Shown piece after piece: positions 1 through 46,928 of a stretch of DNA of 46,928 nucleotides. How positions within the stretch are numbered: position 1 is the first letter of the stretch; each line of letters opens with the position of its first letter. The stretch covers positions 1 through 46,928 of the forward strand of contig JAMPCN010000010.1 in NCBI GenBank assembly GCA_023666125.1. The letters are read 5' to 3'. This DNA comes from Bacillus sp. (in: firmicutes) (lineage in GTDB: Bacteria > Bacillota > Clostridia > Lachnospirales > Lachnospiraceae). The notes under the pieces were generated by a model. That model was not told the DNA's origin. It saw only the letters and a program-made list of their open reading frames with translations, and did no database searches. The translations under genes and the position numbers were made by a program.

Positions 1-52
1 CTATGACCCTCTGCTTGTAAGGCAGATGCTCTCCCAGCTGAGCTAAGATCCC
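1..52 (-). tRNA. tRNA-Val (UAC), 3' part cut by window edge
   Basis: On the minus strand the sequence starts GGGATCTTAGCTCAGCTGGG, a typical acceptor and D-arm. An anticodon stem follows with loop CTTACAA, so the anticodon is TAC (valine). The T-arm and 3' acceptor strand lie outside the window. A good promoter lies just upstream. Confidence 0.93.
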
Positions 53-102
53 ATTCAATAACAGATTGTCTACAGTTTCCCGTTTTCACAACCCGCTTTG
101 CT

Positions 103-132
103 AGTATACAATTTATTCCCCTGTCTTGTCAA
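103..132 (-). promoter_or_regulatory. Sigma-A-type promoter for the tRNA-Val unit
   Basis: On the minus strand TTGACA (127-132) and TATACT (103-108) are separated by 18 nt, about 50 nt upstream of the tRNA. The -35 is perfect and the -10 matches 5 of 6. It separates the tRNA unit from the HNH gene that ends at 175. No strong terminator is visible between them. Confidence 0.8.
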
Positions 133-174
133 GAGGTTTCTCGCGTTTTTTTCTAAATTACCAAAGCAGGCGCA

Positions 175-1326
175 CTAAATAGTCTTCACCTCTCGCCCTT
201 TCTGTGTCAGATTAGAATAAAATGCCCTAAACTGCACACTATCCTTTTGGCACATCCATTCCCGATAGCGCGTCTCTACATAACATGCCGGTTTTTTCAT
301 GATATTTCTTTGCTTTTTCTGCCAATCAGCATTCATCTTCTGATAAAGCGCCTCTTCTTCCAATACAGCTTCATCGTATAAATCCGGCTCTTCAAACTCC
401 TCTGCCAGGTTTTGGTAATAGCATTCCAACATCTCTGACCAACGTTCTTGCAGCTCGAAGAAATAGTCAAACGTCTTTATCTTATCTTCTATAAAATCTT
501 CTCCCGGGTCAGCCGGTGCAAAAAAGAGGCTGTCATGCCCACTTTCATACTTGAAGTTAATTTTTACTTTATCCCTGACCGTGTCCACATAGGGAAGAAA
601 TATGTGCCGGATATCCGCATTACGTCTATCATCCGTATGTTTTTTCTCTTTTTTATAAACCTGATTGCATGATTTACAGGAAAAATAAAGATTATCGGGG
701 TGCAGTGCCAGACAGGGAATGAAAGCCTTAGGGAAATAATGTTCCACGTCATGTTCTTTCTTTGCATTTGCAGCCTGCAATAAACAAACCGGGCAGATAT
801 GTTGAAGCTGTTTATTTTCTACATCAAAATATCTTTCCACAAACTCCTTTCTTCCATAGGGTTTCTCGCTAAGTCCTTCTAAGGCAAAGCCGTTCTCCGA
901 ACGGAATCTCTCCTTATGAAAATAAAGAAAAAAGTTTTTGATTATCTGCTGCTCCATTTCGTCCAGTTCTATCGTCTGAAAGGAAAAGCTTACGGAAGTA
1001 TCTTTTGCAAATTCCATATCATGCCTAACCGCATCATAAATCCTTTGCCTTTGCAGTTGTGGCATAGCCAAAAGGTCATCCACAGTCTTCTTCATTGCCG
1101 AACTGTTCCGGGCGTTATTACCATAAAATCCGTATATCCATGCACCATCCTTTTGGGATATGCCGAAAACAGATTCGTTCCTTTTTAAAAAATTTTTCCA
1201 TTCTTCCTCATCAAAGGAAGCGCTGCTTCCACTCAAAGAAGCCGCAAATGCAAAAACGGCGCACAGGCATTTACTGATATAAGCAAGGTCTTTTTCGTGA
1301 TTTTTACTATGAATATCCCAGAAAAT
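175..1326 (-). CDS. HNH endonuclease, PtuB-like, with probable ATT start
   Basis: Predicted DNA (or nucleic-acid) endonuclease and effector of the four-gene cassette. Counting from a TTG codon at 1236, two zinc-binding pairs are C148/C151 and C187/C190. Between them lie D163/H166 (motif DVEHYFPKAF) and N182, followed by N191 after the last Cys. This is the HNH/beta-beta-alpha-metal layout of TIGR02646/PtuB-type nucleases. Start choice: the frame is open upstream of TTG-1236, and no ribosome site precedes that codon. A GAGGTGAT Shine-Dalgarno overlaps the ATPase stop codon (1331-1333), and the codon 7 nt from its GAGG core is ATT (1324-1326). That start gives 383 aa; starting at TTG gives 353 aa. 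The gene is last in the operon M-S-ATPase-HNH. The domain call is firm; the start and the partnership with the M/S genes are inferred. Confidence 0.8.
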   Translation of the reverse strand: MFWDIHSKNHEKDLAYISKCLCAVFAFAASLSGSSASFDEEEWKNFLKRNESVFGISQKDGAWIYGFYGNNARNSSAMKKTVDDLLAMPQLQRQRIYDAVRHDMEFAKDTSVSFSFQTIELDEMEQQIIKNFFLYFHKERFRSENGFALEGLSEKPYGRKEFVERYFDVENKQLQHICPVCLLQAANAKKEHDVEHYFPKAFIPCLALHPDNLYFSCKSCNQVYKKEKKHTDDRRNADIRHIFLPYVDTVRDKVKINFKYESGHDSLFFAPADPGEDFIEDKIKTFDYFFELQERWSEMLECYYQNLAEEFEEPDLYDEAVLEEEALYQKMNADWQKKQRNIMKKPACYVETRYREWMCQKDSVQFRAFYSNLTQKGREVKTI

Positions 1327-1330
1327 AATA

Positions 1331-2932
1331 TCACCTCATTTCAACGTCTGCCAGAGAATAATATGCCTCATACATCTGAAACCGTTGATATCCCGGACCT
1401 AATTTACTAATATTTTCCCTGATTTTTTCCAAATCAATTTCTTTTGTCTCTTCCATCCTGTTCACTTCTTCTATCATTTCATTCACAGAATCGGCAGCAT
1501 ATTTGCCTATAGCATTTGTCTTAAAAATATGTTTGGAAATCTCATCCCTTTGGGCGGCAAAGGTTGAAATATCAATATCCTCTACCGTAACTTGACCATC
1601 ATCAGCATTGTCCAAGAGCGTAATCTGCCCATACATGGCATCCGTCAACAGTAAAGTGGAATGCGTCGCAATTAAAAACGCATTTTTCGTGTTTTCGTTG
1701 AGTTCGTATATAATATGAATAAAATCCCTGTTCCAATCGTCATTAAAATGCACGTCCGGCTCATCATATAAAAAGAGCATATTGTCTCCGCAATGGCTTT
1801 GCGCCAGCAAAATCAGACCGGTTCTTGCCAGCCACATCAATTCGCCATCACTTAAATCCTTTGTTCTGAACAACCCTTTTTGCTCACTGTTTCTGTAAAA
1901 AAAGTGAACGTCTTTTATAATGCCCTCTCTGTATGCAGTCAAAAGCACGGATATCAAATGCAGGGCATTTCCGTCAAAAAATTTCTGCAATCCCGGGTGG
2001 TAAAAAGACCTTTCATCCGTTTTGTCATATTGACTATACAAAAATACTGCCACGGATTCCGCCGGCTGGTTTTCATCCGCCATTTCCTCAGTGACAGATG
2101 TTTTATCAATCACCCAGGAATCGGTTCCGGCATCTTTCTTACGGCTCTCTTCCAACAGCCGCCGCAGTAAATCAATCTGTGGTATATCGGCAGTGCGTTC
2201 CATCAGTTCTTCATTTACCTGAAAAGAAAATGCGGCCGGGAGCAGGCCTGTATGCAGACGCTTCACCAGCATCTCCCGCAGTTTCCAATACTTCGCCAAA
2301 TTCTGCCCGTCATCATCGCTTTGCATATCCATGGGAATCACCGCAAAAAGTACAGGCAAAATGATTTTGGACGATATGGCATCCAGATACAGCATCCGTG
2401 GGTTAATAATAAGCTGCTCATAATAACGGCGCATCTCTTCTATGGCTTCAAGATTCCTGTCCGCTTCTTTCTGCATGGCAATGTCATAAAAATCACTAGC
2501 AAGAGCATCTCTCGGAGACGAAATCAATATCGCTTCCATGGAATTATTTGCACCGGAACAATAGGAAATAATCCGGCTGGGAAGATACTCATTCGGAACC
2601 GCAGAATATTTCGATACTTTCCCCTTTTGTTCCACCCGGACATAAAGTTTACGCCGCCTGCCTGATTCATCATGGTAATCCGGCGCCTGCGGCTTTATAA
2701 AAACCCTTACGCCGTCCGGCATACTATACCAGATTTCAAAATAAAAACCGGGAAGTTCTTCCTGCATAATCCGGGTAAAAATCAAGCCTACGGCTTCCAG
2801 TATCCGCGATTTTCCCGAACCGTTGCGCCCTACAAAGAAATTAACCGCCACCGGCGCGGATTGTTCATCAAAATGAATCTTAAGCTCTTTTATGCCTTTA
2901 TAACCATCCAGATACAAATATTCCAGTTTCAT
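1331..2932 (-). CDS. AAA/ABC-type ATPase, PtuA/OLD-like (AAA_15/AAA_21 family)
   Basis: A 533-aa ATPase of the SMC/OLD-like class. Walker A is G35RNGSGKS42, the ABC-like signature is LSDGE (360-364), Walker B is LFLYDEPD (387-394) and the switch histidine is in ATHST (about 423-427). There is no TOPRIM domain and no long coiled coil, so it is neither a full OLD nuclease nor Rad50. Pairing such an ATPase with an HNH nuclease in the next gene is the hallmark of Septu (PtuA-PtuB) and of the effectors of some retrons. It starts with ATG 20 nt after the S gene stop, and its stop overlaps the ribosome site of the HNH gene. The likely role is nucleotide-gated control of the HNH nuclease. ATPase identity is firm; the subfamily is probable. 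Confidence 0.85.
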   Translation of the reverse strand: MKLEYLYLDGYKGIKELKIHFDEQSAPVAVNFFVGRNGSGKSRILEAVGLIFTRIMQEELPGFYFEIWYSMPDGVRVFIKPQAPDYHDESGRRRKLYVRVEQKGKVSKYSAVPNEYLPSRIISYCSGANNSMEAILISSPRDALASDFYDIAMQKEADRNLEAIEEMRRYYEQLIINPRMLYLDAISSKIILPVLFAVIPMDMQSDDDGQNLAKYWKLREMLVKRLHTGLLPAAFSFQVNEELMERTADIPQIDLLRRLLEESRKKDAGTDSWVIDKTSVTEEMADENQPAESVAVFLYSQYDKTDERSFYHPGLQKFFDGNALHLISVLLTAYREGIIKDVHFFYRNSEQKGLFRTKDLSDGELMWLARTGLILLAQSHCGDNMLFLYDEPDVHFNDDWNRDFIHIIYELNENTKNAFLIATHSTLLLTDAMYGQITLLDNADDGQVTVEDIDISTFAAQRDEISKHIFKTNAIGKYAADSVNEMIEEVNRMEETKEIDLEKIRENISKLGPGYQRFQMYEAYYSLADVEMR

Positions 2933-2951
2933 CCTCGTCCACGTCTTTCTC

Positions 2952-4469
2952 TTATTCTTTCATCTTGGCTGCAACAGCCTTGTATTTCTGAATTGTCACG
3001 GCATTTCCGCGCAAATCCGTAATTTCATTTTCTCCAAGAAATAATTTTTCAGGAATCGTCTTTTCCAAAAATCCTAAGCCCTCCAATATCTTCACTGCCG
3101 CAATGGCATCCTGTATGGAATATCCCGCGCATACCGCCTTATTTTCTGTTTTTAAGTTCTTTAATACCTCATGGATGGGCATGGAAATTTTTTCCTCTTC
3201 CAGATACTTACACAACATTTCTTTTTGAAAATCGGACAGCAATTTGATGATTTCTCTTTGTCCGCCCTGAAATACCGCGTCCGGATTAATCACTTTTTTG
3301 GCTGCCGCATCACTTTCTATTTCTACTGTTTTTGCGCCATAATGCCATAGGATAAAATCTTCGTCGGGTTCTTCAAACCCTCTGTCTGTCCGGTACTTTT
3401 TCGATAACCGGGCCGTCAGGGCGGCCGTCAGCAATGCCTGATAAAACTTCTGTTCCTTTTTTTCAATTCTTTTTACCTCATCCTGAATGGTAAATAGTTT
3501 GTGCAGGATACCCGTAAGTTCATCCTGTATTCCCCAAAACGCCGCCGGAATCTCCATATCGGCTGCTCTATAGGCCTTTAACGGCTCACTGTGAAACCCC
3601 AGATATTTGGAAGCAAAACGCAGCCATCCCAGCAAAACCTCCGGCTGCAGCCTGGCGGGATTTACTCTGACGCGTAACAGGCTTCCGGTAAACGCCGCAG
3701 CCGCCTCAATATCTGTTTTTTTCGTTATCAACAGATAATTTTCATCCTTTTTTGACGGATGTTGCCTGATTACAATATCTCCCGGCTGCAAAAGCATCCG
3801 TTCCGTGAAAGCGTCTTTTCTTCTGTGGGCTGCTGGTATGAACGTAATAGATTCCGCCAGGCACTCTCGCAGTGTATAGCTTCTGTTTCCGCCGTGGAAA
3901 GCTTCCCGCTTTCTTTCCATAATGCTATCCAATATCCGCTCTGTCCCCTGATAGGCATGACACTGCTTTTTAACCATGTCCTCCGCTCTTTTCATGATAT
4001 GGACGATATATCTTTGTTCTTCCATACGCGGAAACAAAATATATGTATTTTCCAGTCTCGTTTTCGTCAGATTGGGGATGGTGACCGTATTGGCCATCCT
4101 CTCCAGCCACGGTCTGTAAAACTGAAAATAATAATAAGCATATTCCGCCAAAACCATATCTTCTCTAAAAACCATGGCCTGAACCGCCTGATTGACCATC
4201 AATGGCACTCTTGCGATGGAAACCTTTCCTATCGTGCCGGAAACAGACAAAAGCACAGCGCCTTTGGGAACCTCCCGTCCAATCCGGTCGGCGCCTTCTT
4301 CCGTTAAGCAATTTTCCGTTTCCCGTAAATCCCGGTCGTTTAAATCGCTGACCTTGACCCATGGCACGCCCGCCTTTTCCGCATAATATTCTTTGCGCGT
4401 ACGGTTAGGAGTAGCGCCCTTTATCCAGTCAACCACCACGTCTTTTAATAATTTTCTCTGCCAGTTCAT
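2952..4469 (-). CDS. Type I restriction-modification specificity protein (HsdS-like) with extra C-terminal domain
   Basis: A 505-aa DNA-sequence recognition subunit. The first target-recognition domain (about 1-150) carries the usual signature: GATPNR (18-23), VPWVKVSDL (35-43), VLLSVSGTIGKVSIA (72-86) and MVNQAVQAM (91-99). The first spacer helix is about 150-190. A second, more divergent recognition domain is about 195-335, and a second helix runs 315-360, ending QALLTAALTARLSKKYR. Typical HsdS proteins stop near here. This one continues for about 145 residues (361-505) with an acidic linker and an alpha-rich region that may be winged-helix-like. Its ATG overlaps the methylase stop (ATGA, 4466-4469), so the two are translationally coupled. 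The added domain could contact the ATPase or HNH protein (inference). Confidence 0.88.
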   Translation of the reverse strand: MNWQRKLLKDVVVDWIKGATPNRTRKEYYAEKAGVPWVKVSDLNDRDLRETENCLTEEGADRIGREVPKGAVLLSVSGTIGKVSIARVPLMVNQAVQAMVFREDMVLAEYAYYYFQFYRPWLERMANTVTIPNLTKTRLENTYILFPRMEEQRYIVHIMKRAEDMVKKQCHAYQGTERILDSIMERKREAFHGGNRSYTLRECLAESITFIPAAHRRKDAFTERMLLQPGDIVIRQHPSKKDENYLLITKKTDIEAAAAFTGSLLRVRVNPARLQPEVLLGWLRFASKYLGFHSEPLKAYRAADMEIPAAFWGIQDELTGILHKLFTIQDEVKRIEKKEQKFYQALLTAALTARLSKKYRTDRGFEEPDEDFILWHYGAKTVEIESDAAAKKVINPDAVFQGGQREIIKLLSDFQKEMLCKYLEEEKISMPIHEVLKNLKTENKAVCAGYSIQDAIAAVKILEGLGFLEKTIPEKLFLGENEITDLRGNAVTIQKYKAVAAKMKE

Positions 4470-5878
4470 TGTATATTTTCGACCTCCTCAAGGAGACTTT
4501 CCATATCTCTTAGAACTTCATCCTGCTCTTTTAGCATCTGCATAAGTAACTCTGCCGGGTCTTCAAATTCCAGTTCCCGCATGGAAGATGGCCTATAGTG
4601 TTCGGAAAGAAGATTATATCCTGCATCCCGAATGGTATCAATATCAACGACCCATTCGGCATCCGGCTCTCTGTTTTTCCATCCGTCGGTATCGTCATCT
4701 TCTTTCTGCGCCATCTGATAAAATGTTACTTTCTTTGTCTGCCCATGCGCCATCCCGCTGCCATTTTCCGCCCGGTTACTAACGATTAGCGCGCTTGCTC
4801 TAACCGCTGTCTGCGGATAAAACGTTTTTTCCGGCAGCGCTATCACTTCTTCCAGACAGTAAGCGTCCAGCATCCATTCACGCACCGCCATATAATCCCG
4901 TTTCATGGAAAATAAAAAGCTGTCCGGCGTTATGATAACAGCATGTCCTCCCGGTGCAAGCGACTGTAAAATACGCACGATAAATAAGCTGTATTGACTT
5001 TTTATCTCTCCCGATTCATTTGAAAAAAGCGGCAGATATATATTCTGCGGTATGACGTTATTATTAAAGCCAGGATTTGCCAGTACAATGTCATACTGGC
5101 TTTCCGCTTGTTGCTCCGCAAATTCTCCCTCATACGTTTTTATCTCCATATCCGAAAGAATTGCCAATATCTGCGCAGATATCCGAAATATCTGGTTATT
5201 TTCAAATCCATAAAAAGAAGCGTTTGGATAATACTTTTTCGCCATTATCAGCATATTGCCCGTACCATACTGCGGGTCCAAAACCGCTGCCGGCCGTTTA
5301 CTATGCTCGGATTCCGTTTTTGCATATAACCGTTCCATAAGCCGCTCCACAATCCTATCCGGCACAAAAAATCTCCCCGAAGCCGACTTACCGCTGCTAA
5401 TACACAGACTATGGATATTGTAGACTGCATGATAAACCGCGGACATATCATCAGACTGTTTCCGCAGCAAAATCAAATCTTTAATGACAAGCAGTATCTG
5501 GCGCAGTACGGAATGCCTTTTAATGGAAAAGGAAAAATCGGCAAAAACGGAAAATCTGTTATTTACCCCTACAACATTTTCTTGAAAGGTTGAATGCCAA
5601 AAGCCAATCAGAAAGTCGATTTCCTTTGCCGGTAATTCTGATGACTCATCTTCTTTCAAACGGACTTTTCTCTTATACGCATGAATCCTGCCATCTTCCA
5701 TCATGTCGTCCGTAAGATATCCCTCATTAGACAGTCTGCATAACAGCAAATACCCAAATTCATTAAAAAGCGTCCGTAAATCCTCAGAGTACTCCATGCG
5801 GTAAAAATCCATGGCAATTTTAAATTTGTTTACTATCTGCTGCGTAAGCTCCACCCGTAAAGCGCTTTCCATATTCAT
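4466..5878 (-). CDS. Type I N6-adenine DNA methyltransferase (HsdM-like) with atypical SAM and catalytic motifs
   Basis: A 470-aa protein with an N-terminal helical region (about 1-160), the HsdM-like entry segment GRFFVPDRIVERL (168-180) and a Rossmann methylase domain. Motif I is D201PQYGTG207 (families usually have DPxCGTG/DPxxGSG). Motif IV is N268PGF271 instead of the near-universal NPPF/NPPY. The second Pro is replaced by Gly in the catalytic loop, so activity may be reduced or lost. Downstream VIITPDSFLF and the LPEKTFYPQT segment are typical of HsdM. The gene starts 28 nt after argS with an AAAGG ribosome site, is coupled to the S gene by ATGA, and has no promoter of its own in the short gap. 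Assignment to the HsdM family is firm; catalytic status is open. Confidence 0.88.
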   Translation of the reverse strand: MNMESALRVELTQQIVNKFKIAMDFYRMEYSEDLRTLFNEFGYLLLCRLSNEGYLTDDMMEDGRIHAYKRKVRLKEDESSELPAKEIDFLIGFWHSTFQENVVGVNNRFSVFADFSFSIKRHSVLRQILLVIKDLILLRKQSDDMSAVYHAVYNIHSLCISSGKSASGRFFVPDRIVERLMERLYAKTESEHSKRPAAVLDPQYGTGNMLIMAKKYYPNASFYGFENNQIFRISAQILAILSDMEIKTYEGEFAEQQAESQYDIVLANPGFNNNVIPQNIYLPLFSNESGEIKSQYSLFIVRILQSLAPGGHAVIITPDSFLFSMKRDYMAVREWMLDAYCLEEVIALPEKTFYPQTAVRASALIVSNRAENGSGMAHGQTKKVTFYQMAQKEDDDTDGWKNREPDAEWVVDIDTIRDAGYNLLSEHYRPSSMRELEFEDPAELLMQMLKEQDEVLRDMESLLEEVENIQ

Positions 5879-5906
5879 ACCATGCCTTTCTTTCTAATCC
5901 CTCATC

Positions 5907-7742
5907 CTACATCCTATCCGGCGCCGAAAATCCCAACAAATCAATACATGTTTCCAGCACATCTCTTGTCAACATCAGTAATGATATCCAACCGTCCTGT
6001 TTTGCTTTATCTTCTTCCGTCAAAATTTTAGTTTCATGGTAGAAATGGTTGAAAGCATTCGCCAAATCATAAATATAAGCGCAGACTTTATGCGGTGCAG
6101 CTTCCTCATAAGCGCTTTCTATCATCGCATTAAACCCTGTAATTTCAAGCATTAACGCCTTTTCCGACTCACTTTCCGCCGCCCGCAGCGCACTCGGTTC
6201 CAAATTGCTGTCATCATTTAATATGTCGACATTGCTGCCTGCCGCAGAGTCCGTTGCCATAGAGGCATCCGCACTGCCGGTCTGTTGCGCATATTTATGC
6301 AGAATCGACTTAATCCTGACAATGGTATACAAAATATACGGTCCGGTATCTCCCTCAAAAGAAGTAAACCTGTCAATATCAAAAATGTAGTCTTTCAACG
6401 CCTGATTGGACAAATCTCCGTATTTGACCGCAGAAAGAGCGACTATGCCTGAAATCTCTTTCGCTTCCGTTTCACTCATGGATTTATTATCTATAATCTT
6501 ACGGTACATCTCTTCATTAATATCACGAAGCAGATGTTCCAGACGCATCACGCCGCCATCCCTTGTTTTAAAAGGCTTGCCGTCTTTCCCGTTCATGGTT
6601 CCGATTCCAATATGAAGCAGTTCTGTCTCCGGTTTTACCAAGCCGGTTTTCCTTGCGCACCGGAATACCTGTTCAAAGTACAATGCCTGCCGTTTATCTG
6701 TCAGATAAATCAGTTTGTCCGGGTGATACTTATTCATACGGTCCATAATCGTTGCCAAATCCGTTGTGTTGTACAAAGAAGCGCCGTCTGATTTTAAAAT
6801 CATGCAGGGCGGTACTTCTTTCGTATCCGTCTCCTCTTTGACATCTACTACCAGCGCACCATCGCTTTCATGTGCATAACCGCCTTTTTTCATCTCTTCA
6901 ACCATACCCGGAATCAATTCCTGAACATCAGACTCCCCTTTCCAAAGGTCAAACTCCACATTCAGGTTTCCATAGTTTTTCTTCAAGTCCTCTATTGACA
7001 CATTCATAATATGCTGCCAAAGCGCTCTGAATCCAGGTACGCCGTTCTGGAGCTTATATGTCGCTTCCATTGCCTGCGCTTTATACTGCGCATCCTCTTT
7101 GGATTTTGCGCTTGCCGTCGGATAGATTTCCTCTAATTCCGATATGGTAAAAGGCGCTTCTTTCGGGTACTCTCCCTTATAACTTTCATCAAAATAGACA
7201 AGTTCCGGTTGTCGTTTTTTTAATTCCGTGATAACAAGCCCCATCTGTAAGCCCCAATCTCCCAGATGAACGTCTCCGATAACATTATGCCCTGCATAGC
7301 GGCAAATGCGCTTGATGCTCTCACCGATAATCGCCGGACGCAGATGTCCTACATGAAGCGGCTTTGCAACATTGGCGCCGCCGTAATCCACAATAATCAT
7401 CTTTGGGTTCTCAGGCATCTGTAAGCCGAACTTTTCACTTTGGCACATTTCCTGTAAATATTCTTTTATAAACTTCTCCGTTACTTTCAAATTTAAAAAT
7501 CCGGGCATAACCGCTTCCACCTGCGAAAACACCTTGCTATCCTGTAATTTTTCCGCTACTTCATTCGCTATCGCAATCGGGGCTTTATGATACTGCTTCG
7601 CGCCCGCCATGGCGCCGTTACACTGGTATTCGCACAAATCCGGTCTGTTGGAAAGCGTCACTTTTCCCAAATCCGCCTGATAGCCCGCCGCCTCAAATGC
7701 CTTTTTCATTTCTTCTGAAATCAAATCCAAAAATTTTTCCAT
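5907..7742 (-). CDS. argS: Arginyl-tRNA synthetase
   Basis: Cytoplasmic enzyme charging tRNA-Arg (611 aa from this start). The class I HIGH motif appears as HVGH in the segment KPLHVGHLRPAIIGES. The region GTMNGKDGKPFKTRDGG takes the place of a canonical KMSKS, as in many bacterial ArgRS. The C-terminal DALR anticodon-binding domain ends LLGFSAPDRM. A Ser/Ala/Asp-rich stretch (around SADASMATDSAAGSN) interrupts the start of the anticodon-binding region and looks like a flexible insertion. An in-frame ATG four codons upstream (7754) lies almost on top of the AAAGG ribosome site. The MEKFLDLI start is preferred by homology. It lies downstream of queH and immediately upstream of the methylase gene. 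Confidence 0.95.
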   Translation of the reverse strand: MEKFLDLISEEMKKAFEAAGYQADLGKVTLSNRPDLCEYQCNGAMAGAKQYHKAPIAIANEVAEKLQDSKVFSQVEAVMPGFLNLKVTEKFIKEYLQEMCQSEKFGLQMPENPKMIIVDYGGANVAKPLHVGHLRPAIIGESIKRICRYAGHNVIGDVHLGDWGLQMGLVITELKKRQPELVYFDESYKGEYPKEAPFTISELEEIYPTASAKSKEDAQYKAQAMEATYKLQNGVPGFRALWQHIMNVSIEDLKKNYGNLNVEFDLWKGESDVQELIPGMVEEMKKGGYAHESDGALVVDVKEETDTKEVPPCMILKSDGASLYNTTDLATIMDRMNKYHPDKLIYLTDKRQALYFEQVFRCARKTGLVKPETELLHIGIGTMNGKDGKPFKTRDGGVMRLEHLLRDINEEMYRKIIDNKSMSETEAKEISGIVALSAVKYGDLSNQALKDYIFDIDRFTSFEGDTGPYILYTIVRIKSILHKYAQQTGSADASMATDSAAGSNVDILNDDSNLEPSALRAAESESEKALMLEITGFNAMIESAYEEAAPHKVCAYIYDLANAFNHFYHETKILTEEDKAKQDGWISLLMLTRDVLETCIDLLGFSAPDRM

Positions 7743-7811
7743 TTTAATAACCATACCTTTCTTGCAATCTTCCGCTGCCCATGGATGACAGAGCTTTTCT
7801 TTCTGCTGTAT

Positions 7812-8567
7812 CTATTTTGACACCAAAATATCCTTCTCTTTGCGGGAATACACGCACCCGCAATAATTCTGCCTGTACAAATCATATTCTTTAGATAGCA
7901 CAATGGAACGCTGATATCCGCCACGCTTCTTAAAATCGGAGGGCAGCCATTTTATGCCATACTCTATGGAAAGCCGCTCCCCTATCTCGTTTAGCTTTGC
8001 CGCATTTTTTAAAGGGCTGATTGTCAGCGTCGTCGTAAAATAATCATACGCCCCTGCCAAAGCCTCCTTTGCCGTCTTTCTAAGCCGCAGTTCATAACAG
8101 ACGAAACACCGCTCGCCGCCCTCCGGACACTGTTCTAAACCTTTTGCAATCTCAAAAAATCGTTCCGGCTCGTAATCACCCTCTATTATCTCGATGTAAT
8201 AGCCGCTTCGCGCCGGACCAGGCTGCAATCCCTTATCCTGCGGCTGTCCGTCCGACGCAGCCTCATCTTGCTGCAATCCGCCCTCCGCAGCTTTCATTGC
8301 CGCTCTGTTATACGCCGCAATCAGCCGTTTCTGCTCCGCTACGCGCTTTTGATATTCCGGCTCTGATGAGATATTGGGATTATAGTAAAACACGGTAATC
8401 CGAAAATACTGCCGCAGATATTCCAGTACATAACTGGAACACGGCGCACAGCAGCTATGCAGCAAAAGACGGGGCGGATATGTCTCCTCCAACCCCGTCA
8501 CCGTGCTATCCGCAATCCCTTCTATTATCTTATCCAATTCTTTCTGATAATTTCTAATCGCGTTCAC
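7812..8567 (-). CDS. queH: Epoxyqueuosine reductase QueH (DUF208)
   Basis: Catalyses the last step of queuosine biosynthesis, reducing epoxyqueuosine in tRNA; it is the cobalamin-independent alternative to QueG. The 251-aa protein shows the N-terminal HSCCAPCSS motif (Cys39, 40, 43), the middle CPEGGERCFVCYELR Cys cluster and the C-terminal YCGCVYSR. These bind the Fe-S cluster and metal site known for QueH. A Gln/Gly/Asp-rich segment of about 35 residues after EQKRLIAAYN is unusual and looks like a disordered insertion. The start is GTG preceded by a GAGG ribosome site. It lies between carB and argS on the same strand. Confidence 0.92.
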   Translation of the reverse strand: MNAIRNYQKELDKIIEGIADSTVTGLEETYPPRLLLHSCCAPCSSYVLEYLRQYFRITVFYYNPNISSEPEYQKRVAEQKRLIAAYNRAAMKAAEGGLQQDEAASDGQPQDKGLQPGPARSGYYIEIIEGDYEPERFFEIAKGLEQCPEGGERCFVCYELRLRKTAKEALAGAYDYFTTTLTISPLKNAAKLNEIGERLSIEYGIKWLPSDFKKRGGYQRSIVLSKEYDLYRQNYCGCVYSRKEKDILVSK

Positions 8568-8606
8568 AACGCCTCTTTCCTCTCCGCTTTACAAAGTCTC
8601 CTGATT

Positions 8607-11600
8607 CTATGACCTTCTCGCAATCGTCGCAATATCCACAAGATGCAGTTCCCCCTGTGAAGCCGCATTCTCTAAGCTTGCCACAAGAGCCGCCGCCGTA
8701 TCCATCGCCGTGATACAGTAGATACCGGTCTCAATAGCAGTTCTTCTGATGAGAAAACCATCTCTGCTCTTATCGCGCCCCTGCGTAGGCGTATCGATGA
8801 CAAGGTCGATTTTGTGTCCTAAAATTAAATCCATGACAGTCGGGGATTCCTGCTGTATCTTATTGACTTTTCTTGCCTTGACGCCGGCGTCCTGCAAAGC
8901 TGCCGCCGTGCTTCTCGTCGCATAAATCTTATAGCCCAGCTTCTCAAAGCGGCGCGCTACCTCGATAGCCTCCCCCTTATCGGCGTCTTTTACCGTAATA
9001 ATCATCTGTTTATACTTCGGCAGGTTGATGCCCGCGCCCAGAAACGCTTTATATAACGCTTCATTGAAAGTCTTGGCAATGCCAAGGCATTCACCCGTCG
9101 ATTTCATCTCCGGCCCTAAGCTGATTTCCGCGCCGCGGATTTTCTCAAAGGAAAATACCGGCATCTTAATCGCAAAGTAGTCCGCCGCCGGCTGTAATCC
9201 CGGCTCATAGCCAAGGTCGCGGATTTTTTTACCGATAATCACTTCCGTCGCCAAATCCACAATCGGAATACCCGTTACCTTGCTGATATACGGCACGGTA
9301 CGGGAAGAACGGGGATTGACCTCGATAACATAGACCTCGTCTCCTACCGCGATAAACTGAATATTGATTAAACCGATGACATGTAATGCCTTTGCCAGCC
9401 GTCTGGAATATTCCGCTATCGTTTCTTTTACTTTCTCACTGACTGTCGGCGCCGGATAGACGGAAATACTGTCTCCTGAATGGACGCCCGTCCTCTCGAT
9501 ATGCTCCATAATGCCCGGAATCAGAATATCCGTACCGTCGCATACCGCATCGACCTCTAACTCTTTTCCCTGCAGATATTTATCGACCAGAATCGGGTGG
9601 TCCTGCTCATAACGGTTGATAACCGCCATAAATTCTTCAATCTCCTTATCGGAAATGGCTATCTGCATTCCCTGTCCGCCCAACACATAAGAGGGACGCA
9701 CTAAAACGGGATAACCGAGCCTGTTGGCAACCTCTTTTGCCTCCTCGGCGGTATAGACCGTGCCGCCCGCCGCCCTGGGAATCTCCGTTTCTTCCAGAAT
9801 CTTGTCAAATAACTCCCTGTCCTCGGCGGCATCCACATCCTCCGCCTTAGTTCCCAGAATCGGAACGCCCATTTTCATCAGGCTTTCCGTCAGTTTAATT
9901 GCCGTCTGCCCGCCAAACTGTACAACCGCTCCGTCAGGTTTTTCAACATTGACAATATTCTCCACATCCTCCGGCGTCAACGGTTCAAAATACAGTTTAT
10001 CCGCAATATCAAAATCAGTGCTGACCGTCTCCGGGTTATTATTAATAATAATGGTCTCGTAACCCTCTCTTGCAAAAGCCCATGTCGCATGAACGGAGCA
10101 GTAATCAAATTCGATTCCCTGTCCGATACGGATAGGACCGGAGCCAAGCACCAGTACTTTCTTCTTTGGATGTGTTTCCTCCACTTCCGTTTCCGAACCG
10201 AATACGGAATAGTAGTAAGGGGTACTTGCCGCAAATTCCGCCGCACAGGTATCCACCATCTTAAATGCCGCCACGATGCCGTTTTCATAGCGCATTTTCT
10301 TGATTTCATCCTCTGTTTTTCCGCTCAATCCAGCAATGACATTATCCGGAAATTCAATCCGCTTTGCCTCTTTTAATAATTCCACGGTCAGCGGCTCTTT
10401 TTCCAGTCTTTCTTCCATCTCCGTTAAAATAGCAATCTTATCAATAAACCAGACATCCACCATGGTGATATCATGAATCGTATCGTAGTCGATGCCTTTC
10501 CGAATTGCTTCCGCAATAATATAGATTCTCTGGTCGTCCACAATTTTCATCCGCTCGAGCAATTCTTCTTTCGATAACTCTGAAAAATCATAGCTGCGCA
10601 GACAGTCCACATGCTGTTCCAAGGAACGGATGGCTTTCATCAGCGCGCCCTCAAAGTTATTGCCAATACTCATAACTTCTCCGGTCGCTTTCATCTGCGT
10701 TGTCAATGTGCGTTTTGCCGTAATAAATTTATCGAACGGCAGTCTTGGTATTTTTACGACACAATAGTCAAGCGTCGGTTCAAAACTGGCATAAGTCTTG
10801 CCCGTAATGGCGTTTTTAATCTCATCGAGCGTATAACCGAGCGCAATCTTTGCCGCCACCTTGGCAATCGGATATCCCGTCGCCTTGGAAGCAAGCGCCG
10901 AAGAACGGCTCACACGTGGATTTACTTCAATCACGCAGTATTCAAAGCTGGTCGGGTGCAGAGCAAACTGCACGTTGCATCCGCCCGTAATCGCCAGTTC
11001 GTTAATGATATTGAGTGCGGAACTTCTAAGCATCTGATATTCTTTATCCCCCAACGTCTGCGAGGGAGCAACGACGATACTGTCGCCCGTGTGGACGCCT
11101 ACCGGGTCGATATTTTCCATATTACAAACGGTGATGCAGTTGCCCGCGCCGTCGCGCATCACTTCGTATTCGATTTCTTTCCAGCCCGCTATGCAGCGTT
11201 CCACCAAAACCTGCCCCACACGGGAAAGGCGCAGGCCATTGGCAAGAATCTCCTCCAGTTCCAACTGGTTATGGGCAATGCCGCCGCCGGAACCGCCCAG
11301 CGTATATGCCGGACGAAGCACAACCGGATAACCGATTTGATTCGCAAAATCCACACCGTCCTGAATGTTTTCCACAACAAGAGAGGGCGCGCACGGCTCC
11401 CCAATTTTTTCCATCGTCTCTTTAAATTCCAGCCTGTCTTCCGCTTTCTTAATCGTCTTTGCCGTCGTACCTAGAAGCGTAACGCCGTGTTCTTTTAAAA
11501 ATCCCGACTCATCTAACTCCATGCCGAGATTTAAGCCCGCCTGGCCGCCCATATTCGGTAAAAGGCTGTCCGGTTTTTCTTTTATAATAATCTGTTCCAG

Positions 11601-11819
11601 CACCTCGACCGTCAAAGGTTCAATATAAACTTTATCCGCAATATCGCCGTCCGTCATAATCGTTGCAGGATTGGAATTGACTAAAATAACCTCCATTCCT
11701 TCTTCTTTTAAGGAACGGCACGCCTGCGTACCCGCATAATCAAATTCCGCCGCCTGCCCAATCACAATCGGCCCCGAGCCTATTACCAACACTCTCTTCA
11801 CATTCGGATTCTTTGGCAT
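8607..11819 (-). CDS. carB: Carbamoyl-phosphate synthase, large subunit
   Basis: Makes carbamoyl phosphate for pyrimidine and arginine synthesis together with CarA. At 1,070 aa it has the usual full length. Two homologous ATP-grasp halves each begin with a VLVxGSGPIxIGQ segment (residues about 10 and 555), each has the GGQ-containing phosphate-binding loop, and each ends with the NPRxSRSSAL / NPRSSRTVPY metal and active-site signature. A C-terminal MGS-like allosteric domain (from about 935) completes it. GGAGG lies upstream of the ATG. The gene follows carA across a 157-nt gap that contains a structured repeat. Confidence 0.97.
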   Translation of the reverse strand: MPKNPNVKRVLVIGSGPIVIGQAAEFDYAGTQACRSLKEEGMEVILVNSNPATIMTDGDIADKVYIEPLTVEVLEQIIIKEKPDSLLPNMGGQAGLNLGMELDESGFLKEHGVTLLGTTAKTIKKAEDRLEFKETMEKIGEPCAPSLVVENIQDGVDFANQIGYPVVLRPAYTLGGSGGGIAHNQLELEEILANGLRLSRVGQVLVERCIAGWKEIEYEVMRDGAGNCITVCNMENIDPVGVHTGDSIVVAPSQTLGDKEYQMLRSSALNIINELAITGGCNVQFALHPTSFEYCVIEVNPRVSRSSALASKATGYPIAKVAAKIALGYTLDEIKNAITGKTYASFEPTLDYCVVKIPRLPFDKFITAKRTLTTQMKATGEVMSIGNNFEGALMKAIRSLEQHVDCLRSYDFSELSKEELLERMKIVDDQRIYIIAEAIRKGIDYDTIHDITMVDVWFIDKIAILTEMEERLEKEPLTVELLKEAKRIEFPDNVIAGLSGKTEDEIKKMRYENGIVAAFKMVDTCAAEFAASTPYYYSVFGSETEVEETHPKKKVLVLGSGPIRIGQGIEFDYCSVHATWAFAREGYETIIINNNPETVSTDFDIADKLYFEPLTPEDVENIVNVEKPDGAVVQFGGQTAIKLTESLMKMGVPILGTKAEDVDAAEDRELFDKILEETEIPRAAGGTVYTAEEAKEVANRLGYPVLVRPSYVLGGQGMQIAISDKEIEEFMAVINRYEQDHPILVDKYLQGKELEVDAVCDGTDILIPGIMEHIERTGVHSGDSISVYPAPTVSEKVKETIAEYSRRLAKALHVIGLINIQFIAVGDEVYVIEVNPRSSRTVPYISKVTGIPIVDLATEVIIGKKIRDLGYEPGLQPAADYFAIKMPVFSFEKIRGAEISLGPEMKSTGECLGIAKTFNEALYKAFLGAGINLPKYKQMIITVKDADKGEAIEVARRFEKLGYKIYATRSTAAALQDAGVKARKVNKIQQESPTVMDLILGHKIDLVIDTPTQGRDKSRDGFLIRRTAIETGIYCITAMDTAAALVASLENAASQGELHLVDIATIARRS

Positions 11820-11887
11820 CTTCTTTCCTCCATACTAACTCTTAAGTTTATCTCTGCCTTATCTCTATTTCTATCCCTTCATAACCC

Positions 11888-11973
11888 GACAGAATGCTCT
11901 TTACGCATTCTGTCAGGCGAAGCATAGAAACTCTCAATAAGCGTCCTTTGCTTATTTAGAGTTTTTCTTCGTC
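11888..11973 (-). repeat. Structured intergenic element, copy A (between carA and carB)
   Basis: Two adjoining structures. One is a perfect 10-bp hairpin GACAGAATGC/GCATTCTGTC (11888-11914). The other is a nested stem: outer GGCGAAG/CTTCGTC (11916-11973), then AAACTCT/AGAGTTT, then AATAAGC/GCTTATT closed by GTCCTTT. Read in the direction of transcription it begins three bases after the carA stop. The same architecture and the GGACGC core recur in copy B (26679-26789). Confidence 0.75.
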
Positions 11974-11976
11974 TTG

Positions 11977-13188
11977 TTACTTTTTCGCCTTCTTCATCAT
12001 GGTAATAAACCTGTCAAACAAATCCCCCGAATCCTGCGGCCCCGGACACGCCTCCGGATGGAACTGCACGGTGAAAATATTCTTTCCCGTATAAGAAAGC
12101 CCCTCGTTTGTTCCGTCGTTGACATTGATAAATGCCGGCGTCGCCACGGCGGGATTTAATTTATCCATATCCACGACATACCCATGATTTTGTGAGGAAA
12201 TATAGACCCTGCCGCTTTGTAAATCCTTTACGGGATGGTTGCCCCCGCGGTGTCCGTATTTCATCTTAAACGTATCCGCACCCGTCGCAAGCGCCATCAA
12301 CTGATGCCCCAGACAGATTGCAAAAATCGGTATATCGGTATCATAAAGTTTTTTAATCTCCGCAATAATTTCACTGCATTCTTTCGGGTCTCCAGGTCCG
12401 TTGCTAAGCATAATGCCGTCCGGCTTATCCGCTATAATTTCCGTCGCCGCAGTCCTTGCGGGATAAACCGTCACATCACAGCCCCTTGCCGCAAGCGACT
12501 TGGCGATATTGTCTTTTGCGCCATAATCAAGCAGCGCCACGCGCAGCCCCTGTCCTTCTATCTTACGTACAAGACTTGGCTTTTTCTCTCTTTTTCCCGC
12601 GGCAAACCTTTCTGCGTCAAAATGCGAACTTCCCGAAACAGGCCCATTATCCGCAATATCTTTTGCTCCTTTTAACTCATATTTATTTTGGCAGGACACG
12701 GCCTCCACCACTTTGCCGGTCGTATAAGCTTTTAAATCAGGCAGAATTTGGGAAAACGCCTCTTCTTTTCCTGCCTGCCCGAAACGCTCATCTGTCGTAA
12801 TCATGCCGTTCATCGTGCCTTTTTCACGCAGAATTTTCGTAAGCGTCCTTGTATCGATTCCGGCGATGCCGGGGATATCATATTTTTCCAGAAACTCCTG
12901 AATCGTCATATCACATCTGAAATTACTTGGGATTCTGCTTAATTCTCTGACGATAAAACCATCAAGACAGGGCTTTGGCGATTCCATATCCTCATTACAG
13001 ATACCGTAATTTCCAATCAAAGGATAGGTCATACAGACGGCTTGTCCGGCATAAGACGGGTCTGTCAGCACTTCCAGATAACCAGCCATAGAGGTGTTAA
13101 AAACAATTTCACTGATGATTTCTTTTTGGGCGCCGATGTGGGTTCCCTCAAACACCGTGCCGTCTTCCAATATTAAAAATGCCTTCAT
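11977..13188 (-). CDS. carA: Carbamoyl-phosphate synthase, small (glutaminase) subunit
   Basis: Class I glutamine amidotransferase subunit (403 aa) that feeds ammonia to CarB. The N-terminal CPSase small-chain domain is about 1-130. The GATase domain has the nucleophile Cys292 in FAICLGHQLMAL and the His of QFHPEACPG near 378. A short Ser/Lys-rich linker (about 180-210) separates the two. It is transcribed ahead of carB. The start is ATG at 13188, which overlaps the stop of a tiny upstream reading frame (13185-13199). Confidence 0.96.
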   Translation of the reverse strand: MKAFLILEDGTVFEGTHIGAQKEIISEIVFNTSMAGYLEVLTDPSYAGQAVCMTYPLIGNYGICNEDMESPKPCLDGFIVRELSRIPSNFRCDMTIQEFLEKYDIPGIAGIDTRTLTKILREKGTMNGMITTDERFGQAGKEEAFSQILPDLKAYTTGKVVEAVSCQNKYELKGAKDIADNGPVSGSSHFDAERFAAGKREKKPSLVRKIEGQGLRVALLDYGAKDNIAKSLAARGCDVTVYPARTAATEIIADKPDGIMLSNGPGDPKECSEIIAEIKKLYDTDIPIFAICLGHQLMALATGADTFKMKYGHRGGNHPVKDLQSGRVYISSQNHGYVVDMDKLNPAVATPAFINVNDGTNEGLSYTGKNIFTVQFHPEACPGPQDSGDLFDRFITMMKKAKK

Positions 13189-13199
13189 GTAATAACCAT
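13185..13199 (-). promoter_or_regulatory. Minimal upstream ORF overlapping the carA start (MVIT-stop)
   Basis: On the minus strand AAAGAAAGGGC is followed by ATG GTT ATT ACA TGA. The TGA overlaps the carA ATG (ATGA). AAAGG is 13 nt from the carA ATG but only 2 nt from the upstream ATG. Nearly the same AAAGG-N-ATGG arrangement, with the same 13-nt spacing, precedes argS and the GH42 gene. The leader geometry therefore looks conserved rather than accidental. Confidence 0.45.
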
Positions 13200-13208
13200 G
13201 CCCTTTCT

Positions 13209-13481
13209 TTATTCTTTTGTCTGCTTCCTTTGCGTAATCGTTTCATTATAGCATAAGAAGACATAGGATTTCAATGGGCGAAACAGGGAAAATCGGAATA
13301 TCCGGGCGAAAGGCTTTAGACGCTTTGACGGCATAATGAATGATAGATATTCCCGGCACGGCACGCGCCGCAAAAAGGCCGCCTGCAATAGTTCATTATG
13401 ATAATGCAACATATCCGGCAGCCATATCGTGTGCGTCTTTTTCATCGCTCTTGTAAATTCTGCTCCCTGTGAAAATTTCAT
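13209..13481 (-). pseudogene. Remnant of a 2-hydroxyacyl-CoA dehydratase activase-like gene
   Basis: A 90-codon reading frame begins with ATGA overlapping the purL stop. Its first third (F T R A M K K T H T I W L P D M, then LLQAAF) resembles the segment FTxEMKKTxTIL.PxM...LLEAAF of the large BadF/BcrA-type CoA-dehydratase activase proteins. After about residue 37 similarity stops in all three frames and the rest is Arg/Phe/Ser-rich without recognisable sequence. The parent proteins exceed 1,000 aa, so this would be a short decayed fragment stranded between purL and carA. The resemblance is recalled, not searched. A novel small protein coupled to purL is the alternative. Confidence 0.45.
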
Positions 13482-16400
13482 CTAAAGTACGCAACTCCCG
13501 ACTCAAATATCTTCAAATCCTGTTCTCCGTAAATATTAACCGCAACGCCGTCTCCTCTTCTCTCCGAATGCGCCATCTTGCCAAGGCAGCGTCCGTCAGG
13601 AGAGGTAATTCCCTCAATCGCCGCATAGGAACCATTAATATTCCACTCTTCGTCCATGGATACGTTACCGTCAGCATCCGCATATTGGGTAGCGACCTGA
13701 CCGTTTGCAAACAGTTTATCCAGCCACTTTTCGGAAGCGACAAAACGCCCCTCGCCATGGGATGCCGGATTTACATAAGTATTTCCCACAACCGCTTGCT
13801 GAAGCCATGGCGACTTATTGGAAACCACTTTAATATATGCCATCTTGGATATATGGCGGTTAATCGTATTAAATGTCAAAGTCGGCGAATCCTCCTGCTG
13901 TCCTGTAATCTCACCATAAGGCACAAGACCGAGTTTGATAAGCGCCTGGAACCCGTTACAGATACCGAGCGCAAGGCCGTCTCTTTCCTGCAAAAGCTTC
14001 ATGACCGCCTCTTTCATCTTCGCATTCTGGAACGCCGTTGCAAAGAACTTGGCGGAACCATCCGGCTCATCACCTGCAGAAAAGCCGCCCGGGAACATGA
14101 TGATCTGCGCTCTGCCGATGGCCTTTTCAAATACCTCTACGCTCTCTATGATATCCTGAGGTGTCATGTTTTTAAATACTTCCGTTATCACATCCGCCCC
14201 GGCATTCGTAAATGCCTTTGCGCTGTCATATTCACAGTTCGTACCCGGGAAGACCGGAATAAATACGGTAGGCCTTGCCACTTTATGCTTACAGATATAA
14301 ATATTGTCCGCCTGATATTCTTTGGACTCTACCGGACTCTTATCTTTCCCCGCCGTATACGGGAAGACTTTATCGAGGGTGGAAGTCCATGCGCCGAGTG
14401 CTTCTTCCATTGTCACTTTTACATCGCCATAAACAAATACGGGTTCTTTCGCCACCGTCGCAACAATCTGATAATCCGACTTTTCCCATTCTTTCCTGCC
14501 CGCAAGTTCCTCTGCCGCCTCCTTAGGCATTTCGGCCACGATATCGCCCAATCCATTGGCAAAAAACACAGCTTCCGGCAGTGTCTTTTCTATGATTAAT
14601 CCAAACTTATTACCAAATGCCATCTGGCTGACCGCCGCCGCCACGCCTTTAGCATCCACCGCATAGGCGGAAACGATTTTCTTTTCCGACATTAATGTCA
14701 TAATTTTATCGTATAATGCCATAACCTTTGCAAAAACAGGCAAATCATACTCGTCTTTGGCAATCTTAAACCATACCAGCTTATTACCGGGTTTTTTCAA
14801 TTCCGGACTGATAATATCCTGCTTCTTACCGATATCTACCGCGAAAGAAACAAGTGTCGGCGGCACGTCAATGTCGTTAAAGGTTCCCGACATGGAATCT
14901 TTTCCGCCGATAGACGGCAGTCCGTATTCCATCTGCGCCCGATATGCGCCAAGAAGCGCGGCAAAAGGCTGGCTCCAACGCTGTGGCTGCTCACTCATGC
15001 GCCTGAAATATTCCTGGAAAGTAAAGCGGATTTTCTTATAATCTCCGCCGTTTGCCACAATCTTTGCCATGGACTCCGTTACCGCATAAATCGCGCCATG
15101 ATACGGACTCCAACTTGATAAATACGGGTCAAAGCCATAACTCATCATTGTTACGGTATCTGTCTTCCCTTCCAAGACAGGAAGCTTCGCCACCATCGCT
15201 TGCGTCTGCGTCAACTGATATTTTCCGCCATATGGCATATAGACGCTGCCCGCGCCGATAGAAGCGTCGAACATTTCCACCAGGCCCTTTTGCGAACAGA
15301 CATTTAAATCATGCAGCAGGGCAAGCCACGCCGCTTTCACGTCATTTTTTTGCAAAGCCTCTTCCACGGCAGGAATCGCCGTCTTTTTCATATAATTGTC
15401 ATCCGGCTTTGGCATATTCACACGCACGGAAGTTTCCTGATGCGCACCGTTCGTATCCAAAAACGCTCTGGAAATATTGACTATCTCTTTTCCGCGCCAT
15501 GTAAGCACCAGCCGCGGCTCTTTCGTTACATGCGCAACCGCGACGGCCTCCAGATTTTCCTGTGCCGCATATTTCAAAAATTCATCCGTATTTTCAGGGG
15601 AAACCACAACCGCCATTCTTTCCTGGGATTCTGAAATAGCCAGTTCCGTACCGTCTAAGCCTGCATACTTTTTCGGTACTTTATCCAAATCCACAACCAA
15701 ACCGTCAGCCAGCTCTCCAATCGCTACGGAGACGCCGCCTGCGCCAAAATCATTGCATTTTTTGATTAATCTGCTGACTTCCTGTCTGCGGAACAGCCTC
15801 TGAATCTTACGTTCCGTCGGCGCATTTCCTTTCTGCACCTCCGCGCCGCATGTCTCGATAGAACTTTCCGTATGCACCTTGGAAGAACCCGTTGCGCCGC
15901 CGCAGCCATCGCGTCCGGTTCTGCCTCCTAACAGGATGATGATATCTCCAGGGTCGGAAGCCGCGCGAATTACATTCTTTCTCGGAGCCGCGCCCATAAC
16001 CGCACCAATTTCCATTCTCTTAGCCACATAATCAGGGTGATAAATTTCCTTTACCAGTCCGGTCGCAAGACCAATCTGGTTACCGTAGGAAGAATAACCG
16101 CCCGCCGCGCCGCGCACCAGCTTTTTCTGGGAAAGCTTTCCTTTTAAGGTTGCCGCCACCGGCACTGTCGGGTCGGCCGCGCCCGTCACACGCATGGCCT
16201 GATATACATAACCGCGCCCGGAAAGCGGGTCACGGATAGCGCCGCCAAGACAGGTCGCCGCACCACCAAACGGTTCTATTTCGGTCGGATGGTTATGCGT
16301 TTCATTCTTAAAAAAGACAAGCCACTCCTCGGTAACCGGCCCGTTTCCGTAATCCATCTCCACCGGCACAATCACGGAACAGGCGTTAATTTCATCGGAC

Positions 16401-17290
16401 TGCTCCATATCGTCCAGCTTTCCGTCTTTTTTCAGTTTCCGCATTGCAATCAATGCCAAATCCATCAGGCAGACAAACTTATCGCTCCTGCCCGCAAAAA
16501 TCTCCTCTCTTTTCGCCAGATAATCTTCATAAGTATCCCGAATCGGCTTCTGATAATATCCGTCATCAAAGGTAACATCTTTTAATTCCGTCGAAAATGT
16601 CGTATGACGGCAGTGATCCGACCAGTAGGTATCCAGCACGCGGACTTCCGTCATCGTCGGCTCCCTGTGTTCCTCATTCTGATAATAATTTCGGATATGT
16701 AAAAAATCCTTAAACGTCATCGCCAATCCAAGCGAATCATACAGTTTCTTAAATTCTGCTTCCGGCATGGAGCAAAATCCCGTCATAACCGCCACATCAG
16801 CAGGCTCTTCATACACCGTAACCAACGTGTCCGGCTTATTCATATCCGTTTCTCTGGAATCGACCGGATTGATACAGTATGCCTTGATTTTTTCAAATTC
16901 TTCTTCCGAAATCTGTCCTGTTATTAAATATGTGACAGCAGTCCTGATAATAGGAGCCTCATCCTCTTTTAAAAATGCCACGCATTGTACAGCGGAATCG
17001 GCTCTCTGGTCAAACTGCCCCGGTAGATATTCCACGCTGAATACCTTGCCGTCTGCAGGAATCTCTATCTTTTCTTCATACAAAATATCCACGGGCGGCT
17101 CCGAAAATACGGTTCTGCACGCCTTTTCAAATATTTCGTCAGATATATTCTCCACATCATAACGGATAAACACTCTTACCCCGCTTACTCCCGAAATGCC
17201 AAGATAGCTTCCAATTTCCTCCTGCAGCTCCTTAGCCTTAACCGCAAACGGCTCCTTTTTTTCCACATAAATACGTCTTACCTTGCCCAT
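13478..17290 (-). CDS. purL: Phosphoribosylformylglycinamidine synthase, single-chain form
   Basis: Fourth step of purine synthesis: FGAR plus glutamine and ATP give FGAM. At 1,270 aa it is the large single-polypeptide type that fuses PurS-, PurL- and PurQ-like domains. The N-terminal region matches PurS. The AIRS-like halves carry NETHNHPTEIEPFGGAATC, GGRTGRDGCGGATG and PSIGGKDSMSGTF. The C-terminal amidotransferase has PGGFSAGDEPDGS and the nucleophile Cys in ALGICNGFQAL, with a terminal SHGEGRF motif. AAGGAG precedes the ATG at 17290. The gene follows a TetR gene by 27 nt. Confidence 0.96.
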   Translation of the reverse strand: MGKVRRIYVEKKEPFAVKAKELQEEIGSYLGISGVSGVRVFIRYDVENISDEIFEKACRTVFSEPPVDILYEEKIEIPADGKVFSVEYLPGQFDQRADSAVQCVAFLKEDEAPIIRTAVTYLITGQISEEEFEKIKAYCINPVDSRETDMNKPDTLVTVYEEPADVAVMTGFCSMPEAEFKKLYDSLGLAMTFKDFLHIRNYYQNEEHREPTMTEVRVLDTYWSDHCRHTTFSTELKDVTFDDGYYQKPIRDTYEDYLAKREEIFAGRSDKFVCLMDLALIAMRKLKKDGKLDDMEQSDEINACSVIVPVEMDYGNGPVTEEWLVFFKNETHNHPTEIEPFGGAATCLGGAIRDPLSGRGYVYQAMRVTGAADPTVPVAATLKGKLSQKKLVRGAAGGYSSYGNQIGLATGLVKEIYHPDYVAKRMEIGAVMGAAPRKNVIRAASDPGDIIILLGGRTGRDGCGGATGSSKVHTESSIETCGAEVQKGNAPTERKIQRLFRRQEVSRLIKKCNDFGAGGVSVAIGELADGLVVDLDKVPKKYAGLDGTELAISESQERMAVVVSPENTDEFLKYAAQENLEAVAVAHVTKEPRLVLTWRGKEIVNISRAFLDTNGAHQETSVRVNMPKPDDNYMKKTAIPAVEEALQKNDVKAAWLALLHDLNVCSQKGLVEMFDASIGAGSVYMPYGGKYQLTQTQAMVAKLPVLEGKTDTVTMMSYGFDPYLSSWSPYHGAIYAVTESMAKIVANGGDYKKIRFTFQEYFRRMSEQPQRWSQPFAALLGAYRAQMEYGLPSIGGKDSMSGTFNDIDVPPTLVSFAVDIGKKQDIISPELKKPGNKLVWFKIAKDEYDLPVFAKVMALYDKIMTLMSEKKIVSAYAVDAKGVAAAVSQMAFGNKFGLIIEKTLPEAVFFANGLGDIVAEMPKEAAEELAGRKEWEKSDYQIVATVAKEPVFVYGDVKVTMEEALGAWTSTLDKVFPYTAGKDKSPVESKEYQADNIYICKHKVARPTVFIPVFPGTNCEYDSAKAFTNAGADVITEVFKNMTPQDIIESVEVFEKAIGRAQIIMFPGGFSAGDEPDGSAKFFATAFQNAKMKEAVMKLLQERDGLALGICNGFQALIKLGLVPYGEITGQQEDSPTLTFNTINRHISKMAYIKVVSNKSPWLQQAVVGNTYVNPASHGEGRFVASEKWLDKLFANGQVATQYADADGNVSMDEEWNINGSYAAIEGITSPDGRCLGKMAHSERRGDGVAVNIYGEQDLKIFESGVAYFR

Positions 17291-17317
17291 AGCGCCATTC
17301 TCCTTTTGCTCACCAGC

Positions 17318-17893
17318 CTATTCGATAATCAGCCCTTCCATGATATATAAAAGCTGCTCGTCCACCATTGCCTCCGTAATGCCTCCCATGGTCTGGGAAT
17401 TAATCTTCATTCCCTCTAACACATACATAATATTATTGGCGGCTCCCTTGGGATTTTCACAATAAAACTCGCCTGACGCAATACCGGATTCAATCAGTTT
17501 CTCTATGACCCGCACTCCCGCGTCAAACTGCTTTTTCAACATAGGATTCTTTTTATGTTCAAACGCGTACTCATATACCGCCATGGTCAGATTATTTTTT
17601 TTCTGCAAAAGTTCCCTCTTCTGCTCTTTTAAAAACAACGTCAGAATATCCGCCGCCGAATCCTCCGCGGTAATGCTTGTCGTAAAAACATCGTCCGTTT
17701 CGTTTGCTTCCTGCTCCAATACGGCAAGCAGCAGTTCTTCCGTACTGTTAAAATACAGATACAGTCCGCCCCGGCTGATATCGCAGGCCTCTACGATATC
17801 TTTCATAGTCACGTTTTTATAGCCTTTCTCCACAAACACCCTGCGCGCCGTTTCTAATATATACTGTTTCTTTTGTATTGATTTCTCTCCCAT
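17318..17893 (-). CDS. TetR/AcrR-family transcriptional regulator
   Basis: A 191-aa regulator. The N-terminal TetR helix-turn-helix is clear: ILETARRVFVEKGY (12-25), then TMKDIVEACDISRGGLYLYF (29-48) with the usual GxLYxYF end. The rest is an alpha-helical ligand-binding domain with no recognised ligand. It lies 27 nt upstream of purL and 32 nt downstream of the 157-aa gene on the same strand. Its target could be its own operon or the divergent 754-aa gene. No palindromic operator was clear enough to assign. Confidence 0.9.
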   Translation of the reverse strand: MGEKSIQKKQYILETARRVFVEKGYKNVTMKDIVEACDISRGGLYLYFNSTEELLLAVLEQEANETDDVFTTSITAEDSAADILTLFLKEQKRELLQKKNNLTMAVYEYAFEHKKNPMLKKQFDAGVRVIEKLIESGIASGEFYCENPKGAANNIMYVLEGMKINSQTMGGITEAMVDEQLLYIMEGLIIE

Positions 17894-17925
17894 GATTTAT
17901 CCCCATTCCTGCTAATATATCTTTT

Positions 17926-18399
17926 TTAAACCTGCATCGGCTTATCCCAAAATTCCAGATTTTCTTTCATCTTTTTCACTACCTTTAGGAAAACGCGGTT
18001 CTCCACTGCCTCTGTCCACATCTTTCCCTTTGTCATGCCGCCCATAATATATTTCGATAAAATACCTTTCAAAATATCCATCTGTGTGATATCGCAGCGC
18101 TCAATCATCTTCCACTCGTCTTCTACCGTAACAATTCTGTGCTTGGAATAGATGTAGCGGTAATTTCTGTCTAACAATTTGGTTCTCTGCACCTCTTTTA
18201 CAAAACCAAGAAGCGTGGAATCATAGACCGGAAAGGGAATCGAATGTTCCCCGATTCCATCGCCGCTATATGTGGAAGAGACATCCTTTCCCGCCTTTTC
18301 CTCCAGCCACGGCAAATACCGTATCAGCCTCTCCACATCCGCCTTATAATCCTGTACAACCTGTCTTCTATATTCTATATCCTCTTTTTCTATTGCCAT
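17926..18399 (-). CDS. Conserved hypothetical protein, 157 aa
   Basis: A soluble, Lys/Glu-rich protein without signal peptide or membrane segment and with no domain that I can name. Notable stretches are RYLPWLEEKAGKDVSSTY near the N-terminus and FPVYDSTLLGFVKEVQRT in the middle. The AAAGG preceding it is 14 nt from the ATG. It is divergent from the 754-aa protein gene across a 181-nt promoter region and first in a run TetR-purL. The start is plausible because an in-frame ATG directly follows the ribosome site region. Confidence 0.75.
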   Translation of the reverse strand: MAIEKEDIEYRRQVVQDYKADVERLIRYLPWLEEKAGKDVSSTYSGDGIGEHSIPFPVYDSTLLGFVKEVQRTKLLDRNYRYIYSKHRIVTVEDEWKMIERCDITQMDILKGILSKYIMGGMTKGKMWTEAVENRVFLKVVKKMKENLEFWDKPMQV

Positions 18400-18500
18400 A
18401 TTGATTTTCGCAACCTTTCTTTGACACTTATCCTGCCGCTTAAAAAAGCATACGTGTCATAAATATTTTATCATATTTTGATTAAAAGTACAGCACAAAC

Positions 18501-18529
18501 TTGTATTTATACTTCAAACGGCTTATAAT
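18501..18529 (+). promoter_or_regulatory. Promoter for the 754-aa gene
   Basis: TTGTAT (18501-18506) and a perfect TATAAT (18524-18529) are 17 nt apart, about 50 nt upstream of the ATG at 18581. An AGGGGAG ribosome site follows. The rest of the divergent region (18400-18500) is AT-rich and holds a weaker candidate on the other strand. Confidence 0.7.
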
Positions 18530-18580
18530 AGAAGAGCAAATAAAAGATGCGTCTGCACCCGCAGGCAGAGGGGAGTAATC

Positions 18581-20845
18581 ATGGCAGTAAAAGAATATCC
18601 AATGGGTGCGCCACTTATGCAGAGCGAGCAGCCAATTACCGCTTTGTATGTTGTCACCAAGGGAACTGTACGCGCTTCCTATCCGGGAGGCGAGTTTTAT
18701 TTAAAAAAGGGAGATGTGATAGGCGTCTGTGAACTTTTCTATGATTCCTATTTCATCTCCTATCAGGCGGCGGAAGATGTTTCTTTGGCTTCTTATTCCT
18801 GTGCCGACGAGGCTTTATCGGAACTTCTCCGTACCAAATCGGATTTATCCAATCTTATTGTATCCTCCATGTTCCGGCAGATTCAGGACATTTTGGATCA
18901 GTATGAACTGATGAAATTTGACTGTAATAATTTCTATCAGTATCTGATGAAAAGTTATTCCGAATACTGCCGGTTTACCGCAAAACACGGCCTTGCCACC
19001 AGGGCATTGCCGGGTTTGGAAACCGTAACGGAACTGGTGTTGGAGGAGGATGTATCCGACTGGCTGCACCAGTATTATGCGCAGTTACAACGGATTATGA
19101 AAAGCATTTCCGCCAAATCGCAGATTGCCGATTTTGTCCTCGGTATGCTTTTAAAGGCAAGTCAGGATGTTTATGATGTGATATCCGTCTGCCGTGAGCT
19201 TTACGAATACAAGGCGGAAATCGCAGGCCTGTTGATGAATGAAAACCGCCTCGACTTCTTCGATTTATATGCCAGCACCTTATACCGCATCGGCTCTCAT
19301 ACCGAAGATTCCACTGCCATCACCGCCGCTCTCGGCACAATGATGATTCAGATGGAAAGCCAGGATTCCATTGACAAGGAAATGTATAGAAACCGTGTAA
19401 AAGAGTATAAAGAGAAACTGGAACTTTTAAACCAGTCCGAGCAGTCGCCGTCCGAGCAGGCATCCGCCGCGGCCGATGCACCGGATTTAACCGATTCCCT
19501 GCATACCATTTTACTCTATGCCGACTGCGACAAGGAAGTGTCGGATAACTTCCGTGCGGCCATTGATAAATACAACAAACTAACCGATAAAAACGCGACT
19601 GATGATGCCAGCCGGAAACTCCGCCTGACCATCACCAAACTTTTCTATCAGATATATACCAAAGCGTTTATGAAGAGCCTTTCCGATACCAATATCCCGA
19701 AGATTGTGAAAATGTTTTTCAACTTCGGATATGTGGACGAAACGCTTGCCGGAGTGGAAAATGCCGCTTATCTGTATTCCATTGTGGATTCGCTTCCAAG
19801 CGACCCGTCACGCAACGTATATACCGCTTACGAATGGTTAAAAGCGGTATATGAAGGACGCAAGGCGCCGTGCCGGAACGAATTTGACAACGACTATGCG
19901 GCCTATGTGCATGAACTGAAAGTCACCGGTAAAATCGCCGCTGCACAGGAAACGGCCATGCTTTCCGATAAAACGCAGCAGGTAGAGTTTGAATTAAACA
20001 ATATGTTCCAGTCCGTCAATAAAATAACGTTTGGACGTATCAGTATTTTCTGCCCTATCTTTTCGGAAAGCAACGTCTTAAAAGACTTATCGGATACGCT
20101 TGTATCCGCCGATAAGGTAATCGAAGCTTTCAAGCGCATCCGGGCAACCGACTTTAGCGCATACTACAGAGACACGATGTACAGCAGGCCGGATATTGGC
20201 ATTGCCAAGGAAGCCATCAGCGTAGAAGTGCTTCCCGATGTTATCCTGATGCCCAATGTCGGCATCCGCGGCGTTATGTGGCAGGAAATTGAAGGGCGGA
20301 AACGTACAACGCCGTCGCGCATGATGGTATCTATCTTCCAAATGGAGGATTTAAACAATATCCTCGTTCGTCTGACCGGCGAATACCGTTGGGAAATGTG
20401 CAAACGTATTCAGGGTGCGAGGTGGAACGACGTATCGGAGCCATCCCTTACAAGCGAATATTTCGATTATATTCAGTTCTATAAGAAAAACAGGGATTTG
20501 TCTGCCGATGCCAAGGATAAAGTCAAACTCAGTATGCAGAAAGCTAAAAACAGCTATAAGGAAATGTTTATCAGGGATTACGAAGCCTGGATTCTCTATG
20601 AGGGAACCGGCTCACCCCGCTTAAATAAAGTGGCGCGTTCCATTTTATTCACGCACTGTCCGTTCGCTAAAGAAATCCGGGATAAACTGAAAATTAATCC
20701 GCTCTATAAGGAAACAATGGAACGTTACGATATTAAGCTTTCCCAGAAAGTGCATCATATGGACAATTTGTGCCAGAAGTTAAACAACACGGGCGTCGAA
20801 ATACCGACGGAAATTACGGAGCAGAGAGCGTATCTGCTCAAATAA
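18581..20845 (+). CDS. Large conserved protein with N-terminal cyclic-nucleotide-binding-like domain
   Basis: A 754-aa soluble protein. Residues about 1-110 read as a cNMP-binding (Crp-type) beta-roll: ITALYVVTKGTVRASY (19-34), then GGEFYLKKGDVIGVCELFY. The phosphate-binding cassette is degenerate: the expected GE(L/I)A...R of cAMP-binding proteins is absent. If it binds a ligand, it is probably not cAMP in the usual way. The rest (about 110-754) is alpha-helical with an acidic, Ser/Ala-rich linker (about 285-300). It ends in a C-terminal domain containing DVILMPNVGIRGVMWQE that I do not recognise. No HTH or catalytic motif is visible. It is monocistronic: own promoter, bidirectional terminator after it. 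Function unknown; a cytoplasmic sensor or scaffold is a guess. Confidence 0.85.
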   Translation: MAVKEYPMGAPLMQSEQPITALYVVTKGTVRASYPGGEFYLKKGDVIGVCELFYDSYFISYQAAEDVSLASYSCADEALSELLRTKSDLSNLIVSSMFRQIQDILDQYELMKFDCNNFYQYLMKSYSEYCRFTAKHGLATRALPGLETVTELVLEEDVSDWLHQYYAQLQRIMKSISAKSQIADFVLGMLLKASQDVYDVISVCRELYEYKAEIAGLLMNENRLDFFDLYASTLYRIGSHTEDSTAITAALGTMMIQMESQDSIDKEMYRNRVKEYKEKLELLNQSEQSPSEQASAAADAPDLTDSLHTILLYADCDKEVSDNFRAAIDKYNKLTDKNATDDASRKLRLTITKLFYQIYTKAFMKSLSDTNIPKIVKMFFNFGYVDETLAGVENAAYLYSIVDSLPSDPSRNVYTAYEWLKAVYEGRKAPCRNEFDNDYAAYVHELKVTGKIAAAQETAMLSDKTQQVEFELNNMFQSVNKITFGRISIFCPIFSESNVLKDLSDTLVSADKVIEAFKRIRATDFSAYYRDTMYSRPDIGIAKEAISVEVLPDVILMPNVGIRGVMWQEIEGRKRTTPSRMMVSIFQMEDLNNILVRLTGEYRWEMCKRIQGARWNDVSEPSLTSEYFDYIQFYKKNRDLSADAKDKVKLSMQKAKNSYKEMFIRDYEAWILYEGTGSPRLNKVARSILFTHCPFAKEIRDKLKINPLYKETMERYDIKLSQKVHHMDNLCQKLNNTGVEIPTEITEQRAYLLK

Positions 20846-20890
20846 ATCATTGCCTAGCGTCGATGATTCGGAGAATGCGCTGCATTCTCC
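20845..20890 (+). repeat. Tandem hairpins after the 754-aa gene, possible short relative of elements A and B
   Basis: Starting at the last base of the stop codon, AATCAT/ATGATT encloses a loop with TAGCGTCG. It is followed by a perfect 9-bp hairpin GGAGAATGC-GCT-GCATTCTCC (20870-20890). The GAATGC/GCATTC hairpin and the position right after a stop codon match elements A and B. The first hairpin is much shorter, and its GCGTC core is on the opposite strand relative to the transcript. Confidence 0.5.
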
Positions 20891-20910
20891 CAGTGAAATG
20901 ACATATTATA

Positions 20911-20945
20911 AAACGGCGCGTTCCAACCAGGAACACGCCGTTTTT
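20911..20945. terminator. Bidirectional Rho-independent terminator between convergent genes
   Basis: CGGCG-C-GTTCC / GGAAC-A-CGCCG stem with loop AACCA, followed by TTTTT on the plus strand and TTTTATAAT on the minus strand. It serves the 754-aa gene and the convergent MFS gene, whose stop is at 20959. Confidence 0.88.
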
Positions 20946-20958
20946 ATCCATTTTCATT

Positions 20959-22308
20959 TTATGCCTTCGCCTTATCCGCCGGTTTCACCAGTACCAGTGA
21001 AATCACAAGCGCAATCACATACAATACGATAGTCGCATACAATACGCTCTGGTACCCCGTCGGATTGACCGCAATCATTTCCACCGTTCCGTCTGCCAGC
21101 GCATGTTCAATCTCAACCGTCTCTCCGAAATGATTGACAATCCATGTCGCCATCTGGTTACCGGTCAGACCCGCAAACGCCCACGCGGAAAGAGTGATGC
21201 CGTGGATGGCGCTGATATTGCCCATGCCGTAATGGTCGGAAAGCAGTGTCGGCACATTGGAGAATCCGCCGCCGTAACCTGCGTTTACAACAAATATCAG
21301 TCCCAATACCAGAACAATCAGTAACGTATTGCCCTCTCCGTTTTTAATACCGCTCGTCAGCATAACGACCGCCGTAAATGCGATAGAAAGCACAAAGATT
21401 AATTTATAGATGGTATTTCTGTCTTTCATCGTGTCAGCCCATGCGGAAAATCCAAGACGGCCTCCCGCATTAAAGATAGCCGATACCGTGGAAATAACGC
21501 CCGCAAAGCTTGCCAGGCCGATACATTTTACAATCATCTTCTCCTGTGAAATCAAAGCCAGACCACAGGTAATATTAATATAGAACATCAGCCAGATACC
21601 GATATAATTGGTAAGCGGTCTGGTTTTTAAAACCGTCATAATACTCTGGCTGTCCTCTTTGTTCTGCGGTTCATGCCAGTCGTCCGGTTTCTTTAACAGC
21701 AGATGTCCTACAAACATCATGATGAAGTAAACGACCGCTAAAATTAAGAACATTTTATAGATGCCGCCGTCACCGAGATTATTTAACATGCTCTGCATAA
21801 TCGGGCTGGCAATCGCTTTCGCCGCACCGAATCCTGCAACGGCAAGACCCGTGGCAAGACCCTTTCTGTCCTTAAACCAAAGCATCAGCGTCTTAACCGG
21901 AGATAAATAACCGGTTCCCAGACCGATACCCATGATAAAGCCATAACATATGTAAATACCTATCAAAGCCAATGCGCTTCCCTGATTTTGTCCTCCGTAA
22001 TAGATAAAAAATCCGGTTCCCGCCATACCTGCCGCAAAACAGATAGATGCAATCAAAGAAGACTTATGAATGTCTTTTTCAACAACATTTCCCAAAAACG
22101 CCGCTGACATTCCGAGGAAAAAGATGGCAAAGCTGAATGCCCACTCTGTCGCACCTTTGGAAAATCCAATATAGTCAGCAATTTCCTGGCTGAAAATCGA
22201 CCAGCAATAAACCGTACCGATACTGCAATGAAGCAGTAAAGCGGGGATTGCTGCGCGAATCCATTTATTGGTACGCCAACCCCCTGTGTTTTTTACACTT
22301 TCTCCCAT
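20959..22308 (-). CDS. MFS transporter, oxalate/formate antiporter (OFA) family
   Basis: A 449-aa inner-membrane transporter with about 12 hydrophobic segments. The N-terminal HCSIGTVYCWSIFSQEI, the loop WFKDRKGLATGLAVAGFG between helices 4 and 5, and GYGGGFSNVPTLLSDHYG in the second half are characteristic of the OFA/OxlT-like group. Substrate is probably a small organic acid, but the sequence does not decide which. It has its own promoter and an AGGAA ribosome site at the ATG, and it ends at a bidirectional terminator. No metabolic partner lies next to it. Confidence 0.88.
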   Translation of the reverse strand: MGESVKNTGGWRTNKWIRAAIPALLLHCSIGTVYCWSIFSQEIADYIGFSKGATEWAFSFAIFFLGMSAAFLGNVVEKDIHKSSLIASICFAAGMAGTGFFIYYGGQNQGSALALIGIYICYGFIMGIGLGTGYLSPVKTLMLWFKDRKGLATGLAVAGFGAAKAIASPIMQSMLNNLGDGGIYKMFLILAVVYFIMMFVGHLLLKKPDDWHEPQNKEDSQSIMTVLKTRPLTNYIGIWLMFYINITCGLALISQEKMIVKCIGLASFAGVISTVSAIFNAGGRLGFSAWADTMKDRNTIYKLIFVLSIAFTAVVMLTSGIKNGEGNTLLIVLVLGLIFVVNAGYGGGFSNVPTLLSDHYGMGNISAIHGITLSAWAFAGLTGNQMATWIVNHFGETVEIEHALADGTVEMIAVNPTGYQSVLYATIVLYVIALVISLVLVKPADKAKA

Positions 22309-22333
22309 ACTCTCTCTTCCTTTACACTTGTAA

Positions 22334-22367
22334 TCAATATATTTGCATATTTTGACGCAAACCTCCT
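22334..22367 (-). promoter_or_regulatory. AGGAGG site and short leader ORF in the MFS 5' UTR
   Basis: Inside the MFS leader a perfect AGGAGG (22362-22367) is followed 13 nt later by ATG CAA ATA TAT TGA (22348-22334). This is a four-residue reading frame ending about 25 nt before the MFS start. It may be chance or a translated leader. Confidence 0.3.
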
Positions 22368-22395
22368 ACAGTTCTTATCCAAAATATGCTAATAA

Positions 22396-22424
22396 TACTT
22401 TACACTAAACGCATACAAATTTCA
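22396..22424 (-). promoter_or_regulatory. Promoter for the MFS gene
   Basis: TTGAAA (22419-22424) and TAAAGT (22396-22401) are 17 nt apart on the minus strand. This gives a leader of about 80 nt. The remaining intergenic space up to 22531 is very AT-rich and I see no gene in it. Confidence 0.6.
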
Positions 22425-22531
22425 ATCTTATTTTTCCGAACGACAAATTTCTACCTTTTACGCTAATATAGTGTTATTTTTTTATAATATATTCGTAGAC
22501 CAACCCTCAAAAAAATTATATAGTAATATTA

Positions 22532-22578
22532 GACTTAGTCACGGAAGCTAAGTCGGTAATAGCAATTCCGGAAGAATT
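22532..22578. other. Paired small hairpins with CGGAAG loops (possible structured RNA)
   Basis: Two neighbouring hairpins: GACTTAG-TCACGGAAG-CTAAGTC (22532-22554) and AATTC-CGGAA-GAATT (22564-22578). Both show CGGAAG on the plus strand, and a strong terminator stem follows at 22588-22627. They lie in the gap between the MFS and GH13 genes. No known riboswitch class was recognised. Confidence 0.35.
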
Positions 22579-22587
22579 CCCCTTTTA

Positions 22588-22627
22588 CACAACGAAACCC
22601 CTGAAACTTTTCGGGGGTTTTGTTGTG
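22588..22627 (-). terminator. Terminator after the GH13 gene
   Basis: A long stem: CACAAC and AAACCCCTGAA pair with TTCGGGGGTTT and GTTGTG, with a tetraloop ACTT and a one-base bulge on each side. It begins 12 nt after the GH13 stop. The plus-strand side (TTTTGTTGTG) could also end a plus-strand transcript. Confidence 0.8.
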
Positions 22628-22639
22628 CCATTCTTTCCG

Positions 22640-24298
22640 CTATTTCAGCGCAAGCACCGAATAGCCCGGCATTATCGCCTGTCCGTTGTCCAGAACAATA
22701 CTTTCTTCGCCGCTCTCTAACATGGCGCGGACGCTGTCGTGGGAAACCTCTTTTCCGTTTACGGTAAGTTCCGTTAGGTCAAAATTTTCCGTCTCCGCTC
22801 CCGTGTGGAAAATCAATATAATTTCAGTGCCGTTCCATGTTTTTTTCAAAACGCAGAAATTTTCACCTGAAATATTCGACAAATATTCCACGCTGCCCCT
22901 TGCGATTTCCGGATTCTGGTTTCTGATTTTAACCGCCTTTTTATAATACTGATAGATAGAAGTCTCGTCCTTTTCCTGTTCCTCCAAACTCTCGTACTTC
23001 ATCTCAAAATCATCCATATCCGCCGGCCCGTCGCACATACCCGCGCTTTCTTCATCCTTACTCCAATACATCGGCGCACGTTTGTTCTCGTCTTTGCCGG
23101 AACCTTTCATGCCCAGTTCCTCGCCGTAATAGATAAAAGCGGAACCGCTCATAAACAAATTCATTGCCCCGGCAAGCTTGACTCTGTTTTGCGAATGCTC
23201 TCCTACATAATAACCAACGCTTCTTGCCATATCGTGGTTGGTATAAAACGGCGCGTCAATATAATTTTCGTTATACTGCCCGAACTCTTCCTGTAAAGAA
23301 GCGCAGGCGTCGCCGTATTTTTCAGCGGAAGAACCGTTCATAACCTTGGCGATAACGCCCTCCGCCCCCGAAAAGGCGAAATTAAAAAGACTGTCCATCC
23401 CGCTCTCATAATACTTCGCATACTCATTTATATTTAACCATGCCTCACCTACCAGATAGGCGTCCTCTTTCTGCGCCTTGACAACGTCCGTAAACCACTC
23501 TAAAAAGTCAACATTCGCCTGCGTATCTCCCGAATAATATTCTTTCACCGCATCCAGCCTGAAACCGCCGACGCCCATATCCAGCCAGTATTTCGTAATA
23601 TCCTCTATTTCAGCGCGAAGCGCCTCGCAGTCTAAGTTCAAATCCGGCATTTCACTCCAAAACTGCGCCTCATAGTACCAATCCGTGCCTTCTACCGCAC
23701 AGTAACCGTCCTGCGCCTCTTTTGAGAAATGATAATACGCAAAATAAGGACATTCCGACGCGTCAGGTTCTTTATCCCCCAGATTTTTCAGATAATCGCA
23801 CGCCTGTAAAAACCACGGGTTCTGTGAAGAGGAATGGTTTAACACCAAATCCATAATCACTTTGATGCCCCTCTTATCACACGCCGCCAGCAATTCCTGA
23901 AAATCCTCCAGCGTACCGTATGCAGGGTCAATATCATAATAATCCACAACGTCATATTTATGATAGGTCGGGGACGGATTAATTGGCATCAGCCAGATGC
24001 CGTTACAGCCTAAATCCGTATCCGTCGTATCGTCTCCGTCGTTGATATAATCCAGCTTGGAAATAAGCCCTTGTAAATCCCCGATACCGTCTCCGTCGCT
24101 GTCATAAAAAGAATAGACAAATACCTCATAATAAGTACGATAATTGTCGTCTATCACGTTTAACGGAATGTCATCGGTAATATCTCCCGACGCGCTCCCG
24201 CCTTTGCCGCACGCCGTCATTATCAGCATGCATATAAGAAGAAGAAACGCCGCTTTCCGCCGACAGCCGCCGCGTCCGTTTTCTATTTTCACTTTCAT
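22640..24298 (-). CDS. Secreted GH13 alpha-amylase-family lipoprotein
   Basis: Cell-surface alpha-glucan-degrading enzyme (552 aa). It has a lipoprotein signal: a basic N-terminus, hydrophobic FLLLICMLIM, and lipobox MTAC with Cys30. The GH13 barrel carries DSDGDGIGDL (the calcium-like loop at 66-75), DLVLNH, GGFRLDAVKE with nucleophile D249, LVGEAWL with acid/base E285, and YTNHDMAR with D356. All three catalytic acids are present. The start at 24298 has AGAAAGG five bases upstream; an in-frame ATG at 24313 has no ribosome site. It is the last gene of the sugar ABC operon. This suggests that the ABC system handles products of alpha-glucan cleavage. GH13 is certain; the exact substrate is not. 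Confidence 0.92.
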   Translation of the reverse strand: MKVKIENGRGGCRRKAAFLLLICMLIMTACGKGGSASGDITDDIPLNVIDDNYRTYYEVFVYSFYDSDGDGIGDLQGLISKLDYINDGDDTTDTDLGCNGIWLMPINPSPTYHKYDVVDYYDIDPAYGTLEDFQELLAACDKRGIKVIMDLVLNHSSSQNPWFLQACDYLKNLGDKEPDASECPYFAYYHFSKEAQDGYCAVEGTDWYYEAQFWSEMPDLNLDCEALRAEIEDITKYWLDMGVGGFRLDAVKEYYSGDTQANVDFLEWFTDVVKAQKEDAYLVGEAWLNINEYAKYYESGMDSLFNFAFSGAEGVIAKVMNGSSAEKYGDACASLQEEFGQYNENYIDAPFYTNHDMARSVGYYVGEHSQNRVKLAGAMNLFMSGSAFIYYGEELGMKGSGKDENKRAPMYWSKDEESAGMCDGPADMDDFEMKYESLEEQEKDETSIYQYYKKAVKIRNQNPEIARGSVEYLSNISGENFCVLKKTWNGTEIILIFHTGAETENFDLTELTVNGKEVSHDSVRAMLESGEESIVLDNGQAIMPGYSVLALK

Positions 24299-24324
24299 CC
24301 CCGCCTTTCTCATGATGTGGAAAA

Positions 24325-24350
24325 TGCAGACCGCCCATAGACAGTCTGCA
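24325..24350 (-). promoter_or_regulatory. Hairpin between the second permease and the GH13 gene
   Basis: TGCAGAC/GTCTGCA stem with a 12-nt loop, followed on the minus strand by TTTT. It is too weak for a confident terminator; it could attenuate or process the transcript between the importer and GH13. Confidence 0.45.
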
Positions 24351-24380
24351 CTTTATGATTGTTATAAATGCCGGTAAAAT

Positions 24381-25244
24381 TTAGCCCTTTACAGCGCCGC
24401 CTGTAACACCTTCTACATAGTACTTCTGTAAGCACATGAAAAGAATTGTAACAGGTATTGCTACCAGAATACCGCCCGCACAGAATCTGGTGAAATAGCC
24501 CTGATAGTCGTTGGTCCATACCCAGTTACGCAACGCCACGGCTACGTTGTAGCTGTCGGAATATCCGAAAGCAACATAGGAAGCAAATACATAATCACAC
24601 CATGGAGCCATAAATGCAACCAACGCCGCATAAATGATAATCGGCTTCGACATCGGAATAATCATCGTAAAAAATACCCTTGCCCTGGAAGCGCCGTCGA
24701 TTCTCGCCGCTTCATCCAGCGCTTTCGGAATCGTGTCAAAGTAACCCTTTGTTACATAATATCCCATACCGGAACTGGCTACCGAAATCAGAATCAAACC
24801 GGGAATCGCGCCCGCCTGCGTCAAACCAAACTGTTTTAACAGGAAATAGAGGCAAATCATGGTAAGAAATCCGGGGAACATTCCCAGAATCAGCCAGAAT
24901 CTCATCAACAGCGTACGTCCTTTAAAACGCATACGGGACAGTGCATAACTTACGCATAATACCACAATCGTCTGCAGGATTGCTACAAAAACAGCAATCG
25001 TCAACGTATTCCCATACCAGCGCACGAACTTGGACTCTGCGCTAAACAGCCATGTATAAGAATCCAGTGATAACTGTTTCGGAAGCAGATAATCCACCAT
25101 ACCGCCGCCGCCCTCGGTAAAGGAACGAAGGCTCTGTAAGAACAGACACACGAACGGGAATAACCAAATAATACTAAGAATTACTAATACTGCATAGGTA
25201 ACTGCATTGCCTATTTTTCTTTTTGTTTTCATAGAACCGCTCAT
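24381..25244 (-). CDS. Sugar ABC transporter permease (MalG type)
   Basis: A 287-aa inner-membrane permease of the carbohydrate uptake 1 (CUT1) family with six predicted helices. The EAA loop that docks to the ATPase is LDEAARIDGASRARVF (about 180-195). The C-terminus VEGVTGGAVKG is typical of MalG-like proteins. Its ATG overlaps the stop of the upstream permease by one base (TAATG), and a GAGGAGGG site sits within the end of that gene. No ATPase gene is present here, so a shared MsmX-type ATPase elsewhere is expected (family knowledge). Confidence 0.93.
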   Translation of the reverse strand: MSGSMKTKRKIGNAVTYAVLVILSIIWLFPFVCLFLQSLRSFTEGGGGMVDYLLPKQLSLDSYTWLFSAESKFVRWYGNTLTIAVFVAILQTIVVLCVSYALSRMRFKGRTLLMRFWLILGMFPGFLTMICLYFLLKQFGLTQAGAIPGLILISVASSGMGYYVTKGYFDTIPKALDEAARIDGASRARVFFTMIIPMSKPIIIYAALVAFMAPWCDYVFASYVAFGYSDSYNVAVALRNWVWTNDYQGYFTRFCAGGILVAIPVTILFMCLQKYYVEGVTGGAVKG

Positions 25245-26608
25245 TATTGGAATCCCTCCTCATCTTTAACGGATGGCAGCATACCGTATACAACCAGCGA
25301 AATGACTGCCGTGACAACGAACACCAAAATACCAATGACAGCAGCCATCCTATAGTTCGTATCGTCTACTGTCAGTTTATACAGCCAGGTAACCAGCAAA
25401 TCCGTGTAACCCGCATTATTAGAAAGATTCAATGACATCGGATTACCTGTCGTCAACAGATAAATAACGTTGAAGTTATTCAGGTTTCCTGTAAACTGTG
25501 TCAAAAGGAACGGTCCTGTTACAAAGAACATATAGGGAAGCGTGATGCTTTTAAACATCTGGAATCCATTCGCCCCGTCGATTCTTGCGCTCTCGTATAA
25601 GTCCTCCGGAATGTTCATAAGTAAACCTGTCATAATCAACATTGTATAAGGAATACCAATCCAAAGATTGATAACGATAATCATAACCTTTGCCAAAGTC
25701 GCATTTGTCCAGAACGGAATCGCGGAACTAATCCAACCCCATTTCATCAGATAGGTGTTGACCAGACCATCATTGGCAAACATCTTGTATACATACAAAA
25801 GAGATACGAACTGGGGAACAGCGATGGTCATAACCAATATGGTTCTCCAGAGTTTTTTGAATTTGATTCCTTTTTTATTTATCAGAATTGCAACGCCCAT
25901 GCCGCAGAAATAGGTCAGGAATGTTGCAAAAAAAGCCCATATCAATGTCCAACTCAGCACGACTAAAAACGTAGAACCAAATCCCGTTGTGCCAAAGGAG
26001 AACAGATTCTTAAAGTTTTCCAGTCCAACCCAGGAGAATAAATTGGTCGGCGGCTGGTGATTCGCGTCATAATTCGTAAACGCAACGCAAATCATGAAAA
26101 CAATCGGTAATACCGTAAATATAAAGACACCCAAAACAGGTAACGTCAACAATGTCTTATCAAAATGAGAATCTAATAAGGAATGTAAATCCTGCTTTAC
26201 CGTAGCAAGCGGCTTTCCTTCCGCCAGCAGTTTCTCTTCATTCCGGTTGACCCTGATATTGATTCTCCACATAAAGATGAATGCTACAATTATCATCAAT
26301 GACATAATACTATACATCAGAATAAAGAAACTGTTATCATTATAGGAGTAGGTTCCGTCGTTATTCATCACCCTCGCAACGGTTCCCAATGTTCCTATAT
26401 CCTGCAGATATCCCCATCCGAAACTCACCATATAGTAAATAAACAATACTTCTATCGCCAAAAGTGCAATTCCGCGTAAAAACTGCTTACGCATAAGAGG
26501 TCCAAAACCCATAACCAGAAAGGATACTTTGGTTTTCCAATCCCCCTCTTTAAACGTCAGACCGATTTCTTTCAAATCGGCTCCAACCCCGCTGAAAAAT
26601 TTTCCCAT
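25244..26608 (-). CDS. Sugar ABC transporter permease (MalF type)
   Basis: A 454-aa CUT1 permease. An N-terminal extension with two or three additional hydrophobic segments (about 35-110) precedes the standard permease part. The EAA loop is YESARIDGANGFQMFKSI. The start at 26608 is supported by GGGAGGG nine bases upstream; a TTG six codons earlier lies on the ribosome site itself. It follows the binding-protein gene after a 180-nt gap containing structured element B and precedes the MalG-type gene with overlap. Confidence 0.92.
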   Translation of the reverse strand: MGKFFSGVGADLKEIGLTFKEGDWKTKVSFLVMGFGPLMRKQFLRGIALLAIEVLFIYYMVSFGWGYLQDIGTLGTVARVMNNDGTYSYNDNSFFILMYSIMSLMIIVAFIFMWRINIRVNRNEEKLLAEGKPLATVKQDLHSLLDSHFDKTLLTLPVLGVFIFTVLPIVFMICVAFTNYDANHQPPTNLFSWVGLENFKNLFSFGTTGFGSTFLVVLSWTLIWAFFATFLTYFCGMGVAILINKKGIKFKKLWRTILVMTIAVPQFVSLLYVYKMFANDGLVNTYLMKWGWISSAIPFWTNATLAKVMIIVINLWIGIPYTMLIMTGLLMNIPEDLYESARIDGANGFQMFKSITLPYMFFVTGPFLLTQFTGNLNNFNVIYLLTTGNPMSLNLSNNAGYTDLLVTWLYKLTVDDTNYRMAAVIGILVFVVTAVISLVVYGMLPSVKDEEGFQ

Positions 26609-26678
26609 CTTGAAAATCCCTCCCAACTGTGTGTCCTGCTATTGCCCGTTAATACCTGCTCTTAATATCTTATTAAGT

Positions 26679-26789
26679 AGAGAATGCCCGCATATCGGGC
26701 ATTCTCTTGTACGAAAGATTTGCTCTGCAAATCGTAGAAAATCTTCACGAAGCGTCCATTGACGCGAGTGTTAGATTTTCTTTTCGTAC
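26679..26789 (-). repeat. Structured intergenic element, copy B (between binding protein and permease genes)
   Basis: A perfect 12-bp hairpin AGAGAATGCCCG/CGGGCATTCTCT (26679-26707) adjoins a three-way structure. The closing stem is GTACGAAA/TTTCGTAC (26709-26789). Arm 1 is GATTTGC/GCAAATC (26717-26733). Arm 2 is AAAATCT/AGATTTT with an inner GCGTC/GACGC stem. In the direction of transcription it starts two bases after the stop of the binding-protein gene and shares design and GGACGC core with copy A. Confidence 0.8.
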
Positions 26790-26791
26790 TG

Positions 26792-28123
26792 TTATTGTGC
26801 ATATGAAATACAGGTATCCTGGAATTTCTGAAGCGCCGCTGTCAAATCGTCATCGCTTGTAGCCGAACTCAATGTGCCTGTAACAACGTCATCACCAAGC
26901 GCTGTTGCCAATGTCCAGTAATCACCGGGATAATTGCCCTGCGGAATGGTATATGCAAGCTGAGCCGCCAATGCGGATAACGCTTCGTCAGACTGTACTG
27001 CGGAATCCTGCTGCGCCGCTACATTGGAAGGACCCCAGCCTACTGCATTGTAACGTGCAAGCTGTACATCCGTACTTGTCAAATGCTGTGCAAGCGCATG
27101 GCATACTGCCAATTTTCCTGCCTCTTCCTGAGGTTTGATACCTAATAATTTGAAACCGCCGAAACCGCTGAGCTGATAAGTCTGACCGTCAGAACCCTCG
27201 AACATAGGAAGCTTCGTACAAGCATAGCCGTCTCCAAACGCCGCTTTTGCAGACTCGGAATCCCATGTACCATCAATAATTGCTCCGATGTTGGTTCCGT
27301 TATCTACGGAAGAACCGTTCTGGAATGCGGAAGAGGAAGCCAGTTCAATCATCTCTTTTAATGCAACAAGACCTTTGTCAGATACATAATCGATGTTGCA
27401 GCCTGTGAAATTACCTGCGTCATCCGTATCATATGTTAAAGTACATCCTGTAGCAAAGAAGAATGCCGGCTGATACCATCCGGAGTTGATTTCCATATAG
27501 AAATTCTTTCCTGCCGCTTCACAATCAGCAACGATTGCTTCTAAAGATGACGGATCTTTTACAACGCTGCTGTCATAGTATAAGAAGTAACCGTTATCGG
27601 AAGTCATCGGATACGCATATGTCGTACCGCCAACTACCGCCGCGCTTGCCGCGCCCGCATCGTTCTGCTCGCTTACAAAGCTTGCATTATCGCCAATGAC
27701 AGGAGCTAACGCACCCGCGGAAACAAGACGCGTAATCTGGTCCTGTGCAAAACCGTAAATGTCCGCGCCGCCTTCAACGTCAGTAATCATGTTACCTGCC
27801 GCATCGCCTTCACCAACAGGCTCTACACTAATCGTATAACCCGAATAATCAGGGTTTGCCGCGATAAATTCATCTGCCGCCTGCTTTGTAAAATCCACAA
27901 CAGCCTCAGCAACCCAGATGGTAATGGTACCTGAACCATAATCTGTAATCTCAGCGCTGCCGCTGTCTGCTGCTGCGCTGCCGCCATCTGCTGATGAAGC
28001 GGAAGAACCATTAGAAGCTGATGAATCCCCCCCCGTCGTGCCATTGGAAGAATTTCCACATCCAACGAGACTGGAGGCAACCATTGTTGCTGCAAGTAAT
28101 GATGCTAATACTTTTTTCTTCAT
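26792..28123 (-). CDS. Sugar ABC transporter substrate-binding lipoprotein (MalE/CUT1 type)
   Basis: A 443-aa extracellular binding protein. Lipobox SLVGC with Cys22 follows a short signal peptide. A Ser/Gly/Ala/Asn-rich tether (about 23-58) precedes the family 1 solute-binding fold, which starts GTITIWVAEAVVDFTKQAADEF. This segment and YAYPMTSDNGYFLYYD fit maltodextrin/oligosaccharide-binding proteins. It is first in the operon binding protein-MalF-MalG-GH13. A strong promoter (28208-28236) and a long palindrome in the leader precede it. Exact sugar unknown; the GH13 partner points to alpha-glucans. Confidence 0.93.
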   Translation of the reverse strand: MKKKVLASLLAATMVASSLVGCGNSSNGTTGGDSSASNGSSASSADGGSAAADSGSAEITDYGSGTITIWVAEAVVDFTKQAADEFIAANPDYSGYTISVEPVGEGDAAGNMITDVEGGADIYGFAQDQITRLVSAGALAPVIGDNASFVSEQNDAGAASAAVVGGTTYAYPMTSDNGYFLYYDSSVVKDPSSLEAIVADCEAAGKNFYMEINSGWYQPAFFFATGCTLTYDTDDAGNFTGCNIDYVSDKGLVALKEMIELASSSAFQNGSSVDNGTNIGAIIDGTWDSESAKAAFGDGYACTKLPMFEGSDGQTYQLSGFGGFKLLGIKPQEEAGKLAVCHALAQHLTSTDVQLARYNAVGWGPSNVAAQQDSAVQSDEALSALAAQLAYTIPQGNYPGDYWTLATALGDDVVTGTLSSATSDDDLTAALQKFQDTCISYAQ

Positions 28124-28157
28124 AACTTTTTCCTCTCTCTTTCATTTCTTGATTTTA

Positions 28158-28192
28158 TTTACAAATATTTATTTTCATAAATATTTCGTAAA
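28158..28192 (-). promoter_or_regulatory. Long palindrome in the leader of the sugar ABC operon (candidate operator)
   Basis: TTTACAAATATTTAT and ATAAATATTTCGTAAA are inverted repeats around TTTC, with one extra base in the second arm. The palindrome falls roughly 10-45 nt downstream of the predicted start of transcription. Candidate binding site for the adjacent LacI protein, or an RNA hairpin. Confidence 0.5.
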
Positions 28193-28207
28193 CTTTCGTA
28201 CATAATA

Positions 28208-28236
28208 AATGTATCATTTTTTCAGCATTTTGTCAA
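28208..28236 (-). promoter_or_regulatory. Promoter of the sugar ABC operon
   Basis: Perfect TTGACA (28231-28236), 17-nt spacer, then TACATT (28208-28213) on the minus strand, about 85 nt upstream of the binding-protein ATG. Confidence 0.75.
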
Positions 28237-28327
28237 CCATACTTTCATTCTTGACACTTTCTTTTGTAATTAATGCCTGTTTTTCAAGGTAATTTTTGGT
28301 AATTATGCCAATCCTATCGCTTCTTCC

Positions 28328-28356
28328 TTGAAAACACCCGTATTTTTTTATATAAT
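28328..28356 (+). promoter_or_regulatory. Promoter of the LacI-family gene
   Basis: TTGAAA (28328-28333), 17 nt, perfect TATAAT (28351-28356). Transcription would begin near 28363. This excludes the upstream in-frame ATG at 28360 and supports the start at 28402. Confidence 0.72.
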
Positions 28357-28401
28357 AATATGACTTTAAGGTATCGACTATCACATAACAAGGAAAAAAC
28401 T

Positions 28402-29397
28402 ATGGCAACTATCAAAGACATTGCGGACAAACTGGGCATTTCCACGGGAACCGTCTCTAAAGGGCTAAACGGCGCCAGCGATATCAGCGAACAGCTTCGA
28501 CAGACCGTACTGGAAACCGCCGTTGAAATGGGATATATGCCCAGACAGATGCGCGCGAAAGATAACCGCAAACTCTGCATCTTTATCGAGAATATGGCAT
28601 ATGAATCCCCCGAACAGTTCGGCTACGATATTATTCTGGGTTTCCGTCAGGCTGCCTACCCCGCCCATTATGATGTTGTCATAACACCTGTTACTCCTGA
28701 ATTTCAAATGCAGGAAAAATATGATACCTTTATGTTAAAAAACAGCTATATCGGCGCTTTTCTTGTCGGCTTCGCCTTACAGGACGCCTGGATTTCACAG
28801 TTAAACACAACATCCATCCCTACTACGCTGTTTGATAACTACGTTCGTAAAAATCCCAATGTCAGCTATATCGGCACTGACAGTTTTGAGGGCATCGACG
28901 ACGCCATCGAGCATCTCATTTCCCTTGGTCACAGCAAAATCGCCATGATTAGCGGTTCGGCGCATTCCATGATAACGGAGCAGCGCCGTCAGGCTTATAT
29001 CGAAAGCATGAACGCGCATAACCTGTCCATCGATGAAAAATGGATGCCCTACGGCTACTATGTTGCCGCGGCGGCCAAAGAACACGTCGCGAATCTGCTC
29101 TCTTTTGGCGTTACCGCCATCATCTGCGGAAACGACCTGCTCGCGTCCGGTGTTCTTACGGAATGTCTTTCCCTCGGTTATCGTGTGCCGGAGGACGTCA
29201 GCATTATCGGCTTTGATGATATTCCGATATCCGCTAAGTTAAATCCTCCTTTAACAACCATAAGACAAGACCGGATTGAACTTGGCAAATGCGGATTTTA
29301 TACATTAAATTCCGTTATCAACCATGTTTCCGTCAGTAAAAACCTGTTGCGCCCGCAGCTTATTATCCGTGGTTCAACCGCTCCCGTCAAAAGGTAA
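28402..29397 (+). CDS. LacI-family transcriptional regulator (sugar ABC operon)
   Basis: A 331-aa repressor. The N-terminal HTH MATIKDIADKLGISTGTVSK (1-20) is followed by GLNGASDIS (hinge-type; VSKGLNG where most have VSxALNG). The periplasmic-binding-like effector domain includes FGVTAIICGNDLLASG and DVSIIGFDDIPIS. The ATG at 28402 has AAGGAA upstream; the longer frame from 28360 lies at the promoter. It is divergent from the sugar ABC operon, whose leader holds a palindrome, so control of that operon is likely. Its stop overlaps the convergent GH53 gene (29387-29397). Confidence 0.93.
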   Translation: MATIKDIADKLGISTGTVSKGLNGASDISEQLRQTVLETAVEMGYMPRQMRAKDNRKLCIFIENMAYESPEQFGYDIILGFRQAAYPAHYDVVITPVTPEFQMQEKYDTFMLKNSYIGAFLVGFALQDAWISQLNTTSIPTTLFDNYVRKNPNVSYIGTDSFEGIDDAIEHLISLGHSKIAMISGSAHSMITEQRRQAYIESMNAHNLSIDEKWMPYGYYVAAAAKEHVANLLSFGVTAIICGNDLLASGVLTECLSLGYRVPEDVSIIGFDDIPISAKLNPPLTTIRQDRIELGKCGFYTLNSVINHVSVSKNLLRPQLIIRGSTAPVKR

Positions 29398-30493
29398 AGT
29401 CCCTGACGGCCTCCAACGCGGGAAGCGCATTGCCGTCATAATCAAATAACGCCTGATTAGCCCATTCGTTACCGCCCGGTCCTTTTTCCTCCATATAGGC
29501 AATCGCCTCATCAGACGCCCAGCCGCTTCCGGCTACCGGAATCCATGCCGCCTCCCAGTAGAAAAAGCCGCTCATTTTACCATCCGGCACTTTTTTCATG
29601 CGGGCAAACAAATCTTCCAGAAATGCTTTCTGCCCTTCTTTACTCATCGGATATTCTATCTTTTGAACCAGTTCCGGTTTGGTCGCCATTCCCTTTCTTT
29701 CATGCGGCGCAAGCTTCTCATAAGAGGCATAATCCTCCATCGTATAGCCCATGGACACTTCCGCAAGCATCAGTTCTTTCCCATAGCGAAGTGCAATATC
29801 GTTCATATTATTACTCAAATCATCCAGCGTTCCATGCCAAAACGGATAATAAGACAGACCGATAATCTGGAAATCCTCTCCCTTTTCTATGAAATGGTCG
29901 AACCATTCGCGGTAGAGGGCGTTATTTCCGCCGTTATCCAGATGAATCATCACCGGGATATCTTTATCGGCAGCCCTGACGCCTTTTATACCGGCGTTTA
30001 ACAGGCGCGCTAAATTGTCGTAGTCCGGTACTTTACCGTAAGGCCAGAGGATGCCGTTTGTCACCTCATTGCCCACCTGCACCAGCGTCGGAGAAGCATT
30101 CTGCCTTTTCATTTCCATAAGCGTGTCTTTTGTATATTGATAGACCGCCTCTTCCAGCTGTTCCAGATTCATGCCGCGCCACGCCTTGGGTACTCTCTGC
30201 TTGCCGGGGTCTGCCCAGAAGTCGCTGTAATGAAAATCCAACAACGTTTCCATTCCCATATTCAAAGCCCTTTTGGTCAGCTCTATCGTCGTCGGCAAGT
30301 CGTTAGTGCCTGCGCCGTACGGCTTTCCATCCTCCGTATAAGGGTCGTTCCAGAGTCTGAGACGCACCGCATTCACACCGTAGCTTTGCAGAATCGTGAG
30401 TGCGTCTTTTTCCACGCCCTTGTCATAAAACTTCCCGCCTAAACTCTCCACTTCTTTCAAAGAGGAAATGTCCATGCCCTTTAAAAATTTCAT
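29387..30493 (-). CDS. GH53 endo-beta-1,4-galactanase, cytoplasmic
   Basis: Hydrolyses beta-1,4-galactan or its oligosaccharides (arabinogalactan endo-1,4-beta-galactosidase family). From the ATG at 30493 it is 368 aa. It has GMDISSLKEVE at the N-terminus, RLRLWNDPY, acid/base E143 in QVGNEVTNGILWPYG and nucleophile E245 in LMLAEVSMGYT. There is no signal peptide, unlike most GH53 enzymes, so it should act on imported oligosaccharides. AAGGAG lies seven bases before 30493; an in-frame ATG six codons upstream precedes that site and is not preferred. It is third in the operon 613-aa protein-zinc ribbon-GH53, downstream of a LacI-type operator. Confidence 0.92.
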   Translation of the reverse strand: MKFLKGMDISSLKEVESLGGKFYDKGVEKDALTILQSYGVNAVRLRLWNDPYTEDGKPYGAGTNDLPTTIELTKRALNMGMETLLDFHYSDFWADPGKQRVPKAWRGMNLEQLEEAVYQYTKDTLMEMKRQNASPTLVQVGNEVTNGILWPYGKVPDYDNLARLLNAGIKGVRAADKDIPVMIHLDNGGNNALYREWFDHFIEKGEDFQIIGLSYYPFWHGTLDDLSNNMNDIALRYGKELMLAEVSMGYTMEDYASYEKLAPHERKGMATKPELVQKIEYPMSKEGQKAFLEDLFARMKKVPDGKMSGFFYWEAAWIPVAGSGWASDEAIAYMEEKGPGGNEWANQALFDYDGNALPALEAVRDFTF

Positions 30494-30529
30494 ATTCGGT
30501 CTCCTTGCCATGGATACTTTCAGCCCAAT

Positions 30530-30748
30530 TTAGTCAAAATCAAACTTCGTAAACCTCTTCATTGCATCTTTATAACGGAAACGCACGAGTTCGTTTTTCT
30601 CTAACACATCTTCCTCCGTTCCCACATACTGACAACGGATACAGTGATATTCTTTCTTATCCTTGTCATAGAACATATCAATATCCAAATCTCTCATAAA
30701 GCAGGAAGGACACCTGTAATTTAATTTGCCTTTGCCAGATTGAGCCAT
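30530..30748 (-). CDS. Small zinc-ribbon protein, 72 aa
   Basis: Two CxxC pairs (CPSC at about 13-16 and CIRC at about 36-39), separated by an acidic segment with DMFYDKDKKEYH, make a single zinc ribbon. The remainder is charged. Its start lies inside the end of the 613-aa gene (28-nt overlap), with AAGGAGG ten bases upstream, so it is translationally linked. GH53 follows 36 nt later. Function unknown; a nucleic-acid-binding or metal-binding accessory protein is possible. Confidence 0.8.
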   Translation of the reverse strand: MAQSGKGKLNYRCPSCFMRDLDIDMFYDKDKKEYHCIRCQYVGTEEDVLEKNELVRFRYKDAMKRFTKFDFD

Positions 30749-32562
30749 GTTGCAAATACCTCCTTATCTTTTAACCTGGTCGTATACCCTAACGTAAACA
30801 TCGGGGAGAACGCATAGCCCTCTTTGATGTAACCGACCGTCTCTTTCTTCTCACAGCTTAAGGAGACCCTTGTCTCAATTTCCGGAACAACGGCGATTAC
30901 CTCCGACGCTCCCTCCATCTGCTCCTCACGGCATTTGTATTTATATTTGATGTTTTTCGTCTCGGCGCCGTTTGTACAGCTTAACGTGATATGGCTCATA
31001 TCCTCGGAATACTCCGTTGTGCCATAACATGCCACCATATACTCGTTCAGTTCCACTTCCGCGCCGGGGTCGCTCATCTTAAGAATGTTTCTTTCAATCT
31101 TAATCCGGGAGCTGCCCTCTTCAAAATACATCTTGGTCTGTAACGTAACCGTTAAATCATAAAATTCAATATCGACAGGGTCAAGCGTCAAAATTCTCGT
31201 ATTGCCTTCCTGTGAAAAATGCGCTTTCGTCCTGCACAGGCATAAATCCACTTCCTCGCCTTTATAGGTCAGCTTCGCGCTTCTTACCGTTCCTTCGCCG
31301 GCATAGTGCGTGAAATACCCTGCTCTGTATTTTTCCTGAATTAAGAACGGATAGGAGGCGTCCGTAATATGGTCTGTGCCAATACCTACTTTCCATTCCA
31401 GTTTCGCCGCATAAGGACGTAAATCCACAATCGCGCCGCCCTGGTCCATATTCGCGCAGACTCTCATGTACGGGTCGCAGTACCAGAATAACTGTTTGTC
31501 GGAACCGTATAAAATATCTCTCCAGAGAGCGCATTCCGGCTCGGTCAGCGACTTTTTCTGACGGAAGTAATCGGCGAACTCCGCCATTGTCATATCGTCC
31601 AGCTTACCCTCTTTTTTCAACTGCCCATAATATGCCATACCGTCTTCGTAAGATTTTAAAAGCAGCTCATAAGGCGCTTCCCAGCGTCCCATCTTATTCA
31701 TCCAGCCGGGTCCTACGAACATCATATTGTAAGCATAACCATTGTTATATTTTGCCAAATCACGATACTGGTCGATTAAGTTGTACAGATACGGAAATTC
31801 CCATGTCTTGGAATCATAGCTCATACTGCGCAGCACGTTCTGCGGATGCGTTCCGAAATTGGAGCCGTTTCCGTCATAACACGCAATCAAATCGCGAGAA
31901 AGATGCGGAATCGCCACGATGCCGCTGTCCTCTTTGGCATTTGCCGCCGGTGCGTGTACGTTCTGCTTACTCGGAATCCAAGGCGCCCACGGGCCGCCGT
32001 CCATAAAGGTATACCAGGAATTGTTGCAGGTATGGTAAGCTTTCGGTCCCTCTTCCCAACAGGTAGCGACCGCGCATTTTACCATCGGATATTTTTCTTT
32101 AATATAATTTACCAAATCGGCGTCCATATAATAAGAACCCGTCGATTCCGGATAGAAGCCGAAACGGTCGTGGAATTTGCCGAATACATCGTCTACAATA
32201 GAGATTTTGTCCTCCATCGAGAACATCCAGATACAAAAATCCTTTGTCTTATATTTTTCACGGAACTCCTTGCATGGCAGTCCCAATAAGGAAAGCGCAA
32301 TCTCGTCCCCGTATTTTTCATGGTCCGCCTTTGCCAGTTCCACCGCTTCGTCGTTAAATAAGGAAGCATATGTCATCTGAATCGTCGTTTTCAGTCCATT
32401 CTTATGTGCGATTGCCTGCTGCGTCTTAAAAATGTCCAGCGATTCCGTCAGCAGCGCTTTTCTGCCGATATCCTCCTCTTTGCCGTGTCCGGTCACTTTT
32501 TCCGCATATTCGGGAACCATCTCCGGACGATGGATGATGTTTACAATAAACTTATTATCCAT
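30721..32562 (-). CDS. Conserved 613-aa protein of unknown function in a galactan gene cluster
   Basis: Soluble, no signal peptide. The N-terminal half (about 1-330) looks like an alpha/beta barrel: IIHRPEMVPEYAEKVTGHG, GFYPESTGSYYMDADLVNYI and CAVATCWEEGPKAYH. It resembles the NodB-deacetylase/GH57-like barrels in style, but I cannot assign a family. The C-terminal half is beta-rich, with RIKIERNILKMSDPGAEVEL, like a carbohydrate-enzyme accessory domain. It has its own promoter with a LacI operator at the transcription start and leads the operon with the zinc-ribbon and GH53 genes. Regulation and neighbours suggest a role in galactan or oligosaccharide processing (inference). Confidence 0.8.
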   Translation of the reverse strand: MDNKFIVNIIHRPEMVPEYAEKVTGHGKEEDIGRKALLTESLDIFKTQQAIAHKNGLKTTIQMTYASLFNDEAVELAKADHEKYGDEIALSLLGLPCKEFREKYKTKDFCIWMFSMEDKISIVDDVFGKFHDRFGFYPESTGSYYMDADLVNYIKEKYPMVKCAVATCWEEGPKAYHTCNNSWYTFMDGGPWAPWIPSKQNVHAPAANAKEDSGIVAIPHLSRDLIACYDGNGSNFGTHPQNVLRSMSYDSKTWEFPYLYNLIDQYRDLAKYNNGYAYNMMFVGPGWMNKMGRWEAPYELLLKSYEDGMAYYGQLKKEGKLDDMTMAEFADYFRQKKSLTEPECALWRDILYGSDKQLFWYCDPYMRVCANMDQGGAIVDLRPYAAKLEWKVGIGTDHITDASYPFLIQEKYRAGYFTHYAGEGTVRSAKLTYKGEEVDLCLCRTKAHFSQEGNTRILTLDPVDIEFYDLTVTLQTKMYFEEGSSRIKIERNILKMSDPGAEVELNEYMVACYGTTEYSEDMSHITLSCTNGAETKNIKYKYKCREEQMEGASEVIAVVPEIETRVSLSCEKKETVGYIKEGYAFSPMFTLGYTTRLKDKEVFATWLNLAKAN

Positions 32563-32599
32563 ATTGTCTTCCCTTTCTTAGTTTTCTTTATTTTTCTAT

Positions 32600-32617
32600 T
32601 GCGCAATCGGTTGTTCA
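32600..32617. promoter_or_regulatory. LacI-type operator upstream of the 613-aa gene
   Basis: TGCGCAATCGGTTGTTCA, an imperfect palindrome centred on CG. It shares 15 of the first 17 positions or better with the site at 33774-33791. It lies at the predicted transcription start, so binding would block transcription. Confidence 0.7.
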
Positions 32618-32624
32618 TGTGTTT

Positions 32625-32653
32625 AGGATAGCAAAACTTCCATTTATTGTCAA
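32625..32653 (-). promoter_or_regulatory. Promoter of the 613-aa / zinc ribbon / GH53 operon
   Basis: Perfect TTGACA (32648-32653), 17-nt spacer, TATCCT (32625-32630) on the minus strand, with the operator immediately downstream. Confidence 0.75.
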
Positions 32654-32717
32654 TGTATATTATTACCTATTTCAAATCCTCTAAATTATTTATTTTGCAC
32701 AAAACACACTCTATCTT

Positions 32718-33695
32718 TTACATGACGATTTGATATCCCAACAGTGTCCGCTGCTCTACTTCTTCTCCCTCTATCGCCTGAATCAGCGTTTTACATGTCG
32801 TTTCTCCCAGCTCTTCTATATCAAAATGGATAGCCGGAATCCCCTTTTCCAGATATGCGCCGTCATAAAAGGAGGCCACTTTTATCCGTCGCGCCGCTTC
32901 TGTCTTTCGCCTTTGCAGGCTGCGCAGAACACAACTGCACAGATAATCGTCCATCGTAATGATACAGGCCGTCTCTTCCCGTAAAAGCCTATCCACAATC
33001 GCCTCCGCTTCTTTAGCATCTCCTACATCCAGATAAATATGCTCCTTATCCGGATTTTCTCCACGTTCCTGATAAGCGTCCAAAAATCCCTGCAATCTGT
33101 TTCCGGTTACCACATAGTCCTGACTGCCGCCAATTAAGGCAATATTTTCCATTCCCTGCATAAGCAGTCTCTTCGTCATATCCTTACAGGCGCTTCGATG
33201 GTCGTTGTCAATCTGGATAATGGACTTATCCGGCAGGCTCCCAATCGTGACAAACGGAATCCCCGCTTCTTTTAAATATGCTGCCGGCGCGTCCTTAGTC
33301 AATGTACGCGTTAAAATAACACCGTCTACTTTATGATTGATAACGATACGCTCCAGTCCGGAAATATCTTTTGCGGTAACAATGGAAATCAAAATGTCAT
33401 AGCCCATCAGAGACGCCGCATGGCTGATACCGAGCATACAACTCTGGAAAAAGGGAAGTTCCACGATATTATAATCCCCCGGAATCGTCAGGCCGATATT
33501 GTAAGTTCTCGACTGTGCCAGTCCTCTGGCCACGGCATTCGGCGTATAATGATGCGCTTCAATATAGGCAAGCACCCGCTCCCTCGTCTCATTTCCGATA
33601 CGGCCCTTGCCGGAAATAACACGTGATACGGTTGTTTTGGATACACCGAGTTCTTCGGCGATATCTCCGATTGTCAAATTTTTATCTTCCGTCAT
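32718..33695 (-). CDS. LacI-family transcriptional regulator (galactan regulon)
   Basis: A 325-aa regulator with HTH segment LTIGDIAEELGVSKTTVSRV (7-26), then ISGKGRIGNETRERVL and the hinge region YTPNAVARGLA. The C-terminal sugar-binding domain includes VDGVILTRTL and ACIITMDDYLCS. The start at 33695 follows GAAAGG; the longer in-frame start at 33806 would lie in the promoter region. Near-identical operators occur in its own promoter region and upstream of the 613-aa operon. It probably controls itself, the divergent GH42 gene and the GH53 operon. Confidence 0.93.
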   Translation of the reverse strand: MTEDKNLTIGDIAEELGVSKTTVSRVISGKGRIGNETRERVLAYIEAHHYTPNAVARGLAQSRTYNIGLTIPGDYNIVELPFFQSCMLGISHAASLMGYDILISIVTAKDISGLERIVINHKVDGVILTRTLTKDAPAAYLKEAGIPFVTIGSLPDKSIIQIDNDHRSACKDMTKRLLMQGMENIALIGGSQDYVVTGNRLQGFLDAYQERGENPDKEHIYLDVGDAKEAEAIVDRLLREETACIITMDDYLCSCVLRSLQRRKTEAARRIKVASFYDGAYLEKGIPAIHFDIEELGETTCKTLIQAIEGEEVEQRTLLGYQIVM

Positions 33696-33773
33696 AATAG
33701 CGATGCCTGCCTTTCTTTCGCAAATGATTGCTTTACCTTTCACCCTGTTCATGGTAAAATCGGGATAACACGA

Positions 33774-33791
33774 TGCGCAAACGGTTGTTCT
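33774..33791. promoter_or_regulatory. LacI-type operator, regulator/GH42 intergenic region
   Basis: TGCGCAAACGGTTGTTCT. It differs from the 32600 site at one base within the first 17 and sits just downstream of the regulator gene's predicted transcription start. Confidence 0.7.
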
Positions 33792-33796
33792 ATAAT

Positions 33797-33825
33797 AGCG
33801 TAACAAAAGCGCGTTAAACTGTCAA
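33797..33825 (-). promoter_or_regulatory. Promoter of the galactan LacI gene
   Basis: TTGACA (33820-33825), 17 nt, TACGCT (33797-33802) on the minus strand, flanked by operators on both sides. Confidence 0.6.
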
Positions 33826-33826
33826 T

Positions 33827-33841
33827 CACAAACGGTTCCGG
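33827..33841. promoter_or_regulatory. Second, weaker LacI-type site near the GH42 gene
   Basis: CACAAACGGTTCCGG repeats the CAAACGGTT core of the site at 33774. It lies between the regulator -35 and the GH42 gene, placed to control GH42 transcription. No clear GH42 promoter was found. Confidence 0.5.
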
Positions 33842-33907
33842 ACACTATGGGAATGAAATCGTCGGCAGGATGGACAGGAACGAAAAAAGAAAGGTATGGA
33901 AATTATC

Positions 33908-35923
33908 ATGAAAACAGACAGACTATTATTCGGAGTTGCATATTATGATGAGTATCTGCCGTATGACAGAATAGAAACTGATATGGAAATGATGGAAAAA
34001 GCGCATATCAATACTATCCGCATTGCGGAATCCACCTGGAGTACATGGGAGCCTAAGGAGGGTATATTTGATTTTACCCATCTGCACCGCATGTTAGACG
34101 CTGCCAAAGAACATGGCATCCGCGTGATTGTCGGCACGCCTACCTATGCCATCCCGACATGGTTAGCCGCCAAATATCCGGATATCATTGCGCAGACGCA
34201 TGACGGCGCAGGACGTTACGGACACAGGCAGAATATGGATATCACACATCCCATGTATTTAAAACACGCCGAAATCATCATCCGCAGACTGATGGAAGAA
34301 GTTTCCCCTTATGAACATGTCATCGGCTTTCAATTAGATAACGAAACCAAATCTTACGATACCTGCAGCGCATATGCGCAAAAACAGTTTATCGCCTATT
34401 TAAAGGAAACATTTCATGATGATTTGAACGCCCTCAACCACAAGTTCGGTTTGGATTACTGGAGTAACCGCATCAACGCCTGGGAGGATTTTCCGGATAT
34501 CCGCGGTACCATCAATGGAAGCCTTGGCGCAGAGTACCGGAAATTCCAGAGAAAACTTGTCACGGATTTTCTTGCCTGGCAGTGCAATATTGTCAAAGAA
34601 TACGCCCGCCCCGACCAGTTCATTACCCAAAATTTTGACTATGACTGGCGGGATTATTCATTCGGCCTGCAGCCGGAAGTGGACCAGTGGGAGGCGGCCC
34701 GTCCGTTAAGCGTAGCGGGATTTGACATCTACCACCCTTCCGCGCAGGACTTAACCGGCGTCGAAATCTCCTTTGGCGGCGCGGTTGCGCGCTCCATCAA
34801 AAAGGACAACTATCTTATTTTGGAGACAGAGGCGCAGGGCAACCTCGGATGGCTGCCCTATCCCGGACAGCTCCGTTTACAGGCTTTCAGTCATCTGGCA
34901 AGCGGCGCAAACTCCGTTATGTACTGGCACTGGCACTCCATTCACAATGCGATTGAATCCTACTGGAAAGGCATCTTAAGCCATAATTTGAAAGAAAACG
35001 CCACATACCGCGAGGTTTGCCAAATTGGAGCGGATTTTGCCAAATACGGAGCGCGCCTGAAAAATCTGCAAAAAAAATCAGACGTTGCCTTACTTCTTAC
35101 CAATGAATCCCTGACCGGATTACAGTGGTTCCCCATTCATGATGACTTAACGTATAACGATATCGTCAGATGGCTTTATGACGCGCTCTATCAATTAAAT
35201 ATCGAGTGTGATGTTATAAACGATACGGACACCGGCCTGTTTTCCGAGTATGCCGTTATCATAACGCCCGCGCTTTACAGTGCGTCCGAAGAAGTCATCA
35301 CCGCGCTTAGAAACTATGTAGCACAGGGCGGTCATCTGCTTTCCACTTTTAAGAGCATGGTCTCCGATTCCCTGTTGAAAATCTATGCCGATGACCAGCC
35401 TCATGGCATGACGGATGTATTCGGCATGACTTACGACCAATTTACCAATGCCGTTAATGTCTCTTTACAGGACGTTACTTTCCCCGGTTCGGACAATGCC
35501 GTTTCCGGTTCCGTACGCTATTGGATGGAACTTTTGCGTCCTTCTACGGCTCAGGTTCCGGCTTTTTATCAACATCCGCATTGGAAAGACTATGCTGCTG
35601 TTACGCACAATGTCTACGGCAAGGGAACCGCAACTTATATCGGCTGTTATTTTGAAGCACACATTCTAAAAGAACTGCTTCTTTTCCTGTGCAGGGAGGC
35701 CGACATAACCATTCCACAAGAGCAATATCCTGTTATTATCAAAAAAGGGATGAATGATTTAGGCGAAGAGATTATCTATTATTTCAACTACTCTGATGAT
35801 GTGCGGCATATCACCTATCATGGCCGTGACGGCGTCCTGCTCATAAAAGAACAGGACATCACGGACGGTGATGTAATTTGGCTGGATGGATGGAGCGTCA
35901 GCATGATTGCTGTTTCTCCGTGA
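33908..35923 (+). CDS. GH42 beta-galactosidase
   Basis: Cytoplasmic enzyme releasing galactose from beta-galactosides and galacto-oligosaccharides (671 aa). In the numbering from an in-frame ATG at 33896, the acid/base is E150 in GFQLDNETKSY and the nucleophile is E312 in YLILETEAQGNLGW. The N-terminal FGVAYYDEYLP and TPTYAIPTWLAAKYPDI are classic GH42. The beta-galactosidase trimerisation and small C-terminal domains follow. No signal peptide is present. ATG-33896 lies two bases from AAAGG and ATG-33908 thirteen bases from it. The latter is chosen, but either may be used. It is divergent from the LacI gene, with operators between. It would complete galactan breakdown after GH53. Confidence 0.94.
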   Translation: MKTDRLLFGVAYYDEYLPYDRIETDMEMMEKAHINTIRIAESTWSTWEPKEGIFDFTHLHRMLDAAKEHGIRVIVGTPTYAIPTWLAAKYPDIIAQTHDGAGRYGHRQNMDITHPMYLKHAEIIIRRLMEEVSPYEHVIGFQLDNETKSYDTCSAYAQKQFIAYLKETFHDDLNALNHKFGLDYWSNRINAWEDFPDIRGTINGSLGAEYRKFQRKLVTDFLAWQCNIVKEYARPDQFITQNFDYDWRDYSFGLQPEVDQWEAARPLSVAGFDIYHPSAQDLTGVEISFGGAVARSIKKDNYLILETEAQGNLGWLPYPGQLRLQAFSHLASGANSVMYWHWHSIHNAIESYWKGILSHNLKENATYREVCQIGADFAKYGARLKNLQKKSDVALLLTNESLTGLQWFPIHDDLTYNDIVRWLYDALYQLNIECDVINDTDTGLFSEYAVIITPALYSASEEVITALRNYVAQGGHLLSTFKSMVSDSLLKIYADDQPHGMTDVFGMTYDQFTNAVNVSLQDVTFPGSDNAVSGSVRYWMELLRPSTAQVPAFYQHPHWKDYAAVTHNVYGKGTATYIGCYFEAHILKELLLFLCREADITIPQEQYPVIIKKGMNDLGEEIIYYFNYSDDVRHITYHGRDGVLLIKEQDITDGDVIWLDGWSVSMIAVSP

Positions 35924-35949
35924 CGTCACCACAAAGGATAAAAAAGAAC

Positions 35950-35979
35950 TTGCGAAAGCCTATTCACCTATGCTATAAT
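35950..35979 (+). promoter_or_regulatory. Promoter for the tRNA-Trp/tRNA-Ala unit
   Basis: TTGCGA (35950-35955), 18-nt spacer, perfect TATAAT (35974-35979), 45 nt upstream of tRNA-Trp. No obvious terminator separates it from the GH42 gene. Confidence 0.7.
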
Positions 35980-36024
35980 ACAATTCAGTGGCTAAAGCGA
36001 TATCCGTTTTGCCATATTATGAAT

Positions 36025-36095
36025 AGGGGCATAGTTCAAAGGTAGAACAGTGGTCTCCAAAACCATCGATGTGGGTTCGATTCCTACTGCCCCTG
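36025..36095 (+). tRNA. tRNA-Trp (CCA)
   Basis: Acceptor AGGGGCA/TGCCCCT, D-arm GTTC/GAAC, anticodon loop CTCCAAA (anticodon CCA), T-arm GTGGG-TTCGATT-CCTAC, discriminator G. CCA is not encoded. Confidence 0.96.
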
Positions 36096-36135
36096 TCTTT
36101 TGGTTCTTACTCCTACATAAATATTGGTATCACAT

Positions 36136-36208
36136 GGGGCATTAGCGCAGTTGGGAGCGCGTAACATTCGCATTGTTAAGGTCACGGGTTCGACTCCCGT
36201 ATGCTCCA
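36136..36208 (+). tRNA. tRNA-Ala (CGC)
   Basis: Acceptor GGGGCAT/ATGCTCC contains the G3:U70 pair, the alanine identity element. D-arm GCGC/GCGC; anticodon stem TAACA/TGTTA with loop TTCGCAT (anticodon CGC); T-arm ACGGG/CCCGT; discriminator A. CCA is not encoded. CGC is the rarer alanine isoacceptor. Confidence 0.93.
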
Positions 36209-36242
36209 TTCTTTTTATTATCCGGACAAAGGAAATACGCAG

Positions 36243-36773
36243 ATGAAAAAAATAAAGACAATGGCCGCGGCGGCCTTACTATCATTAACTGCATTACTAA
36301 CGCTGACTGCCTGCGGCAAAGAAACGCCCCTTTTAAACGAGGCGGACTATGAATTGAATCTGGAAAACAATACGACCAGTAAAGGCATCGGCATCGGTGA
36401 TACGCCGGAAGCTTTTTTAGAAGCGTACGACGGCTATGTGATGGAAACCAGCATTGAATCCGGCGCTTATCAACCCCTGCCTGTGGATGAAATTCCTTTT
36501 ACGGAATCTATTAAGACCATTCTGCCGACGTTTTTTATCGATGGCTTTCCGTCCACGATTGAGCAGATCTGCAGCGACAACGATATTGAGCGGACCGACC
36601 TTTTGGCGCTTTTAAGTTCCGACGAATACTTAATGAGACATACGGTAGCTTACCACTACATGATTTTCAGTTGGGAAAACGGCGCTATTACCGATATCCG
36701 CTCCGAATATATGGACTATAATGAAGACGCGTCCTACTATGAGCAGTTGGAAAACACTCCTGAAAGTAACTAA
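36243..36773 (+). CDS. Small lipoprotein of unknown function, 176 aa
   Basis: Signal peptide MKKIKTMAAAALLSLTALLT followed by lipobox LTAC with Cys24, so it is anchored outside the cell membrane. The mature part is acidic, with SKGIGIGDTPEAFLEAYDGY near its start. I recognise no family. AAAGG precedes the ATG at 36243; a longer frame beginning at 36201 would run through the end of tRNA-Ala and is rejected. It lies 34 nt after tRNA-Ala with no terminator between, so it may share the tRNA transcript. It is convergent with the ABC exporter gene. Confidence 0.8.
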   Translation: MKKIKTMAAAALLSLTALLTLTACGKETPLLNEADYELNLENNTTSKGIGIGDTPEAFLEAYDGYVMETSIESGAYQPLPVDEIPFTESIKTILPTFFIDGFPSTIEQICSDNDIERTDLLALLSSDEYLMRHTVAYHYMIFSWENGAITDIRSEYMDYNEDASYYEQLENTPESN

Positions 36774-36782
36774 CAGGAGTGT
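36754..36782 (-). terminator. Terminator of the ABC exporter operon
   Basis: Perfect 9-bp stem ACACTCCTG/CAGGAGTGT that straddles the stop codon of the convergent lipoprotein gene. On the minus strand it is followed by TTTT. It begins two bases past the exporter stop. Confidence 0.65.
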
Positions 36783-36784
36783 GA

Positions 36785-38536
36785 TTATCTTGCAAACTGA
36801 CTTTGATAGAGGTTTGCATAGAAGCCGTTCAGGGCAAGCAGAGACTCATGGTTCCCCTGCTCGATAATATTTCCGTCTTTCATGACTAAAATCACATCCG
36901 CCTCGCGAATGGTAGAGAGCCTATGCGCCACAATAAAGCTTGTTCTGCCTTTCATCATCGCGGCAAACGCCTGTTGAATTTTAATTTCCGTTCTCGTATC
37001 AATGGAGGAAGTCGCCTCATCCAGAATCAGCATGGGCGGCAGGCATAACATAACTCTCGCAATACATAACAACTGTTTTTGGCCTTGGGAAAGATTCCCG
37101 CCATCTTCTGTAATAACCGTATCATAACCATTCGGCATCCTTTTAATAAAACTGTGCGCATGGGACGCCTTAGCGGCGGCAACAATCTCTTCCTCTGTCG
37201 CGTCAGGCTTTCCCATAATGATATTGTCGCGTATCGTTCCCGCCTTTAACCACGTCTCCTGCAATACCATGCCATAGTTTTCACGCAGACTCTTTCTTGT
37301 CATCTTCCTGATATCATAACCGCTTACGCTGATGCTTCCGGCATCCACATCATAGAAACGCATCAACAGGTTGATAACCGTCGTTTTTCCGCATCCGGTA
37401 GGCCCTACAATCGCGATTCTCTGACCCGGTTTCACCGCAAGGTTAAAATGCTGAATCAGCTTTTTCTCCGGCACATAGGAGAAAGAAACGTCATCTAACG
37501 TGACCGTGCCGTCCGCCTGCCGTAATGCGACCGCGTTATCCGCCTCCGGAATCTGCGGCTCTTCTTCTATCAACTCAAAAATCCTGGCCGCGCAGGCAAG
37601 CGCATTCTGCAATTCCGTCACCACGCCCGATATCTCGTTAAAAGGCTTCGTATACTGATTGGCATAGCTTAAAAAACAGGACAACTGCCCTACGCTGATA
37701 CCGCCCCGAATGGCATAAACCGCACCGGTAATCGCCACGCCCGCATAGACAAGGTTATTGACAAAACGGGTTGACGGATTCGTAATGGAGGAAAAAAATA
37801 TCGCCTTAAGGGAAGCTTTTTGCAGTCTGTTGTTGATTTCATCAAATTTCTGCAAGGATTCGTCCTCATAGGAGAACGCCTGCACAATCTTCTGATTGCC
37901 GACCATCTCGTCAATAAATGCGGTCTGCTCCCCTCTCGTTTCGGATTGCAATTTAAACATGGTAAACGTCTTTTTCGCGATAAAAGCCGCCACTAAAAAG
38001 GATAACGGTGTAATCAGCACAACGACGCCCGTAATCCCGATATTGATGCTCAACATAAAACCAAGCGTGCCGACAATCGTAATAACGCCGGTAAAAAACT
38101 GGGTAAATCCCATTAACAGACCATCCGCAAACTGGTCCACATCCGCAATTACGCGGCTTACAATCTCCCCGTAAGAATGTCCGTCTATATATTTTAAAGG
38201 TAAAATTTCGATTTTACGAAAAGCTTCGTTTCTGATATCCTGCACAATCTGATAGGTCATCTTATTATTGCAGGCATTCATCAGCCACTGTGCAAAGGCG
38301 GTGATTAAAATAACAACTGCCATTTTTTTAAGAATCTCAAAAATGCCGGGAAAATCCACCAGCCCTTTTGCCAGTATCAGGTCAATGGCATATCCCGTTA
38401 AAATCGGCAGATACAGCGTCAGCGCGACCGTCACGGATGCCGCTATAATGGAAAGCGCCAGATAAAACCAGTATTTTTTAATATAGCGCAGGACTTTCTT
38501 CAATGTTTCCATCTGTTTTCCTTTTATCTGTTTCAT
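36785..38536 (-). CDS. ABC exporter half-transporter, catalytic-site subunit of a heterodimer
   Basis: Type IV (B-family) exporter of 583 aa: six helices (about 20-310), then the nucleotide-binding domain. Walker A is GPTGCGKTT, the Q-loop MVLQE, and Walker B LILDEATSSID with the catalytic Glu intact. The switch His is in FIVAHRLSTI. Its signature is LSQGQ instead of LSGGQ, which matches the subunit that contributes the degenerate signature in heterodimeric exporters (TM287/288 type). The substrate is not predictable. An in-frame ATG at 38512 with AAAAGGA upstream is an equally good start. It follows the partner gene after a hairpin-rich 115-nt gap. Confidence 0.93.
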   Translation of the reverse strand: MKQIKGKQMETLKKVLRYIKKYWFYLALSIIAASVTVALTLYLPILTGYAIDLILAKGLVDFPGIFEILKKMAVVILITAFAQWLMNACNNKMTYQIVQDIRNEAFRKIEILPLKYIDGHSYGEIVSRVIADVDQFADGLLMGFTQFFTGVITIVGTLGFMLSINIGITGVVVLITPLSFLVAAFIAKKTFTMFKLQSETRGEQTAFIDEMVGNQKIVQAFSYEDESLQKFDEINNRLQKASLKAIFFSSITNPSTRFVNNLVYAGVAITGAVYAIRGGISVGQLSCFLSYANQYTKPFNEISGVVTELQNALACAARIFELIEEEPQIPEADNAVALRQADGTVTLDDVSFSYVPEKKLIQHFNLAVKPGQRIAIVGPTGCGKTTVINLLMRFYDVDAGSISVSGYDIRKMTRKSLRENYGMVLQETWLKAGTIRDNIIMGKPDATEEEIVAAAKASHAHSFIKRMPNGYDTVITEDGGNLSQGQKQLLCIARVMLCLPPMLILDEATSSIDTRTEIKIQQAFAAMMKGRTSFIVAHRLSTIREADVILVMKDGNIIEQGNHESLLALNGFYANLYQSQFAR

Positions 38537-38593
38537 TTTATTTCCAAACCTCCCAAACTGCGATACAATCTAATAACCATGCCATCATAACTT

Positions 38594-38652
38594 GCGATAT
38601 TTGTGACTGAAAGGCACAAATTCGCGGTTGAAAAATCAAAGATTTTTCAACC
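38594..38652 (-). repeat. Tandem hairpins between the two exporter genes
   Basis: A perfect 12-bp stem GGTTGAAAAATC/GATTTTTCAACC (38626-38652) begins at the stop codon of the upstream exporter gene. A second hairpin follows, with core ATTTGTG/CACAAAT (38599-38621) extended by GCGA/TCGC. Neither has a T-run on the minus strand, so they look like RNA-stability or processing structures rather than terminators. Confidence 0.6.
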
Positions 38653-40364
38653 TATGCTTGTGAATAATAAATTTCCTTATAGACCTCACAGTTTTCCAAC
38701 AACTGCTCGTGCGTACCGATCCCCGCCACTTTGCCGTCTTCTAACACAATCACCTTATCGGCATGCTGAATGGAGGAAGTCCTCTGTGATACGATAAACG
38801 TCGTTGTCGTTTTCTCCATCCCTCGAAGAGCCTTACGCAGCCTGGCATCCGTCGCATAATCGAGTGCGGAAGCGCTGTCGTCTAAAATCAGAATTTCCGG
38901 TTTTTTAATGACAGCCCGGGCAATCGTCAGCCTCTGTCTCTGCCCGCCGGATAAGTTCTTACCGCCCTGCGCTATCGGCTCTTTGATGCCATTGGGCTTT
39001 TCGTCTACAAACTCTTTCGCCTGCGAAATTTGCAGCGCTTCGGTTATATCCTCCATAGAAGCTTCCTGTTTTCCCCAGCGCAGATTTTCTTCGATGCTGC
39101 CCTGAAACAGAACGGCCTTCTGCATCACAATACCGACTTTATCCCGTAATTCTTTCATCCCATAATCTTTTACATCCCTGCCCGCTATTTTCACCGTACC
39201 TTTCGTTGCATCATAAAAACGGGGAATCAAATGGACAAGCGAGGATTTCCCGGAGCCGGTTCCTCCGATAATGCCGATGGTCTCTCCTTTTTTCACCCGA
39301 AAATCAATGTCGCTTAACGATTCCGCTCCCGCCCCCTGATAGGTCAGGCAGACATGCTCAAATTCCACGGCATATTCGGACTCTGTAACAGATGATGCCG
39401 CCTCGTTTTTCCATTCCATAGCGGAACGCAATTCAAAAATATTTTCGATACGGTTGGCGCAGGCCAGCGCTTTCGTAATCGTAATAATCAGATTGGCAAG
39501 TTTCACTAACTCTATTAAAATCTGCGACATATAGTTGACTAACGCCACGACTTCGCCCTGTGTGATATAGCCGGTATCCACCCGTACGGCTCCCGTATAG
39601 ATTAAGGCGATGGTTGCCACATTGACAATAATATAAGTCACCGGATTGGTAAGCGCTGAAATTTTACCGACAAATAACTGCATATGCGTCAGCATATGGT
39701 TACTCTGCTCAAATTCCTCCGTCTCCTCCGCTTCCTTATGGAATGCGCGAATAACCCTGACACCGGTCAGGTTTTCCCTTGTCTTTCCCAATATCTTATC
39801 AAGCCCCGCCTGCACTTTCTTATAAAGAGGCATCGTAATCATCATAATACCGAAGACGACAATGGATAACAGCGGAATGGCCACCACAAAGACAAGCGCG
39901 GCTTTTACGTCAATCGTAAACGCCATAATCATCGCGCCAAATACGATAAAGGGGGAACGCAAAAAAAGACGCAGTACCATATTGACGCCGTTTTGCACCT
40001 GATTGGCGTCAGAGGTCATGCGGGTAATCATTGTAGAGGTTCCTAACGTATCTATTTCGGAAAAGGACAATTCCTGAATATGTTTAAATAACGCATGTTT
40101 TAATTGCGTCGAAAAACCTACCGCCGCTTTGGCCGCAAAATACTGCGCCGTAATAGAACAGGTCAGTCCGATGATTCCCAACAGCACAAGCACAAAGCCC
40201 ATTCTGAATACATAGGCCGTATCGGACGCCGCAATGCCGCGGTCGATAACGGCTGCCATCACAAGCGGCACGAACAGTTCAAACCCCGCCTCTAACATTT
40301 TAAAAAGCGGCGCTAACACTGTTTCTTTCTTATAATCTTTCAAAAAAACAAGTAATTTTTTCAT
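38652..40364 (-). CDS. ABC exporter half-transporter, degenerate-site subunit of a heterodimer
   Basis: A 570-aa B-family exporter from the ATG at 40364 (GGGAAG upstream; 15 further in-frame codons are unlikely). Walker A is GGTGSGKSS and the signature is canonical LSGGQRQRL. Walker B ends LILDDSASALD, so the catalytic Glu is Asp. The switch His is Gln in FIVSQRTSSI. These two changes mark a non-hydrolysing site. Together with the LSQGQ of the next gene they define a heterodimer with one active and one degenerate site. The likely function is efflux of drugs, peptides or lipids; the substrate is unknown. Confidence 0.93.
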   Translation of the reverse strand: MKKLLVFLKDYKKETVLAPLFKMLEAGFELFVPLVMAAVIDRGIAASDTAYVFRMGFVLVLLGIIGLTCSITAQYFAAKAAVGFSTQLKHALFKHIQELSFSEIDTLGTSTMITRMTSDANQVQNGVNMVLRLFLRSPFIVFGAMIMAFTIDVKAALVFVVAIPLLSIVVFGIMMITMPLYKKVQAGLDKILGKTRENLTGVRVIRAFHKEAEETEEFEQSNHMLTHMQLFVGKISALTNPVTYIIVNVATIALIYTGAVRVDTGYITQGEVVALVNYMSQILIELVKLANLIITITKALACANRIENIFELRSAMEWKNEAASSVTESEYAVEFEHVCLTYQGAGAESLSDIDFRVKKGETIGIIGGTGSGKSSLVHLIPRFYDATKGTVKIAGRDVKDYGMKELRDKVGIVMQKAVLFQGSIEENLRWGKQEASMEDITEALQISQAKEFVDEKPNGIKEPIAQGGKNLSGGQRQRLTIARAVIKKPEILILDDSASALDYATDARLRKALRGMEKTTTTFIVSQRTSSIQHADKVIVLEDGKVAGIGTHEQLLENCEVYKEIYYSQA

Positions 40365-40394
40365 TTTCTTCCCTCTGCCTGCTAAAATGACGCT

Positions 40395-40427
40395 AAAACA
40401 GCAGCCCAATTTTCATGAAACTGCTGT
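40395..40427 (-). terminator. Probable terminator after the LCP gene
   Basis: ACAGCAG/CTGCTGT stem (40398-40427) with an inner TTTCATGAAA palindrome, then TTTT on the minus strand. It separates the clpC-radA-LCP run from the exporter genes. Confidence 0.6.
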
Positions 40428-40434
40428 AGTATCC

Positions 40435-41532
40435 TTACGGAATATATTCTTCTGTCTGCGCCGCAATTTCTTCACTCAAGCTTATCACCTGTTTAGACGG
40501 CGTGTAACTTTTCCCCTCGTATAAAAGTTCGTGGAGCATTGCTACGTTTTCCTCCAGAGAAAGCGGAATGATGCAGTCGCCCTTACTGCCGATGGTCGCG
40601 TTGGTGCGTTCGCTCTCAAAAGGGAATCCCTCGGATGCCACTACGTTATAATCCGCCACCGCACCCAGCACACTGATAATTTCATTTACCTTTAAAGAGG
40701 TATTGACCGAAGGCAGAACTGATGTTACCACATCCTGTAACGTTGCTAAAGGCGCTCCCTTGGCTTTTATCATCATCGCGCCCAAAACATCCCGCTGCCT
40801 CTCCGCTCTTCTAAAATCATCCCCTCTTGTATAACGGATGCGGCAGTATGCCGTTGCCTGCATACCGTTTAACGTCTGTTTTCCCACTTCCGTTACCGGC
40901 GTATAATCGACTCCCATCTCCTCCGCCATGCAAAGCTGATAGTTATTCAAATGGTTGATTTCCGCCTCGGTTATTTCTATCTCAATACCGCCTAACGCGT
41001 CAATCGCCTCTATCAATCCGCTGAAACCGACCGTCACATAATCCGTAATATCCATATCCAGATTCATGTTTAACATCGTTATCGCCTGTTCCGGACCACC
41101 CTTGGCATACGCACCGTTACACTTATTATAAGTATCATTCCCCAGATTCAGGTATGTGTCGCGGTATACGGAAACCAATTTGATTTCATGGGTATCCTGA
41201 TTGATGCTGGCTATGATAATCGTATCGGTTCTATTACCCTTGCCGAGACTGCCGTCTCTGGCATCCACGCCAAACAATGCGATATTCCGATAGCCTTTCG
41301 ACTTCGCTACCAGCGCTTCTTCTTTCTTGTCCGTCTTAGTTTCCACCACTTCTTCATTGATAACAATATTAGCCGTATCAATATCCGTACGTTCTATTTC
41401 TTTTGTCATCGTCGTAATTACGTATAAAACCCCAATAGCAACTACCAGAATCAGAAATTCTATTATCAAAAGCGGAACATTTAACTTCCATTTCTTCTTG
41501 GGAGAAATGTCTTTTTCTGTCTGCTCACTCAT
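40435..41532 (-). CDS. LytR-CpsA-Psr (LCP) family cell-wall glycopolymer ligase
   Basis: A 365-aa membrane-anchored extracellular enzyme of the family that transfers teichoic acids or capsule glycans to peptidoglycan. The cytoplasmic N-terminus (1-17) is followed by one membrane helix (about 19-40). The LCP domain has NIALFGVDARDG, the Arg/Asp-rich GNRTDTIIIASI, VSVYRDTYL, the conserved CRIRYTRGDDFRRAERQR lipid-binding and active-site block, and a C-terminal helical part. The start at 41532 has AAAAGGAG upstream; an in-frame start at 41562 overlaps the end of radA. It follows radA by 19 nt. Confidence 0.93.
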   Translation of the reverse strand: MSEQTEKDISPKKKWKLNVPLLIIEFLILVVAIGVLYVITTMTKEIERTDIDTANIVINEEVVETKTDKKEEALVAKSKGYRNIALFGVDARDGSLGKGNRTDTIIIASINQDTHEIKLVSVYRDTYLNLGNDTYNKCNGAYAKGGPEQAITMLNMNLDMDITDYVTVGFSGLIEAIDALGGIEIEITEAEINHLNNYQLCMAEEMGVDYTPVTEVGKQTLNGMQATAYCRIRYTRGDDFRRAERQRDVLGAMMIKAKGAPLATLQDVVTSVLPSVNTSLKVNEIISVLGAVADYNVVASEGFPFESERTNATIGSKGDCIIPLSLEENVAMLHELLYEGKSYTPSKQVISLSEEIAAQTEEYIP

Positions 41533-41551
41533 AGCGACTCCTTTTTTATTA

Positions 41552-42922
41552 TCATATGGCATCTATCGCGTCCTGCACGGAAGAAACGCCTATTATTTTA
41601 ATATCGTCTTTTCCTTTTATCTGTTTTAAACAGACCGCCGGTATCATACATGTTGTAAAGCCCATCTTAACGGCTTCCTGAATCCGCTGCTCTATCATGC
41701 TGACGGCACGCACTTCCCCGCTTAAGCCGATTTCTCCAAAAGCCGCCATCCTCTCGTCAATCGGCTTATTTTTAAAACTGGAGGCAATCGCCATCGCAAT
41801 GCCAAGGTCAATCGCAGGCTCCGATATTCTCATGCCTCCCGCCAGATTGACATAGGCGTCATAATCGGACATCTGCAGTCCTATCCTTTTTTCCAAAACC
41901 GCCATTAAAAGATTAACCCTGTTAAAATCGGTTCCGTTTGCCTGTCTTCTCGGAAAACCAAAGTTGGTTCTGCAGACAAGCGCCTGGATTTCAAAAAGAA
42001 TCGGTCTTGTTCCCTCCATGGAACAGGAAACAATCGAGCCGCTTGCGCCCTCCGGTTTGCCGTTTAGCATAAATTCGGAAGGATTGCTTACTTCCGTAAG
42101 CCCCTGCTCTTTCATCTCAAAAACGCCGATTTCATCCGTCGAGCCAAAACGGTTCTTAACAGCCCGCAAAATCCGATAGGAGGCATGTCTGTCTCCCTCA
42201 AAATACAGCACCGTATCTACCATATGCTCCAATACGCGCGGTCCCGCCACCGTTCCTTCTTTTGTAACATGCCCTACAATAAAAATTGAAGTTCCCATGC
42301 CCTTGGCAAGCTGCAAAAAGACATTGGTTGCCTCCCTGACCTGTGAGACACTGCCCGGCGCGGCCGAAAGCGCTTCCTGATACATGGTCTGAATCGAATC
42401 AATAATCGTAATATCAGGCGCCATATGACGAATTGTCTCTTCGATAATGCCCAGATTCGTTTCACAAAGTAAATACAGATTTTCCGTAAACTCCCCAATA
42501 CGGTTGGCACGGATTTTAATCTGCTTTAACGACTCCTCACCGGAGATATACAATACTTTCCGGCCATCCGCCGCCATCTGCCTGCACACCTGCAAAAGCA
42601 GGGTCGATTTCCCGATACCCGGGTCGCCGCCCACCAGAATCAGAGAACCGGGTACAATGCCGCCGCCCAGCACTCTGTTCAACTCTTTCATATGTGTAGA
42701 CATTCTTTCCTCATCCTGTAAGGTAATTTCAGAAAGTTTCAACGGTTTTTCGGCATCCGGCCTGTTTCTTTTGGCCGTACCTAAGGCCGCCGTCTTTGTA
42801 GTTATTTTCTCTTCGACAAACGTATTCCATTCCCGGCATCCCGGACACTGCCCCATCCATTTGGCGGATTCATAGCCGCAGTTTTGACAATAAAATACGG
42901 TTGCGTTTTTTGCCTTCCCCAT
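41552..42922 (-). CDS. radA: DNA repair protein RadA
   Basis: RecA-like branch-migration ATPase acting in recombinational repair (456 aa). N-terminal zinc finger C12/C15/C26/C29; RecA core with Walker A GGDPGIGKSTLL; Sms/RadA hallmark KNRFG; C-terminal Lon-protease-like domain (from about 280). The MGKAKNATVF start matches the family; a TTG six codons upstream sits directly on AAAAGG. It is downstream of clpC and the 136-aa gene, the usual clpC-radA link of Firmicutes stress operons. Confidence 0.96.
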   Translation of the reverse strand: MGKAKNATVFYCQNCGYESAKWMGQCPGCREWNTFVEEKITTKTAALGTAKRNRPDAEKPLKLSEITLQDEERMSTHMKELNRVLGGGIVPGSLILVGGDPGIGKSTLLLQVCRQMAADGRKVLYISGEESLKQIKIRANRIGEFTENLYLLCETNLGIIEETIRHMAPDITIIDSIQTMYQEALSAAPGSVSQVREATNVFLQLAKGMGTSIFIVGHVTKEGTVAGPRVLEHMVDTVLYFEGDRHASYRILRAVKNRFGSTDEIGVFEMKEQGLTEVSNPSEFMLNGKPEGASGSIVSCSMEGTRPILFEIQALVCRTNFGFPRRQANGTDFNRVNLLMAVLEKRIGLQMSDYDAYVNLAGGMRISEPAIDLGIAMAIASSFKNKPIDERMAAFGEIGLSGEVRAVSMIEQRIQEAVKMGFTTCMIPAVCLKQIKGKDDIKIIGVSSVQDAIDAI

Positions 42923-42944
42923 GCGAATACTGTCTTTCAACCTT

Positions 42945-43355
42945 TTATTTTGTAATTTTTACCGAAACTTCCCCGGCGCCTGCAAGTTCTATGCTGATAT
43001 TTAACTTTCCGCCTAAATTCGTCTTCATTCTGCCAATACCTACATCATCAATAAAAACGCTGTATTCCGTATCGTCCTCTAATCCTACGGTAATCTGTGC
43101 GTCCTCGTCTCCCTCTACCGTAAAAGAAACTCCATTTTCCTTTTCCGTAAAGTGATTTACGCTGGTTCCGGGTACGGATTCATATGCAAACATTCCGTTC
43201 TTTTCCAGCTTTGTGATACTTTTGTACGTTTTGACCTTGAACAAATCCCCCGCATGTTCAAAATCCTCCACTTTCGCTTTTGCGTCCAGTTTGTGATTAC
43301 CGAAACTGAGTGCGCCGTCCTTTTCTGTGCGAAGCAATTCCTCTACTACAGCCAT
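42945..43355 (-). CDS. Conserved 136-aa protein, often labelled 'endosialidase' in Clostridia
   Basis: A soluble beta-rich protein without signal peptide; key segments are ALSFGNHKLDAKAK, GMFAYESVPGTSV and IGRMKTNLGGKLN. As I recall, similar Lachnospiraceae proteins carry the database name 'endosialidase', but nothing resembling a sialidase catalytic site is visible and the name should not be trusted. The start at 43355 has a perfect AGGAGG seven bases upstream. It sits between clpC and radA with short gaps on both sides, suggesting a role linked to stress or protein quality control (inference). Confidence 0.82.
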   Translation of the reverse strand: MAVVEELLRTEKDGALSFGNHKLDAKAKVEDFEHAGDLFKVKTYKSITKLEKNGMFAYESVPGTSVNHFTEKENGVSFTVEGDEDAQITVGLEDDTEYSVFIDDVGIGRMKTNLGGKLNISIELAGAGEVSVKITK

Positions 43356-43380
43356 TTTATTTCCTCCTAAGTCCTTTCTG

Positions 43381-45831
43381 CTATTTATTCTCACGTACTT
43401 TATAAACAACTTTCTTATTCTTCAGCGTTGCCGACACCTTATCGCCGCCCTTAACATTTCCCGCAAGAATTTCCTGTGCAAGCGTATCTTCTATCTCCGT
43501 CTGAATAGCGCGTTTCATGGGTCTTGCTCCCATTTTGGCGTCGGTATATTTCTCCACGATATAATCCTTTAGCGCCGGTGTGATGGTTAAGTCGATATCC
43601 ATCTGCTTTCTGCATCTGTTCACCAGATTTTTGGAAAGCATCGTGACAATCTGCTTCATATTGTCGCGGTTAAGCGGATGGAACACCATAATTTCATCAA
43701 TTCTGTTGATAAATTCCGGCTTAAAGATTCTCTTAACCTCTTCCATGACATTCGATTTCATCTTCTCATAGTTCTGCTTTTCGGAATTATCCGTGGAAAA
43801 GCCGAGATTTTTCGGCTCCATTATCCTCTGTGCGCCCGCATTGGACGTCATAATCAAAATCGTATTCTTAAAATTCACCTTCCGTCCTTTGGAATCCGTA
43901 ATATGCCCGTCATCCAAAACCTGTAACAGAATATTGAACACATCCGGGTGTGCTTTTTCGATTTCATCGAACAGAACAACCGAATAGGGATTTCTCCTGA
44001 TTTTTTCACTGAGCTGTCCACCCTCTTCAAAACCTACATATCCCGGAGGCGAGCCTATCATCTTCGATACGGAATGCCCTTCCATATACTCCGACATATC
44101 CACACGGATAAGCGCGTTCTCCGAACCGAACATTGCTTCCGCCAGAGCTTTACTGAGTTCCGTTTTGCCGACGCCGGTAGGTCCTAAAAACAAAAACGAG
44201 CCTATCGGTCTGTTGGGATCCTGCAAGCCTACGCGGCCTCTGCGCATCGCCCTTGCGACAGCGGTAACCGCTTCCTCCTGTCCAATCACGCGTTCGTGAA
44301 GAATGGACTCCAGTTTCAGAAGTCTCTCGCTCTCTTTTTCCGCCAGTTTTTTCACCGGTATTTTCGTCCAGAGAGCAACCACCTGTGCAATATCGTCTTC
44401 ATCAACGATGTAATCGTGTCTTTCATCTTCTTTTTCGAGCTTTCTTACCATGCGTTCATACTTCTTTATCAGGGCGTCCTGACGGTTTTTCAACTCTCCC
44501 GCCTGTGTAAAAGCCTCTATTCTGATGGAACGCTCTATCTGCAAATCAATATTCTGAATTTCCTGCGCCAATTCCTTTAACTTATCCGGCTGTTTAGCGC
44601 TATGCAGTCTTGCCGCTGCCGCCGCTTCATCTATCAAATCGATTGCCTTATCCGGCAGATTCCTGTCGTTGATATATCTTGCGGACAAAGCAACCGCCGC
44701 CTTTATCGCTTCCTGTGTAATGGCTACCTTGTGATGTTCCTCATATTTATGGGCAATTCCCTTTAAGATATCTTCCGCCTCTTCAACGGTCGGTTCCTCC
44801 ACCGTAACCGGCTGGAACCTTCTCTCTAACGCCGCGTCTCTTTCCACATACTTGCGGTACTCCGCAATCGTGGTCGCACCGATTAACTGAATCTCGCCTC
44901 TGGCAAGAGAGGGTTTTAAAATATTGGAAGCGTCGATTGCCCCCTCCGCGCCTCCCGCGCCGATAATCGTGTGCATCTCATCCAAAAAGAGAATGATATT
45001 GCCGTCCTCAATGACTTCTTTCACAACTTTTTTGATTCTTTCTTCAAATTCACCACGGTATTTACTGCCCGCAACCATACCTGATAAATCCAGGGTCATG
45101 ACACGTTTGTCCTGCACGGTAAAAGGCACTTCGCCCGTCACAATCTTCATGGCCAGACCTTCTACGACCGCCGTTTTACCAACGCCCGGTTCTCCAATCA
45201 GGCAAGGGTTATTTTTTGTCCTGCGGCTTAAAATCTGTACGACGCGGCGAATCTCATCTTCTCTGCCGATAACAGGATCCAGTTTCCCGTCTCTCGCAAG
45301 CGCGGTTAAATCTCTGCTGTACTGTTCCAATGTGGAAGCGGCGCCTTTCTTTTTATTCTGCTTTCTGCCCAAATCTTCTTTATAGGCGGATTTATCCACT
45401 CCCATGGCGGTTAAGACTTCAATATAGAGTTTCTGTATGGAAATCCCCAACGTGTTAAGCAGTCTGACCGCTACGTTTTCCCCCTCTTTTAAAATAGCCA
45501 GCAGAATATGCTCCGTTCCCGTTTTATCGCTTTGAAAACGCTGTGCCTGCCTGTGCGATTCCTCTAAGACCTTTTCCGCCCTCGGGGAATATCCGTCTCT
45601 TTCGGCCAGCATCACCGTGCTTTCCGGAGCTATCAGGTCTTTTATCATCTCTTTTATCTGATATTCCTCTACGCCGCTGTTGGTCAGTACGGTAGACGCA
45701 ACGCCGGTATTTTCCCGCAAAAGCCCTAATAGGATATGCTCCGTTCCTACATAACTCTGCTTCAAATTTCTGGCGGCGCGTTCGGCAAACGTCAATGCCA
45801 TCTTCGCCTTATCCGTAAATTGTGGCTGCAT
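43381..45831 (-). CDS. clpC: ATP-dependent Clp protease ATPase subunit ClpC
   Basis: HSP100 unfoldase that feeds ClpP (816 aa). Two Clp-N repeats (about 1-145); AAA domain 1 with Walker A GEPGVGKT (213-220); a middle coiled-coil domain (about 400-465, LIKKYERMVRKLEKE); AAA domain 2 with GPTGVGKT and SEYMEGHSVSKMIGSPPGYVG; a C-terminal D2-small domain. It starts three bases after the GntR gene with GGAGGA upstream. Unlike the Bacillus arrangement, neither ctsR, mcsA nor mcsB is present, so McsB-type arginine tagging is not encoded here. Confidence 0.96.
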   Translation of the reverse strand: MQPQFTDKAKMALTFAERAARNLKQSYVGTEHILLGLLRENTGVASTVLTNSGVEEYQIKEMIKDLIAPESTVMLAERDGYSPRAEKVLEESHRQAQRFQSDKTGTEHILLAILKEGENVAVRLLNTLGISIQKLYIEVLTAMGVDKSAYKEDLGRKQNKKKGAASTLEQYSRDLTALARDGKLDPVIGREDEIRRVVQILSRRTKNNPCLIGEPGVGKTAVVEGLAMKIVTGEVPFTVQDKRVMTLDLSGMVAGSKYRGEFEERIKKVVKEVIEDGNIILFLDEMHTIIGAGGAEGAIDASNILKPSLARGEIQLIGATTIAEYRKYVERDAALERRFQPVTVEEPTVEEAEDILKGIAHKYEEHHKVAITQEAIKAAVALSARYINDRNLPDKAIDLIDEAAAAARLHSAKQPDKLKELAQEIQNIDLQIERSIRIEAFTQAGELKNRQDALIKKYERMVRKLEKEDERHDYIVDEDDIAQVVALWTKIPVKKLAEKESERLLKLESILHERVIGQEEAVTAVARAMRRGRVGLQDPNRPIGSFLFLGPTGVGKTELSKALAEAMFGSENALIRVDMSEYMEGHSVSKMIGSPPGYVGFEEGGQLSEKIRRNPYSVVLFDEIEKAHPDVFNILLQVLDDGHITDSKGRKVNFKNTILIMTSNAGAQRIMEPKNLGFSTDNSEKQNYEKMKSNVMEEVKRIFKPEFINRIDEIMVFHPLNRDNMKQIVTMLSKNLVNRCRKQMDIDLTITPALKDYIVEKYTDAKMGARPMKRAIQTEIEDTLAQEILAGNVKGGDKVSATLKNKKVVYKVRENK

Positions 45832-45833
45832 GA

Positions 45834-46208
45834 TTACATTCCTCCATAATCCTCATATATTTCATCTATAAGAGAATGCACTTCCTCTCTGGAAATATTC
45901 TTACACCAGGCTTTTGCTAAAATGACTTTCATCGTTTCCCGCAATTCCTCCACGGCCTGCATCTTATCAATATCAATGGCAATAACCGCTCCTTTACGTC
46001 TGTCTACCTTGACAAAGCCCTCCTGCCTTAAAACGGAATACGCTTTGTTGACCGTGTGCATATTAATACCGATACTGTCAGCAAGCTGTCTGACCGACGG
46101 AAGCGCATCTCCCTCTCTGAATCTTGCAGTTGCAATTCCCAAAACAATCTGGTTTCTAAGCTGCAAATAGATAGCTTCATCACTGTTAAAATCAATTTCA
46201 ATTATCAT
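45834..46208 (-). CDS. GntR-family (YtrA-like) regulator upstream of clpC
   Basis: A 124-aa protein: winged helix IYLQLRNQIVLGIATARFRE, then LPSVRQLADSIGINMHTVNK (recognition helix). It ends in a short C-terminal helix pair rather than a full effector domain, as in the YtrA subfamily. The ATG overlaps the stop of the upstream membrane-protein gene (46205-46208). It occupies the position held by CtsR in other Firmicutes, so control of clpC is plausible. No operator was identified. Confidence 0.9.
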   Translation of the reverse strand: MIIEIDFNSDEAIYLQLRNQIVLGIATARFREGDALPSVRQLADSIGINMHTVNKAYSVLRQEGFVKVDRRKGAVIAIDIDKMQAVEELRETMKVILAKAWCKNISREEVHSLIDEIYEDYGGM

Positions 46209-46928
46209 ATATCGTTATCCTTGTTCTTCATATTCAGAAACTCAAACTCGAAATCATCATCATCAATCATAAAATTCTTCGCCTTTTTCTTCGGCGCCGC
46301 TTTTACGACAGGCGCCTCTTCTTCATATGAGACCTCTCTGTCCGGCATTTTTCTGTCTCTATCCGATTCCGCCGGTCTTCTTTTGGCTGTACTCTGCCTT
46401 TCCTCTCTTGCCGGGTTCTTTCTTCCGGCCATATCCCCGCCATCATCACGCTCTCTTCTTCTTTCGCCGCGTTCGCTTCTTTCTTCACCTCTTCTGGCGT
46501 CGCTTTTTCTGCTTTCGCCTCTATCGCTTCCACTTCTGCCGCTTCTCCTGCTGCCGCCATCGGTTTCGGCTTCTCTCTCTCTTTTTTCTCTTCTCTCTCT
46601 TCTTCTCCTCTCGGCTTCGTCCTCTTCGTCTTCTTCATCATCCTCATACGCCTCGTAATACGCGTCGCGCAGTTTAAATATCATAATCGTCATGACAACC
46701 GCAAGAATGATAATCACCGCAATTAATACGATAATCACGATACGCTGTTTGGATACGGTTTTTGCATCCAGCGCATTATTCAGGCTCTGGGCATGCGCGG
46801 CCGTCAAAACATCATTCAAATTCTGCTTTGTTATATTGGCAGGATCCGTATAATCGTAAATCCACCCTACGCTTTCTCCGGTTGCTGAATCCACTTCGTA
46901 AATAATATCATAATCCTGTCTCACCGTC
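46205..46928 (-). CDS. Membrane protein with charged C-terminal tail (5' end outside window)
   Basis: At least 239 residues of the C-terminal part are present; the frame is open to the window edge. In order: a polar extracellular or N-terminal region ending NNALDAKTVSKQR, one strong membrane helix (IVIIVLIAVIIILAVVMTIM), an acidic block of Asp/Glu, then a long Arg/Glu/Ser/Gly-rich low-complexity segment of more than 100 residues. The end is acidic, DDDDFEFEFLN. No enzyme motif is visible. It is translationally coupled to the GntR gene. A GTG at 46924 could be a start, but the protein more likely continues upstream. Confidence 0.75.
   Translation of the reverse strand, partial: TVRQDYDIIYEVDSATGESVGWIYDYTDPANITKQNLNDVLTAAHAQSLNNALDAKTVSKQRIVIIVLIAVIIILAVVMTIMIFKLRDAYYEAYEDDEEDEEDEAERRRRERREKREREAETDGGSRRSGRSGSDRGESRKSDARRGEERSERGERRRERDDGGDMAGRKNPAREERQSTAKRRPAESDRDRKMPDREVSYEEEAPVVKAAPKKKAKNFMIDDDDFEFEFLNMKNKDNDI

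What the first reader, a model, noticed from the sequence alone, without database searches (positions are those of the whole stretch)
175..5878. Four-gene cassette: HsdM-like + HsdS-like + PtuA-like ATPase + PtuB-like HNH nuclease, no HsdR
Seen: four minus-strand genes with 4-nt or roughly 20-nt junctions, encoding a type I-like methylase, a specificity protein, an AAA_15/21-type ATPase and an HNH nuclease, bounded by argS and tRNA-Val. Known: ATPase plus HNH is Septu, and the same pair serves as effector of some retrons; M+S without R cannot restrict by the type I route. Inference: the M/S pair acts as a DNA-methylation sensor or self-marking module that licenses or triggers the ATPase-HNH effector. 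This would be a hybrid not matching classical type I RM, BREX, DISARM or stand-alone Septu.
Basis: partly seen in the sequence, partly recalled or inferred. Interest (0 to 1): 0.88.

Follow-up and report, generated by a model that had tools for sequence, protein, structure and literature searches.

The report
R-less methylase pair with PtuAB-like effector
A bacterium carries a stripped-down restriction-modification operon that has lost its DNA-cutting subunit and perhaps its ability to mark DNA, yet keeps the DNA-recognition part beside a two-gene nuclease weapon, which suggests that an old DNA-recognition machine now mainly controls a different antiviral effector.

Summary
The four genes are real: M 4466-5878, S 2952-4469, ATPase 1331-2932, HNH nuclease 175-1326, minus strand, between argS and a tRNA-Val cut by the contig end. 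The combination is not new in kind. In 54 well-flanked loci of near relatives, M, S, ATPase and HNH are present in all, and 45 also carry hsdR (five R proteins tested are EcoEI-type). NCBI has a family for the ATPase, 'restriction system-associated AAA ATPase'. So this is a type I restriction locus with an embedded PtuAB-like pair, laid out like PrrC in EcoprrI.

Unusual is the minority R-less form (9 of 54; 14 loci judged R-less in all). The catalytic motif IV of HsdM is NPPF in 58 of 58 R-positive rows but altered in 8 of 14 R-less loci, this one included (NPGF; relatives NPVF, NPLF). Two of the eight have broken M genes, and the association is not significant once relatedness is counted. 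Here all four genes are intact, with dN/dS 0.14-0.30 against a close relative. Best reading: an M-S complex that cannot restrict, and perhaps cannot methylate, is kept as sensor or latch of an ATPase-HNH toxin. That control step is inferred.

The parts
4466..5878 (-). HsdM-like N6 adenine methyltransferase, 470 aa
   Evidence: PF02384 2.9e-24; nearest solved chain 7eew_A 1e-12; no HsdM_N match at E up to 1
5255..5278 (-). HsdM motif I (SAM-binding), DPQYGTGN
   Evidence: aligned to DPAxGTGG of relatives
5066..5077 (-). HsdM motif IV, NPGF in place of NPPF
   Evidence: NPPF in 58 of 58 R-positive rows
2952..4469 (-). HsdS-like specificity protein, 505 aa: one recognised recognition domain (residues 2-164), a second region much less conserved, and a C-terminal tail (376-505)
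   Evidence: PF01420 2e-20; 1yf2_A 2e-34; region identities to L016 and L017 56/60%, 26/34%, 41/45%
1331..2932 (-). PtuA-like ATPase of the TIGR04435 kind, 533 aa
   Evidence: nearest solved chains are the retron Ec78 ATPase (9.4e-16) and other PtuA proteins
2807..2830 (-). ATPase Walker A, GRNGSGKS
   Evidence: all but R36 invariant in A2
1757..1855 (-). ATPase signature LSDGE and Walker B LFLYDEP
   Evidence: S-D-G-E and D-E-P invariant in A2
175..1326 (-). PtuB-like HNH nuclease, 383 aa if begun at the ATT at 1326-1324 (353 aa from TTG 1236)
   Evidence: only solved match of the profile 9n69_F, 0.0019
664..795 (-). HNH core: C181, C184, H199, N215, C220, C223, N224 (numbers of alignment A3)
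   Evidence: C181, C184, H199, N215, C223, N224 invariant and C220 nearly invariant in 12 rows
1324..1337 (-). Ribosome-binding site GAGGTGAT followed by ATT ATT; probable AUU start of the HNH gene
   Evidence: 23-nt string TGAGGTGATATTATTTTCTGGGA shared by window, L015 and L017; L016 has ATG at the place of the second ATT
5907..7754 (-). argS, left neighbour
   Evidence: argS relatives in 18 of 31 genomes, own included
1..51 (-). tRNA-Val(TAC), cut by the contig end, right neighbour
   Evidence: same letters as the complete gene in L110, L111, L113; not called by ARAGORN

Best explanation
The cassette descends from a type I restriction locus (EcoEI-like) with an embedded PtuAB-like ATPase-HNH pair, of the M-S-effector(-R) layout known for PrrC. 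In this lineage hsdR is gone and the catalytic motif IV of HsdM has changed. M and S are kept as a DNA-binding complex that holds the ATPase-HNH effector latent and/or tells it when to act. When a phage disturbs that complex, or offers DNA that it binds, the ATPase drives the HNH nuclease against tRNA or DNA and infection aborts. Shown: gene order, insertion site, absence of R in the operon, altered motif IV, intact effector motifs, dN/dS below 1 in all four genes. Inferred: latency, trigger, nuclease target, weakened or lost methylation.
For: M and S present in 54 of 54 well-flanked near relatives, R in 45. R-less state needs 6 changes on the ATPase tree, so M-S repeatedly stays with the pair without R. 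Motif IV NPPF in 58 of 58 R-positive rows, altered in 8 of 14 R-less ones; Fisher 3e-7, or 8e-6 without the two broken M genes, ignoring relatedness. All frames open and dN/dS 0.22, 0.30, 0.14, 0.18 for M, S, ATPase, HNH against L015. Three same-order loci have M-S-ATPase-HNH-R, the order of hsdM-hsdS-prrC-hsdR; PrrC is latent through association with EcoprrI (PMC3014915, passages). PtuAB of retron-Eco7 is a toxin held by other retron parts and degrades tRNA-Tyr (PMC11555353, passages).
Against: No interaction, expression or activity was tested. Correcting for relatedness, motif IV change with R loss is not significant: 6 pairs, none contrary, p 0.125-0.5; without the two broken M genes 5 pairs, p 0.5-1. 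Six of 14 R-less loci keep NPPF, as does L133, a further R-less locus not in that table. NPGF keeps Asn, Pro and Phe and may still methylate. More distant pairs live without M/S. PrrC activation data involve HsdR, which is missing here.
Confidence: 0.45

Rival explanations
1. M-S still methylates and marks self, and ATPase-HNH has replaced HsdR as a nuclease directed to unmodified sites.
For: Six of 14 R-less loci, and L133, keep NPPF, so M may be active there; motif I is kept in the window; S is intact.
Against: Motif IV altered here and in 7 other R-less loci. In 45 of 54 loci R is present beside the pair, so the pair is not simply a replacement for R.
Confidence: 0.2
2. ATPase-HNH is an autonomous Septu-like system; M-S is an orphan methyltransferase or a passenger without a role in defence.
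For: Distant relatives of the pair stand without M/S: 8 of 14 plasmid records opened and 3 Bacillota loci.
Against: Near relatives have M and S in 54 of 54 well-flanked loci, and M-S stays when R is lost. The search was seeded on one ATPase motif, which may favour this subfamily.
Confidence: 0.17
3. R acts in trans: M-S works with an HsdR encoded elsewhere in the genome.
For: Five HSDR_N matches elsewhere in the genome, one of them with an EcoEI-type C-terminus on C125.
Against: N6_Mtase matches lie on the same contigs for C50, C69 and C77. The C125 R follows its own S fragment at a contig end, so it looks like part of another locus. The altered motif IV is unexplained.
Confidence: 0.08
4. A decaying remnant of a type I locus.
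For: R absent, motif IV changed, region after the first recognition domain poorly conserved (34% and 26% to L017 and L016). Two other R-less loci have M in pieces (L045, L056).
Against: Four open frames in window, L015, L016 and L017; dN/dS 0.14-0.30; ATPase and HNH motifs kept.
Confidence: 0.08

Closest known systems
Type I loci with a TIGR04435 'restriction system-associated AAA family ATPase' (e.g. Kovacikia L008, Sphingobium L009, Herpetosiphon L010)
   Same: M, S, ATPase and HNH-type gene in one operon
   Different: They carry hsdR and an NPPF methylase; the window has neither and scores 113 of 300 bits on TIGR04435
EcoprrI with PrrC
   Same: ABC-type ATPase effector embedded behind hsdS; same order in L012-L014 (PMC3014915, passages)
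   Different: PrrC is one protein with its own tRNase domain and works with HsdR; here two proteins with HNH, and no R
Septu (PtuAB)
   Same: ATPase and HNH of the PtuA and PtuB kinds
   Different: Septu has two genes; here M and S belong to the operon, and the HNH protein matches PtuB only weakly
Retron I-A (Ec78/Eco7) PtuAB
   Same: Nearest solved ATPase chains
   Different: No reverse transcriptase among the four genes; matches below NCBI cut-offs
Other effectors embedded in type I loci: TgvAB, DarTG2
   Same: Two-gene defence modules inside an hsd operon (PMC11411939, PMC12255303; passages)
   Different: Unrelated effectors, and R is present
MADS
   Same: MTase, S-like and ATPase parts; weak matches to MAD2, MAD5, MAD3
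   Different: Far below cut-offs; four genes only. What MADS contains beyond the family names is recalled

Membership tests
Type I restriction-modification system | hsdM and hsdS homologues in one operon | tested here: met
   PF02384, PF01420
Type I restriction-modification system | hsdR in the locus | tested here: not met
   argS and tRNA-Val bound the cassette; other HsdR genes lie on other contigs
Type I restriction-modification system | NPP(Y/F/W) catalytic motif in M | tested here: not met
   NPGF; motif definition from PMC3874165 section 31
Type I restriction-modification system | DNA methylation and restriction | not testable with these tools
   needs methylome and plating assays
TIGR04435 restriction-associated ATPase loci | ATPase over the curated cut-off of 300 bits | tested here: not met
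   113 bits, E 1.3e-32; yet aligned with members over its length
TIGR04435 restriction-associated ATPase loci | S gene before and HNH-type gene behind the ATPase | tested here: met
Septu | PtuA-like ATPase | tested here: met
   PADLOC PtuA 5.5e-39
Septu | PtuB HNH nuclease | tested here: inconclusive
   PtuB 7e-8 in PADLOC, 26 of 150 bits in NCBIfam; core residues kept
Septu | two-gene, self-sufficient system | tested here: inconclusive
   M and S in the same operon; need for them untested
Retron I-A | reverse transcriptase beside PtuAB | tested here: not met
   none among the four genes or their two neighbours
PrrC/EcoprrI type effector control | effector gene behind hsdS, before hsdR | tested here: inconclusive
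   behind hsdS here; before hsdR only in relatives L012-L014
PrrC/EcoprrI type effector control | effector held latent by Hsd proteins | not testable with these tools
   needs co-purification and toxicity assays
MADS | MAD2, MAD3, MAD5 at curated cut-offs | tested here: not met
   36.9 of 720, 19.9 of 420, 22.7 of 400 bits

The most novel reading that the evidence does not exclude
A type I M-S complex that has lost both restriction (no R) and modification (dead motif IV) survives under selection purely as the DNA-sensing latch of a PtuAB-type effector. With intact genes this would have happened at least twice, in the window clade (window, L015, L017) and in a Pseudomonas clade (L042, L051, L077): a restriction-modification machine turned into a non-enzymatic receptor.
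Probability: 0.33. Interest if true: 0.75.

Novelty: new variant of a known kind. Interest (0 to 1): 0.55.

Why it matters
If M-S is kept without restriction or modification, the question of what effectors embedded in type I loci listen to becomes testable in a minimal four-gene system without HsdR. It would also suggest that PtuAB-type nucleases accept different controllers: retron parts in retrons, none known in Septu, an M-S complex here.

Tried and rejected
Considered and rejected: (1) hsdR hidden past the contig end: 8 of 13 same-genus loci without the cassette have tRNA-Val close behind argS, and the cassette here ends at that tRNA. (2) MADS and retron membership: scores far below cut-offs or defining genes absent. 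(3) Phage origin: no tblastn match of the ATPase in 50,697 phage records; none confirmed in viral contigs, by a single-protein query that finds close relatives only. (4) The TTG start of the HNH gene: it would drop 30 residues, in a stretch shared with L016 and L017.

Led nowhere: promoter scan 11 sites against 13.9 in shuffles; terminator scan 8 against 5.4, sd 2.0. The S tail may be shared with proteobacterial S subunits of this family, but the profile match is weak (probability 55% and 87% in two settings) and nothing rests on it. The preprint of Payne et al. 2024 on embedded defences was seen only in reference lists and citing passages.

Rows dropped and limits: L073 is the same record as L010 and was left out of the tree and of Fisher's test. 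L018, L037, L047 and L091 (M-S-A-N, but cut by contig ends) and L081 were not counted as R-less. L133 was found later and is not in the 14. Of 17 plasmid hits 14 were opened (not H11, H16, H17); L136 has only about 2.2 kb upstream of the ATPase. Of 409 genome relatives the best 80 were held. Of the 11 N6_Mtase matches in the genome, 8 loci were held. R was recognised by phmmer from five seeds, and five R proteins were checked by Pfam.

Full report
Observation. The window is the start of contig C11 of a 138-contig genome, 88% complete. The right-hand tRNA-Val is cut by that end and not called by ARAGORN. argS matches were found in 18 of 31 genomes (own included); 14 loci other than the window's own were read. 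One (L109) has the M gene behind argS; by coordinates and identity it is probably the genome of L015. Of the other 13, eight have tRNA-Val(TAC) 75-332 bp behind the argS match, and five show no tRNA in the 197-1212 bases held. The letters of the cut tRNA and its promoter-like hexamers recur there. I infer a four-gene insertion between argS and tRNA-Val. The string TTAGAAA(G/A)AAA stands on both sides of it (5897-5887, 156-146) and once in the empty site of L110; in A-rich DNA this may be chance.

Relatives. A plasmid search gave 17 records and a genome scan 409 relatives, of which the best 80 are held. The census took the window and L007-L094: 89 loci with the ATPase, L010 and L073 being one record. 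Of 54 with at least 8.5 kb upstream and 2.5 kb downstream of the ATPase, all have M, S and HNH; 45 have R, 9 do not. Five more (window, L015, L007, L060, L076) were judged R-less by reading their flanks, which makes 14. Of five R proteins tested, all have ResIII and EcoEI_R_C and four HSDR_N. The order is mostly R-M-S-A-N; in L012-L014 it is M-S-A-N-R; Pantoea eucalypti L133 has S-A-x-M without R.

More distant relatives of the pair have no M or S: 8 of 14 plasmid hits opened (L131, L132, L134-L139) and L127, L128, L130. This is against a strict dependence of the pair on M-S. The near family is rare: in family draws only the window's own genome matched (1 of 250 and 1 of 397). In the order draw, by TIGR04435, 3 further genomes of 295 matched. 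In class and phylum draws 2 further of 391 and 2 further of 398 matched; one of these four is R-M-S-A-N (L129) and the others lack M/S.

Loss of R. On an ATPase tree of 87 rows the R-less label needs six changes, and starred branches force six. It is a quick tree with SH-aLRT support only, the root is arbitrary, and the program warned of long branches. Window, L015, L016 and L017 form one R-less clade (100). The Pseudomonas loci L042, L051 and L077 form another, next to R-positive loci.

Motif IV. Type I M subunits carry NPP(Y/F/W), the catalytic site of methyl transfer (PMC3874165, section 31 read whole). All 58 R-positive rows (57 records) read NPPF. Of 14 R-less loci six read NPPF (L007, L016, L053, L060, L074, L076). 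Eight are altered: NPGF (window), NPVF (L015), NPLF (L017), DLPH, DLPF and DLPL (L042, L051, L077), NPAF (L045, M in pieces) and NPR (L056, M in pieces). L133, R-less but outside this table, reads NPPF. Fisher's test, ignoring relatedness, gives 3e-7, or 8e-6 without L045 and L056. With relatedness (independent pairs) no pair goes the other way, but p is 0.125-0.5, and 0.5-1 without those two. The association is therefore suggestive only.

In the same genome, seven other methyltransferase genes (of ten other N6_Mtase matches) were inspected; all have NPP[FY]. HsdM_N was found in 8 of 9 M proteins (L009 under its cut-off), the exception being L016. It was not found in L017, L042 or L077 (E up to 0.001) or the window (E up to 1). 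So M is altered more widely in these clades, also where NPPF is kept (L016). Three different residues at one catalytic position in three relatives look like relaxed constraint. Yet M as a whole has dN/dS 0.22 to L015, against 0.07 for argS and 0.02 for carB. This is one pairwise comparison without a test. The cassette genes have lower dS (0.11-0.15) than argS and carB (0.34, 0.23), which may mean exchange of the cassette between the two lineages.

Effector. ATPase motifs are intact. The HNH protein keeps C-x2-C, His, Asn-Leu and C-x2-C-Asn. The nearest solved chain for the ATPase is the retron Ec78 ATPase, with Septu PtuA also matched; for the HNH profile the only one is a TIGR02646 protein (0.0019). 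PtuAB of retron-Eco7 degrades tRNA-Tyr, while Septu PtuAB is described there as degrading DNA (PMC11555353, passages). The target here is unknown.

Mechanism. In EcoprrI the order is hsdM-hsdS-prrC-hsdR; PrrC is latent through association with the Hsd proteins, and Stp together with DNA carrying unmodified sites activates it (PMC3014915, passages; PMC12707154, passages). The present family has that architecture with a PtuAB-like pair in the place of PrrC. That R is lost repeatedly while M and S stay suggests that M-S serves the pair. That motif IV may then change suggests that recognition rather than methylation is kept. Both are inference; no interaction was tested. S has a tail (376-505) kept within the clade (41% and 45% to L016 and L017), a candidate docking site.

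HsdR elsewhere. The genome has five HSDR_N matches on other contigs, one EcoEI-like on C125 behind an S fragment at a contig end. Help in trans is not excluded.

Comparison with print. Embedding of defence genes in type I loci is known: TgvAB (PMC11411939) and DarTG2 (PMC12255303), passages. NCBI names the ATPase family. In ten searches of the held library, seen as listings, I recognised no paper on an HsdM-HsdS-ATPase-HNH operon without hsdR. Preprints and most subscription journals are not held, so this says little about novelty.

Verdict. It is an R-less variant of type I loci with an embedded PtuAB-like pair, most interesting for the altered HsdM.

Noticed in passing
window 1337-1324 (minus); L015 about 11595-11612; L017 about 11575-11592: The HNH gene seems to start with AUU: a 23-nt string with a strong ribosome-binding site and ATT ATT is shared by window, L015 and L017 although the L017 protein is only 45% identical; L016 has ATG there. 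AUU starts are rare (recalled: infC) and would keep expression of a nuclease low.
   Followed up: partly
window 5897-5887 and 156-146: TTAGAAA(G/A)AAA flanks the cassette on both sides and occurs once in the empty site of L110; possible trace of the insertion, or chance.
   Followed up: partly
window cassette against L015: dS of the four cassette genes (0.11-0.15) is lower than of argS (0.34) and carB (0.23), as if the cassette had been exchanged between the two lineages.
   Followed up: no
L053 5275-6860, L060 2360-4095: Two Bacteroidota R-less loci have a gene pair upstream that looks like AbiEi/AbiEii by eye (no search run).
   Followed up: no
L141 (G000:C125), 9925-14591 of the contig: Another type I locus of the same genome has a gene that looks Fic-like by eye between the S fragment and an EcoEI-type HsdR.
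   Followed up: partly
L009 3597-5314: Sphingobium plasmid: a hypothetical gene and a GIY-YIG nuclease stand between M and S of an R-M-S-A-N locus.
   Followed up: no
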